Under the pieces are notes generated by a model that saw only the letters and a program-made list of their open reading frames with translations, was not told where the DNA came from and ran no database searches. The translations under genes and the position numbers were made by a program. 49,553 bases of DNA from Candidatus Jorgensenbacteria bacterium GW2011_GWA1_48_11 (GTDB lineage: Bacteria; Patescibacteriota; Minisyncoccia; UBA6257; GWB1-50-10), in the NCBI GenBank assembly GCA_001003475.1, contig LCPF01000003.1, positions 1-49,553 of the forward strand, given 5' to 3'. Shown piece after piece: positions 1 to 49,553 of the stretch (the stretch's first letter is position 1; each line of letters begins with the position of its first letter).

Positions 1-289
1 GGGTCATGAAAGACCAAGGCAGACGCTGGTTTTTGAGCAAACGATCGATCATTTCCTTCGCGATGTCGAAATCGGCGATGACGCCGTTCATGATCGGCCG
101 CAGGGCGGTGATATGGCTCGGCGTCCGCGAAAGCATCTTCTTCGCCTCGTTGCCGTGGGCGATCACCCGATTCGTCAAATTGTTGAAAGCGACGATCGAA
201 GGCTCGTTCACGACGATGCCGATCTGGTCCAAATAAATCTGAGTCGTATCCGTCCCCAAATCAATGCCGATGTTTTTTCTGAAAATCAT
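1..289 (-). CDS. MreB-like actin homologue, second paralogue (3' part outside window)
   Basis: Ninety-six codons are visible, reading MIFRKNIGIDLGTDTTQIYL and on, with the actin-fold phosphate-1 loop IGIDLGTDTT, then VVNEPSIVAF and a KKMLSRTP segment matching the KEMVGRTP segment of the MreB at 4057-5064. It runs off the left edge. The ATG (287-289) overlaps the proS stop as ATGA, so translation is probably coupled to proS. MreB proteins polymerise under the inner membrane and guide wall synthesis. Two paralogues five genes apart in a reduced genome is unusual. Residue D in GTDTT replaces the N of GTTNT, so it could be a divergent MreB or Mbl-type filament. The family call is firm, the exact role is inference. 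Confidence 0.85.
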   Translation of the reverse strand, partial: MIFRKNIGIDLGTDTTQIYLDQIGIVVNEPSIVAFNNLTNRVIAHGNEAKKMLSRTPSHITALRPIMNGVIADFDIAKEMIDRLLKNQRLPWSFMT

Positions 290-1545
290 TTTATGGTTTT
301 TATAAATTCTTCGAGCTTCAAAAGCCGGCTTTCCTTTTCGGCACGGCGCTTCAATTCGATCTTATCCGCCGCCAAGGTCTTTTCGCTCACGACGAGGCGT
401 AGGGGCAAACCGATCAAATCTGCGTCAAAAAGCTTTTGACCGGGTGACACCCGCTCCCGATCATCGTAAAGAACCTCAAGGCCGGCGGCCGTGAGCCCAT
501 TATAGACCGTCTCGCCGGCTTTTTTCAATTGCGGCGTCGCCTCGCCCAGAACCAAAAGATGGATTTTAAAAGGCGCGGCCGCTTCGGGCCAAACAATGCC
601 TTTCTCGTCGTGATAAACCTCGACGATCGTGCCCATGAGACGGCCGAGCCCGATGCCGTAGGAACCCATTACGACCGGCTCTTTTTTGCCGTCTTTGTTC
701 ACGAACTGCAGATTAAAAGCCTTGGAATATTTCGTGCCCAAGGGAAAGATATTGCCGACCTCGATCGCTTTCTCTTCCCGGAACTTCCCTTTTTTGCATT
801 TGGCGCAAACGGCGCCTTTCTTGATCTTTAGGGATCCACTGATGTCCTGATTTACGGCATAGCCGCAATCGTCACAGACGAAAATCGTGTCTTCGCCGAC
901 CGGGCTCAAAACCTGAAACTCATGGGTGTTGCTGATCGTGAAAGAGCCGCCGGCCGCTTCCGTATAAACCGCTTCAACCCCGCAGCGCTGGAAAATCTTA
1001 TGGTAGGCACCGGCCACTTTTTCGTAATAGCGCCGCAGGTCCCCCTCCGAGACGTGGAAACTGTAAAGATCCTTCATTATGAATTCCCGGCCGCGCAAAA
1101 GACCCGATTTTGACCGGGCTTCATTGCGAAATTTGGTCTGGAACTGATAGGCGGCGAACGGCAAATCCTCGTAGGAACTCACGTATTTGGAAACGATCTC
1201 GGTCAGGACTTCCTCGTGGGTCCAGCCCAAAGTGAAGCCCGGCTGCCGGTCTTTTTTACCCTTGACTTCGAAGCTGATTTCCACGTCCCAGCGGCCGCTC
1301 GCGTCCAGATATCTTTTCTCGACCAGAGCCGGCATGAACAATTCCTGGCCGCCGATCGCATTCATTTCCTCGCGGATAATCTGCGTCAGCTTCTGGATGA
1401 CCCGCCAGCCCAAGGGCAAGAAAGAATAAATCCCGGCGGAATTTTTATAGACGAAGCCGCCCCGTTCAAGAAGCTTGGCATTCAGGCTTGTTTCGTCCCG
1501 GGGGTCCTTTTTTTGGGTTTTAGTGAAAAGTTCCGATTGCCTCAT
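286..1545 (-). CDS. proS: Prolyl-tRNA synthetase, short form without editing insertion
   Basis: Class II aminoacyl-tRNA synthetase that charges tRNA-Pro. At 419 aa it is about 150 aa shorter than the usual bacterial ProRS. Motif 2 (FRNEARSKSG, about residues 139-148) and motif 3 (GSYGIGLGR, about 294-302) are intact. Between them the large INS editing domain is absent; only a short segment with two Cys pairs remains (CDDC about 224-227 and CAKC about 247-250), probably a small zinc ribbon. The anticodon-binding domain follows (IHLLVLGE onward). Lack of INS implies no cis-editing of Ala-tRNA-Pro. The gene lies 16 nt after rseP and its TGA overlaps the next ATG, so it is part of the mreB-holB-frr-rseP-proS run. 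Confidence 0.96.
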   Translation of the reverse strand: MRQSELFTKTQKKDPRDETSLNAKLLERGGFVYKNSAGIYSFLPLGWRVIQKLTQIIREEMNAIGGQELFMPALVEKRYLDASGRWDVEISFEVKGKKDRQPGFTLGWTHEEVLTEIVSKYVSSYEDLPFAAYQFQTKFRNEARSKSGLLRGREFIMKDLYSFHVSEGDLRRYYEKVAGAYHKIFQRCGVEAVYTEAAGGSFTISNTHEFQVLSPVGEDTIFVCDDCGYAVNQDISGSLKIKKGAVCAKCKKGKFREEKAIEVGNIFPLGTKYSKAFNLQFVNKDGKKEPVVMGSYGIGLGRLMGTIVEVYHDEKGIVWPEAAAPFKIHLLVLGEATPQLKKAGETVYNGLTAAGLEVLYDDRERVSPGQKLFDADLIGLPLRLVVSEKTLAADKIELKRRAEKESRLLKLEEFIKTIK

Positions 1546-1561
1546 TAAAATTTAGTCTACC

Positions 1562-2611
1562 TTATTTTATAAGCTTGTGAACATCTTGAATCGTGACCAC
1601 GATCATGAGAAGAATCAGGGCCGAAAAGCCGACGAGGTTCACCGCGATCTGTATTTTTCTCGAGATCGGCGAGCCTTTCAATTTTTCGACGATGAGCATC
1701 AAAAATCGGCCGCCGTCCAAGGCCGGAAAAGGAATCAAGTTCAAAACCGCCAAGTTAATGGAAATCAAAGCCATGAGCTGGAACAAATAAATCAGACCGA
1801 CCGAGCCGGCCTGCTCGGCCAGACCGAAAATGCCGACCGGGCCCGTAATCGTTTGAACGATCTTCGGCTCAATAAATATCTTGGTTAAAAGACTCCAGAA
1901 GCCGGCGGTGACAAGAACGATGATCTGCCAGGTTTCTTTGAGACCGGCCCAGAAACTTTCGAAAAATGGCGTTGGTTTGAAACCGATCTCGGACAAGGCC
2001 ACGCCCAGGGAACCCTGCCCTTCTGGCGGATTCACCCTGCCCGCGATGTCCACGTCCAGCACTTCGCCGCTCCTTCCGATCTTCAAATTCACCGGACTCG
2101 CACCGGCCGATTTCACGAGATCGATGAGATCGCCGCTTTTGACCGGATCAGCGAGATCGGCGTTCGAAAAGCTCGCCCTGAGAATAATGTCGCCGGGCTG
2201 GAGGCCGGCCGCCTCGGCCGGCGAATTTGGCGCCACGTCAGTCAAGATCAGATGCTCCGGCGCGCCCGCCATCAGAACAAAGCTCAAAACGAGCCAGCCC
2301 AAGACCAGATTCATGAAAACGCCGGCCAGAAGCACGCCTGATTTTTCAAGAAAACTCTTTCCGGAAAAACTGTTTTGGACCTTTTCTCCCTGGCTTTCGC
2401 CGTCCTCGCCGTGAATTTTCACGAAGCCGCCGAAAGGCAGAGCATTTACGCTATAGATCGTCCCGCCCATTTTCTTCGACCAAAGCTGGGGCGGAAAACC
2501 AATGCCGAATTCCTCAACTTCAATACCGAAAAATTTTGCGGTCAAAAAATGGCCCAGCTCGTGGATCAAAATCAAAATTGAAAGGCAAATAATGACTAAA
2601 ACTATTATCAT
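1562..2611 (-). CDS. rseP: Site-2 intramembrane metalloprotease (RseP/M50B)
   Basis: Membrane zinc protease of the M50 family, 349 aa. The catalytic HELGH is at about residues 17-21 in the first transmembrane segment. A PDZ domain follows (about 120-190, VAPNSPAEAAGLQPGDII), and the third zinc ligand motif appears late as NLIPFPALDGGR before the last membrane helices. In other bacteria it cleaves anti-sigma factors or leftover signal peptides; the substrate here is unknown and no anti-sigma gene is visible. Its ATG overlaps the frr TGA by ATGA (2608-2611). The frr-rseP-proS order resembles the conserved bacterial frr-cdsA-dxr-rseP-proS cluster with the lipid and isoprenoid genes missing. Confidence 0.95.
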   Translation of the reverse strand: MIIVLVIICLSILILIHELGHFLTAKFFGIEVEEFGIGFPPQLWSKKMGGTIYSVNALPFGGFVKIHGEDGESQGEKVQNSFSGKSFLEKSGVLLAGVFMNLVLGWLVLSFVLMAGAPEHLILTDVAPNSPAEAAGLQPGDIILRASFSNADLADPVKSGDLIDLVKSAGASPVNLKIGRSGEVLDVDIAGRVNPPEGQGSLGVALSEIGFKPTPFFESFWAGLKETWQIIVLVTAGFWSLLTKIFIEPKIVQTITGPVGIFGLAEQAGSVGLIYLFQLMALISINLAVLNLIPFPALDGGRFLMLIVEKLKGSPISRKIQIAVNLVGFSALILLMIVVTIQDVHKLIK

Positions 2612-3150
2612 GTTTGGATTTCCTTGATCTTGACGGCGAGTGCCGCCTCGATGCTTTCGTTCGTCTTGTCCACGGCTTTTTGAATTTCTTCCTTCAATTT
2701 GAATTTCTGGTCTTCGTTTATTTCGTGACTGTCGAAATCTTTCTGGATTTCCTTATTGGCGTCGTCGCGGTAATGGCGAAGCTGGATCCTCTCGCTTTCC
2801 GCCAGTTTTTTCACGTGCTTGATCAATTCTTCCCGCCGCTCCGCCGAAAGTTCCGGCAGGTTGATGCGAATGACGCTGCCGTCCTGGCTGGCCGTCAAAT
2901 TCAGGGAAGATTTCTCGATCGCTTTTTGGATCGGCCCCAAAGCTTCCTTGTCCCAAGCCTGAATCTGGATGCCCCGGGGCGGCAAAATGCCGACCGACGC
3001 AATCGCCTTCAGAGGCATAATCTGGTTGTAATATTCCACCTTAAGGTCCTCAACCAAGGCCGCGCTCGGCCGATTGGTCCGGACGCCGGCCAATTCTTTC
3101 TTGAAATTTTCGAATACTTTATTGAATTGCTTCTTGAATTCTTCGATCAT
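2608..3150 (-). CDS. frr: Ribosome recycling factor
   Basis: 180 aa, close to the family length of about 185. With EF-G it splits the post-termination ribosome. The typical three-helix-bundle pattern is clear: N-terminal helix with FKKELAGVRTNRPS, the beta domain LKVEYYNQIMPLKAIASV, then INLPELSAERREELIKHVKKLAE and the C-terminal long helix. The start lies 2 nt after the holB stop and the stop overlaps rseP by 4 nt, so all three are probably one polycistron. Confidence 0.97.
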   Translation of the reverse strand: MIEEFKKQFNKVFENFKKELAGVRTNRPSAALVEDLKVEYYNQIMPLKAIASVGILPPRGIQIQAWDKEALGPIQKAIEKSSLNLTASQDGSVIRINLPELSAERREELIKHVKKLAESERIQLRHYRDDANKEIQKDFDSHEINEDQKFKLKEEIQKAVDKTNESIEAALAVKIKEIQT

Positions 3151-3152
3151 GA

Positions 3153-3920
3153 TTATAATTTTTGGATTTCGTAAACGATCGCCCGCCGGGCCAGATTCTC
3201 ATTCAAATTGTAGCGCTTCAAGAGCGTCAGCTTGTTGAGTAAAAAACCGATTTTGGGGGCGTTTTTTTTCAGGTTCGACTGGCGCAAAGCGAGAATTTCC
3301 TCCTCTATCTCGGAAGTCAAATCCGGTTCGGCTGCGGTCTTTTGCCCCAAATAATGGGTGTCCAAGGCGCGGCCCAGACTGCCGAAAGACTCGGCGGCCA
3401 AACGTTCGGCTTCTTCGGCCGGCACTTTGTAATCTTTCATTAAAATTTCGCCGACCGTTTTCCTGGGCAATCTCGGAAAATAAATTTTGGTGAGCCGTGA
3501 AAGCAGAGGCGGGAAAAGCGCTTCCGCGTCATAAGTCACGAAAACCAAAAGAGCTTTGGTCGGCGGTTCTTCCACGATCTTCAACATCGCGCCCTGCGCC
3601 TCCGGCGTCAGGGTCTCCGCATTGTCAATGATCGCGAAACGCCGGCCGCCGCCCAAAGGCGTCTCCCACAAGAAATGACGTACGTTCATGGCCTCACCGA
3701 TACCGATGACGTTCTTTTCGTTCGGCCGGAAAACCCGCATATTGACCAATGACCTGCCGCCAATCTCGAAATCGCCGAATTCCAAAAAATAACCGAGGCT
3801 TTTCGCAAAGCTGGATTTGCCGACGCCGTGATCGCCGAAAAAAAGATAACTCTGGCCCAAATTGCCACTCTTTGCCAGATTTTTGAAAGCTTTTATTCTT
3901 TCTTCGTAACCGATTAGCAT
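3153..3920 (-). CDS. holB: DNA polymerase III delta-prime-like clamp-loader ATPase
   Basis: AAA+ protein of 255 aa. Walker A GDHGVGKS is at about residues 29-36, and the Walker B and following region read IIDNAETLTPEAQGAMLKIVEEPP-like, which is characteristic of clamp-loader subunits; SRLTKIYFP corresponds to the SRC-type segment. It is shorter than E. coli delta-prime (334 aa), with a reduced C-terminal collar domain. It loads the sliding clamp with the tau/gamma subunits. The ATG follows directly after the intergenic repeat element at 3921-4056, which supplies its Shine-Dalgarno (GAAAGGTGAGGGATG). It might instead be a stand-alone delta-prime/DnaX-like paralogue, since no other clamp-loader gene is in the window. 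Confidence 0.85.
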   Translation of the reverse strand: MLIGYEERIKAFKNLAKSGNLGQSYLFFGDHGVGKSSFAKSLGYFLEFGDFEIGGRSLVNMRVFRPNEKNVIGIGEAMNVRHFLWETPLGGGRRFAIIDNAETLTPEAQGAMLKIVEEPPTKALLVFVTYDAEALFPPLLSRLTKIYFPRLPRKTVGEILMKDYKVPAEEAERLAAESFGSLGRALDTHYLGQKTAAEPDLTSEIEEEILALRQSNLKKNAPKIGFLLNKLTLLKRYNLNENLARRAIVYEIQKL

Positions 3921-4056
3921 CCCTCACCTTTCAAAGATTACGCTTCGTGAAAAGCGATCTTTGAAATTCAATGTCCCTTTCCTCAAATTATTTTTCCTGA
4001 TTTCAACCATGATTATATCGACTAAACTAAGCTTCTTATCTTCGAAGGGTGAGGGA
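3921..4056 (-). repeat. Intergenic leader-peptide element, copy 1 (mreB/holB)
   Basis: A 136-bp element filling the whole gap between the mreB stop (TAG 4057-4059) and the holB ATG (3918-3920). Read on the minus strand it opens with TCCCTCACCCTTCGAAGAT and closes with ATCTTTGAAAGGTGAGGG, an 18-bp inverted repeat with one C-A mismatch and one G-U pair. It contains the conserved AAGCTTA block, a 28-codon frame and an inner hairpin with arms around AAAGATCGCTT and AAGCGTAATCTTT. The other copies are at 12308, 17560 and 39227. See the findings for the proposed role. Confidence 0.93.
3924..4010 (-). CDS. Conserved 28-aa leader peptide, copy 1
   Basis: An ATG (4008-4010) opens a 28-codon frame that ends with TGA at 3924-3926, 3 nt before the holB ATG and in the same frame (TGA-GGG-ATG). 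The C-terminal half reads KGTLNFKDRFSRSVIFER. The other three copies have the same length and a matching tail, while the first ten residues differ. No clear SD precedes its ATG; initiation may depend on ribosomes arriving from mreB, whose stop is 46 nt upstream. That it is translated is an inference from conservation of start, stop and length. Confidence 0.6.
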   Translation of the reverse strand: MVEIRKNNLRKGTLNFKDRFSRSVIFER

Positions 4057-5064
4057 CTACCTGCGGTTCAACAAGGTCCGCTTGTAAACATCGAGGTGAT
4101 TCAAAATAATGGCCGTGCCTCTCGCCACGCAAAAGAAAGGCTCCTCGGCGGCGTAAGCCGTGACGCCAAGGGAACGCTTGAAAAACTCCTCGATGTCCCG
4201 AAGTTGGGCGCTGCCGCCCGAAAGAATGATGCCTTTCTCCATGATGTCGGCGGCCAATTCCGGCGGCGTCACGTTGAAAACGGCCTGAACTGAATTGATG
4301 ATGTCCAAAAGATGGGGCGCAATCGCTTCCGCCACTTCGTTCGAATTCACGACAATGTCCCGCGGCAAACCCGAAGCGAGATCCCGGCCGCGCACTTTCA
4401 TTTCAATCTTGGAACGGTTGGGCATGGCCGAACCCACCGAAATCTTGATGTTTTCAGCCGTGCTTTCGCCGATCGCAAGGCCGTATTTCTTCTTGATAAA
4501 TTCCGAAATCGACTGGTCAAAACGGTTGCCGGCCACCCGCAAACTGCCCCAGGCAACGATGCCGCCCAAAGAAATCACGGCTACTTCGGTCGTGCCGCCG
4601 CCGATATTCACGATCATGTTGCCCTCCGAGGAATGGATCGGGATGCCGGCGCCCAAAGAGGCCAAAAGCGGTTCCTTAACGAGATAAACTTCTTTGGCGC
4701 CGCCTTCCTTGGCGGCGTTCATCACCGCCCGATACTCGGTCGAGGTGATGCCGGCCGGCACCGAGATCACGACATCGGGTCGGAAGATGTTGAAGGCGCC
4801 CAAACTCTTCGAAATGAAATATCTGAGCATCGTTTGGGTGATGTAATATTCCGCGATCACGCCGTCCTTCAAGGGCTTGTAAGTGACGATGTTTTCGGGC
4901 GTGCGGCCGACCATTTCCTTAGCTTCAAGCCCCACGGCCAAAACCGTATTATCGGGCTTGCGTAAAGCCACGGCCGTCGGTTCGTTAATGACGATTCCCT
5001 TGTCAGGCAAAAAAACGAGAGTGTTCGTCGTGCCTAAATCAATGCCGATTTTTCTTATGAACAT
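4057..5064 (-). CDS. mreB: Rod shape-determining protein MreB
   Basis: 335 aa, full length for the actin-like MreB ATPase that organises elongation-phase wall synthesis. Phosphate-1 motif IGIDLGTTNT (about residues 7-15), phosphate-2 motif NIGGGTTEVAVIS (about 153-165) and the adenosine motif GIILSGGSAQL are all present. It is first in a run mreB-holB-frr-rseP-proS-mreB2. The upstream promoter (TTGAAT-18-TAATAT) lies at 5085-5114. Coupling of mreB to clamp-loader and ribosome-recycling genes is seen only through the intervening repeat element. Confidence 0.97.
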   Translation of the reverse strand: MFIRKIGIDLGTTNTLVFLPDKGIVINEPTAVALRKPDNTVLAVGLEAKEMVGRTPENIVTYKPLKDGVIAEYYITQTMLRYFISKSLGAFNIFRPDVVISVPAGITSTEYRAVMNAAKEGGAKEVYLVKEPLLASLGAGIPIHSSEGNMIVNIGGGTTEVAVISLGGIVAWGSLRVAGNRFDQSISEFIKKKYGLAIGESTAENIKISVGSAMPNRSKIEMKVRGRDLASGLPRDIVVNSNEVAEAIAPHLLDIINSVQAVFNVTPPELAADIMEKGIILSGGSAQLRDIEEFFKRSLGVTAYAAEEPFFCVARGTAIILNHLDVYKRTLLNRR

Positions 5065-5084
5065 GTTAAAAATCCAGTCCTCTT

Positions 5085-5114
5085 ATATTAGACCTTTTTA
5101 ACCATGAAATTCAA
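5085..5114 (-). promoter_or_regulatory. Sigma-70-type promoter of mreB
   Basis: On the minus strand TTGAAT (5109-5114) and TAATAT (5085-5090) are separated by 18 nt. The predicted start lies near 5078, leaving a leader of about 14 nt containing AGAGGA. Confidence 0.65.
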
Positions 5115-5152
5115 GCCCGAAAAGCCATTTCTTAAAGCCACCGGCTATGTTG

Positions 5153-5158
5153 TAGAAT
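5153..5158 (+). promoter_or_regulatory. Possible -10 box of the PEGA protein gene
   Basis: TAGAAT at 5153-5158. The predicted start, 7 nt downstream, falls at 5165, next to the ATG at 5166, so the transcript may be leaderless. No convincing -35 is visible, so this rests on position and on the same geometry at other genes of the window. Confidence 0.4.
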
Positions 5159-5165
5159 GGAAGGT

Positions 5166-6515
5166 ATGAAAGCCAGACTCAGGCTTATTATTTTCTCTGC
5201 CGCTCTTCTCGTCTTCGTTCTGGGCGGCGCTTATTTGGTGGCTTTAGCCCAGGGCTGGATTTTTGATTTCAGCCGTCTCGAGATCGTCAAAACCGGCGGC
5301 CTTTATCTCAATTTCAATCCCGCCGACGCCGCCCTCAAAGTGAACGGTAAAACAATGACCGTAAGCCGCGATTTTATCGGCGGCGGCCGCCTGATAAAAA
5401 ACCTTTTGCCGGGCGACTACAAAATTGACGTAAGCAAAAACGGCTACCGCTCCTGGCAAAAAAATTTGCCGGTCCGGCCGGGCGTGGTCACGGCCGAAAC
5501 CCACATCAAGCTCTGGCCCGACGAACTGAAATCGGAAAATGTTTCGGCCGATTCCGTTTCCGACTTCTGGCTCACGAGCGAAGGCGTGGTTTATAAAGCC
5601 CCAAACGATTCGCTGATTTTCAAAAATCGCGCCATTAAGGGCCAAAAAGCGGTTTTAGCGAGCCCGGCCTCCAATTACATCGCCACGAGCCAAGACCAGA
5701 ACTACTTTTTAACCGATCTCAAAAATCCGGCTTCAGCCCTGAATTTAAGCGACATTTTCAACTCCTTAAAACAGCAAACCCTGCATTATCCCGGCTTCGT
5801 CCCGCTCAAGTCCGTCCATTTCCATCCTTTTAGCCCCGACAAACTGATCCTTGCGACCAACGCTTCAATTTATACGCTCGATCTGAATAAAATCGGCCTG
5901 AGCGAGAACTTGAGAGGCACCAATTTGACGAGCGTCAGTTTGGGCAGTAACGCCGTTTTCGCCCTGGATCGAGGCCGCGCCGTCCTTTGGGTAAACCTGA
6001 TCTTGGGCACCGTAAATGCCATCGACTTCGGCACCTCGACCCGATTCCAAACATTGACGGTCAGTCCCGACGGCAATCACTGGCTTTTTACCGATGAAAA
6101 CGAAAATCTTTTCCTTGCGAACAGCGCCCAAAAACCTCCCCTGAAAATTTCGGCTGATATCAAGAGTTTCAGTTTATCGCCCGACAGCAAAAGAGTGAGT
6201 CTCGTGAACGGGACCGGCGCGCTCTCCGTCTTTTTCATCGAGACTTATGACGATGATTTTCACGCCAGCGCTTCAACGACGCTCACGCTCGATCTGCCGA
6301 ACTCCCGAACCACGACCGAATGGCGATGGCTTAACCTGCCCAATCATTTTTTGGTCTTGAAAGACGGCAACTTGATTGCCGGCGAAATCGACCCTTATCT
6401 GCCGCTGAATTTCCATACACTTACGACCGGTGTGAAAAAATATATATTGAACGGCAGCGACCTTTACATGCTTAACGATTCCAAGGAGCTTTTGAAATTC
6501 TACCTGAACCAATAA
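5166..6515 (+). CDS. Membrane-anchored PEGA-domain protein with beta-propeller-like part
   Basis: About 449 aa from ATG 5166; an in-frame ATG at 5157 would add three residues but overlaps the likely -10 box. An N-terminal membrane helix (about residues 7-30) anchors the protein outside the membrane. A PEGA domain follows (about 45-115, GGLYLNFNPADAALKVNG through LPGDYKIDVSKNGYRSWQK). The remainder has repeated blocks such as FHPFSPDKLILATN, VSPDGNHWLFTDENENLF and LSPDSKRVSLVNGTG, which look like TolB/WD40-type blades. PEGA domains often occur in surface-associated proteins; the substrate is unknown. It is one of only two plus-strand proteins here and is transcribed alone, ending in a clear terminator. 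Confidence 0.8.
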   Translation: MKARLRLIIFSAALLVFVLGGAYLVALAQGWIFDFSRLEIVKTGGLYLNFNPADAALKVNGKTMTVSRDFIGGGRLIKNLLPGDYKIDVSKNGYRSWQKNLPVRPGVVTAETHIKLWPDELKSENVSADSVSDFWLTSEGVVYKAPNDSLIFKNRAIKGQKAVLASPASNYIATSQDQNYFLTDLKNPASALNLSDIFNSLKQQTLHYPGFVPLKSVHFHPFSPDKLILATNASIYTLDLNKIGLSENLRGTNLTSVSLGSNAVFALDRGRAVLWVNLILGTVNAIDFGTSTRFQTLTVSPDGNHWLFTDENENLFLANSAQKPPLKISADIKSFSLSPDSKRVSLVNGTGALSVFFIETYDDDFHASASTTLTLDLPNSRTTTEWRWLNLPNHFLVLKDGNLIAGEIDPYLPLNFHTLTTGVKKYILNGSDLYMLNDSKELLKFYLNQ

Positions 6516-6522
6516 TAAAGAT

Positions 6523-6544
6523 TCCCGCAAGTGCGGGATTTTTT
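6523..6544 (+). terminator. Rho-independent terminator of the PEGA gene
   Basis: TCCCGC-AAGT-GCGGGA followed by six T, 8 nt after the stop codon. On the minus strand the same stem is followed by ATCTTTATTATT, so it may also stop leftward transcripts leaving the ribosomal operon. Confidence 0.9.
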
Positions 6545-6733
6545 AACGTTTTCGCCAATGTTGCGTCGCTACGCTCCTTAGACACCCTCGGTTTCTAACG
6601 CTCGCTTCGCTCGTTGTTTTCCTACACGGGGACGGACTCATTTCCCGTCCTTCCCCGATCCCTTTCCTCGCAACAGTGGCGAAAGAAAAATCCCCTTTCG
6701 GGGACCTTTCCTAACGTTTTCGCCACTGTTGCG
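6544..6733. repeat. Duplicated rpsI 3' tail and hairpins between the PEGA gene and rpsI
   Basis: The rpsI 3' end (6712-6733, TAACGTTTTCGCC...TTGCG) is repeated in direct orientation at 6544-6565 with one mismatch. An inverted copy at 6669-6684 pairs with 6718-6733 over 16 perfect bp. In between are small palindromes (CGCTCGCTTCGCTCG near 6600, CGGGGACGG / CCGTCCTTCCCCG near 6630-6657) and the motif GGTTTCTAACG (6590-6600), also seen in the rpoA-rplQ element. No gene is seen in 6545-6710. Confidence 0.75.
6686..6704 (-). terminator. Terminator of the infA-rpsI operon
   Basis: On the minus strand TCCCC-GAAA-GGGGA followed by TTTTT, a short stem with a stable GAAA loop, just after the rpsI stop. 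It sits inside a 16-bp inverted repeat formed by the rpsI tail (6718-6733) and its inverted copy (6669-6684). Confidence 0.8.
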
Positions 6734-7166
6734 GCCGTCTTGCTTTCCTCGAGCCGTATTTTTTGCGCTCCACCATCCGCGGATCGCGTTTTAGAAAACC
6801 ATAAGCCTTGAGTTTCGGCCTCAATTCTCCCTGCGAAACGACCAGGGCTCTCGCGATGCCCAATCGAATCGCCTCGGCTTGGGCGTTCAATCCCCCGCCT
6901 TTAACCTGAACGCTGGCCTTGAAATTGACGTCGGCCGCGACATAAGGCGCAAAAACGATCTGTTCGTACCGTTTCAAGCGGAAATATTCTTGTAGGGGCT
7001 TCTGATTAACGACGATGTCGCGTTTCTCGTGCTTCGCGCCGGCCGTAAAAATACGCACCCGGGCGACCGCGGTTTTCCGGCGGCCGATGGCCTCAATGTA
7101 CCTTTCCGGCTTGGCCTGAGGGGCGACGGCTGTTTTTTTGTGAAGCGCTGGTTTTTTTGGCGGCAT
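6711..7166 (-). CDS. rpsI: 30S ribosomal protein uS9
   Basis: 151 aa with a Lys/Pro/Ala-rich N-terminal extension of about 25 residues before the conserved core RYIEAIGRRKTAVARVRI. GGGLNAQAEAIRLGIARAL and the basic C-terminal tail that reaches the P site (ERKKYGSRKARRPQQWRKR) are present. It is the last gene of the infA-rpmJ-rpsM-rpsK-rpsD-rpoA-rplQ-rplM-rpsI cluster, 10 nt after rplM. Its last codons lie in a sequence that is duplicated downstream. Confidence 0.97.
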   Translation of the reverse strand: MPPKKPALHKKTAVAPQAKPERYIEAIGRRKTAVARVRIFTAGAKHEKRDIVVNQKPLQEYFRLKRYEQIVFAPYVAADVNFKASVQVKGGGLNAQAEAIRLGIARALVVSQGELRPKLKAYGFLKRDPRMVERKKYGSRKARRPQQWRKR

Positions 7167-7176
7167 AACAATATTA

Positions 7177-7518
7177 TTACTCGATTGTTAATCTTTTCAT
7201 CCGCGGTTTTCTCAACCGGTTCTTGGGCAACATCAGATTCACGGCATGGCGCAAAACCCAGGCCGGGTTTTTGGCGAAGACGTCGCCGAATTTCCGGACT
7301 TTCAGATGGCCCAAAGGGCCGCTGTGGCGGTAATACTGCTTCTGGACCTTCTTGCGGCCCGTCAAAGCAATGCTTTTTACGTTCTTCACCCGCACCGAAT
7401 CCTTGCCGGCCAAACGGCCTTCGTAATCGGGGTTTTTCTTGCCCTGCAGAATCACGGCTATTTCCGATGCCACCCGGCCCAGACTCTTATGTTTTGCGTC
7501 AATAATGAAATCGGCCAT
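7177..7518 (-). CDS. rplM: 50S ribosomal protein uL13
   Basis: 113 aa from ATG 7518 (MADFIIDAKHKSLGRVASEIA). A TTG at 7533 would add five residues and overlap the rplQ stop; the ATG is preferred because the family usually starts a few residues before the DAKHKSLGR block. It is shorter than E. coli L13 (142 aa), mostly at both ends. YYRHSGPLGHLK and the C-terminal MLPKNRLRKPRMKRL are diagnostic. Seven nt separate it from rplQ and no SD is evident, so coupling is likely. Confidence 0.95.
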   Translation of the reverse strand: MADFIIDAKHKSLGRVASEIAVILQGKKNPDYEGRLAGKDSVRVKNVKSIALTGRKKVQKQYYRHSGPLGHLKVRKFGDVFAKNPAWVLRHAVNLMLPKNRLRKPRMKRLTIE

Positions 7519-7525
7519 AAGTAAT

Positions 7526-7876
7526 TTAGACAAATTCGATGATCGCCATTTTCGAGGCGTCGTGGGTCCGCCGTTTGGCGACCTTCACGATCCGCGTGTA
7601 GCCACCTTTGCGCTCGCGGTAACGCGGCGCGATCTCGTGGTACATTTTGTAAGCCGCCGCCTTGGGCAGTTTCTGCGTCAATGTCCGCAAAGCCGCCAGG
7701 TTCTGCTTCTTGCCGTAAGAAACGAAACGCTCGACAATCGGTCTTATTTCCTTGGCCCGGCCTTCAGTCGTCGTGATTTTTTCCTTCTGAATCAGATTGG
7801 CGGCTAAAATTCTCAAAAAGGCCTTGCGTGGCCCTCTTTTCAAACCCAATTTCCTGCCTTTGTTCAAATGCCTCAT
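7526..7876 (-). CDS. rplQ: 50S ribosomal protein bL17
   Basis: 116 aa, the normal length. MRHLNKGRKLGLKRGPRKAF and the REKITTTEGRAKEIRPIVERF-type block are typical. Its ATG is the last part of the inverted-repeat element that separates it from rpoA (TTCTAACGGGATGAGG), so its initiation region is structured. Confidence 0.97.
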   Translation of the reverse strand: MRHLNKGRKLGLKRGPRKAFLRILAANLIQKEKITTTEGRAKEIRPIVERFVSYGKKQNLAALRTLTQKLPKAAAYKMYHEIAPRYRERKGGYTRIVKVAKRRTHDASKMAIIEFV

Positions 7877-7982
7877 CCCGTTAGAAGCGGAAAAAATGCC
7901 GCGTTTGTTCTAGACCGTTTAAATTTTTATGAAATGCTTTATTCATGTTCTCTCTTGATTGTTGGAGCCGTTTCTAACGGGA
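7876..7982 (-). repeat. Inverted-repeat intergenic element between rpoA and rplQ
   Basis: The 107-bp gap between the rpoA stop and the rplQ start is bounded by perfect 11-bp arms, TCCCGTTAGAA and TTCTAACGGGA on the minus strand. The second arm runs into the rplQ ATG. Inside lies a 21-codon frame with its own SD. The arms resemble those around 43606-43677 between rodA and mltG, and TTTCTAACG recurs at about 6592. Confidence 0.8.
7881..7946 (-). CDS. Possible 21-aa leader peptide upstream of rplQ
   Basis: ATG at 7944-7946, preceded by AAGAGAGAAC (GAGAG as SD), opens a 21-codon frame ending FFRF and TAA (7881-7883). The stop is within the inverted-repeat arm, 4 nt before the rplQ ATG. The geometry matches the leader frames of the four-copy element, although the sequence is unrelated. 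Translation is inferred. Confidence 0.45.
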   Translation of the reverse strand: MNKAFHKNLNGLEQTRHFFRF

Positions 7983-7983
7983 C

Positions 7984-8742
7984 TCATGAAGATTTCTTCT
8001 TGCGCTTCGGCTTTTCTTTGACTTCCGCTCCTTCAATCTTTATTTTGGTCTGCTCCACGGCTGAAACTTTTTCGAAATGGTCACGCAAAATATTGGCCGT
8101 TTTGTGCAGGGCCTCGGAAGGACTAATCGAACCGTCGGTCTCGATTTCCATCTTGAGACGATTATAATCGGTCCGTTCGCCGACCCGCATGTTCTCGATG
8201 TTGAATTCAACGCGTTGAATCGGGGAGAAGATCGCGTCCAAAACGACCGTACCGACCGGCAAACGCTCCAGGCGCCGCGCTTCGGAAGGCACGTAGCCCA
8301 AACCCTTTTCGACGGTGAGTTCCATATCCAATTCCGCGTTTTTCTTGGTCAAACTAGCGATATGGATATCGCCGTTCACGACTTTCACCATGGCCGTTGA
8401 TCCGATGTCGCTGGCCGTCACTTCTTTTTCGCCCTTCGCCTGCAATTTTAAAACCTGCGGCTCGTCAACGAAAAAATGAAAACGAACCTTCTTTAAATTC
8501 AGGGTCAAAGCAACGATGTCCTCAACCATACCCGGCAAAGTGGAAAATTCATGATCCACCCCCTTGATCTTAATCTGAGTAATGGCCGCTCCCGGCAAGG
8601 ACGACAAAAGCACCCGGCGCAAAGCATTACCCATGGTCGTACCGTAACCGGTATAAAGGCCCTCGATGTGAAAAATACCGACATTGCCTTCCTCGGAAAT
8701 CTTTTTGATGCTGACGCTTTCGCTTAAATACGAATATTGCAT
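7984..8742 (-). CDS. rpoA: RNA polymerase alpha subunit lacking the C-terminal domain
   Basis: 252 aa from ATG 8742 (MQYSYLSESVSIKKI), 2 nt after rpsD; a longer frame upstream runs inside rpsD and is not used. The N-terminal dimerisation and assembly domain is complete (GLYTGYGTTMGNALRRVLLSS, SPIQRVEFNIENMRVGERTDY, SPSEALHKTANILRDHF). After residue about 232 there is only a Lys-rich tail (KPKRKKKSS) and TGA. The alpha-CTD that binds UP elements and activators is missing, and the 107 bp downstream cannot hold it. Confidence 0.96.
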   Translation of the reverse strand: MQYSYLSESVSIKKISEEGNVGIFHIEGLYTGYGTTMGNALRRVLLSSLPGAAITQIKIKGVDHEFSTLPGMVEDIVALTLNLKKVRFHFFVDEPQVLKLQAKGEKEVTASDIGSTAMVKVVNGDIHIASLTKKNAELDMELTVEKGLGYVPSEARRLERLPVGTVVLDAIFSPIQRVEFNIENMRVGERTDYNRLKMEIETDGSISPSEALHKTANILRDHFEKVSAVEQTKIKIEGAEVKEKPKRKKKSS

Positions 8743-8744
8743 TT

Positions 8745-9347
8745 TTATTTTGAATAAAATTGACCGACCAAACTGACGTTGAATGGAAAAACCGTTTCTT
8801 CGAAATTGGGCATCGCCACGCATTCGCCTTTAAGCTCTTCCTTGCTGATCTTAAGCCAGACGGGCGGCGTATACTGCTTCATTTTAAGGCTGATTTCCTC
8901 GAAAATCTTCGCTTTTCTCGATTCGGGCCTGACCTGAATAACGTCATGAATCCTAACACGAAACGAAGGAATTGTCACCTTCCGACCATTCACTTGGATG
9001 TGGCCGTGGGAAACGAGCTGGCGAGCCACCCGCGGCGAACCAGCCAAGCCTAAAAGATAAACCACCCGGTCCAATCTGGTTTCAAGGATCGTCATTATCT
9101 TCGTCTTATCTTCGTTGACCTTAAAAAGATTCTGAATCTGGCGGTTAGTCAACCCGTAGACCAGCCGGATTTTTTGTTTTTCCTGAAGCTGTCGGCCGAA
9201 TTCGGAAACATTGTGACGTTTGGCGCCGTGCATGCCCGGCCGCTGAGGCCGGCGGATCATCACGCATTTCGGCGAATTGCAACGGTCGGCTTTGAGGAAC
9301 AATTTCGTCCCTAATGCCCTCTCCATTTTTTCTTTGACTGGTCTCAT
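8745..9347 (-). CDS. rpsD: 30S ribosomal protein uS4
   Basis: 200 aa, normal length. MRPVKEKMERALG, CNSPKC and RRPQRPGMHGAKR are followed by the S4 RNA-binding domain LETRLDRVVYLLGLAGSPRVARQLVSHGHIQVNG. It binds 16S rRNA early in 30S assembly and in E. coli represses its own operon; whether it does so here cannot be seen. Located between rpsK and rpoA, as in most bacteria. Confidence 0.97.
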   Translation of the reverse strand: MRPVKEKMERALGTKLFLKADRCNSPKCVMIRRPQRPGMHGAKRHNVSEFGRQLQEKQKIRLVYGLTNRQIQNLFKVNEDKTKIMTILETRLDRVVYLLGLAGSPRVARQLVSHGHIQVNGRKVTIPSFRVRIHDVIQVRPESRKAKIFEEISLKMKQYTPPVWLKISKEELKGECVAMPNFEETVFPFNVSLVGQFYSK

Positions 9348-9359
9348 GGTCTTTGTAAA

Positions 9360-9800
9360 TTAAACCCTTCGCACTTTGGGCGGCCGCGGCCCGTTGTGGG
9401 GTATCGGCGTGACGTCTTTAATGGAAGAAATGTTAAAACCCTTGGCCGCGAAAGTGCGGACCGCCGAATCCCGACCGCCGCCAACGCCGCGTACCAAAAT
9501 CTCGACGTTAAAAGGCCCGGTTTTCTGGATCTTTTCGGAAATCGCCTCGGCTACCTTGGCGGCCGCGAAAGGCGTCGATTTCTTGGGACCGGATAAGCCC
9601 AAAGAGCCGGCCGAAAGCCAGGTTACGACATTGCCCTTATCGTCGGTCACGGTAATCATTGTATTGTTGTAGGAAGCCTGGACGTAAATTTTCCCTTTCT
9701 CGATTCTCGCTTTGGCGGAAGCCTCGGTTTTCTTCGGGATTTTCGCCGCCTCCTCGGTTGCGACCACTTCGGATTTTTGCGCAATTTTTTTCTTTCCCAT
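9360..9800 (-). CDS. rpsK: 30S ribosomal protein uS11
   Basis: 146 aa, with a charged N-terminal extension of about 30 residues before the core KGKIYVQASYNNTMITVTDDKGNVVTWLSAGSLG. KKSTPFAAAKVAEAI, RGVGGGRDSAVRTFAAKGFNI-type blocks and the C-terminal DVTPIPHNGPRPPKVRRV are diagnostic. It sits 1 nt after rpsM and 12 nt before rpsD. Confidence 0.97.
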   Translation of the reverse strand: MGKKKIAQKSEVVATEEAAKIPKKTEASAKARIEKGKIYVQASYNNTMITVTDDKGNVVTWLSAGSLGLSGPKKSTPFAAAKVAEAISEKIQKTGPFNVEILVRGVGGGRDSAVRTFAAKGFNISSIKDVTPIPHNGPRPPKVRRV

Positions 9801-9801
9801 G

Positions 9802-10185
9802 TTATTTCAATTCAACTTTTCTTTTACCGCTGCCAGCCGTCTTCCGCACGTTCCCCCGCACCGTTCGGGAATTGGTTTTGGTGCGCTGGCCGCGAACCGG
9901 CAATTTCCGCAAATGGCGGACCCCCCGATAAGCCTTGATGTCTTTCAAACGATTGACGTTCTGGCGGACGATCTGGCGCAATTCGCCCTCGATCTTATAA
10001 CCTTTTTCGAGAATGGTCTGAATTTTGTTCAAGTCCTGCGGCGTCAGATCTTTAGCCCGCTTGCCGGGATCTATCTTTGATTCGGCTAAGATCTGCTTGG
10101 CCGACTCGCGGCCGATGCCGTAAATGTAAGTCAGCGCGATCTCGGTGCGCTTTTCGTCTGGAATGTTTACGCCAATGATTCTCAT
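9802..10185 (-). CDS. rpsM: 30S ribosomal protein uS13
   Basis: 127 aa. MRIIGVNIPDEKRTEIALTY, YGIGRESAKQILAESKIDP and the RNA-binding tail RHLRKLPVRGQRTKTNSRT are typical. It forms inter-subunit bridge B1. The start lies 3 nt after the rpmJ stop. Confidence 0.97.
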   Translation of the reverse strand: MRIIGVNIPDEKRTEIALTYIYGIGRESAKQILAESKIDPGKRAKDLTPQDLNKIQTILEKGYKIEGELRQIVRQNVNRLKDIKAYRGVRHLRKLPVRGQRTKTNSRTVRGNVRKTAGSGKRKVELK

Positions 10186-10188
10186 ATA

Positions 10189-10302
10189 TTAACCCTGTCT
10201 TTGTTTATGCTTCGGATTCTTGCAAATGACATAGAGCCGCCCCCGACGCCGGACGATCTTGCAATTGGTGCAAATCTTTTTGACAGATGATCTTACTTTC
10301 AT
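10189..10302 (-). CDS. rpmJ: 50S ribosomal protein bL36
   Basis: 37 aa, read directly from the sequence: [20 protein letters not shown] and then [17 protein letters not shown]. The C-x2-C (CTNC) plus C-x4-H zinc ribbon is complete, so this is the zinc-binding C+ form. It fits between infA (6 nt) and rpsM (3 nt), the usual bacterial order. Confidence 0.96.
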
Positions 10303-10308
10303 GAAAAA

Positions 10309-10527
10309 CTATAGTCGCCGGACGATCCTCCCCCGCTTATCTTCCAAATTCGGCATTTCCACCCAGACTTTATCGCCGGGGATGACGCGGATATGGTTGA
10401 TCTTGAGACGACCGGCCAGATGCGCCAGGACCTCCTTATCTTCGGCAATTCTCACCCGGAAAAGCAAACCTGGAAGAGCCTCAACGACCACGCCGTCCAC
10501 TTTCGCTGCTTTGGAATTCGCAACCAT
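10309..10527 (-). CDS. infA: Translation initiation factor IF-1
   Basis: 72 aa OB-fold protein, standard length. VDGVVVEALPGLLFRVRIAE and HLAGRLKINHIRVIPGDKVWVE match the family. It is the first gene of the ribosomal cluster, with an 86-nt predicted leader after a strong promoter at 10620-10648. The secY/adk/map genes that often precede infA are absent here. Confidence 0.97.
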   Translation of the reverse strand: MVANSKAAKVDGVVVEALPGLLFRVRIAEDKEVLAHLAGRLKINHIRVIPGDKVWVEMPNLEDKRGRIVRRL

Positions 10528-10619
10528 TAACCCTGACCGAATTGATTTAATTTCATCTTATAAAAATGTCTGGGAATTCCTTTATTTTGGGGTGATCCAA
10601 AAACCCGGAAACAGATACT

Positions 10620-10648
10620 ATTCTATAAAACAGCGCTAAAAATGTCAA
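10620..10648 (-). promoter_or_regulatory. Strong promoter of the infA ribosomal operon
   Basis: TTGACA (10643-10648), 17-nt spacer, TAGAAT (10620-10625) on the minus strand. It directly abuts the stop codon (10649-10651) of the upstream membrane-protein gene; no terminator lies between. Confidence 0.85.
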
Positions 10649-12307
10649 TTAATTGACCGTAATTTCGACTTTGCCGGCCGACCGGGGCACGTTCTGGACC
10701 CAAAACGGCCACAGGGAAATAGTGGCTCTTTCAAGTCCGGGCAGGGCGAAAACCATGTTCCTTAAACTCGTTTCGTCTTTGCCCGCAATCTCGCTTCTGA
10801 ACTGATCGGCGTTGAAATCGGCCACAAAAACGATGTCGCCCCGAACGCTGAAAGAAAGTTTTCCGTTCGCGAGGTCGGCCGTGGCCGTGGCATAATCCAG
10901 ACTAAAATCCGCAACGCGGAGGCCCGGCGGGAGACCGGCGGCCGCCTTATCCGTAATCGCTTTTTTCAGCATTTCCTCGTCAAAAACCAACTCCCGCATC
11001 TCGGCCGATGCATAGACTGAAAATTCGTTCGATGAATCATCGCTATTCTGGATTTTTTCCTCAAGAACGGTGAATTTTTTCGCGTTATCGAACAATTTGA
11101 ATTGCGAAGCCATCAAGACCCCCATCTGGCTCTGAAGGACATTGGCCAAAGATTGCTCGATTGAGGTCGTGGCGTTAAGAATATCGCCCGGGCTCGGTAC
11201 CGCTTTTTCGCCGATAAAACCGCCAGTCATGGGCGCCAATGATTCAGCGTAAAATTTCTGATATTTAAGTGGATCGCTTTGAAAACCTGGAATTTTCCAA
11301 CCGGCAGTAGGAGGAATATTGTAATCCGCGCCCGCCTGGTCGGCCGCGACCGATACGGAAATCTTCGAAGGAGTGATCTCGCCGTTCACGACTTTCGCGC
11401 CTGGAATAGTCACCGGATTAACTAGCCGGAAAATTTTTCCATCCGGAGTTTGAAAACGGGTTGTGGCAACAAGATTCTGGGACGCGGAACTAAAAGCATT
11501 GTAAACAAAGAGAAGGCCGGTCGCTTTCGTCTCGACCTGAGCCTTGCCGCTCGCCGGAAAACTCATGGTCAAATTGCGGTTCGCGACTAAAAGCTCGCCC
11601 GGCAAGCTGATGCCGCCAGAGGCGCCGATGGCCGGCTGTTTCAAAGACACGTCGATCTTCACGGTCTCGCTAAAATTGACCGGATTTTTCTTCAGGGTGA
11701 TGGCGATCGCCGCTCTGGGCAGGATGTTTACGGCCAATTCGTAAGCGGCCAAGGTAAGAACAATTAGGCTTAAAATAAAAACTATCCTCCTGCTCAGCGG
11801 CCGGGGTTTTTTTTCTTTCTTCGGGCGGGAAAATTCTTCCCGAATCTCGCCTTTGAACGGCGGAGATTCTTTTTTAGGAATTGTGATCGGTTTTTTTTCT
11901 TCGGCGGCTTTTTCCTTCTTGAAAAAACCGGTTTTCGGCGGCGGTGCCGGCACGGGCTCCTTTTCCGAAGCCGGCCTGATGTCGGACATTTGTCTCTTGA
12001 ACGAACCGCGGGGCACGATGTCGGTAAAAGCCCGTTCCCGGGTTTTGAAAACCGGATTCGTGGCCGTGAGTCCGCAAATTCCGGCCAGCTCCAAAATATG
12101 GTCGTCCACCGACTCGATCAGCAATTCCTTGCCGGCGGTAACGCCCTCCCTTTTCAAAACCTGAAAATTATGGAGCGATTCGCCGATCAGCGAATTTTTG
12201 GGAATATTCAGAACGATCCGCTCGGCCGATGCCTTGATCAATTTGTCGACGATCGTCGTCAAATTATCGGTCCGGTCAAGGAAAATTTTATTTTCGGTTT
12301 TAGCCAT
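10649..12307 (-). CDS. Single-pass membrane protein with baseplate-J-like extracytoplasmic part
   Basis: 552 aa. Residues 1-85 look like a small alpha/beta domain (LTTIVDKLIKASAERIVLNI, ELAGICGLTATNPVF). A Pro/Lys-rich linker (about 95-172) leads to one transmembrane helix (about 175-195, RIVFILSLIVLTLAAYELAV). The external part has beta-rich segments such as TTRFQTPDGKIFRLVNPVTIPGAKVVNGEI and ADQAGADYNIPP that recall baseplate J-like proteins, a family label I have seen attached to similar Parcubacterial proteins. No phage genes surround it, so a phage role is not supported. The ATG is placed by the repeat element at 12308-12442, which provides its SD. Confidence 0.6.
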   Translation of the reverse strand: MAKTENKIFLDRTDNLTTIVDKLIKASAERIVLNIPKNSLIGESLHNFQVLKREGVTAGKELLIESVDDHILELAGICGLTATNPVFKTRERAFTDIVPRGSFKRQMSDIRPASEKEPVPAPPPKTGFFKKEKAAEEKKPITIPKKESPPFKGEIREEFSRPKKEKKPRPLSRRIVFILSLIVLTLAAYELAVNILPRAAIAITLKKNPVNFSETVKIDVSLKQPAIGASGGISLPGELLVANRNLTMSFPASGKAQVETKATGLLFVYNAFSSASQNLVATTRFQTPDGKIFRLVNPVTIPGAKVVNGEITPSKISVSVAADQAGADYNIPPTAGWKIPGFQSDPLKYQKFYAESLAPMTGGFIGEKAVPSPGDILNATTSIEQSLANVLQSQMGVLMASQFKLFDNAKKFTVLEEKIQNSDDSSNEFSVYASAEMRELVFDEEMLKKAITDKAAAGLPPGLRVADFSLDYATATADLANGKLSFSVRGDIVFVADFNADQFRSEIAGKDETSLRNMVFALPGLERATISLWPFWVQNVPRSAGKVEITVN

Positions 12308-12442
12308 CCCTCACCCTTCAAAGATTACGCTTTTCATGAAGAGGTCCTTGAAGATTAACGGCCCTTTATTTGAACATCTTATTTTATTTATAAACATGGT
12401 TTATTGGTTAAATTAAGCTTCCTATCTTTGAAGGGTGAGGGA
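12308..12442 (-). repeat. Intergenic leader-peptide element, copy 2
   Basis: 135 bp between the stop of the FtsA-like gene (TAA 12443-12445) and the ATG of the 552-aa membrane protein (12305-12307). Its arms, TCCCTCACCCTTCAAAGAT and ATCTTTGAAGGGTGAGGG, pair perfectly over 18 bp. It has the AAGCTTAATTTAA block and a 28-codon frame. The inner hairpin is the weakest of the four: TTCAAGGA pairs with TCTTTGAA including one G-U. Confidence 0.93.
12311..12397 (-). CDS. Conserved 28-aa leader peptide, copy 2
   Basis: ATG 12395-12397 to TGA 12311-12313, exactly 28 codons, again followed by GGG-ATG of the next gene in frame. The tail reads NKGPLIFKDLFMKSVIFEG, matching copies 1, 3 and 4 at KG-x-L-x5-F-x2-SVIFE. 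The N-terminal ten residues are unlike the other copies. Confidence 0.6.
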   Translation of the reverse strand: MFINKIRCSNKGPLIFKDLFMKSVIFEG

Positions 12443-13597
12443 TTAGGGATTTGCGATCAGCCACTTCGCCCGGCGGCGGAGCATCTGGTTCAAAAAATCG
12501 TAATGCGGATACTGGTAAACGTGCATCAAAAGCGCCAAAGTGTTCTGCTGGGTCTTTTGATTAAAAGCATCCCCATGCCCGGTTTCAATGGAATAACCCT
12601 GCAGCTCGAGCCATTTCACGAAATTCATCAGCTTCATTTTCGAACCTCCGAAAAGCAGGAGGGGCGGCTTGATCGTGAAACGGAAATTGAAGTGGATATT
12701 GGGCCGGCTTTTACGCTTGGCTTTATTATAAATTGAAGCGAGGTGCCCTAAAAGCGCCTTAAACTCCTTGTTCACCGCGCCCCGGATCAGGCGGTCGAAT
12801 CGCTTCGAAACTCTGCCTTCCAGATACTGGTTCAAAATAAGCCGGGCGGTTTCTTCGTCACTGCCGAAAATCCGGCTCACGGCAGTAATGATGTTCATAA
12901 GTCCCCAAGGAATTTCCTTCAAATAAAGCCTTTCCGCTTCGGCCAGGGAAAACACGACGGTTTTGGCGTTATCCGAATGGACTGCCAGATCCACCGGTTC
13001 GGGAATGGTGGCCGAAACAATGCCGGCGTCCTCGACCACGGCCAGATATTTTGTCCAGGACTGGAACCGATTGATCGTCTCGAGCATCGCCCGGGGCACG
13101 AAAGTACCGCGCAAGCGCAGGAAGAAATCCGGCCCCTTGAAACCGAGCGGGTTAAAAACCCGGTGCGTGCCCAAACCCACGTCCTTGATTTCGATGTTCG
13201 CCAGAACCAAATCTATGTCGGCCACGCTCATTTTTTTCGCCGCCCAGGAACGGTAGTGATTCAAAAATTCCCAGAGGCCGCGGAAGATCATGTGATCCAA
13301 TTCCGCTTCGTTGATGATCTCGTTCGGCTTCGAACGACGGAGATAAACCGATGATTCGATCGTCGTCGCCCGCGAAGAACCCAAGGCCAAAACCAACTTA
13401 TCGAGAAGAAAAAACGGTTTCTTTAGTCTGTTAAGATTTTTTGTCTTTTTTCTTTTCCGAATGAAGATTTCCTTTCCGGCGGCGTCAATCCTGGCGTAAG
13501 TGACCTCGAAATGATTGCCGATTTCCTCTATAACGAGCGAGTGTTCCCGTTTATTCTTGAATAAGTTTGAAATTAAATTCAAAAAAATATTAACCAC
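12443..13597 (-). CDS. FtsA/PilM-like actin-fold protein (tentative)
   Basis: 384 aa starting with GTG 13597. The core DIDLVLANIEIKDVGLGTHRVFNPLGFKG strongly recalls the segment of FtsA-type proteins around the SHS2 insertion, and it is followed by a block (VEDAGIVSATIPEPVDLAVHS) that could be the actin-like second half. Clear ATPase phosphate loops are not obvious, so it may be a degenerate, non-hydrolysing relative. It would act at the membrane in division or pilus assembly. No ftsZ or pilus genes are nearby. It shares a transcript with the 552-aa membrane protein through element copy 2. Confidence 0.5.
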   Translation of the reverse strand: MVNIFLNLISNLFKNKREHSLVIEEIGNHFEVTYARIDAAGKEIFIRKRKKTKNLNRLKKPFFLLDKLVLALGSSRATTIESSVYLRRSKPNEIINEAELDHMIFRGLWEFLNHYRSWAAKKMSVADIDLVLANIEIKDVGLGTHRVFNPLGFKGPDFFLRLRGTFVPRAMLETINRFQSWTKYLAVVEDAGIVSATIPEPVDLAVHSDNAKTVVFSLAEAERLYLKEIPWGLMNIITAVSRIFGSDEETARLILNQYLEGRVSKRFDRLIRGAVNKEFKALLGHLASIYNKAKRKSRPNIHFNFRFTIKPPLLLFGGSKMKLMNFVKWLELQGYSIETGHGDAFNQKTQQNTLALLMHVYQYPHYDFLNQMLRRRAKWLIANP

Positions 13598-13604
13598 CGC
13601 TTTC

Positions 13605-13613
13605 AGTATAACA
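13605..13613 (-). promoter_or_regulatory. Extended -10 promoter of the FtsA-like gene
   Basis: TGT-TATACT on the minus strand (13613 to 13605). The predicted transcription start (about 13598) is next to the GTG start at 13597, so the mRNA may be leaderless. The -35 region is weak. Confidence 0.5.
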
Positions 13614-13655
13614 TTTATCCTCTCACCAATTTCGCGAAATAATATTGGCGTGGGA

Positions 13656-14189
13656 CTACCTTTTTATTTCCACTAAAGCGGAGGAGCCTCCCTTTTTCGC
13701 GCCGCGATTCAGATAAAAATCCATCCGCCGGCCGAAATATTTTTTCGCTTCCTCGATTTTTTTCGCCGGCGGCCGGCCCGCGATATTGGCCGAAGGCGCG
13801 ACAAGCGGACCGGTTTTTTTCAAAAGATTTATTAATCCCTTGTCTTTCGGCAGTCTGAAAGCCAATGACCTCGTACCGCGGTGCAAATAATAAAACTCCC
13901 TGCCGGTACAAGGCAAAATCACGCTCACTGGTCCTGGCCAAATTTTTCTGAGAAAAGCTAGATGGCGCGGATTAAGTTTAACGCCGAATTTCTTGAGATC
14001 GCCCAAGGAGCCGATCAAAACAATGAACGGTTTTCTCAAATCCCTCTGCCTGACCTTATAAATTCTCAAAACGGTTTTTTTTGATAAGGCTGAACCAACC
14101 AGACCGTAAATCGTGTCGGTGGGCATGACGCCGATTCCGCCGCTTTTCAATATTTCTGCAATATTTATCATGCTGGACCCGCGATTCAT
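13656..14189 (-). CDS. tsaC: L-threonylcarbamoyladenylate synthase (Sua5/YrdC family)
   Basis: 177 aa from ATG 14189, which overlaps the preceding stop as ATGA; an internal ATG at 14171 (MINIAEILKSGG) is also possible. The enzyme makes threonylcarbamoyl-AMP from Thr, bicarbonate and ATP for t6A37 of ANN-decoding tRNAs. MPTDTIYGLVGSA, the KVRQRDLRKPFIVLI block (K-R-x-x-x-KP) and PSANIAGRPP are family hallmarks. No Sua5 C-terminal domain is present. Last gene of the FKBP-dnaG-rpoD-alaS run. Confidence 0.93.
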   Translation of the reverse strand: MNRGSSMINIAEILKSGGIGVMPTDTIYGLVGSALSKKTVLRIYKVRQRDLRKPFIVLIGSLGDLKKFGVKLNPRHLAFLRKIWPGPVSVILPCTGREFYYLHRGTRSLAFRLPKDKGLINLLKKTGPLVAPSANIAGRPPAKKIEEAKKYFGRRMDFYLNRGAKKGGSSALVEIKR

Positions 14190-14569
14190 TGCCGCGCCCA
14201 ATTTACAATGTCATCGATGTCTTCGGGAAATTTCGGGTAAAAAACAGGCAACTTGTTTTGGACGGCCCACGCCACTTCATCTTTTGCGCCTTTGGATTTA
14301 TCCCAATCGGGCATGGCCAAGACGGCATCGGCCGCCCGTTTCAGGAATTCCATGTCCAGCTTGTAATAATATTCTTCCGGCGCCCTGCTTCCCTTTTTAT
14401 GATGATTTAAAGTGTGGGTGTGGGCGCAAAAAGAACCGATTCCGGCGTTGGCAAGGGCGATTTGATAAGCCTCCGCCTTCAGAACATTGCCCGCAATATA
14501 CTCTCCCCGCATTGGTTGTTCTGTCGGCGCTCCGCTGGTTAAAGTCCCGGCTATGAATACGATTTTCAT
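14186..14569 (-). CDS. Nucleoside 2-deoxyribosyltransferase-like / DUF4406-type protein
   Basis: 127 aa, single Rossmann-like domain. It starts MKIVFIAGTLTSG and has a Met-Pro-Asp-Trp segment (AVLAMPDWDKSKGAKDEVAWA) that matches the AMLPGWEKSRGAxxExxxA motif of the DUF4406/YtoQ/deoxyribosyltransferase superfamily. It probably binds or hydrolyses a nucleotide or nucleoside; the substrate is unknown. It lies 6 nt after alaS and overlaps tsaC by 4 nt. Confidence 0.7.
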   Translation of the reverse strand: MKIVFIAGTLTSGAPTEQPMRGEYIAGNVLKAEAYQIALANAGIGSFCAHTHTLNHHKKGSRAPEEYYYKLDMEFLKRAADAVLAMPDWDKSKGAKDEVAWAVQNKLPVFYPKFPEDIDDIVNWARQ

Positions 14570-14575
14570 TGGAGT

Positions 14576-16348
14576 TTATTCAACGGTGGCCCGGAGACGG
14601 CGGACGCCGGCACCGACAGCCTCTTCTTTTAAAATCCTTATTTTTCCGATCTCGCCCGTGTGCGTCACGTGCGGCCCGCCGCAAAATTCCTTGCTCCAGG
14701 CGGTTTTAAGCGAATCGCCGACATAGTAAACCTTCACTTTTTCAGGGTATTTTTCCTTGAAAAAATGCAAAGCGCCGGTCTTCTCGGCTTCTTCTTTGGT
14801 CATTTCCTCGAATTTGACCGGTAATTCTTCTTTTACTTTTTCGTTCACGATTACCTCAACTTTCTTCAATTCCTCCGGCGTCATTTTCCGATTGAAAGAA
14901 AAGTCAAAACGGGTGCGCTCGGTCGTGATATCCGAGCCCATCTGGTGGACATCATCGCCCAAAACCTGACGCAGGGCCCGATGCAACAAGTGGGTGGCCG
15001 TGTGAAGCCGCGTCACTTTCTTTAGCTCGGCCTCATCACCAGCTTTAAGCTCGCCGGTATTCAAAATCAAGCCATGCCCGCCGAATTTCTTGACGGCGCC
15101 CATACGGGAGATAATTTTGTGCTTCGAAAATTCCTCATCGAACGCTTCACGAGTAAGTTTTATAGCTTTGTCACCACCAAGTTCTTTTAATATCTCATAA
15201 GGCAAACCGTAACTCTCATAAAGCTTGAAAGCGCTCTTCGCATCCAACGAAGTTACTCGATTTAATTCTTTAAGACCGACTTGAAGCGTAAATTTAAAAC
15301 GCGCTCTCTCTTCTTTAAATACTTCAAGAATTCTTTCTTTATTAAGATTAAGCTCTGGATAAAAACTCCCATAAAGATTAATTACTTCAACGAAAATCTG
15401 CGTTTGATCAACGGTATCACCCGCGAGATGTAAATGAGTGACCAAGCGCCGTATAAGACGGCGGAGGATATAACCCGCTTCTTTATTAGAAGGCCACACG
15501 CCATCTGAGATAAGAAATGCAATACCGCGCATATGGTCAGTAAGAATGCGACGCATCCGTTCGGAGAGATTAGCGGGCAGAAATTGTATTAATGGTTGAA
15601 AAAGATCCGTCTCAAAAATAGTCGGCACGTTCTGCACGACCATTGCAAGGCGTTCCAATCCCATTCCTGTATCCACGCCCAGCGTTTCTAATTTTTCCAA
15701 AGTTTTGTCCGGTTTCTGATAATACTCGTTGAAAACCAAATTCCAAACCTCGAGACCGTCAACGTATATTTCCGAAGTCGGACCGCAGGGGCCTTCCGAA
15801 CCGGTTGGTCCCCAAAAGTTGTCCTCCCGGCCGTTTTCGCCGATTTTATTCTTGGAAATGCCGATTTTCTCGTGCCAAATCCCGAAAGATTCGTCGTCAC
15901 GCGGAATTACTTGCCCTGAGCCTGCCTGCAGTGAACTCGTCGAACCTGTCGAAGAATCCCCTTTAAAAACGGAAACGGAAATGCGGTCCGGCGCTATTCC
16001 CAAATCTTTAGTGATAAATTCGTAACCGTATTCGATGGCTTTTTCCTTAAAATAGCCGCCAAAGCTGAAATTGCCGAGCATCTCAAAGAATGTTAGGTGT
16101 GAGGCGTCGCCGACTTCGTCTATGTCCGAAGTGCGGAAACATTTTTGGATTGAAGCGGTATTCAAACTCCCAAAATCCTTTTTAGCATCCAGCTCGCCAG
16201 TAAAATAGCGCTTAAATTGCTGCATTCCGGCAGTCGTGAGCAAAACCGACGGGTCATCGGGAATTAAAGAAGAGGAGGGCACTACCGTATGCTCCCGCAC
16301 CCGGAAAAACTCCAAAAACTTTTTTCTGATTTCTTCGGATGTCATCAA
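14576..16348 (-). CDS. alaS: Alanyl-tRNA synthetase, short form
   Basis: 590 aa against about 875 in E. coli. The class II catalytic domain ([40 protein letters not shown]) and the editing domain ([16 protein letters not shown] with HxxxH, and [16 protein letters not shown] with CxxxH) are complete. The protein stops right after the editing domain, so the DHHA1/C-Ala domain is missing; this short form is common in CPR genomes as far as I know. A Ser/Gly-rich stretch ([15 protein letters not shown]) comes from an in-frame repeat at 15910-15954. The ATG overlaps the rpoD stop by 4 nt. Confidence 0.96.
15910..15954 (-). repeat. In-frame dispersed-repeat insertion in alaS
   Basis: The minus strand reads CTTCGACAGGTTCGACGAG and continues to GCAGGCAGGCTCAGGGCAAG, the kind of TTCGACAGG...CTCAGGG sequence known as an abundant intergenic repeat in many bacterial genomes. 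It is 45 bp, thus 15 codons, and sits between the catalytic motifs VSVFKGD and RDDESFGIW without breaking the frame. A related GCCTGCCTG palindrome lies at 32270-32290. Confidence 0.6.
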
Positions 16349-17559
16349 TATCCCTCAAGTTTTTTGACGTGGTGATGCTCACGGATTTTCTGCAAGGCTT
16401 TGGCTTCGATCTGTCTGATCCTCTCGCGGGTCACGCCGAAAATCTTCCCCACTTCTTCAAGCGTATGGGCAATATTGTCCTCGAGGCCGAAACGCATTGA
16501 TAAAATCTTCTGTTCCCGCTCGGTCAAATCGATCAAAATCTCCTTGATCTGATCCTTAAGCAAGGCTTGGTTCGCCAGCTGGTCCGGGCTAAGCGATGTC
16601 TCATCCTTGATGAAATCGGAAAGCGTGGAATCTTCATCGTCGTCGCCGATCGGCGACTCCAAAGAAATCACTTCTTGGGAAATTTTCTGGATGTAATGGA
16701 TTTTCTCGACGTCCATGCTCATTTCGGCAGCGATCTCTTCGGGCAACGGCTCGCGGCCCAGTTCCTGCATCAGGCGGCGCTTAGTCTGAGTGTATTTGGT
16801 GATCGTCTCCACCATATGGACCGGGATGCGGATGGTACGCGAATAATCGGCCAAGGCGCGGGTCACGGCCTGCCGGATCCACCAAGTGGCGTAAGTGGAA
16901 AATTTGAAGCCCTTGCGGTAGTCGAATTTGTCGACGGCCCGGGAAAGGCCGATATTCCCCTCCTGGATCAGGTCCAGAATGCTCAAATGCGGCGAGCGGT
17001 TCACATAGCGCTTTGCGATCGAAACGACGAGCCGCAAATTGGCCTGGATCAGCCTTTTTCGGGCAGTCTCGTCGCCCTGCTCGATGCGCTTGGCCAGTTC
17101 TTTTTCTTCCTTGGAGGTCAAAAGCGGCGTCCGGCCGATCTCTTTCAAATACATCTGAACCGCGTCCGGCAGATCGGAATCGATCCGCGTCGCGTCTTTG
17201 AGCTCGGCTACGCTCACTTCTTCCTTTTCGGCGCTCTTGATCAAAGGCGATGATTCCTTTACTTTGATGCCTTCTTTTTCAAGCCGGCTGTAGACCTCTT
17301 CGAGAAAACCGAGATTTTTTTCGATTTGCGGAAAATAGTTCAGCACCTCGGCATCGGTCACGAAACCACGGCCGCGGCCGCGGCGGATAAGGTCCTCCAG
17401 GGCCTCCACGTACTCTTCATTGAAGACGGTTGGTTTTTTGGACCGGAGGCGGGCCGGCGCCTTTGCCTTATGCAAACGCTTGCGGCCTCCTTTTTTGGCA
17501 GGCCGTTTAGTTTTACCCTTCCCGGATTTTTTGGGTTTTTTCCGCTTGGTTTTAATCAT
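16345..17559 (-). CDS. rpoD: RNA polymerase primary sigma factor
   Basis: 404 aa group 1 sigma-70. A very Lys/Arg-rich N-terminus (about residues 1-45) precedes region 1.2 ([20 protein letters not shown]), region 2 ([55 protein letters not shown]), region 3 and region 4 with the helix-turn-helix [19 protein letters not shown]. These residues fit the TTGACA/TATAAT-like promoters in this window. The ATG follows element copy 3 and the gene is in the classic dnaG-rpoD pair. The stop overlaps alaS. Confidence 0.97.
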
Positions 17560-17694
17560 CCCTCACCCTTCAAAGATTACGCTTCCAAAAAAGCGGTCTT
17601 TGAGTATTAATGGCCCTTTATTAAAACTGATGTTTTTCCTGAAATTCATTGTTTTTAATTCAAATGAAGCTTTCTATCCTTGAAGAGTGAGGGG
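17560..17694 (-). repeat. Intergenic leader-peptide element, copy 3 (dnaG/rpoD)
   Basis: 135 bp ending at the rpoD ATG (17557-17559). Arms CCCCTCACTCTTCAAGGAT and ATCTTTGAAGGGTGAGGG pair with two G-U wobbles instead of mismatches. This is the only copy not touching the upstream stop: dnaG ends at 17731, 36 bp away, but a TAA still lies at the element edge (17695-17697). The inner hairpin CGCTT-TTTTGG-AAGCG is strong. Confidence 0.92.
17563..17649 (-). CDS. Conserved 28-aa leader peptide, copy 3
   Basis: ATG 17647-17649 to TGA 17563-17565, 28 codons, then GGG and the rpoD ATG in frame. The tail reads NKGPLILKDRFFGSVIFEG. Relative to copy 2 most changes in the tail are conservative, while the nucleotide sequence in the first third is unrelated. 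Confidence 0.6.
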   Translation of the reverse strand: MNFRKNISFNKGPLILKDRFFGSVIFEG

Positions 17695-17730
17695 TTAAGG
17701 AGGTTGGTAGTGGCCTTAATTTTACGGCGC

Positions 17731-19404
17731 TTACTTCAGTTCGTCAATGCGCTTCGAAAGATCGTGGAATTTTTGCATCGCCTCGCTATTTCCGCCTTCG
17801 CTCTGCATCGCCTCTTGGATCACGGAACGTTCTTTCTTCAAAAACTCCAGTTCCAGATTTCGCATCAGCTCGTTGAATTCCCATTCCAATTTGTCTTCGG
17901 TTGCGTCGCTGAACTCGAAGGTGGAACGCAATTCGAAAATTTCGGCCTTCTCTTTGGGATTTTGGAGAACGCTTTGATAGACCGCCGGCAGCCACTGGAG
18001 ACGCTCTTGAAGCAGGCTTAAATAACTATCTTTCGCGAAAGCCAGGGCCAAAAGCCGGGTTGCGATCAAGTCCTGACGATTCGCCGTGTTCTCGGCCACC
18101 GCCGCTTCCGCGGTCTCTTCTTTCGCTTTGGGCAAATCGTTCAGTTCAGCCGTGAGGGCGCTTTCGGCAATGCCCGAAGCCTGAGCCAACTCCTTAAGCC
18201 AGATGTTTTGTTCCACAGGACTGCGGACATTGCTTATCTTCGCAAGCAAATGCCGCAAAATCCTTTTTCTTTCGGCAATGCCGAGGGTTTTCTGGCCGGA
18301 GCCAAAATAAATCTGGAAAAGGCGGGAAAAAGCGGGTTTGGCCCAAGCCGCCGCTTTCGTAAGATACTCCGGTTCGCTTTGCACGGCCTCGGCCGCATCT
18401 TTGTATTTTCCCAAGTCCAGTACTTTCACGTGAAAATCAAAACTGTTGAAGACGTCCAGTGATCTCTCGAGAGCCTTCAGGCCCGCTTCGTCGTTGTCGA
18501 AATTTATGACGACTGTGTCGGCCAGCCGGCGCAAACGCATCAAGTGCTGGGGTGTGAGGCCGGTACCCGAAACCGCAACTATGTTTTCCACCCCCGACTG
18601 CCAGGCCATCAAAAAATCCATTTGTCCCTCAACCATGAAAACCGTCCGGCTCTGGCCCACGGCGTGCTTGGACTTATTGAGGCCGTAAAGAATCTTCGAT
18701 TTCACGAAAATCGGCGTTTCCGGCGAATTCAAGTATTTCGGCGGCTCCACTTCGTATTTGCGGTTCGGATTCGGCAAAAGCCGACCGGTAAAAGCCACTA
18801 CCCGGCCCATATGGTTCATGATCGGGAAAATAATCCGCGAATCGAACCGGTCACGGTAAAGGCCGCGGACGTTCTTATGGGCGAGGCCCGCCCGCTGGAT
18901 ATCGGAGATATCAAAACCATTATTGATGAGATAAACCGTCAGGCTGTCGCCGCCGGGCGCATAACCCAGCTCGAATTCGGTGATTGTCTTCTCCTTCAAA
19001 CCGCGGTCCAAAAGATACTTCATTGCTTCCTTGTTTTTGATGAGATTCTCCCTGAAAAAATCTTTGGCTTTTTCGTGGAGATCGTAAAGAATGCCGAACT
19101 CTTTTTGTTCGGCCGGATTCATGGTCCCGATGGAGACGCCGGCTTTCTCCGCCAAAAACCGCAAAGCTTCCGGGAATTCCAGATTCTCGTACTTCATCGC
19201 GAACTTCACGATGTCGCCGCCTTCGCCGCAGCCGAAGCAATGCCAAATGCCGCGTTCCGGCGAAACGACGAAAGACGGAGTTTTTTCCTGATGGAACGGA
19301 CAGAGGGCTTTGAAATTCTTGCCCGCCGGCAAAAGATTCAAATACCCTCTCAAAAATTCCACCAAGTCCAGTTTTTGCTTAATAAGATCAACGTCCTTGG
19401 CCAT
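17731..19404 (-). CDS. dnaG: DNA primase
   Basis: 557 aa from ATG 19404 (MAKDVDLIKQKLDLVEFL), which aligns with usual primase starts; an ATG at 19446 would overlap the FKBP gene. The CHC2 zinc ribbon is C35-H38-C56-C59 (CPFHQEKTPSF, CFGCG). The TOPRIM catalytic core has VFMVEGQMDFL (Glu about 259) and VINFDNDEAGLKAL (acidic triad about 303-305). The C-terminal part is a helical DnaB-interacting-type region. It lies 13 nt after FKBP and precedes rpoD. Confidence 0.96.
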   Translation of the reverse strand: MAKDVDLIKQKLDLVEFLRGYLNLLPAGKNFKALCPFHQEKTPSFVVSPERGIWHCFGCGEGGDIVKFAMKYENLEFPEALRFLAEKAGVSIGTMNPAEQKEFGILYDLHEKAKDFFRENLIKNKEAMKYLLDRGLKEKTITEFELGYAPGGDSLTVYLINNGFDISDIQRAGLAHKNVRGLYRDRFDSRIIFPIMNHMGRVVAFTGRLLPNPNRKYEVEPPKYLNSPETPIFVKSKILYGLNKSKHAVGQSRTVFMVEGQMDFLMAWQSGVENIVAVSGTGLTPQHLMRLRRLADTVVINFDNDEAGLKALERSLDVFNSFDFHVKVLDLGKYKDAAEAVQSEPEYLTKAAAWAKPAFSRLFQIYFGSGQKTLGIAERKRILRHLLAKISNVRSPVEQNIWLKELAQASGIAESALTAELNDLPKAKEETAEAAVAENTANRQDLIATRLLALAFAKDSYLSLLQERLQWLPAVYQSVLQNPKEKAEIFELRSTFEFSDATEDKLEWEFNELMRNLELEFLKKERSVIQEAMQSEGGNSEAMQKFHDLSKRIDELK

Positions 19405-19417
19405 ATTTTTTTGGATT

Positions 19418-19855
19418 CTACTGCGGCTGAACCCCCAAAAGTTCAACCTCGAAAATCAAAGTGGAATTGGGCGGAATCAAGCCGTTGCCGACATTCTGAC
19501 TGCCGTAAGCCAATTCCGGCGGAATGACCAATTTCCTCTTGCCGCCGACTTTCATTCCCAAAATGCCCTCATCCCAGCCTTTTATCACCTGGCCGGCGCC
19601 CAAGGGAAAAGAAAAGGGCTGGCCGTGATCAAAAGAGCTGTCGAATTTCGTGCCATTGGCCAAAGTGCCGGTGTAATTGACCGTGACGATCTGGCCGTTC
19701 TGGGCCGTATCGCCGGTACCCACCACTTCGTCCGTGATCTGAAGACCGCTAGGCATGGTTTGAATGGATTTGTTTGAAAATAATAAATAACCGACCACTA
19801 AAACTACGATCAATATTGCCGAATAAACGACGATGTTTTTTGTTTTTTTCTTCAT
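19418..19855 (-). CDS. Membrane-anchored FKBP-type peptidyl-prolyl isomerase
   Basis: 145 aa. One N-terminal transmembrane helix (about residues 8-27) anchors a complete FKBP domain on the outer face: VTVNYTGTLANGTKFDSSFDHG, GAGQVIKGWDEGILGMKVGGKRKLVIPPELAYG. It should catalyse proline isomerisation in exported proteins. It is first in the dnaG-rpoD-alaS run and has a strong promoter whose predicted start lies about 3 nt from the ATG. Confidence 0.94.
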   Translation of the reverse strand: MKKKTKNIVVYSAILIVVLVVGYLLFSNKSIQTMPSGLQITDEVVGTGDTAQNGQIVTVNYTGTLANGTKFDSSFDHGQPFSFPLGAGQVIKGWDEGILGMKVGGKRKLVIPPELAYGSQNVGNGLIPPNSTLIFEVELLGVQPQ

Positions 19856-19864
19856 GGTTTTTGA

Positions 19865-19893
19865 ATTTTAGCACTTTCCGGAAAACTTGCCAA
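19865..19893 (-). promoter_or_regulatory. Promoter of the FKBP-dnaG-rpoD operon
   Basis: TTGGCA (19888-19893), 17-nt spacer, TAAAAT (19865-19870), with an extended -10 TGC. The predicted start (about 19858) is 3 nt before the ATG at 19855, giving an almost leaderless mRNA. Confidence 0.75.
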
Positions 19894-19895
19894 TT

Positions 19896-20450
19896 CTAAA
19901 ACCCGAGCTCCTTGAAAACGCCCTGAAGGGCCTTAATCGTCAATTCGATGTGCTCGGCTCGCGGTACCCCCAGCTCCTCTATCCCCCGGTCGATTTCCCC
20001 GCGATTGATTTTCGCGGCAAAGCCTTTTTTCTTCAAATTCTTTTCCACCGACGCCACGCTCATGCCCGAAAAATTATCGGGTCGGATATGAGCCAAAGCC
20101 GTCAAAAATCCGCAAAGCTCGTCCACGGCAAACAAGCATTTGGCCATTTGGCTTTCACGCGGCGTATCGGTGTGCGAAGCGTGGCCCAAAATCGCTGTTA
20201 TGATATTTTCAGGATAGCCTTTCTCGCGCAGGATTTTAGAACCTTCGATCGGGTGGCTCGGCACGCTCGGATATTTTTCAAAATCGAAATCATGAAGCAG
20301 GCCGCAAATCCCCCACTCATCAGCATCCTCGTTGTATTTTTTGGCGTAAGCGCGCATGGCCGCCTCGACGGCCAGGCAGTGACGCCGCAAACTTTCCGAT
20401 TGGACATACTCGTGCAAAAGAGCCAAGGCTTCATTTCTAGAAATGTTCAT
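19896..20450 (-). CDS. HD-domain metal-dependent phosphohydrolase
   Basis: 184 aa. Metal ligands of the HD superfamily are visible: H in SLRRHCLAVE, the HD pair in CGLLHDFDFEKYP, H in SHPIEGSKIL and a D further on (AVDELCGF). This is the single-domain HDIG type seen in many bacteria; substrates range from nucleotides to cyclic dinucleotides, and none can be assigned. It is transcribed alone from an extended -10 promoter that leaves no 5' leader. Confidence 0.85.
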   Translation of the reverse strand: MNISRNEALALLHEYVQSESLRRHCLAVEAAMRAYAKKYNEDADEWGICGLLHDFDFEKYPSVPSHPIEGSKILREKGYPENIITAILGHASHTDTPRESQMAKCLFAVDELCGFLTALAHIRPDNFSGMSVASVEKNLKKKGFAAKINRGEIDRGIEELGVPRAEHIELTIKALQGVFKELGF

Positions 20451-20456
20451 AAAGAA

Positions 20457-20465
20457 ATTTTACCA
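20457..20465 (-). promoter_or_regulatory. Extended -10 promoter of the HD hydrolase gene
   Basis: TGG-TAAAAT on the minus strand; the predicted start coincides with the A of the ATG at 20450, so the mRNA is a leaderless candidate. The -35 region overlaps the neighbouring palindrome and is weak. Confidence 0.5.
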
Positions 20466-20477
20466 TTTCCGGAAAAC

Positions 20478-20511
20478 AAACAGGCAGTATGACATGTCAT
20501 ACCGCCTGTTT
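20478..20511. terminator. Palindromic terminator between the DUF378 and HD genes
   Basis: A 34-bp palindrome with one mismatch, core GTATGACATGTCATAC, arms AAACAGGC / GCCTGTTT. T-tracts follow on both strands (minus: GTTTGTTTT; plus: GTTTTTA). It ends the DUF378 transcript. The core TATGACATGTCATA recurs in the palindrome at 32868-32897. Confidence 0.8.
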
Positions 20512-20539
20512 TTATCGCTACGGAATTCCAAGGCTGATC

Positions 20540-20737
20540 TTAGGCCGGCATCTTGGCACACTCCTTGCAGCGACCCCAATGGGTCACAACTTCGTAGATG
20601 GCAGAAAGACCGACGAGAATATAAACGATCATGGCCAGCGTATCGCCGAGATAAGCCACAACGTTCCAGCCGAAAGCGGTCAAAAGCCAGTTCAAACCGC
20701 CGATGACGAGCAGGATAAACGCAATTTTATGAAGCAT
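20540..20737 (-). CDS. Small membrane protein, DUF378 family
   Basis: 65 aa with two hydrophobic helices and the family signature IGGLNWLLTAFGWNVV followed by YILVGLSAIYEV. A C-terminal CxxC (RCKECAK) may bind metal or form a disulfide. Function unknown. Monocistronic, with the terminator at 20478-20511. A TATAAT-like box lies near 20775-20785, overlapping the end of the Nudix gene. Confidence 0.85.
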   Translation of the reverse strand: MLHKIAFILLVIGGLNWLLTAFGWNVVAYLGDTLAMIVYILVGLSAIYEVVTHWGRCKECAKMPA

Positions 20738-20799
20738 TTATTTGTAATGACAAAAAACTCGACCTTTAAAGTATGTACTAATTATAACTTATTGCGATT

Positions 20800-21228
20800 T
20801 CAGCGAGCATTGATCTGGCTTCTCTCCAAATAGGCCCTAAAAGCATCTTTGCCGCCAGCGTTCAAATCATAACGGTCGTAATCTCCGGGATTAATCCATT
20901 GAAAATCGCCATGGTTACTATCTAAGGTTACCCGATCGCTCTCGGTCAGACACTCGAAAAAAACCGCAATTATCTGTATTTTTTCTCCGTTGATTTCCGG
21001 CTGCCATTGAGTTACGAAAAACGGCGCCCCAACCTTCACTTCAAGGCCGCATTCTTCCCGCATCTCTCTCTTCAAGGCTTCAATGTGGCTTTCCCCAGGT
21101 TTTATTTTTCCGCCGGGCAAAATATATTTGCCGATGTTCGTACCGCCTTTGTATTCAGCGGATTCCCTAACGATGAGGATTTTCCCGTCGCGAACGACAA
21201 AAGCCTTACTCGCAATAAATTGTTTCAT
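20800..21228 (-). CDS. Nudix hydrolase
   Basis: 142 aa. The complete Nudix box GGKIKPGESHIEALKREMREECGLEV (GX5EX7REUXEEXGU, given here in pieces: GGKIKPGESH, REMREECGLEV) is at about residues 38-63. It probably hydrolyses a nucleoside diphosphate derivative such as an oxidised dNTP; the substrate cannot be told from sequence. Confidence 0.9.
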   Translation of the reverse strand: MKQFIASKAFVVRDGKILIVRESAEYKGGTNIGKYILPGGKIKPGESHIEALKREMREECGLEVKVGAPFFVTQWQPEINGEKIQIIAVFFECLTESDRVTLDSNHGDFQWINPGDYDRYDLNAGGKDAFRAYLERSQINAR

Positions 21229-21266
21229 TTATATATCTAAGAATTGGCTGTTTCCGATGTCTCATA

Positions 21267-22322
21267 TTAATCTTTTTTGGTTCCTCGCTCTTCATGTTCT
21301 TTCTTAATCGCGAAATAAATTTCAAGGAGAGCAAAAAGCAAGCTAAGGACGAGCGGCCCCAGTAAGAATCCGAGGGGTCCGAAAAAGCCGACACCGCCTA
21401 AGACTGAAAGCAGAATCAGAAATGAATGAAGCCGCATTCCTCGGCTAGCGAGTTTCGGTCCCAAGAAATTATCAACGAGTCCCACGGCCGTCATCCCCCA
21501 AAGAAGAAGGCCGACCGCAAAAATAGTTTTTCCGCTAAAGAAAAGGTAAAGGGTTGCGGGGAGAAATACCAAAGCCGTTCCAATACCTGGGATAAGCGCG
21601 GTTATTGCCGCAATGCTTCCCCACAGCACCGCGTTGGGAACTCCAAAAATAGCAAACCCGATTGCGGTTAGCGCACCCTGAATGAGCGCCACCGCAAGAT
21701 TCCCCTTAATGACCGAATTGATCGCCAGAGCAAGTTTATTAAAAATTGTTTCATCGTGAATGTCTTGCAAGGGACTTAAGGCAACAACAGCCGATTTGAG
21801 TTTACGGCCGTCTTTGAACAAGTAATACAGCGCGACAAGAAATACAAATACGCCCACTATTGCTTTTGCAATATTTGCAAAAAGAGAGCCGAGATGCTGG
21901 AGCAACCAGCCAAGTCCCTGCTTTAAATACTGGCTAACATCGGGGACGGACTCTATCGGCACGGGAGAAAGTTTTTTGAGGTTATTTAGCGTATCTCCCA
22001 ACCCACGAGAAAGATCAGTTGCGCCGCTATTCTCGATGAGAGAGGAATAGAGCCCCGTTGCCTCCTGGAAAATCTGTATGCCTAAAAGCGTGATAGGAAC
22101 AACCACAACGATGAGAACGGAGATGGTAGCGAGAAATGCCGCCAAGCTCTTTCTCTCGCGCGTAATGGCGAGTACTCTTTTGTGAACCGGCTCAAAAACA
22201 GTTGCAAAAACCATTGCTAAAATAAGCGCATAGAAAAAAGGCTTAAAAATGAAAAAGGTGAGGATAAAGATTCCCGCAAGGAGAACGAGTAAAAAATAAA
22301 GTTCTGATTTTTGGTGATTCAT
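21267..22322 (-). CDS. AI-2E family (PerM-like) membrane transporter
   Basis: 351 aa with about eight transmembrane segments. Typical features are the N-terminal pair of helices (LLVLAGIFILTFFIFKPFFY), the soluble loop (FQEATGLYSSLIENSG) and the C-terminal pore block GIGTALVFLPATLYLFFSGK. Members export small molecules or act as Na+/H+ antiporters; despite the name AI-2 transport is not proven for most. Its ATG overlaps the stop of a gene remnant as ATGA, suggesting the upstream gene has been lost. Confidence 0.9.
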   Translation of the reverse strand: MNHQKSELYFLLVLLAGIFILTFFIFKPFFYALILAMVFATVFEPVHKRVLAITRERKSLAAFLATISVLIVVVVPITLLGIQIFQEATGLYSSLIENSGATDLSRGLGDTLNNLKKLSPVPIESVPDVSQYLKQGLGWLLQHLGSLFANIAKAIVGVFVFLVALYYLFKDGRKLKSAVVALSPLQDIHDETIFNKLALAINSVIKGNLAVALIQGALTAIGFAIFGVPNAVLWGSIAAITALIPGIGTALVFLPATLYLFFSGKTIFAVGLLLWGMTAVGLVDNFLGPKLASRGMRLHSFLILLSVLGGVGFFGPLGFLLGPLVLSLLFALLEIYFAIKKEHEERGTKKD

Positions 22323-22405
22323 GTTATTTTTTCTTCCAAAATTTTTACAATCCCCTTGTCCGCATCCACTTTCATTATATCGCCGTCTTTAAGGGATGCT
22401 TGTAT
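22319..22405 (-). pseudogene. Remnant of a PEP-utilising (phosphohistidine) domain C-terminus
   Basis: An open stretch of 28 codons without start reads IQASLKDGDIMKVDADKGIV and continues KILEEKIT to TGA, which overlaps the AI-2E transporter ATG. GD-x-MKVDA-x-KGIVKIL is the usual end of the mobile domain of PEP synthase or pyruvate phosphate dikinase. An in-frame TAA lies just upstream at about 22406, so only the tail of the gene is left. Confidence 0.55.
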
Positions 22406-22431
22406 TTATACATGGTTCAAAGTTGCCAATC

Positions 22432-22521
22432 TGGCGGAGGGGGTGGGATTCGAACCCACGATACCATTTCTGGTATAGTTGCTCTCCAAGCAACCGCACT
22501 AGACCGCTATGCGACCCCTCC
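22432..22521 (-). tRNA. tRNA-Ser (GGA)
   Basis: A 90-nt class II tRNA with acceptor GGAGGGG/CCCCTCC, anticodon arm GTTGC-TTGGAGA-GCAAC (anticodon GGA, reads UCC/UCU), a variable arm ATACCAGAAATGGTAT, the T-arm GTGGG-TTCGAAT-CCCAC and an encoded CCA end. It begins 3 nt after the stop of the 220-aa gene on the same strand, so it is likely co-transcribed and processed. Confidence 0.97.
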
Positions 22522-22524
22522 TTT

Positions 22525-23187
22525 TTATTTTTGACCGCTTATCTCTTTATAACTCTTAACTGCTTCTTCGTAAAGTTTCGGATCTAATCTTTTTATTGCT
22601 GCCGCCCATCTTTTGGGTATTTCTAATTCCCCTTGCCAATTTTCTTTAGAAAAACCAAAAGTAGCAAATGCCATAAAATCCTGATTTTTTATTTCTGGCG
22701 GCAAAGACGATTTTTCTACTATTATTAAATTGGGTTTTTTTCTTGATTTTAGGTAAGCTTTAATTGCTGATTCCGGGAAACCAGAAAGCCGTCCAAACAA
22801 TTCATCATTTAGGGGTTCAGCAGCTCTTTTTAATTCTTTAGCGAAGGTGATATTTCTCGCAACGAAAAATTCTTTATCTATATATTTATATAAAATAGAT
22901 TTCCGCGTGCCTGTAATCACATGCTCATGCTTAGGTGTTTCAACAAAAGCCAGACCAGCATCTTTCAAAACCCGTCTTACATTTTCTATCTCCCCTTCGG
23001 ATAAATCTTCTCCTTTTTGGCCGACAGCCCATTGTTTCCCAATTATTATATCTGTCGCTGGTTTTAGGCCGTCCCAAACCAAAAGAAGATCTATTTTGCT
23101 ACCCAAAGAATAAATTGGTAGAAACAGTAAAGATCCCAGAGCTTTTACGATCGTCAGTTCGGATTTGCTCCATTGAATCTTCTTCAT
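22525..23187 (-). CDS. Hypothetical protein, 220 aa
   Basis: I do not recognise a family. It is predicted soluble and mixed alpha/beta, with segments IVKALGSLLFLPIYSLGSK, a possible winged-helix-like block around GEIENVRRVLKDAGLAFV and a Lys-rich C-terminus. AT content and codon choice (AAA, TTT, ATT) are higher than in neighbouring genes, hinting at acquisition. It is 2 nt after the GGDEF gene and directly before tRNA-Ser, so it belongs to the CDP-alcohol transferase-GGDEF-tRNA run. Confidence 0.7.
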   Translation of the reverse strand: MKKIQWSKSELTIVKALGSLLFLPIYSLGSKIDLLLVWDGLKPATDIIIGKQWAVGQKGEDLSEGEIENVRRVLKDAGLAFVETPKHEHVITGTRKSILYKYIDKEFFVARNITFAKELKRAAEPLNDELFGRLSGFPESAIKAYLKSRKKPNLIIVEKSSLPPEIKNQDFMAFATFGFSKENWQGELEIPKRWAAAIKRLDPKLYEEAVKSYKEISGQK

Positions 23188-23189
23188 AA

Positions 23190-23771
23190 TTACAAATCAC
23201 TATAAAGAATAATTCTGTTTTTACCTAATTTTTTGGCCCGGTAAAGCGCCTTGTCCGCCCGATCGAATAATTTCTCGAAATCCCCGATCTTCACCATGTC
23301 GGCCACGCCGCCGCTTACAGAGAGGTTTATCTTCCTCCTATTGTAATTCAATTCTTTGCCGGCGATCCCCCGCCGGATATTCTCGGCCACGCCAAAGGCG
23401 TCGCTTTCCGAAGCGCCGACCAAGCCGACGATTATTTCTTCGCCGCCCCAACGGGCAACGATATCGCTATCCCGCACCCGTCTCGAAATAAAACGGCTCA
23501 AAGACTTCAAAACCAGATCGCCGGCCAAATGGCCGTAAGCATCGTTCAATTTCTTAAAATCGTCTATATCGAAAACGATCAAACCGAAATTCTTGACCAA
23601 AAAAGATTTTCTTTTATTAGTTCTGCCGAATCTGACCACCGCCGAAACGAACTTTCGCGCTTCTTCCTTGAAGCCGTGCCGGTTAAAAAGACCGGTCAGC
23701 TCGTCCTTGTAAGCCAATTCCTTGAGCCGCTTTATTTCCTTTTTTAATTTTTGGATTTCCGTCCTGGTCAA
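23190..23771 (-). CDS. GGDEF-domain diguanylate cyclase without sensor domain
   Basis: 193 aa starting with TTG 23771. A short charged coiled N-terminus (TRTEIQKLKKEIKRLKELAY) precedes the GGDEF domain: KDELTGLFNRHGF, FDIDDFKKLNDAYGHLAGDL, and active-site signature WGGEEI. The conserved DxLT and the metal-binding D in FDIDDF are intact, so it should make c-di-GMP from two GTP. No RxxD inhibitory site is obvious before GGEEI and no EAL or PilZ gene is in the window. It lies 6 nt after the CDP-alcohol transferase gene. Confidence 0.88.
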   Translation of the reverse strand: MTRTEIQKLKKEIKRLKELAYKDELTGLFNRHGFKEEARKFVSAVVRFGRTNKRKSFLVKNFGLIVFDIDDFKKLNDAYGHLAGDLVLKSLSRFISRRVRDSDIVARWGGEEIIVGLVGASESDAFGVAENIRRGIAGKELNYNRRKINLSVSGGVADMVKIGDFEKLFDRADKALYRAKKLGKNRIILYSDL

Positions 23772-23777
23772 AATAAT

Positions 23778-24347
23778 TTAGATACTGTAGGTCATGAGGC
23801 TGAGCAAGGCAAGAGCAATGGCGGCGTAGAAAACAGTAAGGGCGAGCGACAAAACAAAGGGCGTGCCGGCGACGGCGTAAAGGAGGATTAGGCCGACGCC
23901 AAATGACTGGCAAAGCATTTTAAGCTTGCCCCAGACATTGGCCTGAATCACCCGGCCGCCGTGGTTTTTCGAATAATAGCTCGTGCCGATCAGGACCATC
24001 TCGATCAAAATGATCGCAAAAGCAATCCAAGCATTCAGGTATTTCGGAATGATGATGATGACCGCCATGCTGATCAATAGCTTATCGGCCAAAGGATCGT
24101 ATAGTTTCCCCCACTCGGTAATCTGGTTTCTGGTTCGCGCCATCGCCCCATCCAGGGCGTCCGTAAGAGCCGAAATAACGAAAGCGATAATGCCTATCCG
24201 ATCATCGCCGAGCAACAAGAATATTGCCACGAAAGGAATGCTGAAGAACCGGAAAATCGTGAGATGGTTCGGGACGACCGACTTCGGGAAAAGCCGCAAA
24301 ACCGTGGCGGCAAAGAATTTATCCAAAACCGTTATTTTCGTTTCCAT
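23778..24347 (-). CDS. CDP-alcohol phosphatidyltransferase (PgsA-like)
   Basis: 189 aa integral membrane enzyme. The signature DG-x2-AR-x8-G-x3-D-x3-D is complete in ALDGAMARTRNQ ... GKLYDPLADK. It makes a phospholipid, most often phosphatidylglycerol phosphate, from CDP-diacylglycerol. Whether the acceptor is glycerol-3-phosphate or another alcohol cannot be decided. It is first in the run with GGDEF, a hypothetical protein and tRNA-Ser. Confidence 0.88.
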   Translation of the reverse strand: METKITVLDKFFAATVLRLFPKSVVPNHLTIFRFFSIPFVAIFLLLGDDRIGIIAFVISALTDALDGAMARTRNQITEWGKLYDPLADKLLISMAVIIIIPKYLNAWIAFAIILIEMVLIGTSYYSKNHGGRVIQANVWGKLKMLCQSFGVGLILLYAVAGTPFVLSLALTVFYAAIALALLSLMTYSI

Positions 24348-24389
24348 AATTATTAAACTATAAACTTGAGACTTAAAACCATAAACAAG

Positions 24390-24761
24390 CTATTTCATTT
24401 TTAAGGACTTTTTAAAACCGCCGAGTTGACGACAAATATCCATTAATTTCCTCGACAAATCATTAAACTCTTCCAGTTTTAAAAAACCATTATCCTTGAG
24501 AAAGTCCAAATGGGCCATAGTCTCATACGCAGAACCTATAGAGATGTTTAAAAACCTTTTGAAGTCCTGATCGGAACTTTTACCACTCCCCTCGGCAATA
24601 TTAAACAATATTGAAGTCGAAGAACGGATAAGTTGACTACCCAAATCATACTGGACATGTTTTGGCATTTTTCGCATCACATCAATGATCAGTCGGCAAA
24701 AAATCTTAGTATCCTTATAAACGCTCCAATTCAAAAACCTAAATTCGTCTTGTTTTGACAT
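24390..24761 (-). CDS. Four-helix-bundle protein (23S rRNA intervening-sequence type)
   Basis: 123 aa. LGSQLIRSSTSILFNIAEGSGK and FKRFLNISIGSAYETMAHLDF are the family signature. Such proteins were first noticed inside 23S rRNA intervening sequences of Leptospira and Coxiella, but stand-alone copies like this are frequent in CPR genomes. Molecular function unknown, possibly RNA binding. It is flanked by short AT-rich gaps and probably forms its own unit. Confidence 0.88.
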   Translation of the reverse strand: MSKQDEFRFLNWSVYKDTKIFCRLIIDVMRKMPKHVQYDLGSQLIRSSTSILFNIAEGSGKSSDQDFKRFLNISIGSAYETMAHLDFLKDNGFLKLEEFNDLSRKLMDICRQLGGFKKSLKMK

Positions 24762-24803
24762 TGTTTATTGTTAATCGTTTCTGGTTTATGGTCTTTTGTT
24801 CTC

Positions 24804-25682
24804 TTACCACCTGCTCGAGGAGCCGCCGCCGCCCGACGAACCGCCGCCAAATCCGCCAAAGCCGCCCCCAAAGGGGCCCCCTCGGGGCGAATCGCCCCGG
24901 CCGCCGCCGATCCACCAGGGGAAATGACCGGTGGTCTTCCCTTTTTGATAAGCTTTGGAAACGAAATAATCAAAGACCAGGCCAAGCGCCGTTAAGCCTG
25001 CGATCGAAATCAAGCCGACGAAAATAAAACCGAAAAATACAACGATGACGATGCCGGCAATGCCGCCCAAAACCCCGCCCAGCCACCAAGATTTGGAACG
25101 GCCCAAAATACTGACCAGCCAAATCGGTATAAAAATAAAGAGAAAAACGTAATCGCCGTTGAACCGGAAACCGGGCGGCTGATTCGGCTCCAAGCTCGGG
25201 ATTTGTTCGGTGCCACCGACCGCCGCGCTGATCTTATCAATGCCGGCATTTATGCCGCCCGCATAGTCGCCGTTCTTGAAAGCCGGCACGATTTCATTCT
25301 GCTCTATCCAATAGGATTGGGCATCGGTCAAATCGCCCTCAAGGCCATAACCGATCTCAATCCGCATTTCGCGGTCGTCGATCGCCGCCAAAAAAAGAAT
25401 GCCGTTGTTTTTTTCTTTTTGGCCGATCCCCCATTCGTTAAAAAGACTGTTGGCGTAATTTTCCACGGTGTCGCCGCCCAAAGATTTGACAAGCACGACG
25501 GAAATTTCGGCGCCAGTCGCGTTTTTGATGCCTTGGAGTTTTGCTTCAAGGTTAGCCTTATCCTCAAGACTCAAAACGCCGGCAAAATCACTGACCAGGG
25601 CTAAGGGCTTGCCCGGGCTTACGTAAGCCAAAGCTAGAAACGGAATAAAGGCGGCAAAGAGGAGAAATCGCCGCATCTTCAA
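24804..25682 (-). CDS. TPM-domain membrane protein (YgcG-like)
   Basis: 292 aa. Signal sequence (about residues 3-20), an extracytoplasmic TPM domain (about 30-150, VSDFAGVLSLEDKANLEAKL, IEIGYGLEGDLTD), two or three transmembrane helices (about 175-255) and a Gly/Ser-rich tail ending GGGGSSSRW, typical of YgcG proteins. TPM domains have been linked to phosphatase activity and photosystem repair; in bacteria the role is unclear. It directly follows lemA with no gap, a conserved LemA-TPM pair. Confidence 0.9.
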   Translation of the reverse strand: MKMRRFLLFAAFIPFLALAYVSPGKPLALVSDFAGVLSLEDKANLEAKLQGIKNATGAEISVVLVKSLGGDTVENYANSLFNEWGIGQKEKNNGILFLAAIDDREMRIEIGYGLEGDLTDAQSYWIEQNEIVPAFKNGDYAGGINAGIDKISAAVGGTEQIPSLEPNQPPGFRFNGDYVFLFIFIPIWLVSILGRSKSWWLGGVLGGIAGIVIVVFFGFIFVGLISIAGLTALGLVFDYFVSKAYQKGKTTGHFPWWIGGGRGDSPRGGPFGGGFGGFGGGSSGGGGSSSRW

Positions 25683-26237
25683 TTAAAATTGGACGGCAGG
25701 AGCGTTTTCGGCACCGGCGGCTGCTTCGAAATAAGTCTGTTCCGCGAAACCGAAAAGGCCGGCAACGACATTGGTCGGGAACCGCTTGATCACGACATTC
25801 AATGCCCGAACGTCATCATTGTAATTCTTGCGCTCAACGCTGATCCTATTTTCCGTGCCTTCAAGCTGAACCATCAAGGTTTGGACGTTTTCCGAGGACT
25901 TAAGCGTGGGGTAATTCTCAACGACCGCCAAAAGCCGGCCCAAGGCGCTTTCCACCTGAGTGGCGGCCGCCGCCTTGTCGTTGATCGTCACGGAGCCGGC
26001 ATACTTGGTGCGAGCTTCGGCTAAATTATCAAAAATGGCCTGTTCTTGTTTCATTATACCCTTGACCGATTCCACCAAATTCGGGATCAAATCCAGCCGC
26101 CGCTGATATTGGGTTTCCACTTGGGCCCACTGGTTCGTGACCGCTTCTTTTTTCGTGACCAAACCGTTATAAGCCGACCAGACGTAAATTCCGAGCAAAA
26201 TAACGACCGCGACTAAAATCCATAGATATTTTTTCAT
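25683..26237 (-). CDS. lemA: LemA family protein
   Basis: 184 aa from ATG 26237 (MKKYLWILVAVVILLGIYVWS). One N-terminal transmembrane helix is followed by the LemA helical domain (YNGLVTKKEAVTNQWAQVETQYQRR, DLIPNLVESVKG, TKYAGS). An upstream in-frame ATG at 26243 lies inside the likely -10 region. The function is not known beyond its pairing with TPM proteins. The promoter geometry gives a zero-length leader. Confidence 0.93.
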   Translation of the reverse strand: MKKYLWILVAVVILLGIYVWSAYNGLVTKKEAVTNQWAQVETQYQRRLDLIPNLVESVKGIMKQEQAIFDNLAEARTKYAGSVTINDKAAAATQVESALGRLLAVVENYPTLKSSENVQTLMVQLEGTENRISVERKNYNDDVRALNVVIKRFPTNVVAGLFGFAEQTYFEAAAGAENAPAVQF

Positions 26238-26243
26238 GCCCAT

Positions 26244-26252
26244 ATTATAACA
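26244..26252 (-). promoter_or_regulatory. Extended -10 promoter of lemA
   Basis: TGT-TATAAT, a consensus extended -10, on the minus strand. The predicted start is exactly the A of ATG 26237, so the lemA mRNA is predicted leaderless. No good -35 is seen, as expected for extended -10 promoters. Confidence 0.7.
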
Positions 26253-26320
26253 AATCTTTTCCAAGAATAAAGAACGGGTCTGCGCTCCCTTATTTGCGGA
26301 TGTCGGTTAAGACCGGCGTC

Positions 26321-26356
26321 AAAAAACCGCTCCAGGATCCGAAGCGGTTTTTTTTG
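26321..26356 (-). terminator. Terminator of groES-groEL
   Basis: On the minus strand AAAACCGCTTC, loop GGATCCTG, GAGCGGTTTT, then T-tract. It lies 7 nt after the groEL stop. Confidence 0.9.
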
Positions 26357-26362
26357 ACGAAT

Positions 26363-28024
<1,662 letters not shown>

Positions 28025-28087
28025 TTACAATCCTCAAATTCCAAACCGCTTTGTTATTTGTAGTTTGAAGATTGGTGCTTTAAGCCA

Positions 28088-28387
28088 TCATTCAATGATG
28101 GCGAGTATATCTTCTTCGTCGACCAAAAAAAGTTCCTTGCTGCCCTCCTTCATTTTTTTGTCTTCCGACCAGGGCTTGTTGAAAAGAACCTTGTCGCCGA
28201 CTTTGACGCCGATCGCAATCCGCTCGCCTTTATCGTTCGTTTTGCCCGGACCAATCGCGATCACGAGACCTTTTGTCTGTTCCTTTTTTTCCACCGTATC
28301 CGGCAGAACGATGCCTGACTGGGTTGTCTTCGCTTCTTCGGGCAGAAGCTCAATCAACACTCTGCTTGAAAGGGGTTTTAAATTCAT
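28088..28387 (-). CDS. groES: 10-kDa co-chaperonin GroES
   Basis: 99 aa from ATG 28387 (MNLKPLSSRVLIELLPEEAK), which matches the usual GroES start; upstream in-frame starts extend into non-conserved sequence. The mobile loop region (KTTQSGIVLPDT) and the end DEEDILAIIE are typical. Its last codons form a 19-bp palindrome GCCATCATTGAATGATGGC around the stop. No CIRCE operator or HrcA gene was found upstream. Confidence 0.97.
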   Translation of the reverse strand: MNLKPLSSRVLIELLPEEAKTTQSGIVLPDTVEKKEQTKGLVIAIGPGKTNDKGERIAIGVKVGDKVLFNKPWSEDKKMKEGSKELFLVDEEDILAIIE

Positions 28388-28601
28388 AGTATGTTTCAAA
28401 ATTATCCTTGCTATCAGCATCAATCCGCCATATCGGCCTTGATCAGCGGTCCCAAATTCGTTAACGCTGATTTATGCTGATTCAAACTGATTTATACGGA
28501 TAAACAATAATTATGTATTAAATTAGCAATAGCGACCTTTTCCTGCTAATCGTGTTAATATTTTATTGATTTGGAAAAGCTTGTCAAGCCCGGCTTGAAC
28601 G
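28388..28601. other. Intergenic region upstream of groES
   Basis: 214 bp without a gene. At 28460-28500 are imperfect tandem units (AACGCTGATTT, ATGCTGATTC, AAACTGATTT, ATACGGAT). A small inverted pair TTAGCAATAG / CTGCTAATCG lies near 28520-28555. The groESL promoter must be here but I could not choose a convincing one, and no CIRCE-like TTAGCACTC repeat is present. Confidence 0.5.
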
Positions 28602-28631
28602 AAAAACCCCACTCCGCAATGACGGGTGGGG
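28602..28631 (-). terminator. Terminator of the small RNA
   Basis: CCCCAC, a 13-nt loop with internal CCG/CGG pairing, GTGGGG, then TTTTTC on the minus strand. It follows the core stem after only 4 nt. Confidence 0.9.
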
Positions 28632-28758
28632 AATGGCTGGGAGGAAGACCGAGCCGGCAACAACTTGGGTCGCCAGCAGGAAAAGCTAGACGTCGGGAAT
28701 GAACCCCCGCCTAACCTCCTACGGATCGGACTGCTCCCTCCCAGCCCCAACTGTGCTG
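28602..28758 (-). ncRNA. Unassigned structured small RNA
   Basis: A compact minus-strand transcription unit of about 157 nt with its own promoter and terminator and no protein frame. The core (28635-28746) is closed by a perfect 10-bp stem GGCTGGGAGG / CCTCCCAGCC. Inside are AGCAG / CTGCT pairing, a hairpin GTTAGGC...GTCTAGC capped by CGGGGGTTCATTCCCG, and a hairpin GGCGAC-CCAAGTT-GTTGCC. It lacks the GGAA tetraloop region of SRP RNA and the conserved blocks of RNase P RNA and tmRNA. A divergent 6S-like regulator is possible but not shown. Confidence 0.7.
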
Positions 28759-28764
28759 TTTTAA

Positions 28765-28792
28765 GTTTTAATCGGGGCTAAAAATTTGTCAA
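28765..28792 (-). promoter_or_regulatory. Promoter of the small RNA
   Basis: TTGACA (28787-28792), 16-nt spacer, TAAAAC (28765-28770) on the minus strand; predicted start near 28758. The -35 overlaps the -35 of the divergent relA/spoT gene. Confidence 0.7.
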
Positions 28793-28815
28793 TTCGGGGC
28801 AGGAGAGTTTATTAT
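28786..28815 (+). promoter_or_regulatory. Promoter of the RelA/SpoT gene
   Basis: TTGTCA (28786-28791), 18-nt spacer, TATTAT (28810-28815). The predicted start at about 28822 leaves 5 nt before ATG 28827. TTTGTCAA gives a -35 on each strand, so the two promoters are back to back. Confidence 0.6.
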
Positions 28816-28826
28816 AAAAGGAATTT

Positions 28827-30527
28827 ATGGCGACCGAATGGCTCAAAAATTATCCAGCGGGAAGTATCGTGCAAAAAGCTTACGCCTTTGCCGCCGAAGC
28901 CCACCAGGACGCCAAGCGCGCTTCAGGCGATCCCTTCATCAGCCATTGCCTGGCCGTTGCCGAAACGATCCACAATTGGCGCGTTGACGAAACCTCGATC
29001 GCCGCCGCTCTCCTTCACGACGTTGTCGAGGATACGGAAAAGACCCTAACCGACATCAAGAAAGAATTCGGCGAAGAAGTCGCATTTTTGGTCGACGGCC
29101 TGACCAAACTCGACAATTTTAAATATTCGGACAAGGAGGTCCAAATAGAGAACTTGAGGAAGCTCATCGTTTCTTTTGCCCAGGACTTGAGGGTCATCAT
29201 CATCAAACTGGCCGATCGCTCGCACAACATGAGAACCCTGGACGCTTTGCCCCGGGAAGCCCAAACCCGCATTGCCAAAGAAACCAAGGATATTTACGCC
29301 CCGCTGGCCTACCGCCTGGGCATGCAGCGTTTGAGCGGCGAACTCGAAGACTTGGCCTTCCCTTATCTGGCGCCGAAAGAATTCGAATGGCTCGTGAAAG
29401 AGGTTAAAGAACAATTCGCCGAAAGGCAGGCCTACGCCGAAAAAATAAAACCGATCGTCGAAAAAGCGCTCAGGACGGAAGGCATCAACGCCATCAGCAT
29501 CGATTCCCGGGCAAAAAGATATTCCAGTCTTTACAAAAAACTCCTCCGTTACGAAATGGACCTCGATAAGATCTACGATCTGGTCGCTCTCCGCATTGTC
29601 GTAAGGAACGTGAGCGACTGCTACGCCGCCTTGGGCGTAATCCACCATCTCTGGCAGCCGATGCCCCGCCGTTTCAAAGATTACATCGCCCGGCCGAAAC
29701 CGAACGGTTACCGCAGTCTCCACACCACTGTTTTTTGCGTGGACAACAAGATCACCGAATTCCAAATCCGCACGAGTGAAATGCACGAAGAAGACGAATT
29801 GGGCATTGCCGCCCACTGGGCTTACGAACAGGCGAAAGACGAAAAACGCCGCCAAAAGAACTGGGTCGGCGTCAAGAGCCGAAAAGAACTCCTGTGGGTG
29901 GAGCAGTTGCGGAACTGGCAAAAGGATTTTCCCGACCAGCAAGAATTCATCGAATCCCTGAAGACCGATTTCTTCAAAGACCAGATATTCGTGCTGACCC
30001 CGGAAAACGACGTGATCGATCTGCCGATCGGCTCGACGCCGGTGGACTTCGCCTACCGCATTCACAGCGACGTGGGCGATGAGTGCATCGGCGCCAAAGT
30101 GAACGGTAAAATCGTGCCTTTGGATTACGAGCTTCACTCCCGCGACATCGTGGAAATCCTCACCCAAAAGGGCAAAAAACCATCGGCGGACTGGCTCCGT
30201 TTCATAAAAACCGGTCTCGCCAAAAATCAGATTAGAAGCGCCCTCAAGGAAAAACAGGACCGTTTCCGCTCAAAGTCGGAAACGAGCGGCTTGGAATTCA
30301 AGATCGTGAACCAGAACCGACCGGGCTATTTGAAGGACGTCACGAGAGTCCTGGGTGAAATGAAAATCAACCCGCTTTACCTGAAAAGCCAGACCGATGC
30401 CCGTGGCGCACTTGCGGCACTCACGATCCGAACCGAACTCCTGCCCAAATCCCGTTTGGAACCGCTTTTGGTCCGGCTCAAAAAAATCCCCGGCACCAAA
30501 GAAGTCGGCTACAAATTCAACCGCTGA
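28827..30527 (+). CDS. Bifunctional (p)ppGpp synthetase/hydrolase, RelA/SpoT family
   Basis: 566 aa, shorter than typical long RSH proteins (about 700-740). The HD hydrolase domain is intact (GDPFISHCLAVAETI, ALLHDVVEDT, DRSHNMRTLDAL). The synthetase domain has KRYSSLYKKL, YDLVALRIVV, RFKDYIARPKPNGYRSLHTT and EFQIRT. A TGS domain (IFVLTPENDVIDLPIGSTPV) and a C-terminal ACT domain (about 490-566, LEFKIVNQNRPGYLKDVTRV) follow; the helical and zinc-finger-like middle part is reduced. It is the only visible alarmone enzyme and probably does both reactions. It ends 2 nt from the convergent parB stop. Confidence 0.95.
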   Translation: MATEWLKNYPAGSIVQKAYAFAAEAHQDAKRASGDPFISHCLAVAETIHNWRVDETSIAAALLHDVVEDTEKTLTDIKKEFGEEVAFLVDGLTKLDNFKYSDKEVQIENLRKLIVSFAQDLRVIIIKLADRSHNMRTLDALPREAQTRIAKETKDIYAPLAYRLGMQRLSGELEDLAFPYLAPKEFEWLVKEVKEQFAERQAYAEKIKPIVEKALRTEGINAISIDSRAKRYSSLYKKLLRYEMDLDKIYDLVALRIVVRNVSDCYAALGVIHHLWQPMPRRFKDYIARPKPNGYRSLHTTVFCVDNKITEFQIRTSEMHEEDELGIAAHWAYEQAKDEKRRQKNWVGVKSRKELLWVEQLRNWQKDFPDQQEFIESLKTDFFKDQIFVLTPENDVIDLPIGSTPVDFAYRIHSDVGDECIGAKVNGKIVPLDYELHSRDIVEILTQKGKKPSADWLRFIKTGLAKNQIRSALKEKQDRFRSKSETSGLEFKIVNQNRPGYLKDVTRVLGEMKINPLYLKSQTDARGALAALTIRTELLPKSRLEPLLVRLKKIPGTKEVGYKFNR

Positions 30528-30529
30528 TT

Positions 30530-31579
30530 TCAAGCCTCGTCGCCCAGAATTTTACCCACGATGCCCTGCCACTCGTCCTCGGAATGGAATTGAACGGTCA
30601 TTTTCCCCCGACCGTTGCTCTTCCTGATCTTAACCGGCGCGCCCAGCTTTTCCTCGATTTTATTTTCCCAAAAACGGCTCTCCGGATCATGAGCAAAAGG
30701 TTTTTGAATCCTGGTCCGCATCTCGCGAACGCTCAACTTGTCCTCGAGTATATTTTTGAAAACCCGGTTCTGCTCTTCGGGATTTTGAATAACCAAGAGC
30801 GTCCGCGCCTGACTTTCGCTAATTTTGCCGGAAACCAGGGCATCCTGAATATGCGGCGGCAAGTTTAAAAGCCTCAGGGTGTTGGCCACCACCTCCCGGC
30901 TTTTGCCGACCCGGGCCGCGATCTCCCGCTGAACCAGACCGAATTCATCCTGAAGTCGGGCATAAGCCTTGGCTTCTTCAAGCGAATTCAAATCTCTCCG
31001 CTGGATGTTTTCGATCAGAGCCATTTCAAGTCTCACTCGGTGCTCGTCGATCTTCTTCACGATAGCCGGCACCCGCTCCAAACCCAGAAGCTTCGCCGCC
31101 ATTAGCCGCCGCTCGCCGGCGATCAGTTGATATTCCACGGCCGTGCCGTAGTCGGTTTCCCTCACGACCTTCGAAACGACGATCGGCTGGATAATGCCGA
31201 ACTCCCTGATGGACTGGGCCAACTCTTCGACGCTTGCCGGATCAAAGGTCTTCCGCGGCTGAAGAGGATTCGATTTTATCTTTTCGACTTCTATGTTGAA
31301 AACAGATTCGCTGTCGGGGGTTTTTTTTGTCGAAGCGGATACCCGCGGCCGCCAACTCTTGTCCCCGCCTTCTCCATGATGCGGGGAATTCGTTTGAAAA
31401 AGTGTATCGGAAATCGAGCGGGCAGGGTGTTCCGCGAAGCGGAACGAGCGAGATTGAGGGACAAACGGCGTTTCGCCGCGCTGGGGCGAAACGACCGCGT
31501 CTTTTGAAAACGAATTCCCCGCATCAGTTGTTCTTTTTTTCGGAATTAACGATTCCAAACCACGGCCGATTAGTGACAT
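30530..31579 (-). CDS. parB: Chromosome-partitioning protein ParB, with a palindromic insertion
   Basis: 349 aa from ATG 31579 (MSLIGRGLESLIPKK); an ATG at 31597 is also possible. The ParB/Srx CTPase domain is clear: NPLQPRKTFDP, LAQSIREFGIIQPIVVSK, YQLIAGERRLMAAKLLG, IENIQRRDLNSLEEAKAY, then the HTH VQREIAARVGKSREVVANTLRLL and a C-terminal dimerisation part. It would load at parS and slide as a CTP clamp. About residues 18-70 are an in-frame palindromic element (31377-31526) placed in the linker between the ParA-stimulating N-terminal peptide and the core. It is not adjacent to parA, which lies about 1.3 kb away. Confidence 0.95.
   Translation of the reverse strand: MSLIGRGLESLIPKKRTTDAGNSFSKDAVVSPQRGETPFVPQSRSFRFAEHPARSISDTLFQTNSPHHGEGGDKSWRPRVSASTKKTPDSESVFNIEVEKIKSNPLQPRKTFDPASVEELAQSIREFGIIQPIVVSKVVRETDYGTAVEYQLIAGERRLMAAKLLGLERVPAIVKKIDEHRVRLEMALIENIQRRDLNSLEEAKAYARLQDEFGLVQREIAARVGKSREVVANTLRLLNLPPHIQDALVSGKISESQARTLLVIQNPEEQNRVFKNILEDKLSVREMRTRIQKPFAHDPESRFWENKIEEKLGAPVKIRKSNGRGKMTVQFHSEDEWQGIVGKILGDEA
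31377..31526 (-). repeat. 150-bp palindromic element inserted in frame in parB
   Basis: Bounded by perfect 19-bp inverted repeats, TGATGCGGGGAATTCGTTT (31377-31395) and AAACGAATTCCCCGCATCA (31508-31526). It contains nested palindromes (GTTCCGCGAAGCGGAAC; GGCGTTTCGCC; CGTTTCGCCCC). 150 bp equals 50 codons, so the frame is kept. In the protein it appears as a low-complexity stretch from DAGNSFSKD to QTNSPHH. Confidence 0.85.
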
Positions 31580-31839
31580 TTGATCTAATTTTAACATTAA
31601 TCTGACGACCCCGCACTAATTTTCATCAAATTTCACGATGAATATAATGCCTACTATTTAAATGTATTATTTGGCAATACGCTTCGCCCACAACGGGGTG
31701 GGCCTATTCGGCCCGCGCGCATTGTTCATTAATTCACGGAAAAATTATCAGGGGGTGCTCAATTTTATGACTTCGCTCCGCTCAGATAAAATTGGCAAAC
31801 TAAAACAGAGGGGCTAAAAGCGACTTCTGGTAATCACTA

Positions 31840-32154
31840 TCATTCAGTTGTAGTTCGAGGCACAAAAATTATGTGAAGTAATAAAGAGCTACTCGAACCA
31901 TGAAGACGTTGACTACACGGATTCACTTTCTCCTTCCTCTGTCTTAGAAACGCACATGCGTAGTCCGCAACCTTCCTTGAAAACTCTCGGTTTCCCCATT
32001 CGTTTGCCAGCTGGACAAGCAAATAGAAATCCTTCAAGCCTCGCAGAAGACGCGAACGTATCAGAATAATAATTCCAGAAAGCGGCGTGTCAATAAATCC
32101 GAACTGTGTATAACTTTTCATGCTCCAGTGTGGTTTAAACGAATACAAAATCAA
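31840..32154 (-). CDS. Doubtful 104-aa hypothetical protein
   Basis: An open frame from ATG 32154 to TGA 31840. The middle (RGLKDFYLLVQLANEWGNREFSRKV, given in part) looks like a plausible amphipathic helix, but the flanks are low complexity and codon use is unlike its neighbours. No SD or promoter is obvious. It may be a fragment of an older gene. Confidence 0.3.
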   Translation of the reverse strand: MILYSFKPHWSMKSYTQFGFIDTPLSGIIILIRSRLLRGLKDFYLLVQLANEWGNREFSRKVADYACAFLRQRKEKVNPCSQRLHGSSSSLLLHIIFVPRTTTE

Positions 32155-32234
32155 AATCGTGGCGGTTCAATCAATTGAACCGACTTCCTGATTTATTTAG
32201 AAATTTGCTTAGAAACTGGTCTTGGTCTTATATT

Positions 32235-32256
32235 AAAAACGAAGGTCCGAGGGACC
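32235..32256 (-). terminator. Terminator after the 167-aa gene
   Basis: On the minus strand GGTCC-CTC-GGACC followed by TTCGTTTTT, 20 nt after the stop codon. The stop itself lies in a palindrome CCTGCC-TGAC-GGCAGG. Confidence 0.65.
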
Positions 32257-32275
32257 CGATTTTACCTGCCTGCCG

Positions 32276-32779
32276 TCAGGCAGGCTTGCGAACGGCGAGG
32301 AACCGCCAGCGCTCGCGCCAATCATCCCCGATCCAGAGTAGGCTCAGCTCCCGATGGCCGGCGCTCCCGTGGAGGCACGCCACGTGCCGGTTGCCACGCA
32401 AGACCCGCCAGACCGAGCCGCGGGCCGCAATCGGGCCCTTCCGCTGCTCGTCCTTGCAGGTGGGGTGGGCGCCGAAGGCGAGAAGTTCGGGAAGTTCGGC
32501 GTCGCGGAGGTTCTGATCCGCGAGGCACTGGTCGATCTCGGCATTCGACATGGCGCGGCGGAGGTGGACGATTACGACCTCAACCTCTGTCTTGCCGCGG
32601 GTACGACTGTGGGGGAAATGCTCCGAAGTGATGCCGGAATTCTCCTGGTCATAACCGCCGGCGGCTCTCATCTCTTCTACGGTCTGGCTGTAGTCCACGG
32701 TGAGGCAGAATGTATTTTCGGCCGCCTGCTTTGCGCCGACCACGAGCTCGCCGGAGAGGATACGCTTCACGCTTTCCAT
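32276..32779 (-). CDS. CPR-type hypothetical protein with variable C-terminal domain
   Basis: 167 aa. From memory it resembles a family recurring in Parcubacteria: an N-terminal FxLTVDYSQTVEEMRAAGGYD-like part, a middle ELPELLAFGAHP and a C-terminal GSVWRVLRGNRHVACLHG ... ELSLLWIGDDW ... RFLAVRK. The ending resembles C-type-lectin-like domains whose loops vary between copies. GC is clearly higher than in the surroundings. Function unknown. The last codons (KPA-TGA) lie inside a GCCTGCCTG palindromic repeat, so the C-terminus may have been extended or replaced by it. Confidence 0.7.
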   Translation of the reverse strand: MESVKRILSGELVVGAKQAAENTFCLTVDYSQTVEEMRAAGGYDQENSGITSEHFPHSRTRGKTEVEVVIVHLRRAMSNAEIDQCLADQNLRDAELPELLAFGAHPTCKDEQRKGPIAARGSVWRVLRGNRHVACLHGSAGHRELSLLWIGDDWRERWRFLAVRKPA

Positions 32780-32781
32780 TT

Positions 32782-32810
32782 AATATATCTGTCAATAATA
32801 AAATTGTCGT
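32782..32810 (-). promoter_or_regulatory. Possible promoter of the 167-aa gene
   Basis: ACGACA (32805-32810), 17-nt spacer, TATATT (32782-32787) on the minus strand. The -10 is only 2 nt from the ATG, so the start would fall inside the gene; the true -10 may be shifted. Weak call. Confidence 0.3.
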
Positions 32811-32838
32811 ATTCTATGATTTTTTGGACTTTAATCCC

Positions 32839-32897
32839 CGCCTCAAAATTAACCACGTGGTTAATTTTGAGGCGCTATGACATGTCATAGCGCCTCA
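32839..32897. repeat. Two overlapping perfect palindromes downstream of parA
   Basis: A 36-bp perfect palindrome (32839-32874, arms CGCCTCAAAATTAACCAC and its complement, centre CCACGTGG) overlaps by 7 bp a 30-bp perfect palindrome (32868-32897, TGAGGCGCTATGACA and its complement). The shared TGAGGCG can pair with either side, so in RNA the hairpins exclude each other. No T-tract follows on the minus strand, so it is not an ordinary terminator. A cruciform, parS-like or REP-like role is possible. Confidence 0.85.
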
Positions 32898-32926
32898 CTT
32901 TCATTCCCGATTGAAAATAATAAAAG

Positions 32927-33718
32927 CTAAAAACCAGCAAAATCCGGATTAGCAACAGAATCCAAATCCCCCATCAGTTCCTTGGCCAATCTTTCGTAAG
33001 CGAGGGCGCCGATGGACTGCGGCGCGTAAAGCATGATTGGTTTCCGGAATTCCGGCGCTTCGGCTAAAGAGACTGAACGCGGTATCTCGACGTCATAAAC
33101 CCGGTAAGGAAAACGGCGCCTGATTTCCCGGGCGACTTCCCGCGACAGCCGCTCCCGCTTGTCATACATCGTTAAGAGCGCCCCCGCGATCTTAATCGGA
33201 TGGCCCAAATTGTCCCGCACGAGATCGATTGTCTCCAGTAGCTGGCTCAGGCCTTCCAAGCTGTAATATTCGCACTGGACCGGAATTAGAACTTCATCCG
33301 CGGCCATCAGGCCGTTTACGGTCAAAAGGTTCAAGCTCGGCCCCAGATCAATGAAAATAAAATCATAATCGTCGCGGACGCGATTCACAAAATTCCGCAG
33401 ATAAAGCTCCCTTTCCGGCAAATCAACGAGCTCCACGAGAGCACCGGCCAAATCAGGCGAAGCCGGCGCAATCGAAAAATTCGAAAGGGCGGTTTGTTTT
33501 ATTACCCGTTCCGGCGCTTTATTGGCCAAAAGCGCGTGGTAAATGGTTTCGTCGGGCGCGTGGGCCACCCCCACGCCAACCGTCGCATTGAACTGCGGGT
33601 CGAAATCCACGAGAAGCGTCCGCTTGCCGGACATGGCGAGATAGGCCGCGAGATTCATTGCGGTCGTGGTCTTGCCCACGCCGCCTTTTTGGTTGCAAAT
33701 CGCAATAATCTTGGCCAT
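32927..33718 (-). CDS. parA: Chromosome-partitioning ATPase ParA
   Basis: 263 aa from ATG 33718 (MAKIIAICNQKGGVGKTTTA); an ATG at 33724 lies upstream of the predicted transcription start and is less likely. Deviant Walker A KGGVGKTT, Walker A' LLVDFDPQFNA and Walker B FIFIDLGPSLN are complete, and there is no N-terminal HTH, as in chromosomal Soj-type ParA. It binds DNA as an ATP dimer and moves ParB-parS complexes. Its promoter gives a leader of about 2 nt. Confidence 0.95.
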   Translation of the reverse strand: MAKIIAICNQKGGVGKTTTAMNLAAYLAMSGKRTLLVDFDPQFNATVGVGVAHAPDETIYHALLANKAPERVIKQTALSNFSIAPASPDLAGALVELVDLPERELYLRNFVNRVRDDYDFIFIDLGPSLNLLTVNGLMAADEVLIPVQCEYYSLEGLSQLLETIDLVRDNLGHPIKIAGALLTMYDKRERLSREVAREIRRRFPYRVYDVEIPRSVSLAEAPEFRKPIMLYAPQSIGALAYERLAKELMGDLDSVANPDFAGF

Positions 33719-33726
33719 TAGCATTG

Positions 33727-33755
33727 ATTTTAAGCCAATTTCATCTTATTATCAA
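33727..33755 (-). promoter_or_regulatory. Promoter of parA
   Basis: TTGATA (33750-33755), 17-nt spacer, TAAAAT (33727-33732). The predicted start at about 33720 is 2 nt before ATG 33718, which both supports that start codon and predicts a leaderless message. Confidence 0.75.
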
Positions 33756-33769
33756 AACTGCGTTTACGC

Positions 33770-33853
33770 GCCCGGGTGGCGGAATTGGCAGACGCGCAGG
33801 ACTCAAAATCCTGTGATCGCAAGGTCATGTGGGTTCGACTCCCACCTCGGGCA
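33770..33853 (+). tRNA. tRNA-Leu (CAA)
   Basis: 84-nt class II tRNA: acceptor GCCCGGG/CTCGGGC, D-arm TGGCGGAATTGGCAGACGC, anticodon arm CAGGA-CTCAAAA-TCCTG (anticodon CAA, reads UUG), variable arm TGATCGCAAGGTCA, T-arm GTGGG-TTCGACT-CCCAC. The 3' end is followed by CAA, so CCA is not encoded, unlike tRNA-Ser in this window. Confidence 0.97.
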
Positions 33854-33872
33854 CAAAAATAAAATCTCTTGG

Positions 33873-34424
33873 CTAATCCGGGAGTTTTTGCTCTTGGATT
33901 TGATCACTAGGCAAATATTTCTTAAGCAATAATTTAACCACCCAAAAAGAAGCCAAACCGACAATAATCCCGCCCAAAATATCGCTCGGCCAGTGGACGC
34001 CGACGAAAATCCGCGCCAAGCCGTTCAGTAAGGACAAAACCAAAAACCAAATCCCCCATTTTTTGTTGAAATAGAAAATTGCGGCGGAAAGACCGAAGAA
34101 AAAGGCGGCGTGGCCGGACGGAAAAGACGCGCCGGATTCCGCGATCAAAGACTGGAAACCCAAAACATCGAAAGGCCTTGGCCGCGGCCAAATGAATCTA
34201 ACCGTCTCGGTCAAGATTCCCCGGGACAAAATCAGGGTCAGAGCCGCGACCGCGAACATCATCAATTTGTCTTTCCAGGCATTTTTCCGAAAAATAAAAT
34301 AAAGCGCGGCCAGAACCAGCAAATAGGGCAAATACTGGGCGAAAAAAACGCCCGCCCCGTCCGGAATTCTGGACTGGCCGGCGAAAAAATGAACGAATTG
34401 AAAAAGACTTAGATCAAGACTCAT
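33873..34424 (-). CDS. PAP2-family membrane phosphatase
   Basis: 183 aa from ATG 34424, which overlaps the rpsR stop as ATGA; a longer frame inside rpsR is not used. Five or so membrane helices carry the three phosphatase motifs: RPRPF, PSGHAAFFF and RIFVGVHWPSD. It probably dephosphorylates a lipid, such as undecaprenyl diphosphate or phosphatidylglycerol phosphate. It could complete PgsA-type lipid synthesis or recycle the wall carrier; no further hint is visible. Confidence 0.92.
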   Translation of the reverse strand: MSLDLSLFQFVHFFAGQSRIPDGAGVFFAQYLPYLLVLAALYFIFRKNAWKDKLMMFAVAALTLILSRGILTETVRFIWPRPRPFDVLGFQSLIAESGASFPSGHAAFFFGLSAAIFYFNKKWGIWFLVLSLLNGLARIFVGVHWPSDILGGIIVGLASFWVVKLLLKKYLPSDQIQEQKLPD

Positions 34425-34621
34425 CTCTGCACGAAGGGCAGTAAGCCCATTATCCGCGCTCGCTTGATGGATTTCGCGAGGTGCCGCTGGTGCCTGGCGC
34501 AAACGCCCGAATGCTTCGGATCAATAATCTTCGCCTGGCTTGAAACGAAACGCCGCAAAAGACCCACGTCTTCGTAACTGATATCTTTGATGTTTTGGGA
34601 ACAAAAAACGCACTGTTTCAT
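34421..34621 (-). CDS. rpsR: 30S ribosomal protein bS18
   Basis: 66 aa, near normal. CVFCSQNIKDISYEDVGLLRRF and KIIDPKHSGVCARHQRHLAKSIKRAR are typical; the CVFC/C...H cysteines suggest the zinc-binding form. It follows ssb by 15 nt in the conserved rpsF-ssb-rpsR order. Confidence 0.97.
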   Translation of the reverse strand: MKQCVFCSQNIKDISYEDVGLLRRFVSSQAKIIDPKHSGVCARHQRHLAKSIKRARIMGLLPFVQR

Positions 34622-34636
34622 GGCGATTTATAAAAA

Positions 34637-35086
34637 TTAGAACGGGATGTTTTCCGGCTTGATATCGCCTTCATCGAGGTTGATTTCCGGCAATTCCTCC
34701 TTGACCTCGTCCTTGATCGGTGCTTCGCTTTCTCCGCTCCGCGCCGGCCCTGCGCCGAAAGAACGCGGTCCGAGCTGGACTTTTTCGCAAATAACTTCCG
34801 TGGTCCGGCGGTTCTGACCCTGGGCATCCTGCCAGCTTCTCGTCTGCAAACGGCCTTCGACCATAACGATACTGCCTTTTTTGAGGAACTGGTTGACCAC
34901 CTCGGCCTGCCGGCCCCAGACAACGACATTATGGAATTGAACGTCTTCTTTGCGCTCGCCGGCCTTGTTCGTCCAAACCCGGTTCGTCGCGATCGAAAAA
35001 GTGCCGACCGGCGTGCCGCCGGGCGTCGTCCTCATCTGCGGATCAGCCGTGAGCCGGCCGATTAAAAATACTTTATTCAAATTCAT
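34637..35086 (-). CDS. ssb: Single-stranded DNA-binding protein
   Basis: 149 aa. OB fold MNLNKVFLIGRLTADPQMRT, FHNVVVWGRQAEVVNQFLKKGSIVMVEGRL-like blocks and an acidic tail ending GDIKPENIPF, where the usual D-D-x-P-F partner-binding tip is replaced by ENIPF. It overlaps rpsF by 4 nt. Confidence 0.96.
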   Translation of the reverse strand: MNLNKVFLIGRLTADPQMRTTPGGTPVGTFSIATNRVWTNKAGERKEDVQFHNVVVWGRQAEVVNQFLKKGSIVMVEGRLQTRSWQDAQGQNRRTTEVICEKVQLGPRSFGAGPARSGESEAPIKDEVKEELPEINLDEGDIKPENIPF

Positions 35087-35517
35087 TGGAGTATTTCCTC
35101 TATTTTTTTCTCCAAGGCTTCATTCGTGAGGGCCGGCTCGAAATCTTTCGCTGGCTCTTTCGTGAAGACCGGCTTCCTTTTTTCTTCCCTCGCTCTATAG
35201 TTGGCCGCGGCTTCGGCCTTCTTACTTGCTTTAATTATAACACGCGTCAAGGAATAGCGGAGCAAACCCGCTTCGAGCCTCAAGGCCGCCTCCAGGGCCG
35301 GCACCGCTTCGGGCGTCAGGCTAAAGCCTAAAAGTCCGATGAAGCCGAAATCCGCTTTTTTGATCGGATAAGCCAGCCTGATTTTTTGGAGCGGTCGCTC
35401 ATTTGAAACGCTTGCACCATTCTTTTCCAGAAGTTTCTTTAAGGCGGTGCTGTCTTCGACTTCGGTAATGAAAGTGATGTTGTAGCCGACCCGCTCGGGG
35501 TTGTTCGTGTCATTCAT
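35083..35517 (-). CDS. rpsF: 30S ribosomal protein bS6
   Basis: 144 aa. NPERVGYNITFITEVEDSTAL, RPLQKIRLAYPIKKADFGFIGLLGF and LLRYSLTRVIIK match S6. It has a charged C-terminal extension of about 40 residues. First gene of rpsF-ssb-rpsR-PAP2, with a promoter overlapping the 3' end of rpoC and a predicted leader of 3 nt. Confidence 0.94.
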   Translation of the reverse strand: MNDTNNPERVGYNITFITEVEDSTALKKLLEKNGASVSNERPLQKIRLAYPIKKADFGFIGLLGFSLTPEAVPALEAALRLEAGLLRYSLTRVIIKASKKAEAAANYRAREEKRKPVFTKEPAKDFEPALTNEALEKKIEEILQ

Positions 35518-35526
35518 GACTAGGGT

Positions 35527-35555
35527 AGATTAACAGGGTTCCTCAATCGGGTCAA
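35527..35555 (-). promoter_or_regulatory. Promoter of rpsF-ssb-rpsR
   Basis: TTGACC (35550-35555), 17-nt spacer, TAATCT (35527-35532). The -35 lies over the rpoC stop codon. The predicted start at about 35520 is 3 nt before the rpsF ATG. Confidence 0.75.
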
Positions 35556-38500
35556 ATTTGAGTCTCGGTTTGGGTCGCGACGGGCACCTCCTCGATCGGT
35601 TTCGGCGGCATTAATTTTTCCCGCAACGGTCTTAATTGCTCTTCGGAAATTTCGCTCATCCCGACCGGAATCAGCTTGCCGATAATCACGTTCTCCTTGA
35701 GACCGCGCAATTTGTCGACTTTGCCGGAAACGGCGGCGTTCACCAAAACGCGGCTCGTTTCCTGGAACGAAGCAGCCGACAGGAAACTTTCGGTCGAGAG
35801 AGCTACTCGACTGATGCCCAAGACCCGCTCCGTGCCTTTGGCCATATTCTTTTTCGCTTTGCGCATTTCCTTATTCACTTCGAGGAATTTAGATTTTTCC
35901 ACGACCTCGCCGACCATCAGCTCGGTTTCGCCCGGCTCGGTAATCGTAATTCTCGAAAACATCTGCCGAACGATCGTCTCGATATGCTTATCGTGAATTG
36001 AAGCTTCAGGCGCATAAATCTTCTGGACTTCCTTAATAATGTAGCGCTGAACCGCATCAATGTCCTGGTAATCCATCAACTCTTTCAAATCCATCGGCCC
36101 CTCGCTTAAGGGCTGGCCTTTCGTAACTTTATCTCCCTCCTTAACAAGAATGGTCAGGCTTGCCGGCACTAGATATTCGGTGAGGGTTTTCTTGATTTTT
36201 TTGGCCTTAGCCGTAATTTCCTTGATCTTGATGTTTTTGACCGAACCGCGGGTCTCAATCGAATTCACCGTGCCTTCGGCTTTGGCAATCACGGCTTTGC
36301 CTTTGGGCGGACGGGCTTCGAAAATTTCTTCCACTCGCGGCAAACCGTGGGTAATGTCAACGCCAGCCACGCCGCCGACGTGAAAGGTTCTCATCGTAAG
36401 CTGGGTGCCCGGCTCGCCGATTGATTGGGCGGCGACGATGCCGACGGCCTCGCCGACATTTATCAATTTATTCTTGCTCAAATCCAATCCATAGCAGGCG
36501 GCGCAAATGCCGTAAAAAGTTTTGCATTTAATGGGTGACCTGACTAAAACTTTCTCGATTTTCGATTCCTGAATCTTCTTGGCGGCCTCCCGGGAAATTA
36601 TCTCGCCGGCCCGAACAACGAGCTTGCGGTCTATCCGAACGTCTTCAAGACTGACCCGGGAATAAATCCGGGCCGCGAAATTATAATCGTAACCGGCCAA
36701 GTCCTCGCTTTCGCTCCTCAACACCTCAAGTCCTTCAGTCGTATGACAATCTTCTTCCTTGATTATCAAATCTTGAGCGACGTCAACCAAGCGGCGGGTA
36801 AGGTAGCCAGCAGTCGCCGTCTTTAAGGCGGTGTCAGTCGAGCCCTTTCTCGCGCCGTGAGTGGAAATGAAATATTCCAAAACGCTCAAACCCTCCTTAA
36901 AAGAAGAACGAACCGGCAATTCGATGATCTCCCCTTTCGGATTCGCCACCATGCCTTTCATGCCCATAATCTGGTTGGTTTGGTTCCAGTTGCCGCGGGC
37001 GCCGGAATCGATGATCGCGTGAACCGGATTTTGTTTGTCCAAGCTTTTCGCCACAAGCTCCGCGACTTTTTTCCGGATATCGTTCCAGACCGCAACGATC
37101 CTTTCCTGCCTCTCATCGTAAGTCAAAAGGCCTTCATGATACTGGATTTCAATCAGCGCCACGGCTTTCGTACCGGTTTCGATGATCGCTATTTTTTCCT
37201 TAGGTACGACCATATCATTCATGCCCCAGCTAATCGAGGAGAGGGTGGCGTAAGAAAAGCCGAGGCTTTGGATCTTATCCAAATACTTGTGGGTCTCGGC
37301 AATGCCGTATTGCTCGATCACCTTGGCCACGATCCTCGAGATCGCCTTCTTGTTCAAATGCTCGTTCACGAAACCGAAATCGGCGGGAAGAACGCCGTTA
37401 AAAATCAAACGGCCGTAAGTCGTCTCGATGACTTCGCCTTGAACCGGCAATTTGATTTTGGCGTGAAGGTCGATAATGCCGTTATCGTAAGCCAAGGTTG
37501 CCTCTTCGTAATTCGCTAGGGCCTTGCCTTCACCCTTGGCACCCGGCCTCATGCCGGTCAAGAAATAGCAGCCCAAAACGATGTCCTGGGTCGGCGTCAC
37601 GATTGGATCGCCGCTCGCCGGTTTCAACAAGTTCCGGCCGGCATCCATCAGTTCGGCGGCTTCGTACTGCGCTTCAAAAGTCAGCGGTAAATGAACAGCC
37701 ATCTGGTCGCCGTCGAAGTCGGCGTTAAAAGCCGCGCAAACCAGGGGCGGAATGCGGATGGCCAAATCTTCGATCAGGACCGGTTTAAAAGCTTGAATGC
37801 CCAAACGGTGTAGAGTCGGCGCCCGGTTCAAAAACACTTTCCGATGCTCCATCACGTCTTCCAAAATCGCCCAAATCTCCGGCGGCCCTTGTTCGATCAA
37901 ACGATTGGCTTGCTTGATGTTATAAGCAAGATTGCGATCGATAATCTGATTGATGACGAACGGCCGGAAAAGTTCCAAAGCCAGTTTCTTCGGCAAGCCA
38001 CATTCGTTCAGCTTCAATTCCGGGCCGACCACGATTACGGAACGGCCGGAATAATCGACGCGCTTGCCGAGCAAATTCTGACGAAATCGGCCCTGCTTCC
38101 CCTTGAGCATGTCGGCCAAGGAGCGCAACGGTCGGCGGCGAGCCGAAAGCATCTGGCTGCCCAAACTCGTCGAATTATCGATTAAAGCGTCCACCGCTTC
38201 CTGAAGCATTCTTTTCTCGTTCGTAATGATCACTTCCGGCGATTTCAATTCCATCAATTTTTTCAAACGATTGTTGCGGTTGATGACGCGGCGATAAAGA
38301 TCGTTCAGGTCCGCCGTGGCGTAGCGGCCGCCGTCCAAAGGAACCATGGGCCGCAATTCCGGCGGCAGAACCGGCAAGACCGTCAAAACCATCCATTCCG
38401 GCCTGATTTCCGATTTGAGGAGAGACTTTGCCAGCCGCAAACGGTGCAAAAGCCTTTTTTCCCGATTGGGATCTTTGACCGTTTCCAATTCCTTAACGAT

Positions 38501-39226
38501 GTCTTTGATGGTTTTTCCGAGGTCGATCTGTTCCAAAATTTTCCTGACGGCGGAGGCGCCCCGATCCGCTTCAAAAACGTCGCCGAAACTTTCCGACAGG
38601 GAATAATATTCCGATTCGGTCAAAATCAAGCCCGGCTTCAAAAGCGCGAGAATATCCTCGCTTCTTTCTTTGGATTCTTCGAGGGTCTCGGTCGCCGTTT
38701 TCTTGCCTTTCGCTTTTTTCGCGGTTTTCGGCTCAGCCACCGTCGTTTCTTTCAGGGACCTGAATTCTCGCTTGATCGATTTCAAAGCCCTTTCCTTGGC
38801 TTCAACGTTTACCGATGTCACGATATAAGCCGCGTAGTAAACGACCTTCTCGAGCTTGGCCACGGAAATGTCCAAAAGGAGCCCGATCTTCGAAGGCACG
38901 GTTTTTAAAAACCAGATGTGAACTACGGGCGCCGCAAGATTAACGTGGCCCATCCGCTCGCGCCGGACCACGGACCGCGTCACCTCAACGCCGCATTTTT
39001 CGCAAATGATGCCTTTGTAGCGGATTTTTTTGTACTTGCCGCAGTAACATTCATAATCCTTGGTCGGCCCGAAAATCCGTTCCGAAAACAACCCGTCTTT
39101 TTCCGGCCGCTGCGTCCGGTAATTCAGGGTTTCCGGTTTTATGACCTCGCCGTGCGACCACTTGAGAATATCGTCCGGTGAAGCGACTTTGATCGAAATT
39201 GTTTTTAAGTCCAAACTTTTTTCCAT
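35552..39226 (-). CDS. rpoC: RNA polymerase beta-prime subunit
   Basis: 1224 aa, single polypeptide. The N-terminal zinc finger (ECYCGKYKKIRYKGIICEKCG), the catalytic NADFDGDQM that binds Mg2+, the bridge-helix/trigger-loop region (GEPGTQLTMRTFHVGG) and the second zinc site (CKTFYGICAACYG with upstream C) are present. A Lys-rich insertion (TAKKAKGKKTATETLEE) is at about 165-185. Its ATG follows element copy 4, so rpoB-rpoC coupling goes through the leader-peptide module. Confidence 0.98.
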   Translation of the reverse strand: MEKSLDLKTISIKVASPDDILKWSHGEVIKPETLNYRTQRPEKDGLFSERIFGPTKDYECYCGKYKKIRYKGIICEKCGVEVTRSVVRRERMGHVNLAAPVVHIWFLKTVPSKIGLLLDISVAKLEKVVYYAAYIVTSVNVEAKERALKSIKREFRSLKETTVAEPKTAKKAKGKKTATETLEESKERSEDILALLKPGLILTESEYYSLSESFGDVFEADRGASAVRKILEQIDLGKTIKDIVKELETVKDPNREKRLLHRLRLAKSLLKSEIRPEWMVLTVLPVLPPELRPMVPLDGGRYATADLNDLYRRVINRNNRLKKLMELKSPEVIITNEKRMLQEAVDALIDNSTSLGSQMLSARRRPLRSLADMLKGKQGRFRQNLLGKRVDYSGRSVIVVGPELKLNECGLPKKLALELFRPFVINQIIDRNLAYNIKQANRLIEQGPPEIWAILEDVMEHRKVFLNRAPTLHRLGIQAFKPVLIEDLAIRIPPLVCAAFNADFDGDQMAVHLPLTFEAQYEAAELMDAGRNLLKPASGDPIVTPTQDIVLGCYFLTGMRPGAKGEGKALANYEEATLAYDNGIIDLHAKIKLPVQGEVIETTYGRLIFNGVLPADFGFVNEHLNKKAISRIVAKVIEQYGIAETHKYLDKIQSLGFSYATLSSISWGMNDMVVPKEKIAIIETGTKAVALIEIQYHEGLLTYDERQERIVAVWNDIRKKVAELVAKSLDKQNPVHAIIDSGARGNWNQTNQIMGMKGMVANPKGEIIELPVRSSFKEGLSVLEYFISTHGARKGSTDTALKTATAGYLTRRLVDVAQDLIIKEEDCHTTEGLEVLRSESEDLAGYDYNFAARIYSRVSLEDVRIDRKLVVRAGEIISREAAKKIQESKIEKVLVRSPIKCKTFYGICAACYGLDLSKNKLINVGEAVGIVAAQSIGEPGTQLTMRTFHVGGVAGVDITHGLPRVEEIFEARPPKGKAVIAKAEGTVNSIETRGSVKNIKIKEITAKAKKIKKTLTEYLVPASLTILVKEGDKVTKGQPLSEGPMDLKELMDYQDIDAVQRYIIKEVQKIYAPEASIHDKHIETIVRQMFSRITITEPGETELMVGEVVEKSKFLEVNKEMRKAKKNMAKGTERVLGISRVALSTESFLSAASFQETSRVLVNAAVSGKVDKLRGLKENVIIGKLIPVGMSEISEEQLRPLREKLMPPKPIEEVPVATQTETQI

Positions 39227-39362
39227 CCCTCACCTTTCAAAGATTACGCTTCTCGAGAAGCGATCTTCGAAAATTAACGTCCCTTTTATTAAATTTGTTA
39301 TTTGGATTTTATTCATAATTAAATCTATTTGATTAAGCTTTCTATCTTTGAAGGATGAGGGA
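39227..39362 (-). repeat. Intergenic leader-peptide element, copy 4 (rpoB/rpoC)
   Basis: 136 bp exactly between the rpoB stop (TAA 39363-39365) and the rpoC ATG (39224-39226). Arms TCCCTCATCCTTCAAAGAT and ATCTTTGAAAGGTGAGGG pair with one mismatch and one G-U. The inner hairpin is the best of the four: CGCTTC-TCGA-GAAGCG flanked by AAGAT / ATCTT with a TA bulge. The AAGCTTAAT block is conserved. Confidence 0.93.
39230..39316 (-). CDS. Conserved 28-aa leader peptide, copy 4
   Basis: ATG 39314-39316 to TGA 39230-39232, 28 codons, then GGG and the rpoC ATG in frame. Tail KGTLIFEDRFSRSVIFER, nearly identical to copy 1 although the two genes served are unrelated. A longer frame that runs in from rpoB sequence exists, but only the part from this ATG is conserved. 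Confidence 0.62.
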   Translation of the reverse strand: MNKIQITNLIKGTLIFEDRFSRSVIFER

Positions 39363-42300
39363 TTAATCGTCTTGATCCTTGATTTCTTCTTTCGGCTCTT
39401 CGCTGCCGTCACTGTAGCCGTAATTCACGGCAAGGCCCAGAGATTTCAATTCCGAAACCAAAACGTTGAACGAAGCCGGCACATTGGGTTTTTTAATTTC
39501 CTGACCGCGGATGATCGCTTCGAAAGCCGCCGACCGGCCCAAGACATCATCGGATTTGATCGTAAGCATTTCCTGCAAAGTATGGGCCGCGCCATAACCC
39601 TCAAGGGCCCAAACCTCCATTTCGCCGAAACGCTGTCCGCCCAATTGGGCTTTGCCGCCCAAAGGCTGCTGGGTAATCAAGGAGTAGGGGCCGGTCGAAC
39701 GCATATGAATCTTGTCTTCCACTAAATGGTTCAATTTCATCACGTATATATAACCAACCATGACTGGTGCGCCGAAAGCTTCGCCGGTCAAACCGTTGTA
39801 AAGCGTAAGCTTGCCGTTGGGCGGAAAGCCAGCCTTGACCAATTCCGTCTGGATATCTTCCTCGGTCGCGCCGACAAAGTTCGGCACGACAGCTTTAAAG
39901 CCTAAGCTATTGGCCGCCAATCCCAAATGGGTTTCCAAAAGCTGGCCCAGGTTCATGCGCGAAACAACACCCAAAGGATTCAATATCACATCCACGGGCC
40001 GGCCATCGGCCAAATAGGGCATGTCTTCAACTTTCCGGATTTGGGAAATGACGCCTTTGTTGCCGTGGCGGCCGGCCAGTTTGTCGCCGGCCCTGATTTT
40101 CCGAAGCTGAGCCACCTCGATCTGAATTTTTTTGATGATGCCTGGTTCGAGTTTATCGCCCCGGTCGCGGGCAAAAATCTTGATGCCGATCACCCGCCCT
40201 TGTTTGCCGTGCGGCAAGGTAAGCGAGGTGTCTTTGACGTCCCGGGCTTTCTCGCCGAAAATCGAACGCAGCAATCTTTCTTCGGAAGTCAGTTCAGACT
40301 CGCCTTTAGGCGAGATTTTTCCTACCAAAATATCGTTGGTCCGCACTTCGGCGCCAATCCGGACAATACCCTCCTCGTCCAAGTTTCTTAATTTGTCTTC
40401 CGAAACGTTCGGAATATCCGGGGTTGTGATTTCCGGCCCGAGTTTGGTTTCCCGCACCGAACAAATGAAAGTCTCAATGTGAATGGATGTAAAACGGTCG
40501 TCGCGGGCCACTTTTTCCGAAAGAATGATGGCGTCTTCGAAGTTGCCGCCTTCCCAAGACATAAAAGCGACGAGCAGGTTCTGGCCCAGACCCAAAAAGC
40601 CCTGGTCCGTGGCCGGGCCGTCGGCCAAAAGCGTGCCGAATTTAACTCTGTCGCCGACTCTGACGACCGGCCGCTGGGAAAGACAGGTCGACTGGTTGGA
40701 GCGCCGGAATTTAAGCAAAGGGAAAACCTTATTGCCCGAGGAAGTCTTTACAATTATCTGCCGGCCATCCACCTCGGTCACGGTGCCGGAAACGTCCGAA
40801 AGTAAAGTTTGGCGGGAATCGCGCGCCGCCGCTTCTTCTTCGCCGGTGCCGACCAACGGCGACTCCGGACTGATCGTCGGCACGGCCTGCCGCTGCATGT
40901 TCGAACCCATTAAAGCGCGGTTGGCGTCGTCGTGCTCCAAAAACGGAATCAGGGAAGTGGAGACGCTCAAAATCGAATCCGGCGCCACGTCGATCAAATC
41001 GATTTCGTCGCGCGCGGCGATGCCGACCCGACCTTTGATCCGGGCCGGCACTTGAGTATTCGAAATATGCATCTTTTCATCAAGAGCGATGTCAGCCTGA
41101 GCAATGATATGTTTCTCTTCGGTAATCGCGTCAAGCCAAACCACATTATCCGTAATCACGCCCTTCTTTACCTGGAAATAGGGCGCCTCCAAAAAACCAA
41201 GCTCATTCACCCGGCTGTAATTCGAAAGATAATTCACCAAACCGATATTCGAGCCTTCCGGCGTCTGAATCGGACAAATCCGGTTATAATAGGATTCATG
41301 AACATCGCGCACTTCGAAGCCAGCCCGCTCGCGGGTAAGCCCCCCCGGTCCCATCGCTGAAAGGCACCGCTTATGCTCCAATTCGGCCAAGGGATTTTCC
41401 TGGCGCATGAACTGCGAAAGCTGGGAAGAAGCAAAAAAATCCTTGACCACGGCCGTCAAAACCTTGTAATTGACTAATTGCACGGGTTGAATGGTTTTCC
41501 GGTCGAAAGTGGACATCCGGTCCTGAACGCCGCGTCGCAGTCTCGCAAAACCCACTCTCAATTTCGCTTGAACGAGCTCGCCCACCGCCCTGATCCGGCG
41601 ATTGCCCAAATGATCGATATCGTCCGCCTCGGCGTGCGGATTATTGTTCAATCTGATGATTTCTTTAATGGCGGCAATAAGATCTTCCTTGGTTAAAAAG
41701 CCGCCCGTTCCTTTAAGGCTCAAACGTTGGTTCAATTTGAAACGGCCAACCCGGCTCAAATCGTAACGGTCGAACTTATTAAACATCGGCTCGATCAGGG
41801 TCCGGGCGCTTTCGGCCGTGGCGAGATCGCCGGGCCGTAAACGCTTGTAAATCTCTATGAACGATTCTTCGGCAGTCTTCGCGTCGTCCTTCTTCAGAGT
41901 CGCTTGAATGTATTTGATGTCGCCCCGGTCAACATCGGCAAAAGTCTTTAAAATCTGAGCCTCATCCTCAAGACCAAACACGCGCAGAAGCTGGGTTATC
42001 GGGGTTTTGCGCTTGCGGTCAATCCTGACGCCGATCATGCCGTCGGATTCGGTTTCGATCTCGAGCCAAGAACCCCGGTTTGGGATCACTTTGGCGCCGA
42101 AAAGCCTCTTGCCGCGGAAAAGTCCAGCCGTGAAATAAATGCCGGCGGAACGGATCAATTGCGAAATCACGACCCTTTCCACGCCGTTGATGATAAAGGT
42201 GCCCCGGTCGGTCATAATCGGAAAATCGCCAAGATAAACTTCCTGGGTTTTTATTTGCTTGGATTGCTTGTCGATTAGTTTCAAATTGACGCGCAACGCC

Positions 42301-42551
42301 GCTTCGTAAGTCTGGTCTTTTTCTTTGGTCTGCTCTTCGGTGTATTTCGGGGGGTCGAACTTGTAATCCAGAAAATGCAGTTCCATTTCGTGACCGGTAT
42401 GATCCTTGATCGGCGAAATTTCCTGGAAAAGTTCCTTGAGGCCCTGCTCCCGAAACCATTTGAAAGAATCTAGCTGAATTGCGATCAAATCCAGTTGTTT
42501 GAATTCCGGTCCTCGGTAAGAAGAAAATATTTTTATTTTTTGGTCGGTCAT
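39363..42551 (-). CDS. rpoB: RNA polymerase beta subunit
   Basis: 1062 aa, without the large lineage-specific insertions of E. coli RpoB (1342 aa). Core blocks are intact: NPLAELEHKRCLSAMGPGG, CPIQTPEGSNIGLVNYL, GRHGNKGVISQ, and the C-terminal MKLNHLVEDKIHMRSTGPYS. In the rifamycin pocket the usual FMDQNN is FMRQEN and HKRRLS is HKRCLS. Its ATG overlaps the mltG stop by 4 nt. In many bacteria rpoB follows rplL; here it follows cell-wall genes instead. Confidence 0.98.
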   Translation of the reverse strand: MTDQKIKIFSSYRGPEFKQLDLIAIQLDSFKWFREQGLKELFQEISPIKDHTGHEMELHFLDYKFDPPKYTEEQTKEKDQTYEAALRVNLKLIDKQSKQIKTQEVYLGDFPIMTDRGTFIINGVERVVISQLIRSAGIYFTAGLFRGKRLFGAKVIPNRGSWLEIETESDGMIGVRIDRKRKTPITQLLRVFGLEDEAQILKTFADVDRGDIKYIQATLKKDDAKTAEESFIEIYKRLRPGDLATAESARTLIEPMFNKFDRYDLSRVGRFKLNQRLSLKGTGGFLTKEDLIAAIKEIIRLNNNPHAEADDIDHLGNRRIRAVGELVQAKLRVGFARLRRGVQDRMSTFDRKTIQPVQLVNYKVLTAVVKDFFASSQLSQFMRQENPLAELEHKRCLSAMGPGGLTRERAGFEVRDVHESYYNRICPIQTPEGSNIGLVNYLSNYSRVNELGFLEAPYFQVKKGVITDNVVWLDAITEEKHIIAQADIALDEKMHISNTQVPARIKGRVGIAARDEIDLIDVAPDSILSVSTSLIPFLEHDDANRALMGSNMQRQAVPTISPESPLVGTGEEEAAARDSRQTLLSDVSGTVTEVDGRQIIVKTSSGNKVFPLLKFRRSNQSTCLSQRPVVRVGDRVKFGTLLADGPATDQGFLGLGQNLLVAFMSWEGGNFEDAIILSEKVARDDRFTSIHIETFICSVRETKLGPEITTPDIPNVSEDKLRNLDEEGIVRIGAEVRTNDILVGKISPKGESELTSEERLLRSIFGEKARDVKDTSLTLPHGKQGRVIGIKIFARDRGDKLEPGIIKKIQIEVAQLRKIRAGDKLAGRHGNKGVISQIRKVEDMPYLADGRPVDVILNPLGVVSRMNLGQLLETHLGLAANSLGFKAVVPNFVGATEEDIQTELVKAGFPPNGKLTLYNGLTGEAFGAPVMVGYIYVMKLNHLVEDKIHMRSTGPYSLITQQPLGGKAQLGGQRFGEMEVWALEGYGAAHTLQEMLTIKSDDVLGRSAAFEAIIRGQEIKKPNVPASFNVLVSELKSLGLAVNYGYSDGSEEPKEEIKDQDD

Positions 42552-43567
42552 AAGTATTTTGCCCGGTTAATGTTTTGCTCATTCAAGGTCCTGGCGTAAA
42601 TGGTGTCGCCGCTGCCGGAAGCCGAAAGATAATAAAGATAAGGGCTGGTTTTGGGCGTGAGAGCCGCCTGGATCGCTTCCTGGCCAGGATTGACAATCGG
42701 CGTCGGCGTCCAGCCGAAATGAAGGTAAGTATTGTAAGGCGAGGGAAACGCCAAATCTTTCACCGAAACCACGGGATTCGCGCAGTTCCTGAAAACTCCG
42801 CCGCATTTGGCGTAACTCAAGGTGGCGTCAACCTGAAAAGGCATGCCGATTTTGAGGCGTTTCAACAAAATGCCGGCGACGATCTGCCGATCAGCGAAAT
42901 CAGGCACCTCTCTCTCCAAATAAGAGGCCAGAATCAGGGTCCGATACCAATCTTTCTGGTTCTGCAAGAAAGTCCAGGCTTTGGATTCGAAATTGTCCAA
43001 AAATTTCCCAACGACGTCGCTTGAAGAAGAATTGAATTGAAACCGGTAAGTGTCCGGAAAGATGAATCCTTCCAAAGAAGCAACGGAAGCAAGGTAAGAA
43101 TGTTTTTCGGCCAGAACCTGAATCGGAAAATTAATCAGTCCGCCCGCATTCAAAACGCCGGCACTCGAAAGCATTGAATCAATATCCCTCAAAGTGGAAC
43201 CTTCCGGAATCATCACCGTAACTTCATTCTTGCCGCCGCTCGTCAAAATACCCACTATGTGCGGCAGGCTCATCGTGCCGGAAAGCTCATATAAGCCAGG
43301 TTGGAATTTTTGGACCCGGCCGGAAATCAAGGAATAAATCTTGAAAATGCTTATTGATTTGATGAGCGCCGATTGCGATAAACGGGCGCCGATTTCCCGA
43401 AAACCTTCGCCTTTCACGATTTTAAACTGGACGAAACCGGCGTTGGCCGAATTGGGCTGCAGCCCGTAGAAAAAATAAGCCACCACGAAAATGAAAATTA
43501 AAATCGCTCCCATCACGCCGAGGAAACGAAAATTAAATAAACCTCTTTTTATTTCAGGAGGATTCAT
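42548..43567 (-). CDS. mltG: Endolytic murein transglycosylase MltG
   Basis: 339 aa. One N-terminal transmembrane helix (about residues 15-35), a LysM-like region (FKIVKGEGFREIGARLSQ), then the YceG catalytic domain with ASYLEREVP (catalytic Glu), AGILLKRLKIGMPFQVDATLSYA and SPYNTYLHFGWTPTPIVNPG. It cuts nascent glycan strands during elongation. Placed between rodA and rpoB, it ties wall growth to the RNA-polymerase transcript. Confidence 0.95.
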   Translation of the reverse strand: MNPPEIKRGLFNFRFLGVMGAILIFIFVVAYFFYGLQPNSANAGFVQFKIVKGEGFREIGARLSQSALIKSISIFKIYSLISGRVQKFQPGLYELSGTMSLPHIVGILTSGGKNEVTVMIPEGSTLRDIDSMLSSAGVLNAGGLINFPIQVLAEKHSYLASVASLEGFIFPDTYRFQFNSSSSDVVGKFLDNFESKAWTFLQNQKDWYRTLILASYLEREVPDFADRQIVAGILLKRLKIGMPFQVDATLSYAKCGGVFRNCANPVVSVKDLAFPSPYNTYLHFGWTPTPIVNPGQEAIQAALTPKTSPYLYYLSASGSGDTIYARTLNEQNINRAKYL

Positions 43568-43605
43568 TATTTTGGGGGATCAAAAAATATTTTTTAAAAA
43601 ACTCA

Positions 43606-43677
43606 TCCCGTTTTTTGAAACGAATAAAAAACCTAGGGGAAAAAAGAAACCTTCCTCGTTCAATGTTTTAACGGGAT
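43606..43677 (-). repeat. Inverted repeat between rodA and mltG
   Basis: Arms TCCCGTTAAAAC and GTTTCAAAAAACGGGA on the minus strand bound about 70 nt. The first arm contains the rodA stop (GAATCCCGTTAA codes for E-S-R-stop). It resembles the rpoA-rplQ element by TCCCGTTA and ACGGGATGAG. After the second arm, ATGAG opens an 8-codon frame ending at TGA before mltG. The remaining 38 bp up to mltG are A/T-rich. Confidence 0.6.
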
Positions 43678-44741
43678 TCAAGTTTAATATGCTCTATTAT
43701 ACTTATGAGAGCGGCGCCGGTCAAGAGGCTGGATCCGCCATAGCTCAAGAACGGAAAAGGGATGCCGGCCACGGGCAAAAGCCCCAAATTAGCGCCTAAA
43801 TTAATGATAAAATGCACTAAAAACATCAGGCCCGCCCCCAAACTGATGAATTTGGCCTCGTTGCTCCGGGCCGTAAGACCGATCAGAACGATCCGATAAA
43901 GCAAAAACATAAACGCCAAAACAACGAGGCTGCCGCCCAAAATTCCCCATTCTTCGACAAAAGCCGCAAAAATGAAGTCGGTTTGGGTCTCGGGCAGGAA
44001 TTTAAGCTGGGTCTGGGTGCCGGCGCCAAAACCTTTACCCAAGAGGCCGGCCGAACCAATCGCGATTTTGGATTGAATGACATTATAATTAATGCCGAGA
44101 GGATCTTTTTCTTGGAACAAAAAACCGGTCAGCCGATCCTTTTGGTAGGGCTTCAAATAAAAGGCCCAAAGCAGGCTGAAAATCAAAATCCCCAAAATCA
44201 GGCCGACGCCCAAACGCCGGTAGTTCACGCCGCTCATCAGGAGAAAACCGAGCCAAATACTCATGATAACGAGGGCCGAGCCGAGGTCGGGTTGAATGAC
44301 GACTAAAATCACCGGCAGTAAGGCCAGCATCAGGGAAACGAGAATATTTCTGCCGCGCCAGGCTTCCAAGTAACGGCGCGAAAAAAATCCGGCGAGAATG
44401 ATGATCAGGGCTAACTTGGCCAGTTCCGCCGGCTCAAATTGAAAACCGCCGAAAGTAATCCAGCTTTTCGTGCCGCGGATGGTCTGCGACTGCAGATTGG
44501 AAACGATCAGAAATAAAACGCTGAAAACATAGAGACCGTAACGGAACCAATCCCGGCCGATAAGCCACCGCCAATCTAACCGACTGCCGAAAGCAATGAC
44601 GATAATCGAAAGAGCATACCAAACGAGCTGACGCCAAAAAAACGTCGTGTTGGAGCTTGCGAGCGAAACCAGGCTCGCAGCACCCAAAAAAAGGACGAGG
44701 CCCAAAATGATCCAGTCGAAATCGCGCAAAATCCTGCTCAT
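43668..44741 (-). CDS. rodA: Rod-shape SEDS glycosyltransferase RodA
   Basis: 357 aa with about ten transmembrane helices. SEDS signatures: TKSWITFGGFQFEPAELAKLALI, IQPDLGSALVI, QSKIAIGSAGLLGKGFGAGTQTQLKFLPETQTDFIFA and the end PVAGIPFPFLSYGGSSLL. It polymerises glycan chains with a class B PBP, in the elongasome with MreB. It overlaps the upstream Cys-motif gene by 4 nt. No PBP2 gene is nearby. Confidence 0.96.
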   Translation of the reverse strand: MSRILRDFDWIILGLVLFLGAASLVSLASSNTTFFWRQLVWYALSIIVIAFGSRLDWRWLIGRDWFRYGLYVFSVLFLIVSNLQSQTIRGTKSWITFGGFQFEPAELAKLALIIILAGFFSRRYLEAWRGRNILVSLMLALLPVILVVIQPDLGSALVIMSIWLGFLLMSGVNYRRLGVGLILGILIFSLLWAFYLKPYQKDRLTGFLFQEKDPLGINYNVIQSKIAIGSAGLLGKGFGAGTQTQLKFLPETQTDFIFAAFVEEWGILGGSLVVLAFMFLLYRIVLIGLTARSNEAKFISLGAGLMFLVHFIINLGANLGLLPVAGIPFPFLSYGGSSLLTGAALISIIEHIKLESR

Positions 44742-45496
44742 TCCGCGTTAAAAAAGATTTGGGTGGCCTTCGGATCGAAAACCGAATTCAAATCGGGGTC
44801 GCTCGGAAAAATTACCGAAAATTTGGCCTCGCCGCCGCCCTCGAGATCACTGACCACGGTTTGGCTGGCAAAAATCTGGATGCCGTATTTATTTGCCAAA
44901 ACCGCGATCACTTTCAAAACATCGATCGACCAAGGGCTTCGGTTGATCGTCGTCCCAGTCACCCGAATGCTCGGACCGACCAAGGTTGTTTTCAAATCGC
45001 TCCCCAGGCCCAAATCTGGTTTTGGCACGCCCGTCGACTGCCAAACAGTGTTTTTAAAGATTAAACCCACCTGCCCGATGTTTTTAAAATCAGCGGTCGC
45101 ATCGGCGCTGAAAATACGAATCTCTTCGCCTGGCCGGAAAACGGCGTCGCCAACCAGGGTTTCAATGACCTGATTCGATTTATTGTAAATCAGGAATTGG
45201 TAAGAATCTTTGGCGCCGTAATCGGTATTGGGGTTCAGGGCGTCAGCCAGAATCACGGTTTGGCCGGCGGCCGTGCCGAAAAAATTCACGCTCAAAACCC
45301 GAAGCGGCGCCAATCGCTGAAGAACGCAAGAACTGCAGGGTCCGCCGCAATCAATGCCGGCTTCGCCTTGATTCTGAACTTTATCGGAACAGGTCGGCGC
45401 CGGCTTAAAAACGGAACTGTAAAAAACGAAACCGGCGAAAGCGATGACCGCTAAATAAAAAATACCGTAAATGATTTTTTTGAGAGAACGGCTCAT
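44738..45496 (-). CDS. Membrane-anchored exported protein with a CGGxC-type cysteine motif
   Basis: 252 aa. One N-terminal transmembrane helix (about residues 10-28), then a Cys-rich motif TCSDKVQNQGEAGIDCGGPC with SSC, resembling the C-x-D-x3-N-x2-E-x-G-x-DCGG-x-C-x2-C motif found in secreted proteins of several phyla. The rest (about 70-250) is predicted beta-rich. No enzyme family is recognised. It is translationally coupled to rodA, suggesting a role at the cell surface or with wall synthesis. Confidence 0.65.
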   Translation of the reverse strand: MSRSLKKIIYGIFYLAVIAFAGFVFYSSVFKPAPTCSDKVQNQGEAGIDCGGPCSSCVLQRLAPLRVLSVNFFGTAAGQTVILADALNPNTDYGAKDSYQFLIYNKSNQVIETLVGDAVFRPGEEIRIFSADATADFKNIGQVGLIFKNTVWQSTGVPKPDLGLGSDLKTTLVGPSIRVTGTTINRSPWSIDVLKVIAVLANKYGIQIFASQTVVSDLEGGGEAKFSVIFPSDPDLNSVFDPKATQIFFNAE

Positions 45497-45509
45497 TGAT
45501 AATTACAGA

Positions 45510-46232
45510 TTAATATTTGGCGGTGATTTTCACAATCTTTATAAATTCGGCGGGCTTGAGACTTGCCCCGCCGACCAAAACGCCGTCAATAGTTTTTTCT
45601 CTTATGAACCCCTGGATATTCTTAGCTTTCACCGAACCGCCGTACAGTAATTTTGGATTGCGGATTTTGAATTTTGAACGAAGGAATTCCTTGATAGAAA
45701 TCGCCATCCGAACGGTTTTTTCGGGATCGTCGTTTTTGCCCGTGCCGATCGCCCAAATCGGTTCATAGGCAACGACAAGATTGCTCAAGCCTTGAATTCC
45801 TTTAAGGTCTGTGAACAACTGCTTTTTCACGAAATTTTCGGCGGCGGCAAAACCTTTTTTTCTCACAATCCAGGGCTCCCCAACGCATAAAATCGTCCTG
45901 AATTTTTCCCGAAGGGAAACTCCTGTCTTTTTGTTAATAATATCGTCGGTCTCGCCCAAAGCCCGGCTTTCGGAATGACCGATGATAATGCTCCGAACAC
46001 CGAATGCCTTTAATTGGCTGAAGGAAACCTCGCCGGTATACGGTCCCCTCTTTTCGAAAAAACCGTTTTGAGCGCCGAGTTTCGCTTTCTTCAGGGTCTT
46101 CTTTAGGGCGTTCATAAAAATGAAGGGCGGCGTCACCACCACGTTAGAAAAATCAGAAGCTTTCGCTAATTTCAAAGCCTCGGATTCCGTCATCGGATTC
46201 ATCTTCCAATTAGCAATGATTAACTTGGCCAT
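45510..46232 (-). CDS. tpiA: Triosephosphate isomerase
   Basis: 240 aa TIM barrel. N-terminal IANWKMN (Lys), GHSESR (catalytic His; GHSERR in most families), AYEPIWAIGTG (catalytic Glu) and LYGGSVKAKN, GVLVGGASL (phosphate binding) are present. It interconverts DHAP and glyceraldehyde-3-phosphate. 9 nt after the GalT-like gene and 13 nt before the Cys-motif gene. Confidence 0.96.
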   Translation of the reverse strand: MAKLIIANWKMNPMTESEALKLAKASDFSNVVVTPPFIFMNALKKTLKKAKLGAQNGFFEKRGPYTGEVSFSQLKAFGVRSIIIGHSESRALGETDDIINKKTGVSLREKFRTILCVGEPWIVRKKGFAAAENFVKKQLFTDLKGIQGLSNLVVAYEPIWAIGTGKNDDPEKTVRMAISIKEFLRSKFKIRNPKLLYGGSVKAKNIQGFIREKTIDGVLVGGASLKPAEFIKIVKITAKY

Positions 46233-46241
46233 GTCTTGAAT

Positions 46242-47282
46242 TTATTTCTGACTTTTTAAGATCTTCGCCACCTTGTCCGGATCGAAAATGTTCACCTCAA
46301 TGCCCGTTCCGAACTCGAAACCGGCCCGTTTGCTCAGCTTCGGATATATTTCGATGTGCCAATGATAATGGCTGTATCTGTTCTTATCCCGCACCGGTGC
46401 CGTATGGATGAAAAAATTGTAATCCGGATCGCCCAATTTTTTCTCGAGTAAGCCCAAAACTTTTTGAAGAACTTCGCTCACGCCAGCCAGCTCCTCATTG
46501 AAGGTGTTTTCGAAATAAGGCCGGTGCCGCTTGGGAAAAACTCTGACCTCGAAGGGGTTGCGGGAAACGAACGGAGCGAGGGCGACCGCCTCGTCATTCT
46601 CGAAAATTATCCTTTTCTTCCGCCTCTTCTCCCACCGAATCATGTCGCAATGAACGCAAGTTTTGTGGGCTTTGTAATAACGAGCCGAGCCATTCAAGGA
46701 ATGCTGGATGTCCGGCGGCAAAACGGGAATCGCGAACATTTGATAATGAGGGTGGTAAACCGAGGCGCCGGCGGTCGGACCCCAATTATGGAAAATCGAA
46801 ATGTAAGCCAGATTTTTCTCGTTTAAAAGCGTCAGATATCTGTCGCGCATCGCCTCCAAGACGTGCAGGGCGTCGCGTTTGGAAAGCTTCGGAAAATTCC
46901 TGTCGTGATCCCGCGTAATTATGAGATCGGCGTGGCCAATGCCCTCCATGGTCGAAAACGGACCGTGATGCTTGAGCCTGGAAATTTTATTTTTATTCAA
47001 AACGACGGGGTGTTTATTCTCCAGAACCAAAAGCCGCCAATTTTTATCCGGCTTGGTGGTTTTTCGGACAAGGCCGGTGGCCGTATGGTTCACGAAATTC
47101 AAGATCACTTTATTGCTCACGCTTTCAAGGGGTTTTTCAAACGGGCATTGCTTGAGCGGCGCCCGTTCCCGTTTGCCCTCTCTTTTCAAACGGTGGTCGT
47201 GATTTTGATAGCGCAAACGGCCGGGCGCGATCAAGATCCAATCGCCGGAAACCAAATCTTGCCTTAATTCGGAAAAAATCAT
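46242..47282 (-). CDS. galT: GalT-family nucleotidyltransferase (galactose-1-phosphate uridylyltransferase-like)
   Basis: 346 aa HIT-superfamily protein. Active-site HPHYQ (nucleophile His in the second position) and the C-terminal HYHWHIEIYP are intact; CPFE and CVHC may be zinc ligands. It would move a nucleotidyl group between sugar phosphates. GalT and ADP-glucose phosphorylase relatives cannot be separated by eye, and no GalK or GalE is present. It overlaps the glycosyltransferase by 4 nt. Confidence 0.82.
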   Translation of the reverse strand: MIFSELRQDLVSGDWILIAPGRLRYQNHDHRLKREGKRERAPLKQCPFEKPLESVSNKVILNFVNHTATGLVRKTTKPDKNWRLLVLENKHPVVLNKNKISRLKHHGPFSTMEGIGHADLIITRDHDRNFPKLSKRDALHVLEAMRDRYLTLLNEKNLAYISIFHNWGPTAGASVYHPHYQMFAIPVLPPDIQHSLNGSARYYKAHKTCVHCDMIRWEKRRKKRIIFENDEAVALAPFVSRNPFEVRVFPKRHRPYFENTFNEELAGVSEVLQKVLGLLEKKLGDPDYNFFIHTAPVRDKNRYSHYHWHIEIYPKLSKRAGFEFGTGIEVNIFDPDKVAKILKSQK

Positions 47283-48016
47283 GAGATTGCCAAATTGTAT
47301 TTATGGCGCGTGAGCCACAGCTTTATCCTGACCACGTCCCAAAGGGTGGAAAAATAACCGCCCAGAGTCACCTTGGAATCGGGGTCATTAACCCAGTGAA
47401 CAGGGACTTCCTTGATGCGAAAGCGCATGAGCCTCGCCAAAACCAAAGCCTCGACGTCAAAACCCCAGCGGTCGATTCGCGATAATTTAAAAACCCTCGT
47501 TGCGGCCGCTTCGCTGAAACACTTGAAACCGCATTGGGTATCCCAAATGCCGGGCAAAACCAGGCCCTGAATGAACAAATTCCCCATTTTGCCCAACAGC
47601 TGCTTATAAAAAGGTTGGGCCGGCTCCAGTTTCGCGCCCTTCACTGTTCGCGAACCGATCACCACGTCATAGCCCTCCTTGAAAAAGGGCATCATGTTCA
47701 CGAACTGGTCAACGGAAGTGGCGTTGTCGGCGTCCATAAAAAGCCGCCAGTTGCCATGAGCTTGGAGCATTCCCTCCCGGACCGCCCAGCCCTTGCCGTG
47801 ATTTTCCTGGTAATCCAGCAAGCGGAGGTTGGGAATTAAATGACTGAAACGATTCGTGATCTCGGCAGTGGCGTCGCTCGAACCGCCGTTCACCACGACG
47901 ATCTCCCAGGAATATTCCGCCTCTGCCAGGTGGCGCTCGACGTCAATCAGGGTTAAGGGCAGCCTCTTCGATTCGTTATAAGCCGGGATAATGACTGATA
48001 AAAACGGTTTAGGCAT
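47279..48016 (-). CDS. Glycosyltransferase family 2 (dolichyl/polyprenyl-phosphate sugar synthase-like)
   Basis: 245 aa GT-A fold. LSVIIPAYNESKRLPLTL, the metal-binding DADNATSVDQF, QENHGKGWAVREGML and GIWDTQCGFKCFSEAAA match the ALG5/DPG-synthase group, which transfers a sugar to a polyprenyl phosphate. No C-terminal membrane helices, so it acts on the cytoplasmic face. Next to a GtrA flippase-like gene, as in many glycan-modification pairs. Confidence 0.9.
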   Translation of the reverse strand: MPKPFLSVIIPAYNESKRLPLTLIDVERHLAEAEYSWEIVVVNGGSSDATAEITNRFSHLIPNLRLLDYQENHGKGWAVREGMLQAHGNWRLFMDADNATSVDQFVNMMPFFKEGYDVVIGSRTVKGAKLEPAQPFYKQLLGKMGNLFIQGLVLPGIWDTQCGFKCFSEAAATRVFKLSRIDRWGFDVEALVLARLMRFRIKEVPVHWVNDPDSKVTLGGYFSTLWDVVRIKLWLTRHKYNLAIS

Positions 48017-48018
48017 GA

Positions 48019-48645
48019 TTATTTATCAAAGGGTTGCGTTTCTCCGGAATGTTTAAAAACGATGTTCTTGTAACTCAAGAAATTCCACAAAAGCGAGGCG
48101 GCGATGCCGCACAAAGCGCCGATATTGGCCCAAAGATTGAGGTTGAAACCGACTGGCGCGCCGAGAAAATTGACCACGAAAGAAGCCGCACTCGCATTGA
48201 GGAGGGCGCCGATCAGGGTGAAAAAAGCGAAGCGCAAATATTCCTTGAGCGTCACCGGCATTTTGTCCTGAAAGGTCCAGATCTTATTCCAAAAATAACT
48301 GTTCGTCGCGGCCACTAAAAAACCGATTACCACAAAAAGGCTGTAATAAATTCCCTTGGGAATGTCCGTGACGAAAATAAAAAAGTTGATGGTCGCGATG
48401 TCCAAAAGAGAGTTCAGGGTACCGACGGCGGCGAATTTTCCGAACTGCTCGAGTACTTTAAAATAGCGGCTCAAAAAACCGAGAACGCCTAAAGCGATCG
48501 GTGCAAAAACCGTAAAACCGATGATCGAGGCGAAAACCAGGGTTAGATTGACGTCAAAACCCAAATTGGCAAGCGGCATCAAAAACAATGCGCCGACCAA
48601 AAAACCTATAATGGTTACCAGGTAAAAATCTTTTTTGACAAACAT
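48019..48645 (-). CDS. GtrA-like membrane protein with N-terminal extension
   Basis: 208 aa. The GtrA domain (about 75-200; FGKFAAVGTLNSLLDIATINFF, NSYFWNKIWTFQD, LWNFLSYKNIVF) has four membrane helices. About 65 residues with two additional helices precede it, which is not usual for the 120-140 aa family. GtrA proteins are thought to flip polyprenyl-linked sugars; together with the GT2 enzyme it may decorate surface glycans. Confidence 0.88.
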   Translation of the reverse strand: MFVKKDFYLVTIIGFLVGALFLMPLANLGFDVNLTLVFASIIGFTVFAPIALGVLGFLSRYFKVLEQFGKFAAVGTLNSLLDIATINFFIFVTDIPKGIYYSLFVVIGFLVAATNSYFWNKIWTFQDKMPVTLKEYLRFAFFTLIGALLNASAASFVVNFLGAPVGFNLNLWANIGALCGIAASLLWNFLSYKNIVFKHSGETQPFDK

Positions 48646-48653
48646 TGAATGAT

Positions 48654-49553
48654 TTAATTGCGGAGCCTTTTGTAGATTTCGCTTTCGATTTCTTCGCGGG
48701 GTCGACCGAATTTTGAAACCGATAAATCCTTGAGACGACGAGCCAAAGCAGGATTGCCGACGGCCGAACGAACCGTTCTGATATTGAACGGCTTCGCGGT
48801 TTCGCCTTTAATCAAAAGCTTAACATAAGCGTTGAAGTTATCGATATTCACCAGGTCCTGCTCATCGAAGACCGGCGTGAACTGCTTTACCAATGCTTCA
48901 GCGTCCTGCACGCCGACCCGAAAAGCGACGAGCGAGCCGACGTTGCCGAAGACCGCATCCCGCACCTTTTCCGTAAGCTGGGCAATGAACTGATGGGCAA
49001 TCGTCAGATTCAAACGGTATTTCCTCGCTTCGGAAAGTATGACGGCAATGGAATCGGTCGTAAAATTCTGGAATTCATCGATATAAAGATTGAAGTCCCG
49101 CCTTTGCTCCTGCGGTATGTCCACTCGGCCCAAAGCAGCCATTAAAATCTTCCCGACGATGATCATGCCCAAAAGATTGGCATTGATGTCGCCGATTTTT
49201 CCTTTGGAAAGATTTATTAAAAGCACCTTGCCCTGATCCATCAAATCCCGGAAGTGGAAAGCCGAACTCGTCTGGCCGATGATCACCCGCATGTAATCGT
49301 TGGCCGTGAAATTATTGAACTTGGAAGTGATATAAGGCGTCATGTTCGCCAAAGACGCTTCGCCGCCGGCCTTAACCGCTTCCTTTTCCCAAAAATCGAT
49401 CACTGTCGGATTATGAATCCGCGTGAGCTTCCGCTGCCGATAACTTGCGTCGGTAAAAACTCTTGCCACCTCCATTAGTGTCGCCGGCTCATTCATTTCG
49501 TCTTCCATTAGAAGCAGAAGCGCGTTTCGCATATATTGCTCGAACATCGGACC
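48654..49553 (-). CDS. VirD4/TraD/TraG-like DNA-pumping ATPase, C-terminal part (partial)
   Basis: The gene runs off the right edge; about 300 codons are seen. The visible part has GKVLLINLSKGKIGDINANLLG, Walker B-like FNLYIDEFQNFTTDSIAVILSEARKY, and LNLTIAHQFIAQL, the typical C-half of FtsK/VirD4-superfamily ATPases. The family covers conjugative coupling proteins and type IV pilus/secretion-like ATPases found in CPR. The Walker A part is outside the window. It is first in the run toward rpoC, with short gaps, so it may share the transcript. Confidence 0.82.
   Translation of the reverse strand, partial: GPMFEQYMRNALLLLMEDEMNEPATLMEVARVFTDASYRQRKLTRIHNPTVIDFWEKEAVKAGGEASLANMTPYITSKFNNFTANDYMRVIIGQTSSAFHFRDLMDQGKVLLINLSKGKIGDINANLLGMIIVGKILMAALGRVDIPQEQRRDFNLYIDEFQNFTTDSIAVILSEARKYRLNLTIAHQFIAQLTEKVRDAVFGNVGSLVAFRVGVQDAEALVKQFTPVFDEQDLVNIDNFNAYVKLLIKGETAKPFNIRTVRSAVGNPALARRLKDLSVSKFGRPREEIESEIYKRLRN

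Follow-up and report, generated by a model that had tools for sequence, protein, structure and literature searches.

A short inverted-repeat element fills the mreB/holB junction

The window, by which we mean the whole stretch of 49,553 nucleotides analysed here, carries mreB (5064-4057) and holB, the gene for delta' (3920-3153), both on the minus strand. The interval between the mreB stop codon (TAG, 4059-4057) and the holB start codon (ATG, 3920-3918) is filled exactly by a short element bounded by terminal inverted repeats (TIRs), so that the minus strand of 3921-4056 reads TAG-TCCCTCACCCTTCGAAGAT...TTTCAAAGATCGCTTTTCACGAAGCGTAATCTTTGAAAGGTGAGGG-ATG and its plus strand is antisense to mreB and holB. 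A plus-strand leader at 3961-4293, taken from the plus-strand ORF list, was dropped since the Shine-Dalgarno (SD) sequence and both flanking genes read on the minus strand. An Rfam scan of the window returned two tRNAs only, the element having no Rfam match. The element, its parts and its three further full copies in the window are as follows.

3921-4056, minus strand: short TIR element of about 135 nt between mreB and holB, one of 13 full copies in the genome
4038-4056, minus strand: left TIR, directly adjoining the mreB stop codon and serving as the 5' arm in the outer helix
3921-3939, minus strand: right TIR and 3' arm, with the SD AAAGGTGAGGG directly 5' of the holB ATG
3930-3967, minus strand: inner subterminal hairpin, competing with the outer helix for ATCTTTGAA, 90% paired
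3924-4010, minus strand: mini-ORF of 28 codons (MVEIRKNNLRKGTLNFKDRFSRSVIFER, then stop), ending in a TGA within the SD, 3 nt short of the holB ATG
12308-12442, minus strand: second copy, between gene 13597-12443 and a 552-aa gene (12307-10649), mini-ORF 12397-12311
17560-17694, minus strand: third copy, between dnaG and rpoD (17559-16345), mini-ORF 17649-17563
39227-39362, minus strand: fourth copy, between the rpoB TAA (39365-39363) and the rpoC ATG (39226-39224), mini-ORF 39316-39230

Full copies lie upstream of genes with unrelated functions

The genome (691 kb, 96% complete) holds 13 full copies, four of them in the window, and the other 12 are 71-79% identical to that at 3921-4056. All 13 are oriented as the gene that follows and have their right end flush with its ATG, as GGTGAGGG-ATG in 12 copies and GGATGAGGG-ATG in the remaining one. 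In 10 of the 13, a long ORF upstream has its stop codon directly against the left end, while in L005, L006 and L010 the flush TAA is not the terminus of any long upstream ORF. The TAA adjoining the third copy does not end dnaG, whose stop codon is found 36 nt further upstream. Occupied junctions include rpoB/rpoC, mreB/holB, rplR/rpsE, dnaG/rpoD and, twice, pilB/pilC, and further full copies sit before mraY, mraZ, uvrC, glyS and a PilO-like gene. The genes downstream (rpoC, holB, rpsE, rpoD, mraZ, mraY, uvrC, glyS, pilC) are functionally unrelated, which argues against one specific regulatory signal. With their dispersed copies, length of about 135 nt and conserved TIRs of 18-19 bp, the elements have the make-up of a MITE family.

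Besides the full copies, we found a degenerate one upstream of nusB. In the 23S-5S rRNA spacer there is a 73-nt relic-like copy (L315:1500-1573, G000:C2:63740-63812) that has the same ends but lacks an ORF. Another short element of this genome (L316:1501-1610, G000:C1:271412-271521) has a different interior and slightly diverged ends, and its 25-codon ORF terminates at the TGA of GGTGAGAG-ATG.

The element RNA can form two mutually exclusive helices

An earlier note on this DNA had proposed that the SD-bearing 3' arm pairs either with the 5' arm or with an inner arm. Both pairings are present on the minus strand. In the outer helix, TCCCTCACCCTTCGAAGAT (4056-4038) pairs with ATCTTTGAAAGGTGAGGGA over 18-19 bp, and 97.2% of positions are paired over the 13 genome copies, compared with 43-63% in slid controls. 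In the inner helix, TTTCAAAGAT-CGCTT pairs with AAGCG-TA-ATCTTTGAAA, at 89.9% against 43-55% in slid controls. Because the two helices share the arm ATCTTTGAA, they are mutually exclusive, as had been claimed, and the inner one indeed lies within a leader frame, the 28-codon ORF (4010-3924) spanning it. The folds are stable at 3921-4056 (z = -5.0) and also in an additional copy, 39227-39362 (z = -4.8), with 0 of 200 shuffles matching.

Sequence changes among the copies tend to preserve these pairings, in line with the earlier statement that they are mostly kept as G-U pairs. All changes in the left arm are transitions, and eight of nine retain pairing, mostly as G-U, where 25% would be expected; in the inner-left arm the pair is kept in 18 of 28 changes against an expected 21%. 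The P values of this test are optimistic, as common ancestry may account for some of the changes and the inner arm has a coding role too. The G-U-preserving changes suggest selection on RNA pairing. True compensatory changes, which the earlier note had named as the support to seek in both helices, are rare: two pairs in the inner helix, whose covariation score lies above most shuffles (7/500), and one pair in the outer helix, whose score does not stand out from shuffles (118/500). Strict covariation is thus weak in the inner helix and absent from the outer one and, with its one to two double changes, was set aside as proof of both. Divergence is 0.03-0.07 in the TIRs and 0.32-0.38 in the interior. 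As TIRs of a dispersed mobile element, the outer arms are complementary regardless of any regulation.

Covering the 5' arm, rather than the inner arm, is predicted to free the SD

In a thermodynamic model, the outer fold is favoured by about 15-27 kcal/mol and the SD of the naked RNA is unpaired with a probability of 0.01. Masking the first 18 nt, to mimic a ribosome at the stop codon of the upstream gene, raises this value to 0.36, and masking the inner-left arm alone leaves it at a mean of 0.01. The earlier note had envisaged an attenuation-like control, with a ribosome on the leader altering access to the SD. The exclusive helices, one of them sequestering the SD, and the leader ORF stand; the switch itself does not follow from the model, in which the position of a ribosome on the leader alone leaves the SD paired. 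As only cover of the 5' arm frees the SD, stalling on the inner arm is a less likely switch than termination of the upstream gene or the movement of a mini-ORF ribosome across the right arm. Furthermore, we saw no regulatory codons in the leader peptide, and the leaders, unrelated between genomes, do not tie their codons to a signal for the regulated gene.

The mini-ORF and the position of its stop codon often persist in different interiors

An ATG-started ORF ending at most 13 nt from the next ATG is found in 13 of 13 full copies, with no clear SD at its own start. The pN/pS ratio of its tail is 0.45 in frame, compared with 0.79 and 1.52 in the other frames, and the upstream part is relaxed (0.87); constraint from the hairpin may contribute to the low value of the tail. 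Among interiors from other genomes of Paceibacteria, 9 of 14 have an ORF of at least 20 codons running into the right end where about 1.2 would be expected (Fisher combined p 1.3e-5, the interiors possibly not all being independent). A further element of the own genome with another interior repeats the pattern, and the families G324, G002 and G212 are without the ORF. Across genomes, it appears that the peptide sequence is unimportant and that the ORF and its stop position matter. Because the leader peptide varies while the ORF and the position of its stop persist, coupling by termination and re-initiation fits better than a sensing attenuation.

The ends are patchily distributed and orthologous junctions are mostly empty in relatives

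Of 244 genomes of the order, nine show identical or near-identical 18-bp ends, a patchy distribution; there the ends bound interiors different from those of the own genome and are mostly placed directly before an ATG. The rpoB/rpoC, mreB/holB and rplR/rpsE junctions of relatives in the same family are for the most part tight and lack the element, the closest rpoC relative having the empty junction TAAttATG, so that these orthologous sites show presence and absence as in MITEs. At rplR/rpsE, one relative (L340) has a left end belonging to another element (ATGAATCCCGTTAGA). Patchy ends together with empty junctions are the pattern of MITE families.

Target duplications of about 5 bp at start codons, of the form ATGAA-T...-ATGAA, were found in 10 of 36 long elements (described below), compared with 2.0 when mispaired, and in 5 of 24 short ones, compared with 1.3. 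The own-genome copies, flanked as TAA-T...-ATG, have no 5-bp duplication. A simple 2-bp AT duplication was discarded, being inseparable from the AT of the ATG itself (18 of 24 short elements, mispaired control 18.0). In viral contigs there was a single match, in a non-element context and probably due to chance.

Longer elements with similar ends encode a GIY-YIG nuclease

A search with AAGGGTGAGGGATG in 384 genomes of the class matched the 3' ends of GIY-YIG ORFs. These belong to long units of about 290 bp, arranged as stop-TCCCTCACCCTT..ATG-GIY-YIG (87-88 aa)..AAGGGTGAGGG-ATG, in which CCCTCACC-type TIRs flank the ORF and its TGA is placed as in the short elements; in several it is the very TGA of GGTGAGGG. 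Two long elements match Pfam PF01541 with E values of 3.6e-16 and 8.8e-15, and the domain lies in an intergenic ORF, as in free-standing GIY-YIG homing endonucleases. The nuclease also resembles the UPF0213/GIY-YIG single-domain proteins (PDB 1zg2 and 1ywl, E 5e-6 to 5e-4), to which it is equal in domain and size and for which we know of no description as ends-bounded mobile elements.

Short and long forms co-occur (p 1.3e-5, from counts taken by hand). In the genome G324 both have the TIR CCCTCACCCTTAAAGCAT, and elsewhere their ends are similar, not identical. Among 114 standalone GIY-YIG ORFs of relatives, 48 reach an inverted-repeat score of at least 12, compared with 0.9% of mispaired controls. 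These ORFs carry several TIR families (CCCTCACCCTT, CCCGTTAGAG, CCCCGCACC and others), and many members of the CCCTCACC and CCCGTTAG families terminate flush with an ATG. The mini-ORF tail KGxLxFKDRFxRSVIFEG aligns in register, up to the stop, with the GIY-YIG tail KGFxSLKSRLxxSLxLEG, at a score that 2 of 5000 permutations of the columns reach when the shared end residues are excluded, a likeness that spans about 15 residues. The mini-ORF probably represents the deleted remains of a nuclease ORF.

In the own genome we found no intact CCCTCACC-type GIY-YIG element, so the family may be inactive there; its GIY-YIG elements (L181 and L182) bear other TIRs. L182 (G000:C1:41844-42098) has CCCGTTAGAGGCA ends, the stop codon of its ORF overlaps the ATG of the gene that follows, which looks like fmt (MKYAFFGTPEFAA), and its left flank repeats ATGAA. 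Two more GIY-YIG ORFs of this genome (L183 and L184) lie beside tRNA-like sequence. In another genome (L277, G040:C3) the right end of a short element directly precedes a GIY-YIG element, as though one were inserted in the other or both had an end in common. Three long GIY-YIG elements with CCCCCCACCACTT-type ends (L199, L292 and L301) sit flush before GGAGGAAAGTC. This sequence resembles the start of RNase P RNA, but its Rfam match is below threshold and rnpB is not claimed as their target.

Discussion

Considering the above results, we take the sequence at 3921-4056 for a mobile element that carries its own translation-coupling cassette, not for a dedicated attenuator. More precisely, it would be an old insertion of a non-autonomous, MITE-like element of about 135 bp from a family whose long members encode only a GIY-YIG nuclease, a reading to which we assign a probability of roughly 0.7 and in which the coupling and the mobilisation are inferred. 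From association, we infer that GIY-YIG proteins are the mobilising enzymes. The element would have inserted exactly between the stop codon of mreB and the start codon of holB, where its 18-bp TIRs would pair in the mRNA and hide the SD contained in the right end. A ribosome finishing the upstream gene would then cover the left arm and open the SD. Alternatively or in addition, a ribosome on the mini-ORF would open the right arm, terminate on the SD just 3 nt short of the ATG, and re-initiate on holB. Such a cassette would keep the stop/start coupling of the original operon junction, so that insertion could be tolerated in essential operons.

One rival reading is a translational attenuator, in which stalling or speed of a ribosome on the leader peptide toggles the SD between the helices. 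Two exclusive helices, a leader ORF in 13 of 13 full copies, pairing-preserving changes in both helices, the inner covariation score and the pN/pS of 0.45 in the ORF tail are all what such a device would leave. However, the TIRs account for the outer helix, which remains the dominant fold with the inner arm blocked, the leader sequences are unrelated across genomes, the downstream genes share no function and there are no obvious sensor codons; we therefore regard this possibility as unlikely. We hold much the same view of an inert MITE whose palindromic ends fold in RNA as a by-product only, with ORF and SD as passive passengers. Conservation of the TIRs (0.03-0.07 against 0.32-0.38 in the interior) is expected for ends recognised by a transposase, and the patchy distribution, the ORF-less 73-nt copy in the 23S-5S spacer and the outer helix without strict covariation fit as well. 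Against it, the flush ATG and the ORF running into the SD recur around unrelated interiors, the left-arm changes keep G-U pairs, a signature at the RNA level, and the copies sit before essential genes whose SD they replace.

An ancient, immobile cis-regulatory RNA of this set of operons seems highly improbable to us. Several copies do lie upstream of housekeeping genes and fold strongly, but the same junctions lack the element in relatives, only nine of the order's 244 genomes have the ends, and in other genomes these enclose other interiors at other loci; nor does the element match Rfam. A mobile element carrying a coupling cassette thus remains our preferred reading. On a broader scale, there is perhaps an even chance that these units form an undescribed class of bacterial transposable elements, with TIR-bounded units of about 290 bp whose sole gene is a GIY-YIG nuclease, short non-autonomous derivatives, insertion at start codons within operons, and an SD/re-initiation cassette in the right end that keeps essential operons expressed. 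Searches of an open-access literature library on GIY-YIG together with terminal inverted repeats, MITEs or Patescibacteria gave no description of such TIR-bounded elements.

Bacterial MITEs and small repeats such as BOX, RUP and Correia are short, non-autonomous, TIR-bounded and dispersed, and can affect neighbouring transcripts. The short elements share their small size, TIRs, dispersal and non-autonomy; unlike them, they are tied to a GIY-YIG nuclease instead of a DDE transposase, have a fixed position and orientation at start codons, and supply an SD and an ORF ending at the start codon. The cassette recalls bicistronic design leaders, in which the stop codon of a short leader cistron overlaps the SD or start of the next gene, but those are engineered or gene-specific, whereas here the cassette is carried by a mobile element.

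To our knowledge, neither TIRs nor dispersed short non-autonomous derivatives have been described for the free-standing endonucleases of T4-like phages. In these phages, free-standing GIY-YIG genes (segA-G) and the HNH gene mobE are intergenic, the nrdA/mobE stop/start overlap UAAUGA suggests coupling, and RNA hairpins hide a ribosome-binding site (PMC2988022). Small intergenic ORFs, stop/start overlap and hairpins hiding a ribosome-binding site are common to both systems; in T4 the sequestered site is that of the endonuclease gene itself, and here it is that of the downstream host gene. In CPR rRNA genes, GIY-YIG insertions unlike group I/II introns and short (<200 bp) unexplained insertions have been reported (PMC11270868). 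They come from the same phylum and likewise comprise GIY-YIG-encoding and short forms; they lie inside rRNA genes, and inverted repeats have 0 occurrences in the text of that report. They are perhaps of the same kind as the present elements, which may explain them. Our reading also connects TIR-bounded mobile units with the standalone GIY-YIG ORFs that abound in these genomes, and it offers an explanation of how streamlined Patescibacteria could accommodate mobile DNA in their dense operons and still express essential genes.

Other repeats in the window

At 31377-31526, 26-nt inverted repeats (92% complementary) surround an in-frame stretch of 150 bp within the N-terminal region of a ParB-like gene (30530-31597, minus strand, named from its sequence), resembling a palindromic element inserted in a coding region. 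Two near-perfect 26-nt palindromes, AGGC..TATGACATGTCATA..GCCT, lie at 20482-20507 and 32870-32895 and are 88% alike.
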